Virus record (IMG/VR): IMGVR_UViG_3300017917_000570
Location: 1 to 24,911 of that record
DNA: 24,911 bases
Source of the DNA: a virus
Direction: 5' to 3' (one strand)
Numbering within the stretch: position 1 is the stretch's first letter; each line of letters begins with the position of its first letter. The translations under genes and the position numbers were made by a program. The notes under the pieces were generated by a model. The model was given only the letters and a program-made list of their open reading frames with translations. It did no database searches and had not been told where the DNA came from. Positions 1-24,911 of the stretch are shown in pieces.

Positions 1-170
1 ACCATCACAAGTCTGTCATGTTCATAACGCTGTGCGAATTCTTCATGTAATTCAGCACGTACTTGTTCACGTGCCTCATTCAATTTAGCTTCCCAGGCTT
101 CATTTAATTGAACCCCAATATCTTCATTGATAAGACCGCTTTCAAGTAATGGTTTGATAGCATCAAACAT
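1..170 (-). CDS. 22: Prohead core scaffold protein, gp22-like (partial, N-terminus only)
   Basis: The reverse strand reads ATG at 170 down to the window edge, giving about 56 residues that begin MFDAIKPLLESGLINEDIGV and continue as a charged Glu/Ala/Arg-rich helix. T4 gp22 is the main internal scaffold of the prohead; it is degraded by gp21 after assembly. An AAGGGGAA ribosome binding site lies just upstream, in the 11-base gap after the gp21 stop. The order 20, 67-like, 21, 22 matches T4 exactly, so 23 (major capsid) is expected off the left edge. Identity rests mainly on this order and on the helical, charged composition. The rest of the gene is outside the window. Confidence 0.8.
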   Translation of the reverse strand, partial: MFDAIKPLLESGLINEDIGVQLNEAWEAKLNEAREQVRAELHEEFAQRYEHDRLVM

Positions 171-181
171 TCTTGTTCCCC

Positions 182-817
182 TTATTTGATTTTGAGATCC
201 TTGATGAGGCGCATTACTTCCTCTCTCAAGTACTTCTCTACTTTTTTGTCGCCTCTTGCCTCCTTAGCAATGTCCAATAGCTTATGACCATGTTTCATGT
301 TCATCATACCTTCGTATATAGCTTTTGGATATGCGTTTGGTGCGCTAGGTTGAGCAACAATATCCACAGTGACTATTTCAAAATCACTGACCTTTCCGTT
401 TAAATCGTCTACGTTACCGCTACCACGACTTGAAACGCCGAGTTTTACACCTGCATCCAACATAGTAGCAACTAATTGCCCCATTGGAGTAGGTAAAATC
501 TTTAACTTGCCGAATCCGTTAGCTCCGTCCATCCACATAGAGGTAATCATATGTGATACACGGTCTAAGTTAATCTTTAAATCATCTGGATGGTCAACTT
601 CACCTAAGACGGAAAGACCATTTGCAATTTGCTCGTTTAGAGTCTGGACAGCATTTTCAATTTCGGACACAGGGTAAATACGCTCATTAGCGTTCTTTAC
701 CCCGCCCTGGATAAAAATCCCCTTCATATAAAGAGACTTTTTGCTACCCTCACCTTCACTCTCTACGACCATTCCTGCTCGGTCAAAAGTGAGATGCTCT
801 TTGAGATACAAAGCCAT
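182..817 (-). CDS. 21: Prohead core protease gp21
   Basis: The 211-residue protein resembles the T4 gp21 prohead protease (peptidase S77 type), close in length to T4 gp21. This protease sits in the prohead core, digests the scaffold and trims capsid proteins before DNA packaging. Visible family features are the N-terminal strand MKGIFIQGGVKNANERIYP (residues 31-49), the GEVDHP block with the likely catalytic His76, the GVSSRGSG block with the likely nucleophile Ser129 or Ser130, and FEIVTVDIVAQPSAPNA (147-163). The start at 817 lies 14 bases after the stop of the upstream scaffold gene and has a TAAGGAA ribosome binding site. It shares a transcript with the gp67-like and gp22 genes. Confidence 0.93.
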   Translation of the reverse strand: MALYLKEHLTFDRAGMVVESEGEGSKKSLYMKGIFIQGGVKNANERIYPVSEIENAVQTLNEQIANGLSVLGEVDHPDDLKINLDRVSHMITSMWMDGANGFGKLKILPTPMGQLVATMLDAGVKLGVSSRGSGNVDDLNGKVSDFEIVTVDIVAQPSAPNAYPKAIYEGMMNMKHGHKLLDIAKEARGDKKVEKYLREEVMRLIKDLKIK

Positions 818-831
818 TGCTCTCAGATTCC

Positions 832-1704
832 TTACTTAACAATCTTCTTTACAGTCTTTTTAGACTCAGCAACTGGGCTCTTTGTGTTAACGCCACTAGC
901 TTGTGACTTAACTGGAGCGGGTGCTTTTTCTAAATCTTGACCTGCTTGTGCTGGAGCATTTTTGAATGAACCAGCACCTTTAACTTGTGTCTCGCCCTTA
1001 GAACCATAGTTGCTAGGTGCTTTTGGACTTGTTGGAACAGCTTCTGTGTCACCGCTAAATTTAACTGGCTTGCTTGCCATTCCTGCTTGTCCTGCATTAG
1101 CAGCAGTACCGATTGGGCTCTTTGGTTGTGCTCCGTTGTCACCGCCAATCTTAGAACCATATAGACCAGGAACGTTCTTTAGTTGAACTGCTTCTTCTAA
1201 AGACTCAGATACATCTTCTTCCTCGTCATCATCTTCTTCATCATCATCGGCAGCTTCCATCATATCTTCAGCTTCTTCTTCGCCTTCTTCTTCACCTGCT
1301 TCGAAATCTTCTTCTCCAGCTACTTCAGCGTCATCTTTACCCATGATATCTTCAAACTCTGCCATTAGTTGGTCTAGTTTATCTTCTAGGTCAACTACAC
1401 GGTCTTCTAAATCTTCTTCGCCGCCTTCTTCATCTTCGCCGGCTTCGATATCGACTACTTCATCTTCATCAGAATCTAAGTCTAAATCTTCTTCTTCTTC
1501 GGTCATACCTTCTTCTTCAACGTTGATTTCGTCTAGTAGGTCGCCTACTTGTCCGCCCATGCTCTCGTCCATTTCTTCGTCCATCATAGACTCATAAATT
1601 TCACGGGATTTTTCAACCACGATATCGTGGAATAAAGCACGTGCTTGTTCTTCGTTCTCATTGATAATCAAATCAATAAGTTGTTCAAATTTTTTGTTAT
1701 CCAT
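832..1704 (-). CDS. 67: Prohead core protein, gp67-like, acidic N-half and basic C-half
   Basis: The 290-residue product starts at MDNKKFEQLIDLIINENEEQ. This opening resembles T4 gp67, a small internal core protein needed for correct prohead shape, in its pattern of a short helix, a LIxxNxxxAxxLF-like stretch and then a long acidic run. An open frame continues upstream to 1770, but ATG 1704 has a clear AGGAGAAT ribosome binding site, and the late promoter at 1740-1747 lies inside the longer version. Residues about 50-175 are almost all Glu/Asp. Residues about 180-290 are Lys/Pro/Gly/Ser-rich with repeated YGSK motifs and a KKTVKKIVK end. T4 gp67 is only about 80 residues, so this could combine the roles of gp67 and gp68. 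The role is inferred from position and composition. Confidence 0.7.
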   Translation of the reverse strand: MDNKKFEQLIDLIINENEEQARALFHDIVVEKSREIYESMMDEEMDESMGGQVGDLLDEINVEEEGMTEEEEDLDLDSDEDEVVDIEAGEDEEGGEEDLEDRVVDLEDKLDQLMAEFEDIMGKDDAEVAGEEDFEAGEEEGEEEAEDMMEAADDDEEDDDEEEDVSESLEEAVQLKNVPGLYGSKIGGDNGAQPKSPIGTAANAGQAGMASKPVKFSGDTEAVPTSPKAPSNYGSKGETQVKGAGSFKNAPAQAGQDLEKAPAPVKSQASGVNTKSPVAESKKTVKKIVK

Positions 1705-1739
1705 TGTTAAATTCTCCTGATAAAATGGCTTTGTAGATT

Positions 1740-1747
1740 TATTTATA
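1740..1747 (-). promoter_or_regulatory. T4-type late promoter (TATAAATA) for the gp67-like/21/22 unit
   Basis: The reverse strand reads TATAAATA exactly, the T4 late consensus recognised by gp55 holoenzyme. Initiation about 6 bases downstream would give a leader of roughly 30 bases before ATG 1704, including the AGGAG site. Confidence 0.8.
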
Positions 1748-1754
1748 AGGCATA

Positions 1755-1785
1755 TGGAAAAACAGCACAATAAGTGCTGTTTTTT
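1755..1785 (-). terminator. Rho-independent terminator, possibly bidirectional
   Basis: A perfect stem ACAGCAC/GTGCTGT (1762-1768 with 1774-1780) with a 5-base loop is flanked by A and T runs. On the minus strand it is followed by TTTTTCC and would end the transcript of the 75-residue gene just before the next late promoter. On the plus strand it is followed by seven T's, but no plus-strand gene lies to its left in the window. Confidence 0.75.
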
Positions 1786-1828
1786 TGCGTTTTTGTATTG
1801 AATAACTATCTATTGTGGCTGTTTAGTG

Positions 1829-2056
1829 TTAAACAGTCGGTGTTTCAGCTTGCGCTTTCACTCCATATTGTTCATGTACTTTCTTTAAATACTGAACCTT
1901 TTCATAATTTCTCACATCATTCATCTTACGTAATTTGCGAATTTGCTTTAATGTAAGTTTAGTTTTACGGCTTTCTCGCCATTTAGGTGACGAATTATCG
2001 CTACCAACATCTTGATAACCTGGTACAGCCGGTTCGAACATTTCAAATAGTTTCAT
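1829..2056 (-). CDS. Small basic protein of unknown function between gp20 and the gp67-like gene
   Basis: This 75-residue protein begins MKLFEMFEPAVPGYQDVG and is mostly charged helix, with many Lys/Arg (residues 25-65 contain RESRKTKLTLKQIRKLRKM). No family was recognised. It sits where T4 has its small prohead-core genes, so a minor core or DNA-binding role in the prohead is possible, but that is only inference from position. A GATAAATA late promoter lies only 8 bases upstream of the ATG, so the mRNA would be almost leaderless; no clear ribosome binding site is visible. A strong terminator follows, so it appears to be its own transcription unit or the tail of the gp20 unit. Confidence 0.7.
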   Translation of the reverse strand: MKLFEMFEPAVPGYQDVGSDNSSPKWRESRKTKLTLKQIRKLRKMNDVRNYEKVQYLKKVHEQYGVKAQAETPTV

Positions 2057-2063
2057 AGTTATG

Positions 2064-2071
2064 TATTTATC
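2064..2071 (-). promoter_or_regulatory. Late promoter variant GATAAATA
   Basis: The reverse strand reads GATAAATA between the gp20 stop (2072-2074) and the 75-residue gene. The same variant precedes the gp48-like and gp6 genes on the other strand, which supports it as a real variant rather than chance. Confidence 0.6.
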
Positions 2072-3859
2072 TTACATTGCGTTGCCTGCCGGAGCTGGTG
2101 TACCTGGTCCAGGAGTTGTTGGTTGAGGTACTTGTCCTGCAGCAATTTCTTCCCCTGTTGCTGGTTCCTGTTCACCTTGTACGGCTTCTTCACCTGTTTG
2201 CAAATCAGTTTCAATATCACCTGAACTTATACCTATACTACGTAAGTCTTTGCCCTCTGGAGTGAGTTCCATTTCTTTATTGTTTTCTTCACGCCACATT
2301 TTTTCATTTTTATTGATTTCTTCTTCAGTGAGCCCTAGGAAACGCTCTAACGCAAAACGCTTACTTATGTATGGATACTGTTCAATACTTGTAAACGTAG
2401 ATACACGTGCTGTATCTAATTCACTTTGACGATATGCTGCAAAGTTTTGAGGAGGGTTAAACTCTAGTTCAAACAACCCAGAATCGATATTTAACCCTCT
2501 CCAACGTAAGAATAACTTGAATTCTTCGTCTAACTTACGGCAAATATAGTTCTGTAGACGTTCGCAATACTGATTGAAGCGAAACTCTTGAATCATAGCT
2601 GTACCGACACGACCGTCACTTAATGGAGTAGTATTATCATCAGGACCTGTAGGCAAGTAACTACTTGGAACACGCAAACCACGTGCTAATCTGTTGTTAA
2701 AATACTTTAAATCGTCAATTTCACCCAAATTTTGACCACCTGGTAACAAGTCAACACTAGAACCACGGCCATCAGCAGTAACCGGGAAGAAGTAATCTTC
2801 GTTCATCGACAACGGGTTGTATGTAGCATCAACAATAGCTTGACCACCATACATACTTGGAATACGTCTTTGGTGAATTTCATTTTTAATACGTTCAACG
2901 AAAGCCATAGCCATGTGACTAGGCATATTTCCAACGTCAATCTTAAACACTCTACGCTCGGGGGCACGTTGTACACGATAGATTAATACAGCATCTTCTA
3001 ATAATTCTTTTTGTTTAAAGACTTTGAAAATGTTTTCTAAAATACTTTGACCAAAAGGCCAAAATCTATCTAAACCTTCTGTTAAACTTAAGTGAACAAT
3101 GTGTTTAGCATCGATAGCCGCTTCACTAAAGCCTAAACTAAAACGTGAGCCTGTAGTATTGTATGGTTGATTTGGAACTGTGTAACTAGTTGTTGCTCCA
3201 CCACCTGTACCACCTAACCCAGTTGCAGGATTAGCGGCAAAGTCTGTGTTTGTTTTTTCACTGACAACTAAGTTCTCTAAGTTAATGTTTATGTCTTTGA
3301 TGACGTATTGCTCTGGCTTTTTACCTTCACTTTCGTTAACAATAACTTTAATAACTTTAGCCATATCGATCCAATATAGCTTAAAGTTCTCTGGATCACG
3401 TACAAATACTTGGTCTCCATACTTTAAACAATTTCTGAAGATTTTAAAGATACGTGTATCTAATTCATTCAACTTACACCATTGCTGTAATTGTGTTTTT
3501 AACAATTCAATTTCATGGGGAGTTGGTTCATCTTTCCAATTTAAATTAAATGGAGTTTGGTTGTGTTCGTTTTTTTGTGTACTAAACTCTGAAATAATAT
3601 CTAAACATGCATTAATTTCAGCATCAACATCCATCATTTCATATTGATTGTAACGCTCGATACGGTTTGGATGACCTGTGTAGACTTCAGGTAGTCTACT
3701 ACGATAGTTTTTATAGCCAAAATCATTATTGTTCCAACCACCAGTTGGAGTATTGTTTTGACCTGCGTTGTTGTTCCAAGAACCAGTTAAATTGCCACCT
3801 CCCAATGGACTCATTGTTCCAGCGGCATTAACTCTAGTAAACTTTTTCTTATATGTCAT
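2072..3859 (-). CDS. 20: Portal vertex protein gp20
   Basis: The 595-residue protein resembles T4 gp20 (524 residues), the dodecameric portal through which DNA is packaged and to which the tail attaches. Supporting segments are YNQYEMMDVDAEINACLDII (near residue 70), the long central domain with the VFRVQRAPERRVFKIDVGNM-type block (here IYRVQRAPERRVFKIDVGN), DATYNPLSMNEDYFFPVTA, and the RGLRVPSSYLP block. The N-terminal 50 residues (Gly/Asn-rich) and C-terminal 60 residues (Gly/Pro/Thr/Glu-rich) are low-complexity extensions compared with T4. ATG 3859 is preceded by a TATAAATA late promoter at 3880-3887 that lies just after the tape measure stop. The ribosome binding site is weak (TAGG). Confidence 0.93.
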   Translation of the reverse strand: MTYKKKFTRVNAAGTMSPLGGGNLTGSWNNNAGQNNTPTGGWNNNDFGYKNYRSRLPEVYTGHPNRIERYNQYEMMDVDAEINACLDIISEFSTQKNEHNQTPFNLNWKDEPTPHEIELLKTQLQQWCKLNELDTRIFKIFRNCLKYGDQVFVRDPENFKLYWIDMAKVIKVIVNESEGKKPEQYVIKDININLENLVVSEKTNTDFAANPATGLGGTGGGATTSYTVPNQPYNTTGSRFSLGFSEAAIDAKHIVHLSLTEGLDRFWPFGQSILENIFKVFKQKELLEDAVLIYRVQRAPERRVFKIDVGNMPSHMAMAFVERIKNEIHQRRIPSMYGGQAIVDATYNPLSMNEDYFFPVTADGRGSSVDLLPGGQNLGEIDDLKYFNNRLARGLRVPSSYLPTGPDDNTTPLSDGRVGTAMIQEFRFNQYCERLQNYICRKLDEEFKLFLRWRGLNIDSGLFELEFNPPQNFAAYRQSELDTARVSTFTSIEQYPYISKRFALERFLGLTEEEINKNEKMWREENNKEMELTPEGKDLRSIGISSGDIETDLQTGEEAVQGEQEPATGEEIAAGQVPQPTTPGPGTPAPAGNAM

Positions 3860-3879
3860 ATTGATTAGGGCCTATAAAG

Positions 3880-3887
3880 TATTTATA
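3880..3887 (-). promoter_or_regulatory. T4-type late promoter (TATAAATA) for gp20
   Basis: An exact TATAAATA on the minus strand lies within the 29-base gap between the tape measure stop and the gp20 start. The leader would be only about 15 bases. Confidence 0.75.
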
Positions 3888-3888
3888 G

Positions 3889-6813
3889 TTAAGCCCTGGA
3901 ATACTGTAATAATTCTTCTCTAGTATCGTTACCAGAACTTAGTTTATCTACAATTGCATCTAATTTTTCGGACATTACATCATACAAATCTTTCAATACA
4001 TTGATACTTTCGTCCTGTACAGAATTTACGCCGGGTGTTGGAATTAAATTAGGTAAACTTTCTTTTGTAACTTTTTCTAGTATAGACTTTATAGCTTCAA
4101 GTTGTTGCTGAGGAATTACTGCTTCTTTTCCATGTAACATGACTGGATAACCAGATTCTGGTCCATCAAACATGCCACCAAATCTTGCCATTTCTATATG
4201 CGGAGGGTCACCTTTTACTCTACTAAAACCATATTTGGATAGTAGGCCCATAGCATCCATTTCATTAACTTGCTGTGAGTTTAAGTCTAATGCTCTAGCG
4301 TAGTTGTGCCTACTGCCTCCCGGTGGAGCGACGGGATTACCTTGTGCATTATAGCGTCTGCCATCTGGACCAACTCTTGCTTTATCGTACAATGCTTGTT
4401 GTTCTTCCATAGTACGCATTGCTGCATTAACTTGTACCGGCTTTCCAAATTCAGCAAGCATTCTTTCAAAATTGTCTTTAACAGTGCTATCTAGTGCATC
4501 ATAATGTTCTTTGTTTCCTAAACTATCACCTTGGAATCTTAGTAATTGGCTTACGTCAACTTTTTTCTCAGTAGTTGCAGGAGTTAAAGGTGCCGGAGTA
4601 GCAGCTGGTTTTGGCGCGGCAGCAGGAGTAGGTGCCGCTGCTGCTGGAGTTTTAGCAGTGGTCGGTGTAGGGGCAGCCGGAGCAGTAGGTGCCGGCTGGG
4701 CCGGTGTAGCACTAGTAACCGGAGCAGTTTGGGCTGCTCTCATTCCTCTGGTAAGATTTTCTTGCTTTCTTTGCTCCCTTCTTTGATTTGCTTCTCTGAG
4801 GGCAGACTCTCTTTGCTCTCTTGCTGATTGAGCCACCGCAGCGGCATCCATGTCTGCTTGCTTTTTTGCTGCTTCTATATCTTTTGCAGGAGCTTTGGCT
4901 TTTTCTAATTCTTTAACTTTATCAGCAGATTGTTGTGCTGTAGTAGTTTGTGTTTCTAATTTTTTCTGTGCCTCGCCCACAGTAGGAGCAGGTCCTCCAC
5001 CTTTTATCCCAAATTGTTTGTTAATAAAGTCAACACCTGCATTTAATGCTTTTGTAAATGCAGCCACAGCAGGAGCTGCTTGCTTCATCAATGAATTACT
5101 GAATTCGAACATACTGTTCTTCATCTTATCCATTTCAGCCTGAGCTTTTACTGTTTCCTCTGTTAGTTTATCACCACCTTTTATTTGCTTATCTTGTAGT
5201 TCTTTGGCTTTTTCCATTGAACCCATGTACTTACCAGAAGCATAATCTTGTGCGGTAGCACCGTTCATTAACTGATCGGTACCATACATCATTACTGTAC
5301 CAAACTGTTTAACTGCACGTTGGGCACCAGTCATCATCATTCGTTGACTGTCATCATACGCTTTAGCAACATCTTCTGGCTTTCTTACTCCCTTTAGACG
5401 AGAAAGAATTTCTGGTACAGTATTACCGTAAGTGGTAATAGCCATACGTGCTTCGTCTGTTGTAGATACACCTGAAGCTAAGTCCATAAAACCACGCTTT
5501 AACTGCGGGTCTTTAATTGTCATAATGAACTTATTCATTGCCTCAGCAGCTGCCTCACCATTTTCTTGGCGAGTGCGCTCAAATGCCATACGGTATCTCG
5601 TATCGGACATCATTGCGTCACGTTGTTTTTCTACTTCCTCTCTGGAGAGACCAGTAACTTTTTGTAGTAAATCTAATTCTTTAACATAAGCAATTGTTCC
5701 TTGTTGCAATCGCTCATTGGTCATTTCTCTACCACGACCTAATCTAATTTCTTGTTTTAAGAATGCCGCTGCTTGTTCACCAACGTTATCTGCTGTTAAG
5801 CCCAATGCTCTTAATTGTAATCCTGCTTCCTCAAGTTTACCGCCTTTCTTGGTAATTTCACCAATAGCACCCATGAATTTGCCGGCGCCAAGACCAACTG
5901 TGCCACCAAAAGCTGTTAGTTCATTTCCATTTTCTCGGACTATCTTAGTAAAGCCCTCCATTGACATTCCAGAATCTATAACTTGCTTTTGTAAACCAGA
6001 CATGCCATTGGATACTAAACCTCCCATGTTAGATATGTCTTGGAACATTTTTAGATTCTTGTCCAAAAGCTCCATTGTTAGTTTAGCTGCCTCAGCGCCT
6101 ACTTTGATACCTGATGCTATACCGTCACCAAATACCGGAATTAATTTTGCTACCGATCCTAATGCGTCAGAAACTAAATCAATGATAGGGTTCAAGGTAC
6201 TGAAAGAAGATTCACCTTTAGCTAAACCCGCTGCAAAATTTCCAAGACCTTTGGCTAAACCACCTAAATTCTTTTTCATGGTGTCACCGAATTCGTCATA
6301 ACGCTTTTGCATTTCACGAATTTTATCTTCATGTTTTCGTAATTCAGCAACTTGTTTCTTTTGTGCTGCTGTTAATTCTACAGAAGTTTTTATTAGTTTA
6401 CCATTGGCGTCTTGGCTGTAACCCAAACTTTTGAGTTCATCGGTAAACATCTTGTTTCGTTGAACTTCTTTTAATATATTTGCTCGTTTTGCTTGTAATT
6501 CATCGTACACTGCTTTTTGCGATGCGTTTAGCAAACGCATTTCTTTGTCTTTAGCAGATACCCACTCCTTAGTAGTGCGGTCATATACTTGGCCGTATTG
6601 CTTCATTTGTGCATTGAAGTCAGTTCCTGCTTTTTTAAGAACTTCCGCACCGTTTGTAACTTTTTGCGATGAACTTTTTAAAGCAGACGTAAATGTACCC
6701 GCAGCTTGAGCACCTTGTTTCATTGAGGCTGACTGTGATGTAATGGCATCCGTCAAATCACGCAACTGTTGGTTCAGTTGATTTATTGCATCTGGGTCTA
6801 AATTATCAGCCAT
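3889..6813 (-). CDS. Tail tape measure protein with C-terminal peptidase M15 domain
   Basis: This 974-residue protein has tape measure character. It has long helical, Gln/Lys/Ala-rich segments (1-190), a hydrophobic Gly/Ala stretch (about 195-245), further helices to about 600, and a Pro/Ala/Thr linker (about 690-750). Residues about 770-880 look like a zinc peptidase of family M15 (L-Ala-D-Glu or D-Ala-D-Ala type): SRHNYARALDLN supplies His836 and Asp843, and GDPPHIE supplies Asp869 and His872, the D-x-x-H pair. It would cut peptidoglycan peptides as the tail delivers DNA. It is followed by FGGMFDGPESGYPVMLHGKE, a type of motif common near tape measure C-termini. T4's tape measure gp29 is 590 residues and has no such domain. 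A late promoter lies at 6842-6849. Recognition as tape measure is by architecture and neighbours; the M15 motifs are directly visible. Confidence 0.85.
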   Translation of the reverse strand: MADNLDPDAINQLNQQLRDLTDAITSQSASMKQGAQAAGTFTSALKSSSQKVTNGAEVLKKAGTDFNAQMKQYGQVYDRTTKEWVSAKDKEMRLLNASQKAVYDELQAKRANILKEVQRNKMFTDELKSLGYSQDANGKLIKTSVELTAAQKKQVAELRKHEDKIREMQKRYDEFGDTMKKNLGGLAKGLGNFAAGLAKGESSFSTLNPIIDLVSDALGSVAKLIPVFGDGIASGIKVGAEAAKLTMELLDKNLKMFQDISNMGGLVSNGMSGLQKQVIDSGMSMEGFTKIVRENGNELTAFGGTVGLGAGKFMGAIGEITKKGGKLEEAGLQLRALGLTADNVGEQAAAFLKQEIRLGRGREMTNERLQQGTIAYVKELDLLQKVTGLSREEVEKQRDAMMSDTRYRMAFERTRQENGEAAAEAMNKFIMTIKDPQLKRGFMDLASGVSTTDEARMAITTYGNTVPEILSRLKGVRKPEDVAKAYDDSQRMMMTGAQRAVKQFGTVMMYGTDQLMNGATAQDYASGKYMGSMEKAKELQDKQIKGGDKLTEETVKAQAEMDKMKNSMFEFSNSLMKQAAPAVAAFTKALNAGVDFINKQFGIKGGGPAPTVGEAQKKLETQTTTAQQSADKVKELEKAKAPAKDIEAAKKQADMDAAAVAQSAREQRESALREANQRREQRKQENLTRGMRAAQTAPVTSATPAQPAPTAPAAPTPTTAKTPAAAAPTPAAAPKPAATPAPLTPATTEKKVDVSQLLRFQGDSLGNKEHYDALDSTVKDNFERMLAEFGKPVQVNAAMRTMEEQQALYDKARVGPDGRRYNAQGNPVAPPGGSRHNYARALDLNSQQVNEMDAMGLLSKYGFSRVKGDPPHIEMARFGGMFDGPESGYPVMLHGKEAVIPQQQLEAIKSILEKVTKESLPNLIPTPGVNSVQDESINVLKDLYDVMSEKLDAIVDKLSSGNDTREELLQYSRA

Positions 6814-6841
6814 GGGTTTTGTCCACTAAATATGTATCTTG

Positions 6842-6849
6842 TATTTATA
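6842..6849 (-). promoter_or_regulatory. T4-type late promoter (TATAAATA) for the tape measure gene
   Basis: Exact TATAAATA on the minus strand, 28 bases upstream of ATG 6813, inside the 66-base divergent gap shared with the gp26-like gene. For the plus-strand gene only a poor candidate, ACTAAATA at 6825-6832, is visible. Confidence 0.75.
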
Positions 6850-6879
6850 TATGGAAAAATACCTCATTTAGGAGAAATT

Positions 6880-7701
6880 ATGGATAACCCACTAAAACAG
6901 TACTTTCGCAGACCCGCACTATATCTAAAACTACCTAGTGTTGGTAAATTCTATAAAGAAGGAAGTATTGATTTACCGGAGAACAAAGAAGTTCCAGTAT
7001 TTCCAATGACAGCTATTGATGAAATTACTAGCAAAACGCCGGACGCATTGTTTAACGGTACTGCTGTCGTTGATATTATTAAAAGCTGTGTACCTAATAT
7101 TAAGGATCCATGGGCAATTCCTATCATGGATTTAGATCCATTATTAATTTCTATTCGTGCAGCCACAAATAGCAATGAAATGGAAGTAAACTCTATATGC
7201 CCCTCATGTAATGAAGAAGGTAAATATGGAGTGAACTTGATTGGTCTATTAAATGGATTAAGTTCTGGAAACTACGATGATGTAATTGAGATGGATGAGT
7301 TAAAATTCAAATTTAACCCATTGACTTACAAGCAAGTGAATGATTTAAACCTAAAGCAGTTTAGTATTTCTCAACTTGCCAGAACCTTAGATGATGTAGC
7401 TGATGAAGAAGAACGTTCAAAAGTTTCTGCATCGTTAGTTGTAGAGTTGAACAAGCTGGCTTTAGATTTAGTTTCAGAATCAATTGAATATATTGCTACA
7501 CCATCTGCTATAGTAAAAGAAAAGAATTTTATAATTGATTTCTTGCAAAATTGTGATAAGAAAACATTTGAACGACTTAAAGAAACAACAGTCAACCTAC
7601 GTGAAGGCTCACAATTAAAACCCATGAAGATAAAGTGTGTAAATTGTGGTCACGAATACCAACAATCATTAACCATCAACGTAACTGATTTTTTCGATTA
7701 A
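6880..7701 (+). CDS. 26: gp26-like baseplate hub / tail assembly protein (0-frame product)
   Basis: The 273-residue product belongs to the T4 gp26 type (T4 gp26 is 208 residues). T4 gp26 is called a baseplate hub subunit; a role as tail assembly chaperone is my inference here. ATG 6880 has a textbook TTAGGAG ribosome binding site, so an upstream in-frame codon at 6832 is not used. Two CxxC pairs (Cys107/Cys110 and Cys253/Cys256, the latter in KCVNCGHEYQ) look like a zinc ribbon split across the protein. It lies head to head with the tape measure gene, as tail chaperones usually adjoin tape measures. The gene ends GAT TTT TTC GAT TAA, where TTTTTTC is a -1 slippery site (see separate entry). 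Confidence 0.85.
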   Translation: MDNPLKQYFRRPALYLKLPSVGKFYKEGSIDLPENKEVPVFPMTAIDEITSKTPDALFNGTAVVDIIKSCVPNIKDPWAIPIMDLDPLLISIRAATNSNEMEVNSICPSCNEEGKYGVNLIGLLNGLSSGNYDDVIEMDELKFKFNPLTYKQVNDLNLKQFSISQLARTLDDVADEEERSKVSASLVVELNKLALDLVSESIEYIATPSAIVKEKNFIIDFLQNCDKKTFERLKETTVNLREGSQLKPMKIKCVNCGHEYQQSLTINVTDFFD

Positions 7702-7925
7702 GGCTTCAGTCCCTAGACCCCGAGGGGATACAGAAGCTGTTAGATGATTTAGAAGTTCAATCCATAGAAATCAAAAAAACTTGTTTGAGATTTTCTTGGT
7801 ATATGCGGGGTGGGGCAACCTATGAAGATATATTGAATATGTCCATAAAGGAACGTGAAATAATAGGTGATATTATTGAGAGTAACTTGGAAACAACTAA
7901 GAAATCTCAATTGCCGTTCTTCTAA
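6880..7925 (+). CDS. Predicted -1 frameshift product of the gp26-like gene (about 348 aa)
   Basis: A frame shifted by -1 opens at 7689 and runs to TAA 7923-7925. Read through the heptamer T TTT TTC (7689-7695), it adds 76 codons after residue 272, beginning RLRLQSLDPEGIQKLLDD and containing KKTCLRFSWYMRGGATYEDI and a LETTKKSQLPFF end. This extension looks like real protein, and the frame has no ATG or GTG until Met at 7803, deep inside that segment, so independent initiation would lose half of it. The arrangement matches the G/GT tail chaperones of lambda and E/E+E' of P2, where a minor frameshifted form binds the tape measure. A sequencing error at the T run is the main alternative. Frameshift efficiency is unknown. 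Confidence 0.6.
7689..7738 (+). promoter_or_regulatory. Candidate -1 programmed ribosomal frameshift signal
   Basis: The heptamer T TTT TTC is in the correct X XXY YYZ phase relative to the gp26-like frame. After a 7-base spacer comes a stem: GCTTC (7703-7707) pairs with GAAGC (7733-7737), then an A mismatch, GT (7709-7710) with AC (7730-7731), and CCC (7711-7713) with GGG (7725-7727) across a 2-base bulge. The 0-frame stop TAA lies 4 bases after the heptamer, between it and the stem. Confidence 0.6.
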
Positions 7926-7962
7926 TTCCAGACGTAACTATTCATTTATCACATCGGGGATA

Positions 7963-8015
7963 CCAATTAGAGATGAACTTCGTTCATCTAAGAACTCACT
8001 TCGTTCGTTCTTTGG
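7963..8015. repeat. Double-hairpin inverted repeat, possible terminator after the gp26-like gene
   Basis: Two adjacent hairpins are visible: AGATGAAC-TTC-GTTCATCT (7971-7989, 8 bp) and AAGAAC/GTTCTT (7990-7995 with 8007-8012), enclosed by CCAA/TTGG (7963-7966 with 8012-8015). A T-rich stretch follows on the plus strand (8020-8038). It may end plus-strand transcription, act on both strands, or stabilise the RNA 3' end. Confidence 0.45.
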
Positions 8016-8065
8016 TTATATTCTTTTAAACTCTTTTTAATTGTAAATCATTAAAGATATGATTG

Positions 8066-8415
8066 CCGCTTTGAAGCCATGGTAGTGCTATTCAGCACTA
8101 CCAAATGGAACTTGCCATGCCCGTCATCCATAGTCACTTATGCCCGTACTGTCGCCTTTTTGTTGACACAATACGCTACCGGTTGCTCTGTAAAGTTTAT
8201 GGCCTGTAGTGTAACCATGTATTATTAATACACGTTACCGCAACGCACATTCTATAACATCAAAGTGAAATAGTTATAGACTTGTTGAAGGTTCGCTTTT
8301 CTCGATTGCCTTCTCGGTATTCCGACAACCTCACGGTTATCGCATACTCCAGATCCATCGGCCATATTTCAGGCTTCTTCAAGGAGGTCTGACAACTCAG
8401 ACAGCAAATTTTTAC
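8066..8415. ncRNA. Candidate structured RNA in the convergent intergenic region (strand uncertain)
   Basis: The 7926-8421 gap holds no convincing gene but is dense in perfect stems: 8077-8108 (12 bp with a 2-base bulge), 8181-8216, 8211-8238 (including TGTATT/AATACA), 8251-8280 (8 bp TCTATAAC/GTTATAGA), 8315-8324, 8327-8338 and 8387-8402. An ATGCCCGT octamer occurs twice (8117-8124 and 8140-8147). For a plus-strand RNA: a TATGAT at 8058-8063 could be a -10, and the last hairpin (GTCTGA-CAAC-TCAGAC) is followed by AGCAAATTTTT, terminator-like. For a minus-strand RNA: 8327-8338 reads AACC-GTGA-GGTT, a GNRA tetraloop, and the other loops are A-rich. No known RNA family was recognised. Confidence 0.4.
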
Positions 8416-8421
8416 TAGATA

Positions 8422-8988
8422 TTAAACGTTAATTGTGAGAATATTGGGTGTGCTGTTTGTTGACATGGTGTCTGTTGAGCCAGTAGTTGAGTACCGTTTT
8501 AGTAGTTCAGTGTTGAGATTGAAAAATGTTGAGTGTTCAAAAATGAGCCAATCGCCGTATTTTTTAGATGTGTAATATACAAAATTATCTGAAACCCATG
8601 TGAGTTTACTTTGTACGCAAACGTATTGTCCTTTTCTGTTAAATTTCATAAACAGAATATTACAATCGTTTGGATCAGCAACATCTAGCAACTGATCCAG
8701 CCAAGCATCTAATACTTTACATTCCCCTGAAAGTAAAAGATGAAATGGGAAATCTTTATAGAATTTGCATTCTATATTCATATTTTTAAAACTATGTCCG
8801 GGAACAACATCGCCCTTGAACGAACGAATCTGTCCTTCGTGTAGTATTTCTTTACGAATTTGATTTTTCCCACCCACATATGCACCGGATCCAGGAGCAC
8901 GAATAAAACTCTCACCGTATTTTTCTGATAAAAACTTGGCTACTTCTCGTTCGTAACCTGAACCTTTTTGTTTTTGTGGACTTGGCAT
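8422..8988 (-). CDS. PD-(D/E)XK nuclease, Holliday-junction-resolvase-like
   Basis: The 188-residue protein opens KQKGSGYEREVAKFLSEKYG and continues with an RAPGSGAYVGG segment, KGD (Asp60) and IECKFYK (Glu73-x-Lys75). This is the acid...D...ExK layout of the PD-(D/E)XK fold as found in Hjc/RecB-like resolvases. The likely role is cutting branched or joint DNA during phage recombination and before packaging, a task T4 assigns to the unrelated endonuclease VII (gp49). It lies 35 bases downstream of gp46 on the same strand and is probably co-transcribed with gp47-gp46. No clear ribosome binding site precedes ATG 8988. The C-terminal 25 residues are Ser/Thr/Asn-rich. The fold call is from motifs; the exact substrate is unknown. 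Confidence 0.75.
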   Translation of the reverse strand: MPSPQKQKGSGYEREVAKFLSEKYGESFIRAPGSGAYVGGKNQIRKEILHEGQIRSFKGDVVPGHSFKNMNIECKFYKDFPFHLLLSGECKVLDAWLDQLLDVADPNDCNILFMKFNRKGQYVCVQSKLTWVSDNFVYYTSKKYGDWLIFEHSTFFNLNTELLKRYSTTGSTDTMSTNSTPNILTINV

Positions 8989-9023
8989 GAATGTATATAG
9001 TCTAAATGTCTGTGTAAGTAAAT

Positions 9024-11096
9024 TTATTCCACATCGACCGCAGTATTATACGATGTAAATCCGTTTTCTTTGATAACTTTCAATACGTTAGGAACACGTC
9101 CTGCAAGTTCTTCTCTATGTGACACAAGCCAAATAGATTTGTGTCTACGACGGCTCATATCTTTAAGAATTGCTAAACTGTTCTCAACACCCATAGTGTC
9201 AAGACCACTATCAATCAATTCATCGATGAATAGCGTATTGACCGGAGCATACAAGTTTTCCCATACATCACGGAAAGCAAAACTCAAACCAAGAATCAGT
9301 CTGTTTCGTTCACCACGTGATAAATTGTCAAAGTCAAGTTCACGACCTAGTTCAGTAATTTCAACACTTAGGTCATTCTTAAAGACAACATTGTGGGGTA
9401 GCCCAATTTTGTCTAGGTAGTGAGTTAGTCGTGCGTTTAAATAACTCAAGTTTTGGTCAATAATCTTCTTGCGAACAAAACTATCCTTGCTAGTCAACAA
9501 GTCAAGCAAGAACTTTTGATGTTCCATAGTTTTAGTAATCTCATTAATCTTATCAAACTTCACTTCTTGTAAGGCTTGACTTTCCATCTCGACAATTTGT
9601 TCCTGATACGGATCAGCTTCTTGTGCTTTAGCCTCAATTTGAGATAGTAAAGATGATACCTTTGAGCGGTGCTCAATTGCTTGGGCCTCTGTATCGTAAT
9701 GAGTAGATGGACGCTTACCAGCAACAACGCTAGGCGTGTCAAGAAGTTGTTCACTAAAGGGGTTGGTCTCGCTGGATTTTTCTGTAATCTGCTTTTTGAT
9801 ATTATCAATTTCTGTGGACTGTCGTACAGCCTCAGCTTCTGTTTTATAATGTGTAACAGGTTTATCTCCCACAACGATAGGGGCAGCAACAAGTTCATCA
9901 AGTTGAAACTTTAAATCATCCAAATGACTTTTACTAGTATTATATAATTCAATCTTAGTATTGAGTACGCTTGTGTGCTGGTCATCATGGAAATCTTGTC
10001 CACAAGCATAGCATTTATGTTCTTTTAATGTATTGATTTCGGCTTCTAGTTTCTTATAGTTCTTATCTTCTTTAGCGATATCCTTACGCAGGCTATCAAT
10101 TTTTTCATCATACATAGACCTTAGTTGAACACGCTGATTATAAATCGCTAAATCTTTGTGCGCCTGTAACTCTATCTCAAAGTCAATATGACTCAATTCA
10201 TCCATTTTCAACTGTAATGTTGCAATATCTTTTTCTTGTTTTTGCATCCAAGCAGTTTGACGAGCAATTAATGCCTCATATGTTTCTTGCTGTTGCTTTT
10301 GCTGATTCCAGATGACTAAATCTTTGTGTGCTTGTAATTCTTTTTCAATATCAATTTTGCTTAGGTCATCATATTCAAGTGCCAAACTAGCTAAATCCTC
10401 ATCGTGTTTTTTTACCCACAATGTTTGTCGGCGCCTGATAGCGTCAATCTGCTCTTTGACTCTTTTGTTAGCTTCTTCAACAGCTTTAATACGAAATTCC
10501 TCTTGCTGAATATCATCTTTGGATTGGCGAATCAAGTCTTTAACAACTTCTGCCTTCTCTGAAAGCAATGTGATGCCCAATAATTGCTCAATGATTTCAC
10601 GTTGTTCGTTATTTTTTAATGCAAGAAATGGTTCGGAATAAGTGTTCAACACAACGATGTGCTTGAACATTTCAGGAGTCATATTCAACACACGCTCAAT
10701 AGCTGCCTGTGTCTCTTTGTTCTCACCTTGTTGATCCTCAGTAGCCTTCTGTTGAACATCGTTCACATAGAACTTCAACACATTAGGCTTACGACCACGC
10801 TCAATCTTATAGTCAGTGCCATTCACATTAAACTCTAATGTGACCATCATGCCCTTACCATTTGTGCGATTAACTAAATTATCTTTTCTAATGTTGTTAA
10901 TGGGTTGACCGAACAAGGCATAGGCAAGACCCTGAATAAGAGTAGTCTTGCCTGTACCATTACGAGCACCATCGCCTCCCAAGTCTAAGTTTTCACCTAG
11001 AATCAGCGTAATATCTTTTTTGTCAAAGTCAACTGCTTGAGTTACATTACCAATCGATAAAAAGTTCCGTAGTGTTATGTTCTTAATATTAATCAT
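9024..11096 (-). CDS. 46: Recombination endonuclease subunit gp46 (Rad50/SbcC-like ATPase)
   Basis: The 690-residue protein is an SMC-type ATPase that works with gp47 to resect DNA ends for recombination-dependent replication. Visible parts are Walker A GARNGTGKTT (about 43-52), a first coiled-coil arm (about 190-355), the zinc hook CYAC (Cys362, Cys365), a second arm (about 375-550), the signature LSRGERNRLILG (592-603), Walker B TLFIDE (621-626) and the H-loop SHREE (659-663). Its ATG overlaps the gp47 stop as ATGA, so the two are translationally coupled. T4 gp46 is 560 residues. Most of the extra length is explained by a 56-residue tandem duplication before the hook (224-279/280-335) and a roughly 50-residue duplication after it (about 406-455/455-504). 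Confidence 0.95.
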   Translation of the reverse strand: MINIKNITLRNFLSIGNVTQAVDFDKKDITLILGENLDLGGDGARNGTGKTTLIQGLAYALFGQPINNIRKDNLVNRTNGKGMMVTLEFNVNGTDYKIERGRKPNVLKFYVNDVQQKATEDQQGENKETQAAIERVLNMTPEMFKHIVVLNTYSEPFLALKNNEQREIIEQLLGITLLSEKAEVVKDLIRQSKDDIQQEEFRIKAVEEANKRVKEQIDAIRRRQTLWVKKHDEDLASLALEYDDLSKIDIEKELQAHKDLVIWNQQKQQQETYEALIARQTAWMQKQEKDIATLQLKMDELSHIDFEIELQAHKDLAIYNQRVQLRSMYDEKIDSLRKDIAKEDKNYKKLEAEINTLKEHKCYACGQDFHDDQHTSVLNTKIELYNTSKSHLDDLKFQLDELVAAPIVVGDKPVTHYKTEAEAVRQSTEIDNIKKQITEKSSETNPFSEQLLDTPSVVAGKRPSTHYDTEAQAIEHRSKVSSLLSQIEAKAQEADPYQEQIVEMESQALQEVKFDKINEITKTMEHQKFLLDLLTSKDSFVRKKIIDQNLSYLNARLTHYLDKIGLPHNVVFKNDLSVEITELGRELDFDNLSRGERNRLILGLSFAFRDVWENLYAPVNTLFIDELIDSGLDTMGVENSLAILKDMSRRRHKSIWLVSHREELAGRVPNVLKVIKENGFTSYNTAVDVE

Positions 11097-12109
11097 AGAT
11101 TGTTATAAATTTCCAAAAGAATTTTCTTATCGAAATTTTTACTTTCGATAGCATTGATTTGGTCAATGACGATTTGGTCAACTGACTCAAATTTGAGTCC
11201 GTCACTGTTCTGTCCTTGCTCAATGCCCTCACCCTTGATTGGAATCAATGTCATTTCTCTTAATTTGTGTTCTGGTATCAATGTTTCACGCAAAAAGTTT
11301 GCCTCTTCATATGAAATATCAATGTCAAGATGTACTCTAACATGGCTGTCAATCAAAAGATAGCCCTCTGGGTTCTCTAAGATTTCACTTAGTTTGTGTA
11401 CACGATAGATTGGTTGACGAGGCCATGATTTGAACTCAGGTTCTTTGTCCCACTCTAATATCATCATGCCACGTGCGTCATCACCTGCATCAGCATAGTT
11501 GTGTGGGAAAGCATTGCCAATATACCATACGTTAGATTTTGACTGACGTTTATGAAAATGTCCACTGAATACTTTATCGAACCCAGTCATATGATTTGTA
11601 CTAATCTCACCGTGATCGGGCATTTCTACCATAGCGTTCATGTAGAAGTGTGGCAATTCAAAATGACCGAACAAATATTTGCCACTCATCTTTTGTAATC
11701 GTTTGTAATCTTCCCCCACAAGCCATGGTGCAATAACGACTTGTCCTTCATTGAAGAAATCGTTAACAACTTTAACATTTGGTAAATGCTTCGCCCATTC
11801 AACAGAATGAATATCACGGCGGTCACGATAATATAAATCATGGTTGCCAGGAATAAAATAAACAGTATCGAAACTAGCATTTAACTTCTCCAGTGCTTGT
11901 AGACCAAATTGCAATGTATGAATATTAATACTTGCACGATGGTGATTCCAATCACCCAAAAAGAAACAGGTTTCACATCCCTCTTTCTTTGCAGTTTCAA
12001 TAAACCAATCTACGAAATTGGCACAGTCCATGTTGTGTTGTAGGCTGTTAGACTTCAATCCAAAATGAATGTCAGTGAATACAGCGGCTTTTTTGAAAAG
12101 GTTACTCAT
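11093..12109 (-). CDS. 47: Recombination endonuclease subunit gp47 (Mre11/SbcD-like nuclease)
   Basis: The 338-residue protein is a calcineurin-type metallophosphoesterase and partner of gp46. Metal-binding motifs are FTDIHFG (Asp13, His15), LGDWNHHR (Asp53), PGNHDLYY (Asn89, His90, Asp91), FGHFELPH (His149) and SGHFHKRQ (His184, His186), in the standard Mre11 order. The frame stays open upstream to 12151, but ATG 12109 starts right before the first motif as in T4 gp47, and the longer version would run through a terminator hairpin. No ribosome binding site is visible before ATG 12109; a TATAAT hexamer ends only 6 bases before it, suggesting a very short or absent leader. T4 gp47 is 339 residues. 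Confidence 0.93.
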   Translation of the reverse strand: MSNLFKKAAVFTDIHFGLKSNSLQHNMDCANFVDWFIETAKKEGCETCFFLGDWNHHRASINIHTLQFGLQALEKLNASFDTVYFIPGNHDLYYRDRRDIHSVEWAKHLPNVKVVNDFFNEGQVVIAPWLVGEDYKRLQKMSGKYLFGHFELPHFYMNAMVEMPDHGEISTNHMTGFDKVFSGHFHKRQSKSNVWYIGNAFPHNYADAGDDARGMMILEWDKEPEFKSWPRQPIYRVHKLSEILENPEGYLLIDSHVRVHLDIDISYEEANFLRETLIPEHKLREMTLIPIKGEGIEQGQNSDGLKFESVDQIVIDQINAIESKNFDKKILLEIYNNL

Positions 12110-12115
12110 TCGTAT

Positions 12116-12145
12116 ATTATAAGTAAGAAAGGCGTTGTAAATCAA
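12116..12145 (-). promoter_or_regulatory. Possible sigma70-like promoter for gp47-gp46-nuclease
   Basis: On the minus strand TTGATT (12140-12145), an 18-base spacer and TATAAT (12116-12121) precede gp47. Transcription would begin at or near the A of ATG 12109. The -35 element lies inside the gp55 terminator hairpin. Confidence 0.4.
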
Positions 12146-12149
12146 CGCC
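12125..12149 (-). terminator. Rho-independent terminator after gp55
   Basis: On the minus strand GGCGTTG-ATTTA-CAACGCC (stem 12143-12149 with 12131-12137, 7 bp) is followed by TTTCTTACTT. It lies 11 bases beyond the gp55 stop and separates gp55 from gp47. Confidence 0.7.
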
Positions 12150-12159
12150 ATTGGTTAAA

Positions 12160-13074
12160 TTATTCTTCGTATACAGTTGATACTGCTCCGGACCCCATTC
12201 CTTGTCGTGACCAACTTGGATTTAGACCATTCATTTCCAGTATGTCATCACGTATGTTTTGGTTACGTTTTTCTGAGTTTAGTACTCGACAGAAACTATT
12301 AGTAATCGCTGCGGTATAATATGCGAATGGGTTAGCAGACTTTGCTTCATTGAAACGCAGTCCAACATAGGTTAACTGTAAAATGGCACTGTTACGCATT
12401 TCATCGTTATATGTGTATCCACGCCAATTGTACTTCATTGCGTATTTTTCACACATCATAATGTACATTCGGGCTAGTTTGTTAGTGACCTGACCGTGAT
12501 CCTTACTAAAAGAACCCGTTTCTAAATCGCCTTGCCAATGACTTTTGCCCACACACTGTGCGGTATTTGTTTCGTCAAATTTAAAATGTTGGAATGGGGG
12601 GAAATTGACCTTAACATGGACCATGTCATCAACTTCTTTTGCTGTGCTTGGATCTTCTAAATCAGCAAAAATTTCGTCTGGATCTTCATCTTCAAACTCA
12701 AAGATATCTTTTGCTGTTTTCTTTTTAACTGTTTTACGTGGTTGTTTTGGTGCAACTGGAACATGATCCCAAGTCATTACACGAAATACTAAATCAGTAA
12801 TTGGTATAGATAATGGGTCAAAAGTACCTTTTGAAAAGCCCATTTCAACATCCATTCTAGCGGCTCTAGTTTCACGTGCTTGCTGAATTACTTCAGGCTT
12901 TAATGCGTATTCTAGTGATTTTTCAATAGATTCTTGAGGCATGTCTACGATAAAGTCGTAGCGATGATCCTCTGGGTTTTTGTATGAGCAATATGAATTT
13001 TTGCTCTCGTGTATTTCTTTTAGAATGTCTTTATTGTTTAGATAGTTGACAGGTTTTTTGGATGGTAGGCTCAT
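12160..13074 (-). CDS. 55: Late-transcription sigma factor gp55, enlarged
   Basis: The 304-residue product resembles T4 gp55 (185 residues), the sigma factor that directs host RNA polymerase to TATAAATA late promoters. Matching parts are the N-terminus (NYLNNKDILKEI; T4 has a similar NNKELL segment) and the region-2-like core at about 195-275 (KYAMKYNWRGYTYNDEMRNS, then FNEAKSANPFAYYTAAITNS and KR-rich helix). Between them lie about 150 residues not present in T4, including a basic KKKTAK stretch and an acidic FEFEDEDPDEIFADLED stretch (about 110-142). The C-terminus (AVSTVYEE) may correspond to T4 gp55's short sliding-clamp-binding tail. ATG 13074 has a CGGAGAATT ribosome binding site. A sigma70-like promoter lies upstream and a terminator follows. 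Confidence 0.85.
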   Translation of the reverse strand: MSLPSKKPVNYLNNKDILKEIHESKNSYCSYKNPEDHRYDFIVDMPQESIEKSLEYALKPEVIQQARETRAARMDVEMGFSKGTFDPLSIPITDLVFRVMTWDHVPVAPKQPRKTVKKKTAKDIFEFEDEDPDEIFADLEDPSTAKEVDDMVHVKVNFPPFQHFKFDETNTAQCVGKSHWQGDLETGSFSKDHGQVTNKLARMYIMMCEKYAMKYNWRGYTYNDEMRNSAILQLTYVGLRFNEAKSANPFAYYTAAITNSFCRVLNSEKRNQNIRDDILEMNGLNPSWSRQGMGSGAVSTVYEE

Positions 13075-13099
13075 AATTCTCCGTAGTTTTGTTGAGACT

Positions 13100-13128
13100 A
13101 TTATAGTACTTTTGTTGTAGAATTACAA
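13100..13128 (-). promoter_or_regulatory. Sigma70-like promoter of gp55 with inverted repeat
   Basis: On the minus strand TTGTAA (13123-13128), a 17-base spacer and TATAAT (13100-13105) form a strong host-type promoter. A perfect inverted repeat GTTGTA-GAAT-TACAAC (13114-13129) covers the -35 and part of the spacer, a possible operator. Confidence 0.7.
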
Positions 13129-13171
13129 CGATTTTGGTGAAGAAAGGGTAAAAACAGCACTTTTATTTAGC

Positions 13172-13179
13172 GATAAATA
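13172..13179 (+). promoter_or_regulatory. Late promoter variant GATAAATA for the baseplate operon
   Basis: GATAAATA lies 22 bases upstream of ATG 13202, followed by TAAGGATAA as ribosome binding site. It is divergent from the gp55 promoter. Confidence 0.65.
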
Positions 13180-13201
13180 TAACTAAGGATAATAAGATAT
13201 T

Positions 13202-14659
13202 ATGGCACAATACACCAGTACAGAAACTACAACTACAAACATAGTAGTCAATGCAGTGTTAGATACTGAAACTAACCAAATTACATATACTGTTACTGCT
13301 CCTAATGGTGCCTCCGGCACCAGTACACAACCAGCATCACAATCAGGTAACTCATCTAGTAATGTTCGCAACTTGTTTCAACAATTAGCTGCCGGCGGAT
13401 ATACTGGTCAACCTGGTAATTTATCCACAGTCTTATCCTCAGTTACTGAAGATGTTAACAATCAAGCAGCAGCAGCCGCTCGAACAGCAAATGCAACAAA
13501 TACTGATGTACCCGCTAACCCTTCGCCAGCAGCACCGGTACCCGCAGCAAGCAACCCCAATCCAGTACCAACCGAACAGCAGGATCAAGAAATACCTACA
13601 GACGCACCTAGCACAGTAACTGCGGAAACTGATCCCTTTGAAGCAGAAAGACTGGCAGCAGAACAACGACTAGCAGAACAAGAAAACATTCAATACGAAG
13701 CCCCACCAAACATAGGACCAGAAGATCCGGTTGAGGCACTCAACGAGCAATCTAGACTAGAAGCTGAACAAGAATTCAATAGGCAAGAATTACAACGTGA
13801 AGAAGCTGCCGGGGCTGGCGATGCAATGCCCACTGGGCTTGTAACAAAAACACAAAGCACAGCGACCGAGCAAGATGCAGTTAGCTTTCAAAAAGCAAAA
13901 GATTGGCGTGTAAGATTAAGTTTAGCACCCGGATCAAAATATTTTTACAACAACATAGGTAAAGAAGGAATATTAAAGCCATTAGCAGCAACTAATGGTG
14001 TAGTATTTCCATATACACCTGCAGTAAGTGTATCTTACAATGCTGCTTATGAAAGTTCTGATTTAATTCATAGCAATTATAAAATATATAATTATAAAAA
14101 TAGCAGTGTTGATAATGTTACTATAACCGGTGAATTTACTGCACAAGACACGAATGAAGCAAATTATCTATTGGCAGTGATTCATTTCTTCCGTAGCGTT
14201 ACAAAAATGTTTTATGGTCGTGACCAAAATCCAAGAAACGGTGTTCCTCCCCCATTGTGTTACTTAAGTGGATTGGGAACGTTTCAATTTGATAATCACC
14301 CATTAGTAATAACAAATTTTACATACACACTACCTACTGAAGTGGATTATATTCGTGCGGGAAGCCAGACAAATCAGCCAGGTAATAATACAGGACAACA
14401 AACTTCTCCAGTAAATACAGATCCTGCTTCTTTGGCTAGAATACTATCATCAAATTTAGGACCCAAAACACCCAACTTTCAAAGACAAGCAGCAACAATC
14501 AACAGCGATGCTACGTATGTACCTACAAAAATGTCTATAACTATAACATGCATACCGGTAGTAACACGTAATGATGTAAGCAATAACTTTAGTTTGGAAA
14601 AATATGCTTCGGGTGCGTTACTACAGGGTAGCAAAAGAAATGGTGGAGGAATTTGGTAA
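13202..14659 (+). CDS. 48: Baseplate tail-tube cap protein, gp48-like
   Basis: The 485-residue protein has a C-terminal core from about residue 228 (FQKAKDWRVRLSLAPGSKYF). It includes NVTITGEFTAQDTNEANYLL and HFFRSVTKMFYGRD, which match the tail-tube-terminator style of T4 gp48, and a PPPLCYLSGLGTFQFDNHPL block. gp48 caps the hub and nucleates the tail tube. The first 225 residues are a low-complexity Ala/Pro/Thr/Gln/Glu segment without counterpart in T4 gp48 (364 residues). It is the first gene of the baseplate operon, directly after a late promoter. Its stop overlaps the gp53 start as TAATG. The family call rests on the core patterns and on gp53 being next. Confidence 0.7.
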   Translation: MAQYTSTETTTTNIVVNAVLDTETNQITYTVTAPNGASGTSTQPASQSGNSSSNVRNLFQQLAAGGYTGQPGNLSTVLSSVTEDVNNQAAAAARTANATNTDVPANPSPAAPVPAASNPNPVPTEQQDQEIPTDAPSTVTAETDPFEAERLAAEQRLAEQENIQYEAPPNIGPEDPVEALNEQSRLEAEQEFNRQELQREEAAGAGDAMPTGLVTKTQSTATEQDAVSFQKAKDWRVRLSLAPGSKYFYNNIGKEGILKPLAATNGVVFPYTPAVSVSYNAAYESSDLIHSNYKIYNYKNSSVDNVTITGEFTAQDTNEANYLLAVIHFFRSVTKMFYGRDQNPRNGVPPPLCYLSGLGTFQFDNHPLVITNFTYTLPTEVDYIRAGSQTNQPGNNTGQQTSPVNTDPASLARILSSNLGPKTPNFQRQAATINSDATYVPTKMSITITCIPVVTRNDVSNNFSLEKYASGALLQGSKRNGGGIW

Positions 14660-14970
14660 TGTCACTTAATAGTTTATATCCAGCAACAAGTCCATATTAT
14701 GTAACTGGGGTAGTTAATAATAAATTTCTAGATGTAATGATAGATAGGCCTATACCTAAGTTGGCGAGCGACAGATATTGGACTATTACACAACAATATA
14801 ACTTACGTCCGGATATATTAGCGTATGACTTATACTCCAACGCTAATTTATGGTGGGTGTTTGCAAGCAGAAATCCAAATGCATTAAAAGATCCATTATT
14901 TGATTTTGTAACAGGAACTTCTATCTATCTTCCGCAGAATTCTACTTTAGTTAAAGCGTTAGGTCTATAA
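14659..14970 (+). CDS. 53: Baseplate wedge protein gp53
   Basis: The 103-residue protein resembles the conserved part of gp53, with YWTITQQYNLRPDILAYDLY, NLWWVFASRNPNALKDPLFD and a TSIYLPQ motif. gp53 joins neighbouring wedges around the hub. Its LysM-like fold binds protein partners. T4 gp53 is 196 residues, so this is a compact form as in many T4-like phages. ATG 14659 overlaps the previous stop (TAATG) and has a GGAGG site about 11 bases upstream. The in-frame TTG two codons earlier is not needed. Confidence 0.9.
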   Translation: MSLNSLYPATSPYYVTGVVNNKFLDVMIDRPIPKLASDRYWTITQQYNLRPDILAYDLYSNANLWWVFASRNPNALKDPLFDFVTGTSIYLPQNSTLVKALGL

Positions 14971-17561
14971 TGGCAGACAACACACAACCATTACCAATTA
15001 CAGTTACTACAGCAGTAGATCCAAATGAGTTTGGGGCCAGCCCATCAAATGATGATACTAGTTATGATAAAACAGAAGCAGCAAGATTAGCAAATAGAGC
15101 AAACTTGCCTACTGTAACTGGAAGTAACGAAATGGAAACGCAAAACGAAAGTTTTGCTGGATCAACACAAGCAGGTTCTGCAAACAACGCAACTGATAAT
15201 CCTGTTCAAAAGAATGTAGGGAAAGATCCAAAGCCGGGGACAAGACTTTATAATCCATTGTCAAACTTTTCTAGCTATACATATCAAATTAGCATGTATA
15301 TGATTACACCAGATGCATATACTAAATTTGTTTCTAACGGTCGAAAAAATATCAATGAATTTACAAAAACTGGTCCCAATGGTGCTCCAGGTGGGGCATA
15401 TGTAATATTACAAAGCGGTGGAGTAAACACTGCGTTAGACCAACGCCCACCTGATATGAAGTTTGATTATTATATAGATGATTTAAAAATTACAAATGCA
15501 GTTGCAGGTAAAGAAACACAAACATCAAGTAATCTTACCAAAATAACTTTTAATGTTGTAGAACCGACTGGGTTTTCTTTTATAACAAAATTAAAAAAAG
15601 CTAGAGAATCTTTAGCAAAAATTAGTAGTGTTCCTAATATAGAAAAAGCCTTAGACCCAAGCAGACATTTTTATATATTAGGCATACGTTTTCAGGGATA
15701 TGATGGCAATGGAGAAATTGCTAATGCCAGCAAATATTTTAGCGATGATACATTCAATGCGAGTCCTGACGCTAGTGGAGTCTATGAAAGATTCTATGAT
15801 TTTAGAATGCAAAAGGTAAGTTTTAAGTTAGGACCCGGTTCTACCATTTATAATATCACTGCAATTCCAATATCTGCTGACGTAGGAATGAGCGTAGCAC
15901 GTGCTACTGTTGATAACAACGTTGAACTTGTTGCAAGTAGTGTAGGGGAAGCATTGAATGGTTCTGGTCAAGGTATAACAAGTTTGTTCCAAACTATCAA
16001 TACCAATATGACAAAATTAAAAAATGCCGGAACCAGAGAATTCCCTGACGAATACAACGTTCGATGGATAGGAACAGGTTCGGATTTGATTAGAGATGCA
16101 TTACTTAAAAGTGTAATCAATACTGATAAGAAAAAATCCGCACCTTCTGATAGTAATAATGCTACACAAGCCAATGAATCTACTGCTCAAAAAGCTACCT
16201 ACAATAAACAAAAGGTAAAAATACCTATCACACAAGGTATGTCAATATTGCAGGCTATACAAAAAGTTATCAAACAAAGTTCATACATTGAGGATGCATT
16301 AGACACGTTGTTTAAAAGTGAAGAAACAATGAATGAAGATACTGCATCTCCGGACAAAGTAGAACAAAAAGATACTCCAACTTTGCGTTGGTATAATGTA
16401 AGCACTGATATTGAAGTAATAGGGTTTGATACAAAGATTAATGATTTCGCATATAAAATAACATATGTCATTCAACCATACGATACACCTGCCGCAGTAT
16501 CACCTTACGGTAGAACTGCAAAATATTATGGGCCTCATAAAAGATACCAATATTGGTATACTGGACAAAATAAAGAGATTTTAAGTTACGATTTACAATT
16601 CGATAACACATACTTTAATGTTGTGTTTAATCCTGAAGGAGATCCATCAACATCAGGTGGCGCGGCATCAGTTCCTCAACTAGGCAACAAACCCACTAAC
16701 CAAGAAAGAACTGGATATCTAACTCCGGGATCAGAAGCGCAAAATACATATATGACAAGTTTATTTGATCCTGGCGCATATTCAAAAGCTAAACTTGTAA
16801 TACTAGGTGATCCAGATTACTTGATGCGAGATTCATCGCCGGGAATCAATGAAGTATACAGACAATTTTATCAAAATGATGGTTTTACCATCAATCCAAA
16901 CGGTGGTCAAGTGTTTATTGAGATAGCATTCAATGAAGGTATTGATTACAATATTGAAAATGGAACAATGGATATTAATGATAGTATATTCTTTTGGAAT
17001 TACCCTGACAATATAAAAACAAAAATTGAAGGTGTAAGTTATATGGTGTCTGAATGTGAGAGTTCATTTAAGTCAGGAAAATTTACACAAGCATTAAAAT
17101 TAATATTTAACACAATGCCTGAAGCAATTGCTGCTGCCAATGAAGCAGCAGCAACGCAACGAGCAGCAGACGCAAGGTCAACGTTCGCAGCAACAGATCC
17201 TCGTAGACTCGATGTTAGAACTCCTGAATCAGGAACAACACCTACACCTGGCAGCAATGTAAATAATGCCTCAGGTAATACAGGACTATTACAAGATGAT
17301 GCCACTGGAGTGGATAATGCTGTTCAAACTAACGCAGAAGCAGACGCAGAATTTTTGAGAGAGTCTAGAAGAGGCACAGTAGCTACAGAGACAACTTCAA
17401 CAGGCAATGCGGATAACCCGGTCGTTGCAAATGACGACAGTGTTTCAAATGCAGGAAGCACTCAAGCCGGTTCTTCTAATCAAACAGGAACTGACTCTAC
17501 CAGAGAAGCAAACCAAGATAGCACAGTAAACAATACTAGATTAGGTATTGGTGGTCCATAA
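14970..17561 (+). CDS. Baseplate central hub protein, probable gp27 counterpart
   Basis: This 863-residue structural protein lies directly upstream of the spike gene, where a hub protein that holds the spike is expected. Residues 1-90 and about 720-863 are Asn/Thr/Ala/Gly-rich and look disordered; both contain the motif AGSTQAGS (63-70 and 828-835). The ordered middle has beta-rich segments: YQISMYMITPDAYTKFVSNG near 105, IRFQGYDG near 235, a QGMSILQAIQKVIKQSSYIE stretch, and a last domain ending MVSECESSFKSGKFTQALKL near 700. These suggest the tube-like barrels and final domain of gp27/gpD hub proteins, but direct similarity to T4 gp27 (391 residues) could not be established by eye. The start overlaps the gp53 stop (TAATG). 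Confidence 0.65.
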   Translation: MADNTQPLPITVTTAVDPNEFGASPSNDDTSYDKTEAARLANRANLPTVTGSNEMETQNESFAGSTQAGSANNATDNPVQKNVGKDPKPGTRLYNPLSNFSSYTYQISMYMITPDAYTKFVSNGRKNINEFTKTGPNGAPGGAYVILQSGGVNTALDQRPPDMKFDYYIDDLKITNAVAGKETQTSSNLTKITFNVVEPTGFSFITKLKKARESLAKISSVPNIEKALDPSRHFYILGIRFQGYDGNGEIANASKYFSDDTFNASPDASGVYERFYDFRMQKVSFKLGPGSTIYNITAIPISADVGMSVARATVDNNVELVASSVGEALNGSGQGITSLFQTINTNMTKLKNAGTREFPDEYNVRWIGTGSDLIRDALLKSVINTDKKKSAPSDSNNATQANESTAQKATYNKQKVKIPITQGMSILQAIQKVIKQSSYIEDALDTLFKSEETMNEDTASPDKVEQKDTPTLRWYNVSTDIEVIGFDTKINDFAYKITYVIQPYDTPAAVSPYGRTAKYYGPHKRYQYWYTGQNKEILSYDLQFDNTYFNVVFNPEGDPSTSGGAASVPQLGNKPTNQERTGYLTPGSEAQNTYMTSLFDPGAYSKAKLVILGDPDYLMRDSSPGINEVYRQFYQNDGFTINPNGGQVFIEIAFNEGIDYNIENGTMDINDSIFFWNYPDNIKTKIEGVSYMVSECESSFKSGKFTQALKLIFNTMPEAIAAANEAAATQRAADARSTFAATDPRRLDVRTPESGTTPTPGSNVNNASGNTGLLQDDATGVDNAVQTNAEADAEFLRESRRGTVATETTSTGNADNPVVANDDSVSNAGSTQAGSSNQTGTDSTREANQDSTVNNTRLGIGGP

Positions 17562-17575
17562 AGTGAGAAAATAAA

Positions 17576-20500
17576 ATGCCAAATAATGTATTCAAACCTA
17601 GAGGTGCAACAAGTGCAAGCAAACCAGATGCAGGTGGCGCAGTACTGCGCTCGGTTCCTGTATTTGGTGTGGTTAAAGATAATATTGATCCTATACGCTC
17701 AGGACGACTACGTGTTTATATTGCTGAAATGGGAGGGCAAGATCCTAACGATGCAGATTCGTGGGTGACTGTCAACTATATGACACCTTTTTATGGTCTA
17801 ACTCAAGGTAATAGTCCTAAGGAAGGTTATGGAACATACTTACAAAATCAAAGTGCATATGGTATGTGGTACAGTCCACCGGACATTGATACTACTGTTG
17901 TTTGTATTTTTATCAACGGTGATCCTGAATACGGATATTGGATAGGTTGTGTCCCAGAACCAGAAGCATTGTACACTGTTCCAGCATTAGGAGCAGCAGA
18001 AACAGTTGTTGTCAATGAGAACGAAGGCAAGAGTTACGGTGGCGCAACAAAACTGCCAGTGGCAAATATTAATAAAAACAATCAAGCAGTTAACGAGTCT
18101 CCTACTTTCTACAACGAACCAAAACCTGTTCATAGTTATCTAGCCGGGGTGTTAAACCAACAAGGTTTGATACGTGATACTATTAGAGGAACCATAGGAA
18201 CTAGCGCACAACGAGAAACTCCTAGTCGTGTGGGTTGGGGTGTCAATACACCAGGAAGACCTATATATGAAGGTGGGTTTACAGATGAAAATATTGCAGA
18301 GGCTGCAAATAAAGGTGACCAACCAACTGCATTAAGAGTAGTATCACGCAGAGCAGGTCATAGCTTTGTTATGGATGACGGTGATTTAGTTGGTCGTGAC
18401 CAACTCATAAGACTGCGTAGCAGCTTGGGTCATCAGATATTAATGAGTGATGATGGACAAACAATTCATATTATCCACGCTAACGGGCAAAGTTGGGTAG
18501 AGTTAGGTAAAGAAGGTACAATTGACATGTACGCTACTAACTCTGTCAATATTAGAACACAAGGTGATTTAAACTTACATGCTGATAACAATATCAACAT
18601 GCACGCCAAAAAAGATTTAAACATTTACGCTGAAAATATCACTACGAATAGCGACAAGAAAACAAATATTAAAGTTGGAACTGATTACGCAACGAGTGTT
18701 CAAGGTAAAACAACCATGAAAACTACAGGGGCAATGAGCCTATCTAGTTCAGGCGAAGCAAGTTTTGCTAGCTCCAACCTTACATACATAAATGGTAAAA
18801 AAGTTAATCTTAACACAGGTGAAACCTCAACAATACCACAAGATGTTCCACCGATAGCAATTAATGCACATACTGATACACTATACGATAGTCAAAAAGG
18901 TTGGGCAGCAGCACCTGCTGCATTGTTAAGCATAACTAGTCGAGCACCCGCACATGCACCTTGGGCAAATGCCAATCAGGGTGTTGATGTTAAAATTAAT
19001 AATGATGCAGCCGCAAACTTCCCTAGTAATCCTAACCCAGCAGTCCAGGCTTCAAATAATGCAGCCACAACACCTGCGACCCCCGTCAACCCAGCAGTTG
19101 CAGCTACTGTTCCTGCAGTGGGAGAAGTAAGTAAGACATTAGATAAAAACACAACAGCAGCTATGGTAGGTCAAGTTGCTACTATTGCCCAAAGTAATAC
19201 TGCGGTTGCCGCCGCAATTAAAAACGGCGCAGGAGTGGTAAACAATACGGTTAATGGTGTTGTACAACAAGTTGCTGCCATTGGTAAAATGGCACAAACA
19301 CCACAGCAACTGGAAGCAGCCGGAGTGTTAAAAACAGGGGCAGCAGCACTAGTAAACAATCTAGTAAGTGTAGGGAAAACAGTACAACAGGCATTGACAC
19401 CAAACTTGTTTACAGGTAAACCCGGCGCAGAAACATTGACAAATTATTTAAATAATCCAACAGCCCAAGTACAAACACAAGTTGCAAACTTCCAGTCAGC
19501 ACAAACTCAGCTAACGCAAGCAGGACTAATAACAGGAAAAGAAAGCGCAGGACAGTTAGCAGGTATGGTAACAGCAGGAGCTACTGCTGGCATCGCAGCT
19601 ACAGTAACCGCAGTAAAATCAGCAGCGGGACAATTGGGACAAGCAATATCTGGTCCTATAAGTTCACTTGGTGGCGCAGCAAATAATTTATTAGGTTCAG
19701 CACAAAGTTTGATTAATTCTGGTAATTTTGCAGGAAACTTATCTGGTTCTATTACAGGCGGGTTGAGTTCTATTGCAAGTTCATTAAATGGTCTTGCTAA
19801 AAACTTAACAGGCGGCGCTGAAAGTCTACTGAACTCAGCTAAAGGTATTGCAGGGAGTGCGTTTGCTGCCATTAAGAATTCATTCCCAAACTTAACAGCA
19901 GGTGTACCACAAAATCTTAAGAAGATAACAGAAGAAGCATATGCAAAGGCACAAAACGCTGGCACAGAATTACAAACTAACATACAAAATGCAGCATCAG
20001 CAGTTACAAGTGCTGGTGCCGCAGCAGCGTCTGTGGCATCTGGTGCTGCATCTGCTGCAGCCTCAGGAACAAGTGAAACAGCGGCAGGGTTAGTAAGAGT
20101 GGTTGACAGCAACAGTACAGTAGCACACGTAACAGCATCAGCGGCACAAAGCCTAAGTACGTTGACAAGCGGAGCAACATCTTTGTTGCCTAGTTCTATT
20201 TCTACTGGTTTGGCTGCACTTCCAGGGGCGCAAAAAGCAGTATCGTCTGTTGTTAATTCCGCGGCTGGCGCAGTTAATTCTATACCTGGCACAACTGATA
20301 TTAAAAATGCAATAAATCAAATAACAGCAGCAATAAGCTCTGGAGGCTCAATTATCGGTGCAGCCGGCACATTAATTAATAAACTTAAGACTCCTGGACA
20401 ATCATTGCAAGCCTTAGCTTCTGCTGGATTACCTGCAGGCGCAGCAGCCCAACTAAATTCAGCAATTAGCTCTCTCAGTTCAGGTGGTTCTATACCTATA

Positions 20501-20908
20501 AAGCTACCGGTAATTAGCGTAAACACAGTAGATAGAACATCTATCACAAGTCAGTTAAGTGCGGTTTTTGGTAGTACAAAGATACCGCTTCCAAACTATT
20601 CTGGTAACCCAGCAACAGTTGGACCAACTGCCGCTACAGCAGAACTAGACAAAATAAATCAAAAAGCAGAAAAAATTAAAGAAATTGATGACAGATTTAA
20701 TAAATTATTGGAAGAAGCAAAAGCAGTTAAAAAGGAATACTTAGTAGCAGTAGAAGAATATGACAATGCGAAAAATTCGTTGCCCGCAGGTGATCCAGGT
20801 ATTCAATCAGCACTAGATAAAGTGGATTCACTGAAAGAACAACTCGCTGATTACAGAAAGCGTGGAAATGCTATCTTAGATGAAAAAGTTCTAGTATTGA
20901 CAGCATAA
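17576..20908 (+). CDS. 5: Baseplate central spike protein, gp5-like without a visible lysozyme domain
   Basis: The 1110-residue protein starts with an OB-fold-like domain (about 28-130: VFGVVKDNIDPIRSGRLRVY, then PPDIDTTVVCIFINGDPEYGYWIG) as in gp5/VgrG spikes. Residues about 255-420 form the stalk: HSFVMDDGD, GHQILMSDDGQTIHIIHANG, then short repeats such as GDLNLHADNNINMHAKKDLN typical of the intertwined beta-helix. T4 gp5 (575 residues) has a lysozyme between these parts; here residues 130-255 are too short and lack its motifs. After the stalk comes about 570 residues of Ala/Gly/Ser/Asn/Val repeat-like sequence (460-1030) and a charged coiled coil (about 1045-1100). Its role is to form the membrane-piercing needle with the hub. 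The long tail after the stalk is unusual. Confidence 0.85.
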   Translation: MPNNVFKPRGATSASKPDAGGAVLRSVPVFGVVKDNIDPIRSGRLRVYIAEMGGQDPNDADSWVTVNYMTPFYGLTQGNSPKEGYGTYLQNQSAYGMWYSPPDIDTTVVCIFINGDPEYGYWIGCVPEPEALYTVPALGAAETVVVNENEGKSYGGATKLPVANINKNNQAVNESPTFYNEPKPVHSYLAGVLNQQGLIRDTIRGTIGTSAQRETPSRVGWGVNTPGRPIYEGGFTDENIAEAANKGDQPTALRVVSRRAGHSFVMDDGDLVGRDQLIRLRSSLGHQILMSDDGQTIHIIHANGQSWVELGKEGTIDMYATNSVNIRTQGDLNLHADNNINMHAKKDLNIYAENITTNSDKKTNIKVGTDYATSVQGKTTMKTTGAMSLSSSGEASFASSNLTYINGKKVNLNTGETSTIPQDVPPIAINAHTDTLYDSQKGWAAAPAALLSITSRAPAHAPWANANQGVDVKINNDAAANFPSNPNPAVQASNNAATTPATPVNPAVAATVPAVGEVSKTLDKNTTAAMVGQVATIAQSNTAVAAAIKNGAGVVNNTVNGVVQQVAAIGKMAQTPQQLEAAGVLKTGAAALVNNLVSVGKTVQQALTPNLFTGKPGAETLTNYLNNPTAQVQTQVANFQSAQTQLTQAGLITGKESAGQLAGMVTAGATAGIAATVTAVKSAAGQLGQAISGPISSLGGAANNLLGSAQSLINSGNFAGNLSGSITGGLSSIASSLNGLAKNLTGGAESLLNSAKGIAGSAFAAIKNSFPNLTAGVPQNLKKITEEAYAKAQNAGTELQTNIQNAASAVTSAGAAAASVASGAASAAASGTSETAAGLVRVVDSNSTVAHVTASAAQSLSTLTSGATSLLPSSISTGLAALPGAQKAVSSVVNSAAGAVNSIPGTTDIKNAINQITAAISSGGSIIGAAGTLINKLKTPGQSLQALASAGLPAGAAAQLNSAISSLSSGGSIPIKLPVISVNTVDRTSITSQLSAVFGSTKIPLPNYSGNPATVGPTAATAELDKINQKAEKIKEIDDRFNKLLEEAKAVKKEYLVAVEEYDNAKNSLPAGDPGIQSALDKVDSLKEQLADYRKRGNAILDEKVLVLTA

Positions 20909-20911
20909 ATA
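20904..20911 (+). promoter_or_regulatory. Possible late promoter variant CATAAATA for gp25
   Basis: CATAAATA overlaps the stop codon of the spike gene and lies 17 bases before ATG 20928. One base differs from consensus; chance occurrence cannot be excluded. Confidence 0.45.
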
Positions 20912-20927
20912 TTTGATAGGATTAAAT

Positions 20928-21380
20928 ATGGCAACATACGTAGGATTTTCAACAATAGACGCTAACAAACCCAAAACAACAAGGGCCCAGCCCGGCGTTG
21001 ACGGTGGTACAGGAAGCATACTTAGCCCTATCGTTTTAGGTAAAAAATTCAGAATTGTTGATGGACCTTTAGTTTTAAGAGATTTTATTAACGCTCTTAA
21101 CATCAGAAAAGGAGAAAAAGTCGGTAATCCAGGATATGGTACAAATATCTGGAGTTTTATATTTGAACCAAACAATGCTGACACTCAATTTAAAATTCAA
21201 AATGAGATACAACGTGTGGCTAGTTCTGATCCTAGATTGTTAATAAACGATGTGAAATCATATGTCCAACAAAATGGAATTTTGTTAGAAGTAGAAATTG
21301 CTATACAACCCTTTAATGACGCACAAATCATCAACGTATTTTTTAATAATCTTACAAATCAAGCTACATTAAGACCCTAA
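20928..21380 (+). CDS. 25: Baseplate wedge protein gp25
   Basis: The 150-residue protein belongs to the gp25 family (T4 gp25 132 residues). It has FRIVDGPLVLRDFINALNIR, then KGEKVGNPGYGTNIWSFIFE and IQNEIQRVASSDPRL, the characteristic R-G-E...P-x-x-G pattern of GPW/gp25 proteins. gp25 sits in the inner wedge and helps start sheath assembly. The frame opens five codons earlier at a TTG, but ATG 20928 with TAGGAT upstream is the natural start. It follows the spike gene by 19 bases and precedes gp6. Confidence 0.93.
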   Translation: MATYVGFSTIDANKPKTTRAQPGVDGGTGSILSPIVLGKKFRIVDGPLVLRDFINALNIRKGEKVGNPGYGTNIWSFIFEPNNADTQFKIQNEIQRVASSDPRLLINDVKSYVQQNGILLEVEIAIQPFNDAQIINVFFNNLTNQATLRP

Positions 21381-21394
21381 AAAACCATGGTTTT
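21381..21394. repeat. 14-bp perfect palindrome after gp25
   Basis: AAAACCATGGTTTT lies immediately after the gp25 stop and is followed by CGTTTAAG. It could be a weak terminator or a protein-binding site; there is no loop in the perfect form. Confidence 0.3.
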
Positions 21395-21401
21395 CGTTTA
21401 A

Positions 21402-21409
21402 GATAAATA
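21402..21409 (+). promoter_or_regulatory. Late promoter variant GATAAATA for gp6
   Basis: GATAAATA lies 17 bases before ATG 21427 in the 46-base gap after gp25. It has the same form as the variants at 13172 and 2064. Confidence 0.6.
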
Positions 21410-21426
21410 CTTAAAAGAGAACAACT

Positions 21427-24400
21427 ATGGCCACAAGTTCAAGACAATCAGCACTATTTGGGGTAAACGATTGGCAAGCAATCTACCAAACTTTCCGTGA
21501 AGCAGATTTCCGTAGCTACGACTATGAAACATTACGTAAAAGTTTCATTGATTATATTCGTGCCTACTATCCTGAAACTTTTAACGATTTTATAGATAGC
21601 TCAGAATTCATCGCATTGATGGATATTATGGCCTATATGGGTCAAGGTCTTGCATTTCGTAATGATTTAAATACCCGTGAAAACTTTATTGATACCGCAG
21701 AACGCCGCGACAGTGTTATCAAACTTGCTAACCTTATCAGCTACAATCCAAAAAGAAACAACGCCGGGCAAGGATACATTAAGGTAACAAGCATTAGTAC
21801 AACTGAAAACTTGACTGACTTAAATGGCTTTAACCTACAGAACCAGATAATTCTTTGGAACGATCCTGCAAACGTTAACTGGCTAGAACAATTCAATACA
21901 ATTGTAAACGCTACACTAACTAATAGTCAACGTGTAGGACGCCCAGGAAATTCATCTGAAATTTTAGGTGTCAAGACAGACGAATACGCAATCAATATTC
22001 CTCCTAATACACTCCCTGTCGCTCCTTTCAACGCAACAGTAGATACTATTAATATGAAATTTGAACTAGTTTCTGTTACTAGCGTTGATGAGGATTATGT
22101 TTACGAACTCCCACCTGCACCTACAGGTAAGTTTAACATGTTATACCGCAACGACAAATTAGGTTACGGTAGCCCAAATACAGGTTTCTTCTTTTATTTC
22201 AAACAAGGCGCATTACAGGCATACGATTTTAACTTAGCACAGCAGATTAGTAATCAAGTAGTAGACATTGATATTCAAGGTATTAATAATACAGACACAT
22301 GGTTATATCAACTTAGTACAGACAATGGGGCTAGAACACTTTGGAGACAAGTAGAAAGTGTTTATGCTAACGCACAATTACAAACTGAAACAAGCAACAA
22401 AAAAATATTCTCAGTAGTATCTAGATTTAACGACCAAGTTAGTTACACATTCGGTGATGGAGTATTTTCCGAGGCACCTGTTGGAACATTTAGAGCATAT
22501 GTACGTGCCGGAAACGCACTAACATATACTATTGATCCTTCGGAGATGCAAGGGATTCAAGTTACATTCCAATATATCAGCAGAGCAGGTAGAACAGAAG
22601 CACTTACAGTAGGCCTAGAATTACAAAGTACAGTTTCAACAGCACAAGCTAGAGAAACATTAGCAGATATTAAATTACGTGCCCCTGCTCGTTACTACAC
22701 ACAAAACAGAATGGTTAATGGTGAAGATTACAATAACTTCCCATATACATTATATAACTCAATTATTAAGAGTAAAGCTATTAACCGTAGTTCTGTAGGC
22801 GTATCTAAAAACTTAGACTTATTGGATCCTACCGGAAAATACTCTAGCACCAATTCTTTTGCAAACGATGGTGGATTATATCAAAACAGTGATGATGGAT
22901 GGTTATTGTTAACTATCAACAACACAGGCGATATTATTCAGTTCTTAACGGATACATTGGCTGCAGAATTGGCAAACAACAGAGCAAAGCAATATTATTT
23001 GCAAAATTATCCAAGATATGATATTAATACTCAGTCCGGTGATGGAACTGTCTATTGGAATAACAGTACGGTAAATGTAAACAGCGATACTGGTTATTTT
23101 TATAACATTTCAGGCTCCGCAAATATACCAATCGCAGTAGGAACTTACTCCACAAAGAATGTTAAGTACATCACAAAGGGTGCAATGATTAAAGTTGTGG
23201 CTCCTAGTGGATATTACTTTGACAACAACAATAGGCTAATTGCCGGTATTGCATCCGCATCTAACACTACATTCTTTTGGACTACTGTATTAAATGTGAT
23301 TGGTGATGGTTATAACAATGGCCAAGGTAACTTTAGTAATGGTACTGGCCCAGTAACATTAAATGGTTATGTGCCAAATGGTGCTATCATAACGCAAGTT
23401 ATACCTGCATTCAGTAACACACTTCCAAATCTAGTGCTACAAGAATGTAGAGTTAGAATGGAACTAAATCAAAACTTCAGCTTAGTTTTTAATAACTCTT
23501 TATTAGCAACTCAATCACGCTGGAGTGTAGAAAACTATGATGCTGATGGCTGGTTTGTAAACTTTGAAAGCACCGGTAATAACACATATCGTGTTTATTA
23601 TAGATCCTTGCGCTATTACTTTGGTAGTGTAGCAGACACACGATTCTGGTTTGAAACAGGTAAGTTAGTTTACGACCCTGTCACGGGAAAAATATTGTCT
23701 GACAATGTTAAAATATTAGCTACAAACACGCAGCCAAATAGTAATAATCCACTTGCTAAACCAGTTGATATGGCAGTAATAGGACAGACTGTAGAGAGCG
23801 ATGGATACGTAAATGACTTTGAAGTTGAAGTAGCAAGTATTGACGTAAACAATAGAGAAATTATATTAGACCCTGACTTTTTCCAAACAGTTACTGGTTA
23901 TGTTACTGGCTCTACAAATATTGGGATATACACATTCTTTGAATTAATTCAGGATGCCATTAATCTATCACGTTATCAATTAATAAATTCAAGTGATTTA
24001 TCCTATCAGTACCCTAATCAAGCTAGCATCGAAATAGTGAAGTATGATTATCCATTAGGTCAATTATTTTATGCATATAGCGAAAACAAATTTTACACAA
24101 CAATTCAAGACACTACTGTAACAACACCATATTATATTGTTACTGAGCAGCCACAATATTTGATGCAACCTGGTCGTCAAGGCTTGCAGTTCCAATATCG
24201 TCATAACAGTAATAATACAACACGTATTGATCCTGCAACAACAAATATTATTGATTTGTATGTTGTAACTCAGGCCTACTACAACGCTTATCAAAATTGG
24301 ATACAGGACACAACAAATACTGTACCAAAACCAAGTGTGCCTACAATCAACGAGTTGCAACAAGCATATGGTCGTGTTGACGATTACAAGATGTTGACTG

Positions 24401-24798
24401 ACAGCGTTGTATTAAACAGCGTAAGATTTGTTCCATTATTTGGAAATAAAGCAGCACCTGAACTAAGGGGAACAGTAAAAGTAATAAAGTCTCCGGCAAC
24501 AAACGCAAGTGATAGCGAAATACGTAGTGCTGTATTGTCAGCAATGAACAGCTATTTCAATATTAACAATTGGAACTTTGGTGATACATTTTATTTTAGT
24601 GAATTGAGTGCGTATCTACACGTTCAACTAGGTGATTTAGTTAGTTCTGTTGTATTAGTGCCAAACGATCCAACAATGAACTTTGGTGATTTGTATGAAA
24701 TCAAGTCAGCACCTTTTGAGATTTTTGTTAATGGTGCAACTGCAAACGATGTAGTTGTAATCGCAGCATTAACACCAGTGCAGTTACAAATAAGATAA
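21427..24798 (+). CDS. 6: Baseplate wedge protein gp6 (large form)
   Basis: The 1123-residue protein resembles gp6, which forms the ring-shaped wedge dimers that hold the baseplate together. The N-terminal family block is DFRSYDYETLRKSFIDYIRA through EFIALMDIMAYMGQGLAFRN and RRDSVIKLANLISYNPKRN (about 25-115). SYTFGDGVFSEAPVGTFRAY (about 340-360) and VNGEDYNNFPYTLYNSIIKS (about 435-455) also fit. The C-terminal part ends with a domain having SEIRSAVLSAMNSYFNINNW. T4 gp6 is 660 residues, so about 460 residues are extra, mostly in the middle (roughly 470-950), Tyr/Asn/Gly/Thr-rich and beta-like. The start follows a late promoter; AAGAGA is a modest ribosome binding site. Confidence 0.92.
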   Translation: MATSSRQSALFGVNDWQAIYQTFREADFRSYDYETLRKSFIDYIRAYYPETFNDFIDSSEFIALMDIMAYMGQGLAFRNDLNTRENFIDTAERRDSVIKLANLISYNPKRNNAGQGYIKVTSISTTENLTDLNGFNLQNQIILWNDPANVNWLEQFNTIVNATLTNSQRVGRPGNSSEILGVKTDEYAINIPPNTLPVAPFNATVDTINMKFELVSVTSVDEDYVYELPPAPTGKFNMLYRNDKLGYGSPNTGFFFYFKQGALQAYDFNLAQQISNQVVDIDIQGINNTDTWLYQLSTDNGARTLWRQVESVYANAQLQTETSNKKIFSVVSRFNDQVSYTFGDGVFSEAPVGTFRAYVRAGNALTYTIDPSEMQGIQVTFQYISRAGRTEALTVGLELQSTVSTAQARETLADIKLRAPARYYTQNRMVNGEDYNNFPYTLYNSIIKSKAINRSSVGVSKNLDLLDPTGKYSSTNSFANDGGLYQNSDDGWLLLTINNTGDIIQFLTDTLAAELANNRAKQYYLQNYPRYDINTQSGDGTVYWNNSTVNVNSDTGYFYNISGSANIPIAVGTYSTKNVKYITKGAMIKVVAPSGYYFDNNNRLIAGIASASNTTFFWTTVLNVIGDGYNNGQGNFSNGTGPVTLNGYVPNGAIITQVIPAFSNTLPNLVLQECRVRMELNQNFSLVFNNSLLATQSRWSVENYDADGWFVNFESTGNNTYRVYYRSLRYYFGSVADTRFWFETGKLVYDPVTGKILSDNVKILATNTQPNSNNPLAKPVDMAVIGQTVESDGYVNDFEVEVASIDVNNREIILDPDFFQTVTGYVTGSTNIGIYTFFELIQDAINLSRYQLINSSDLSYQYPNQASIEIVKYDYPLGQLFYAYSENKFYTTIQDTTVTTPYYIVTEQPQYLMQPGRQGLQFQYRHNSNNTTRIDPATTNIIDLYVVTQAYYNAYQNWIQDTTNTVPKPSVPTINELQQAYGRVDDYKMLTDSVVLNSVRFVPLFGNKAAPELRGTVKVIKSPATNASDSEIRSAVLSAMNSYFNINNWNFGDTFYFSELSAYLHVQLGDLVSSVVLVPNDPTMNFGDLYEIKSAPFEIFVNGATANDVVVIAALTPVQLQIR

Positions 24799-24825
24799 GT
24801 AATATATAACAACTAGAGAGTTATA

Positions 24826-24911
24826 ATGGCAGCAAGAATTAGAACTTTAAATTTTTTACCTGAAGTATTCAGAACACCAACTAACGCACAATTTTTAGGT
24901 GCTACATTAGA
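24826..24911 (+). CDS. Baseplate wedge or other structural protein (partial, N-terminus)
   Basis: ATG 24826, preceded by TAGAGAG, opens a frame that is still open at the window end: MAARIRTLNFLPEVFRTPTN followed by AQFLGATL. The position after gp6 suggests gp7 or another wedge protein, and an opening of the form FLPEVFRTPTNxxFLxATL recalls structural proteins placed next to gp6 in other T4-like phages. Only 28 codons are visible, so the family cannot be fixed. It is probably co-transcribed with gp6, since the 27-base gap shows no terminator. Confidence 0.6.
   Translation, partial: MAARIRTLNFLPEVFRTPTNAQFLGATL

Follow-up and report, generated by a model that had tools for sequence, protein, structure and literature searches.

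Tail assembly chaperones (TACs) of the G/GT type, among them lambda gpG/gpGT, those of P2-like phages, HK97 gp13 and the Vandenendeviridae TAC (GTTTTT), consist of a short form and a -1 frameshifted long form, with the slippery site near the 3' end of the gene and the gene beside that of the tape measure. The locus described here would match them in these respects, with its tape-measure-like neighbor on the opposite strand. T4-like phages also carry TACs, according to the PRFect paper (PMC10885494), which cites Vladimirov, Gautam & Davidson (Virology 2022;566:9-15) and relays from it that some T4-like phages have a separate short TAC gene and a long fusion gene. The paper on phage Adele (PMC12846349) credits the same work with poly-T -1 sites in TAC-N genes of T4-like phages. 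The proteins meant there are presumably gp26 and gp51, as far as these citing papers convey it. T4 gp51 is needed for assembly, is absent from the particle and has its function listed as unknown (PMC3004832). Since frameshifting TACs of T4-like phages have been reported before (Vladimirov 2022, in the words of the citing papers), the gene studied here joins a known kind. No earlier report of a frameshift in the jumbo phages treated below was found in a partial literature search, and what may be new is the extent of the arrangement in uncultured jumbo phages, the covarying stimulatory hairpin and the +1/-2 variants.

The window, that is, the whole stretch of DNA that was analyzed (24,911 nt; IMG/VR virus record IMGVR_UViG_3300017917_000570), comes from a T4-like, probably jumbo, phage. 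The frameshift locus comprises the following features.

6880..7701, + strand: gp26-like gene, short form (273 aa), tail assembly chaperone / T4_baseplate family (PF12322 and phrog_150 matches)
7689..7695, + strand: slippery heptamer T TTT TTC, in phase as X XXY YYZ (read directly; invariant in relatives)
7689..7925, + strand: -1 frame extension, 76 aa after FF, stop TAA at 7923-7925 (conserved motif, dN/dS, HHalign to gp51)
7699..7701, + strand: 0-frame stop TAA of the short form (read in the sequence)
7702..7738, + strand: bulged stem-loop, 6-7 nt downstream of the heptamer (covariation in a 16-sequence alignment)

A Shine-Dalgarno-like AGGAG lies ~6-10 nt upstream of the gp26-like start at 6880. 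A Pfam profile search placed the short-form product in PF12322 (T4_baseplate; E 1.2e-17), with 64.8 bits against a curated cut-off of 24.5 and with positions 26-218 of the 219-position profile covered. The match spanned residues 48-272, so that the domain ends on the second slippery Phe. Among PHROGs, the product matched phrog_150 "baseplate hub" (1.7e-19). The 0-frame codons at the 3' end are GAT (7687), TTT (7690), TTC (7693), GAT (7696) and TAA (7699), and in relatives the 0-frame stop falls within about a dozen codons of the heptamer. Read from 7689, the -1 frame continues as TTT TTT CGA..., giving a predicted long form of 272 + 76 = 348 residues. As in G/GT genes, an in-phase heptamer near the 3' end thus opens a long overlapping -1 frame. 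The heptamer itself, U UUU UUC in the window phage, differs from that of lambda, G GGA AAG.

The window heptamer alone is not significant, because 64% of synonymous shuffles of the window gene carried some in-phase XXXYYYZ within the last 10 codons. Such a weak single-genome signal would be expected if the -1 frame had no function and the T run were mere codon choice at a Phe-Phe pair. This explanation, whose probability we regard as next to negligible, has already been refuted by the relatives, with their invariant heptamer, dN/dS values mostly <0.3 and gp51 homology across well over 100 contigs. TTT TTC stood at this point in 103/103 distinct homologs of the gene; of 86 other Phe-Phe pairs in these genes, one was encoded by TTTTTC. 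The codon before the heptamer was GAT, AAT, AGT, TCT, GCT or GGT in these 103 genes, leaving the amino acid free (D, N, S, A or G) and the final T fixed. TTTTTTC was also kept in all window-type (IMG/VR) and cyanophage-type relatives with a readable junction. In a further set of 107 contigs, fetched via the independent motif of a downstream RNA (see below) and overlapping the 103-gene set in a few cases, the chaperone gene ended with TTTTTTC and an open -1 frame in 107/107. Judged by this comparison with relatives, chance can be rejected as the origin of a heptamer conserved far beyond it. The first-pass annotation had recognized the in-phase T TTT TTC at 7689-7695 and a stem-loop behind a spacer, both of which are borne out by the sequence (7702/7703 paired with 7737/7738, covarying). 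It had also proposed to align the junction across relatives, and this alignment showed that the heptamer and the overlapping -1 frame are both conserved. A sequencing indel in the T run, which the annotation had named as a possible refutation, was rejected, as well over 100 independent contigs agree.

The -1 frame was open and conserved in IMG/VR relatives of the window phage, and the same arrangement was found in the cultured jumbo phages Atu_ph07, Phosso, RaK2, 121Q, PA5oct and SCTP-2, in XacN1 and RAS14 with seven T (TTTTTTT), in cyanophages (P-SSM3, P-HM2) and in Cr30, Aeh1, Va3, Mendera and RHph_I46, with a T7 run in Cr30. Departures from it were seen as well. The extension lies in the +1/-2 frame in Bacillus phage SP-15 (L050, ~4155-4400; GAA TTT TTT CAC) and in Microcystis phage Mel-JY01 (L052, ~4230-4470; AAC TTT TTT TGG), and the two sequences point to a +1 or -2 slip at this Phe pair. 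When the SP-15 protein was used as the query of a scan, SP-15 itself was the only hit. In PhaxI (L149, Ackermannviridae) and Vibrio phage D504 (L147), the extension frame is kept and no canonical heptamer was found at the end of gp26, so that these phages need either a separate start or another route to the long form.

The extension carries the conserved motif WYMRGGxSYEDxLNMSxxER...NLETTKKxxLPFF, with 18 invariant columns among 23 sequences. Outside the overlap, dN/dS was 0.04-0.29 in all informative pairs (one near-identical pair was uninformative), indicating, in line with a G/GT-type gene, that the extension is under purifying selection. The -1 frame codon directly before the heptamer is TGA (7686-7688), and there is therefore no upstream reading into the extension. 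Its product might instead be a separate small protein, the "gp51" of cyanophages, with its own start used by translational coupling or re-initiation after the gp26 stop. An ATG is indeed found within the first 4-6 extension residues in many cyanophage loci and in Atu_ph07, Phosso and 121Q, where annotators call a separate ORF. However, the first possible starts in the window extension are a TTG at residue 33 and an ATG at residue 39 (first F = 1), in agreement with the first-pass description of a plausible 76-residue extension with no early ATG or GTG, and ATG, GTG and TTG are all absent from the PA5oct extension. Moreover, conservation extends to the residues that precede the first start, the heptamer stays invariant with or without a nearby start, and T4 gp51 carries the extension as an in-frame fusion. 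Given the start-codon positions in the window and PA5oct, independent initiation was rejected as the main route, and we consider a separate protein unlikely.

The stem-loop downstream of the heptamer is built from an outer helix (7702-7708/7732-7738) and an inner helix (7711-7714/7724-7727). Its predicted folding energy in the window, -14.5 kcal/mol (z -1.7 for the single sequence), is weak in isolation. Within the window clade, 92% of cells were paired in the 16-sequence alignment, and 17 cells were doubly changed, where shuffled alignments gave 6.2 and slid versions 0-3. In Atu_ph07 (z -6.7) and Phosso (z -3.4), the structure behind the heptamer was very strong. Folding downstream of the heptamer was no better than in shuffles in L023, L032 and L059, and the structure is therefore a clade feature and not a rule of the family. 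The hairpin also bears on the question of whether it is the ribosome that slips. Slippage of RNA polymerase on the T6 run would equally account for an invariant homopolymer run and for the T7 runs of XacN1, RAS14 and Cr30. Yet a C closes the run, in phase with X XXY YYZ, and the covarying hairpin sits 6-7 nt beyond it, as -1 slipping by ribosomes needs. Six T are also short for polymerase slippage, which we hold to be quite unlikely here.

Both T4 gp26 and T4 gp51 are PF12322 proteins (8.8e-64 and 3.9e-52, respectively), and gp51 has a 48-aa surplus beyond the domain. HHalign aligned the cyanophage extension with this surplus in register from the Phe pair (97.8% over 52 columns) and the window-clade extension with its second half (90.7% over 33 columns); for cyanophage and window extension alike, 0/100 column-shuffled profiles scored as high. 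The cyanophage extension also matched phrog_634 "baseplate hub assembly catalyst" (8e-30). These profile matches place the extension among the homologs of the gp51 C-terminal surplus. The T4 proteins and the window protein are accordingly of the same family, and gp51 carries fused in frame what the window phage encodes in its -1 frame. Because the extension matches the gp51 C terminus, T4 splits the short form (gp26) and the long form (gp51) between two paralogous genes, located on opposite strands, whereas the window phage has one gene and a -1 frameshift.

The gp26-like gene is flanked by a tape-measure-like gene with a promoter box.

3889..6813, - strand: tape-measure-like gene with a VanY peptidase domain, divergent neighbor of the gp26-like gene (VanY PF02557, 5.8e-6)
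6842..6849, - strand: T4-type late promoter box TATAAATA, upstream of the tape-measure-like gene (sequence match)

The RaK2 equivalent of the tape-measure-like gene is annotated as similar to tape measure. That the gp26-like gene abuts a tape measure gene, as the first-pass annotation had stated, holds for the adjacency; the two genes are on opposite strands and divergent, unlike the co-directional order of G/GT loci, and the annotation is corrected on this point. In SP-15 and Mel-JY01, the order is tube, gp26, extension and tape measure, all co-directional, and in Cr30 it is gp26, gp51, an ORF and tape measure. As this is the order of G/GT chaperones, we count it in favor of a chaperone. The more general proposal that T4 gp26-type proteins are G/GT-type tail chaperones gains support from the conservation, the gp51 match and the gene order in relatives.

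Some further observations were made on this neighborhood. The VanY/M15-type peptidase domain sits near the C terminus of the window tape-measure-like protein (3889-6813, - strand), and in P-HM2 the gene after gp51 is likewise annotated as peptidase M15. The window has only three TATAAATA boxes (T4 late promoter consensus), at 1740-1747, 3880-3887 and 6842-6849 on the - strand. Each lies just upstream of a minus-strand gene; this placement is notable, and the total count is not above chance.

An AlphaFold2 model of the gp26-like protein reached a pLDDT of 86.6. Compared with solved structures, it had no PDB match with E <0.3, and no TAC, including HK97 gp13, was among the matches listed. The model thus gave no match to the helical, spiral-forming TAC fold of HK97 gp13 and YqbN; this Foldseek result is compatible with a distant fold similarity, and the chaperone assignment draws on the other evidence. 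No convincing sequence relatives of the protein were found in the PDB. Among predicted viral proteins (BFVD), the best matches were mostly other T4-type baseplate hub proteins. They also included longer proteins (~380-690 aa) of other jumbo phages, for example the Erwinia phages Special G and phiEaH2 and the Ralstonia phages RSF1, phiRSL1 and RP12, hinting, at the level of predicted models, at unannotated TAC-like proteins.

Sequence comparison establishes the heptamer, the conserved -1 frame, the selection acting on it, the covarying structure and the homology to gp51. With a probability of about 0.88, we read the gene as a G/GT-type tail assembly chaperone of a T4-like phage, made by programmed -1 ribosomal frameshifting. 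The majority of ribosomes would read TTT TTC GAT TAA and terminate there, producing the short form of 273 residues. A minority would stall at the stem-loop 6-7 nt past T TTT TTC, move one base back on the uridines and translate 76 more codons, yielding the 348-residue long form. If lambda gpG/gpGT is a guide, the short form would cover the tape measure protein, with the C-terminal helical domain of the long form recruiting the tube protein. Ribosomal slipping, together with its rate and the ratio of short to long form, and the chaperone action on the tape measure are what we infer from the features above.

Downstream of the extension, a stretch of ~490 nt up to a RusA-like gene lacks any ORF of at least 60 codons. 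The closest relatives within the window clade share 69-78% identity with it over most or part of its length, and it folded better than all 100 shuffles (z -3.1). A conserved structured RNA lies here, within 7926-8425.

8060..8413, probably + strand: conserved structured RNA downstream of the frameshift gene (covariation, linkage)
8080-8103: its 5' hairpin
8172-8331: its core
~8387-8402: its 3' hairpin, followed by a T run at 8409-8413

The RNA lies ~260 nt downstream of the frameshift gene, and further hairpins with UUCG are located upstream of the structured RNA at ~7971-8011. A 20-base motif of the RNA matched at least 120 IMG/VR contigs. Across 37 dereplicated cores, 98.6% of cells pair, and doubly changed cells numbered 147, where shuffling gave 40.8 and sliding at most 20. 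A covariance model located the RNA as a single copy in each of seven long contigs (155-525 kb). In all contigs with a readable upstream side (107/107), the RNA followed the frameshifting gene, usually at a distance of 170-300 nt from the stop of the extension. Given this covariation and the absolute linkage, it is close to certain that the structured RNA is real. G-U versus A-C cells were ambiguous with respect to its strand; the + strand is favored because of an invariant U-G pair and of the T residues behind the 3' hairpin. In L031, L018, L204 and L217, extension and RNA were ~1 kb apart instead of 0.5 kb, and the extra stretch in L031 (5038-5580) looks like an inserted coding stretch, perhaps a candidate homing-endonuclease-type ORF.

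The structured RNA seems not to have been described before. An Rfam search with the ~490-nt stretch and the structured RNA matched no family, and blastn of the RNA found no relative in 50,697 phage records. With the covariance model, no copy was detected in the regions fetched from T4, RaK2, 121Q, Atu_ph07, cyanophages and other phages. As a tentative proposal, which we think has less than an even chance of being right, the frameshifting chaperone gene and the single-copy 3' RNA might form one functional unit in uncultured jumbo phages, in which the RNA would affect chaperone expression (stability or the ratio of long to short form) or join tail or virion assembly. Our guess is that it may serve tail expression or assembly as a stable 3' element or as an independent late RNA.

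For RNA biologists, this RNA provides a sharply defined new target tied to a known assembly gene. The one-gene, -1 frameshift route to two tail chaperones is widespread among T4-like phages, extending over uncultured and cultured jumbo phages, Kyanoviridae cyanophages and the Straboviridae Aeh1 and Va3, and in annotations the long form is routinely overlooked or given a wrong start. The comparison further suggests that genes 26 and 51 of T4 may derive from a split of the one-gene frameshift arrangement, and the essential T4 gp51 gains a concrete, testable role.
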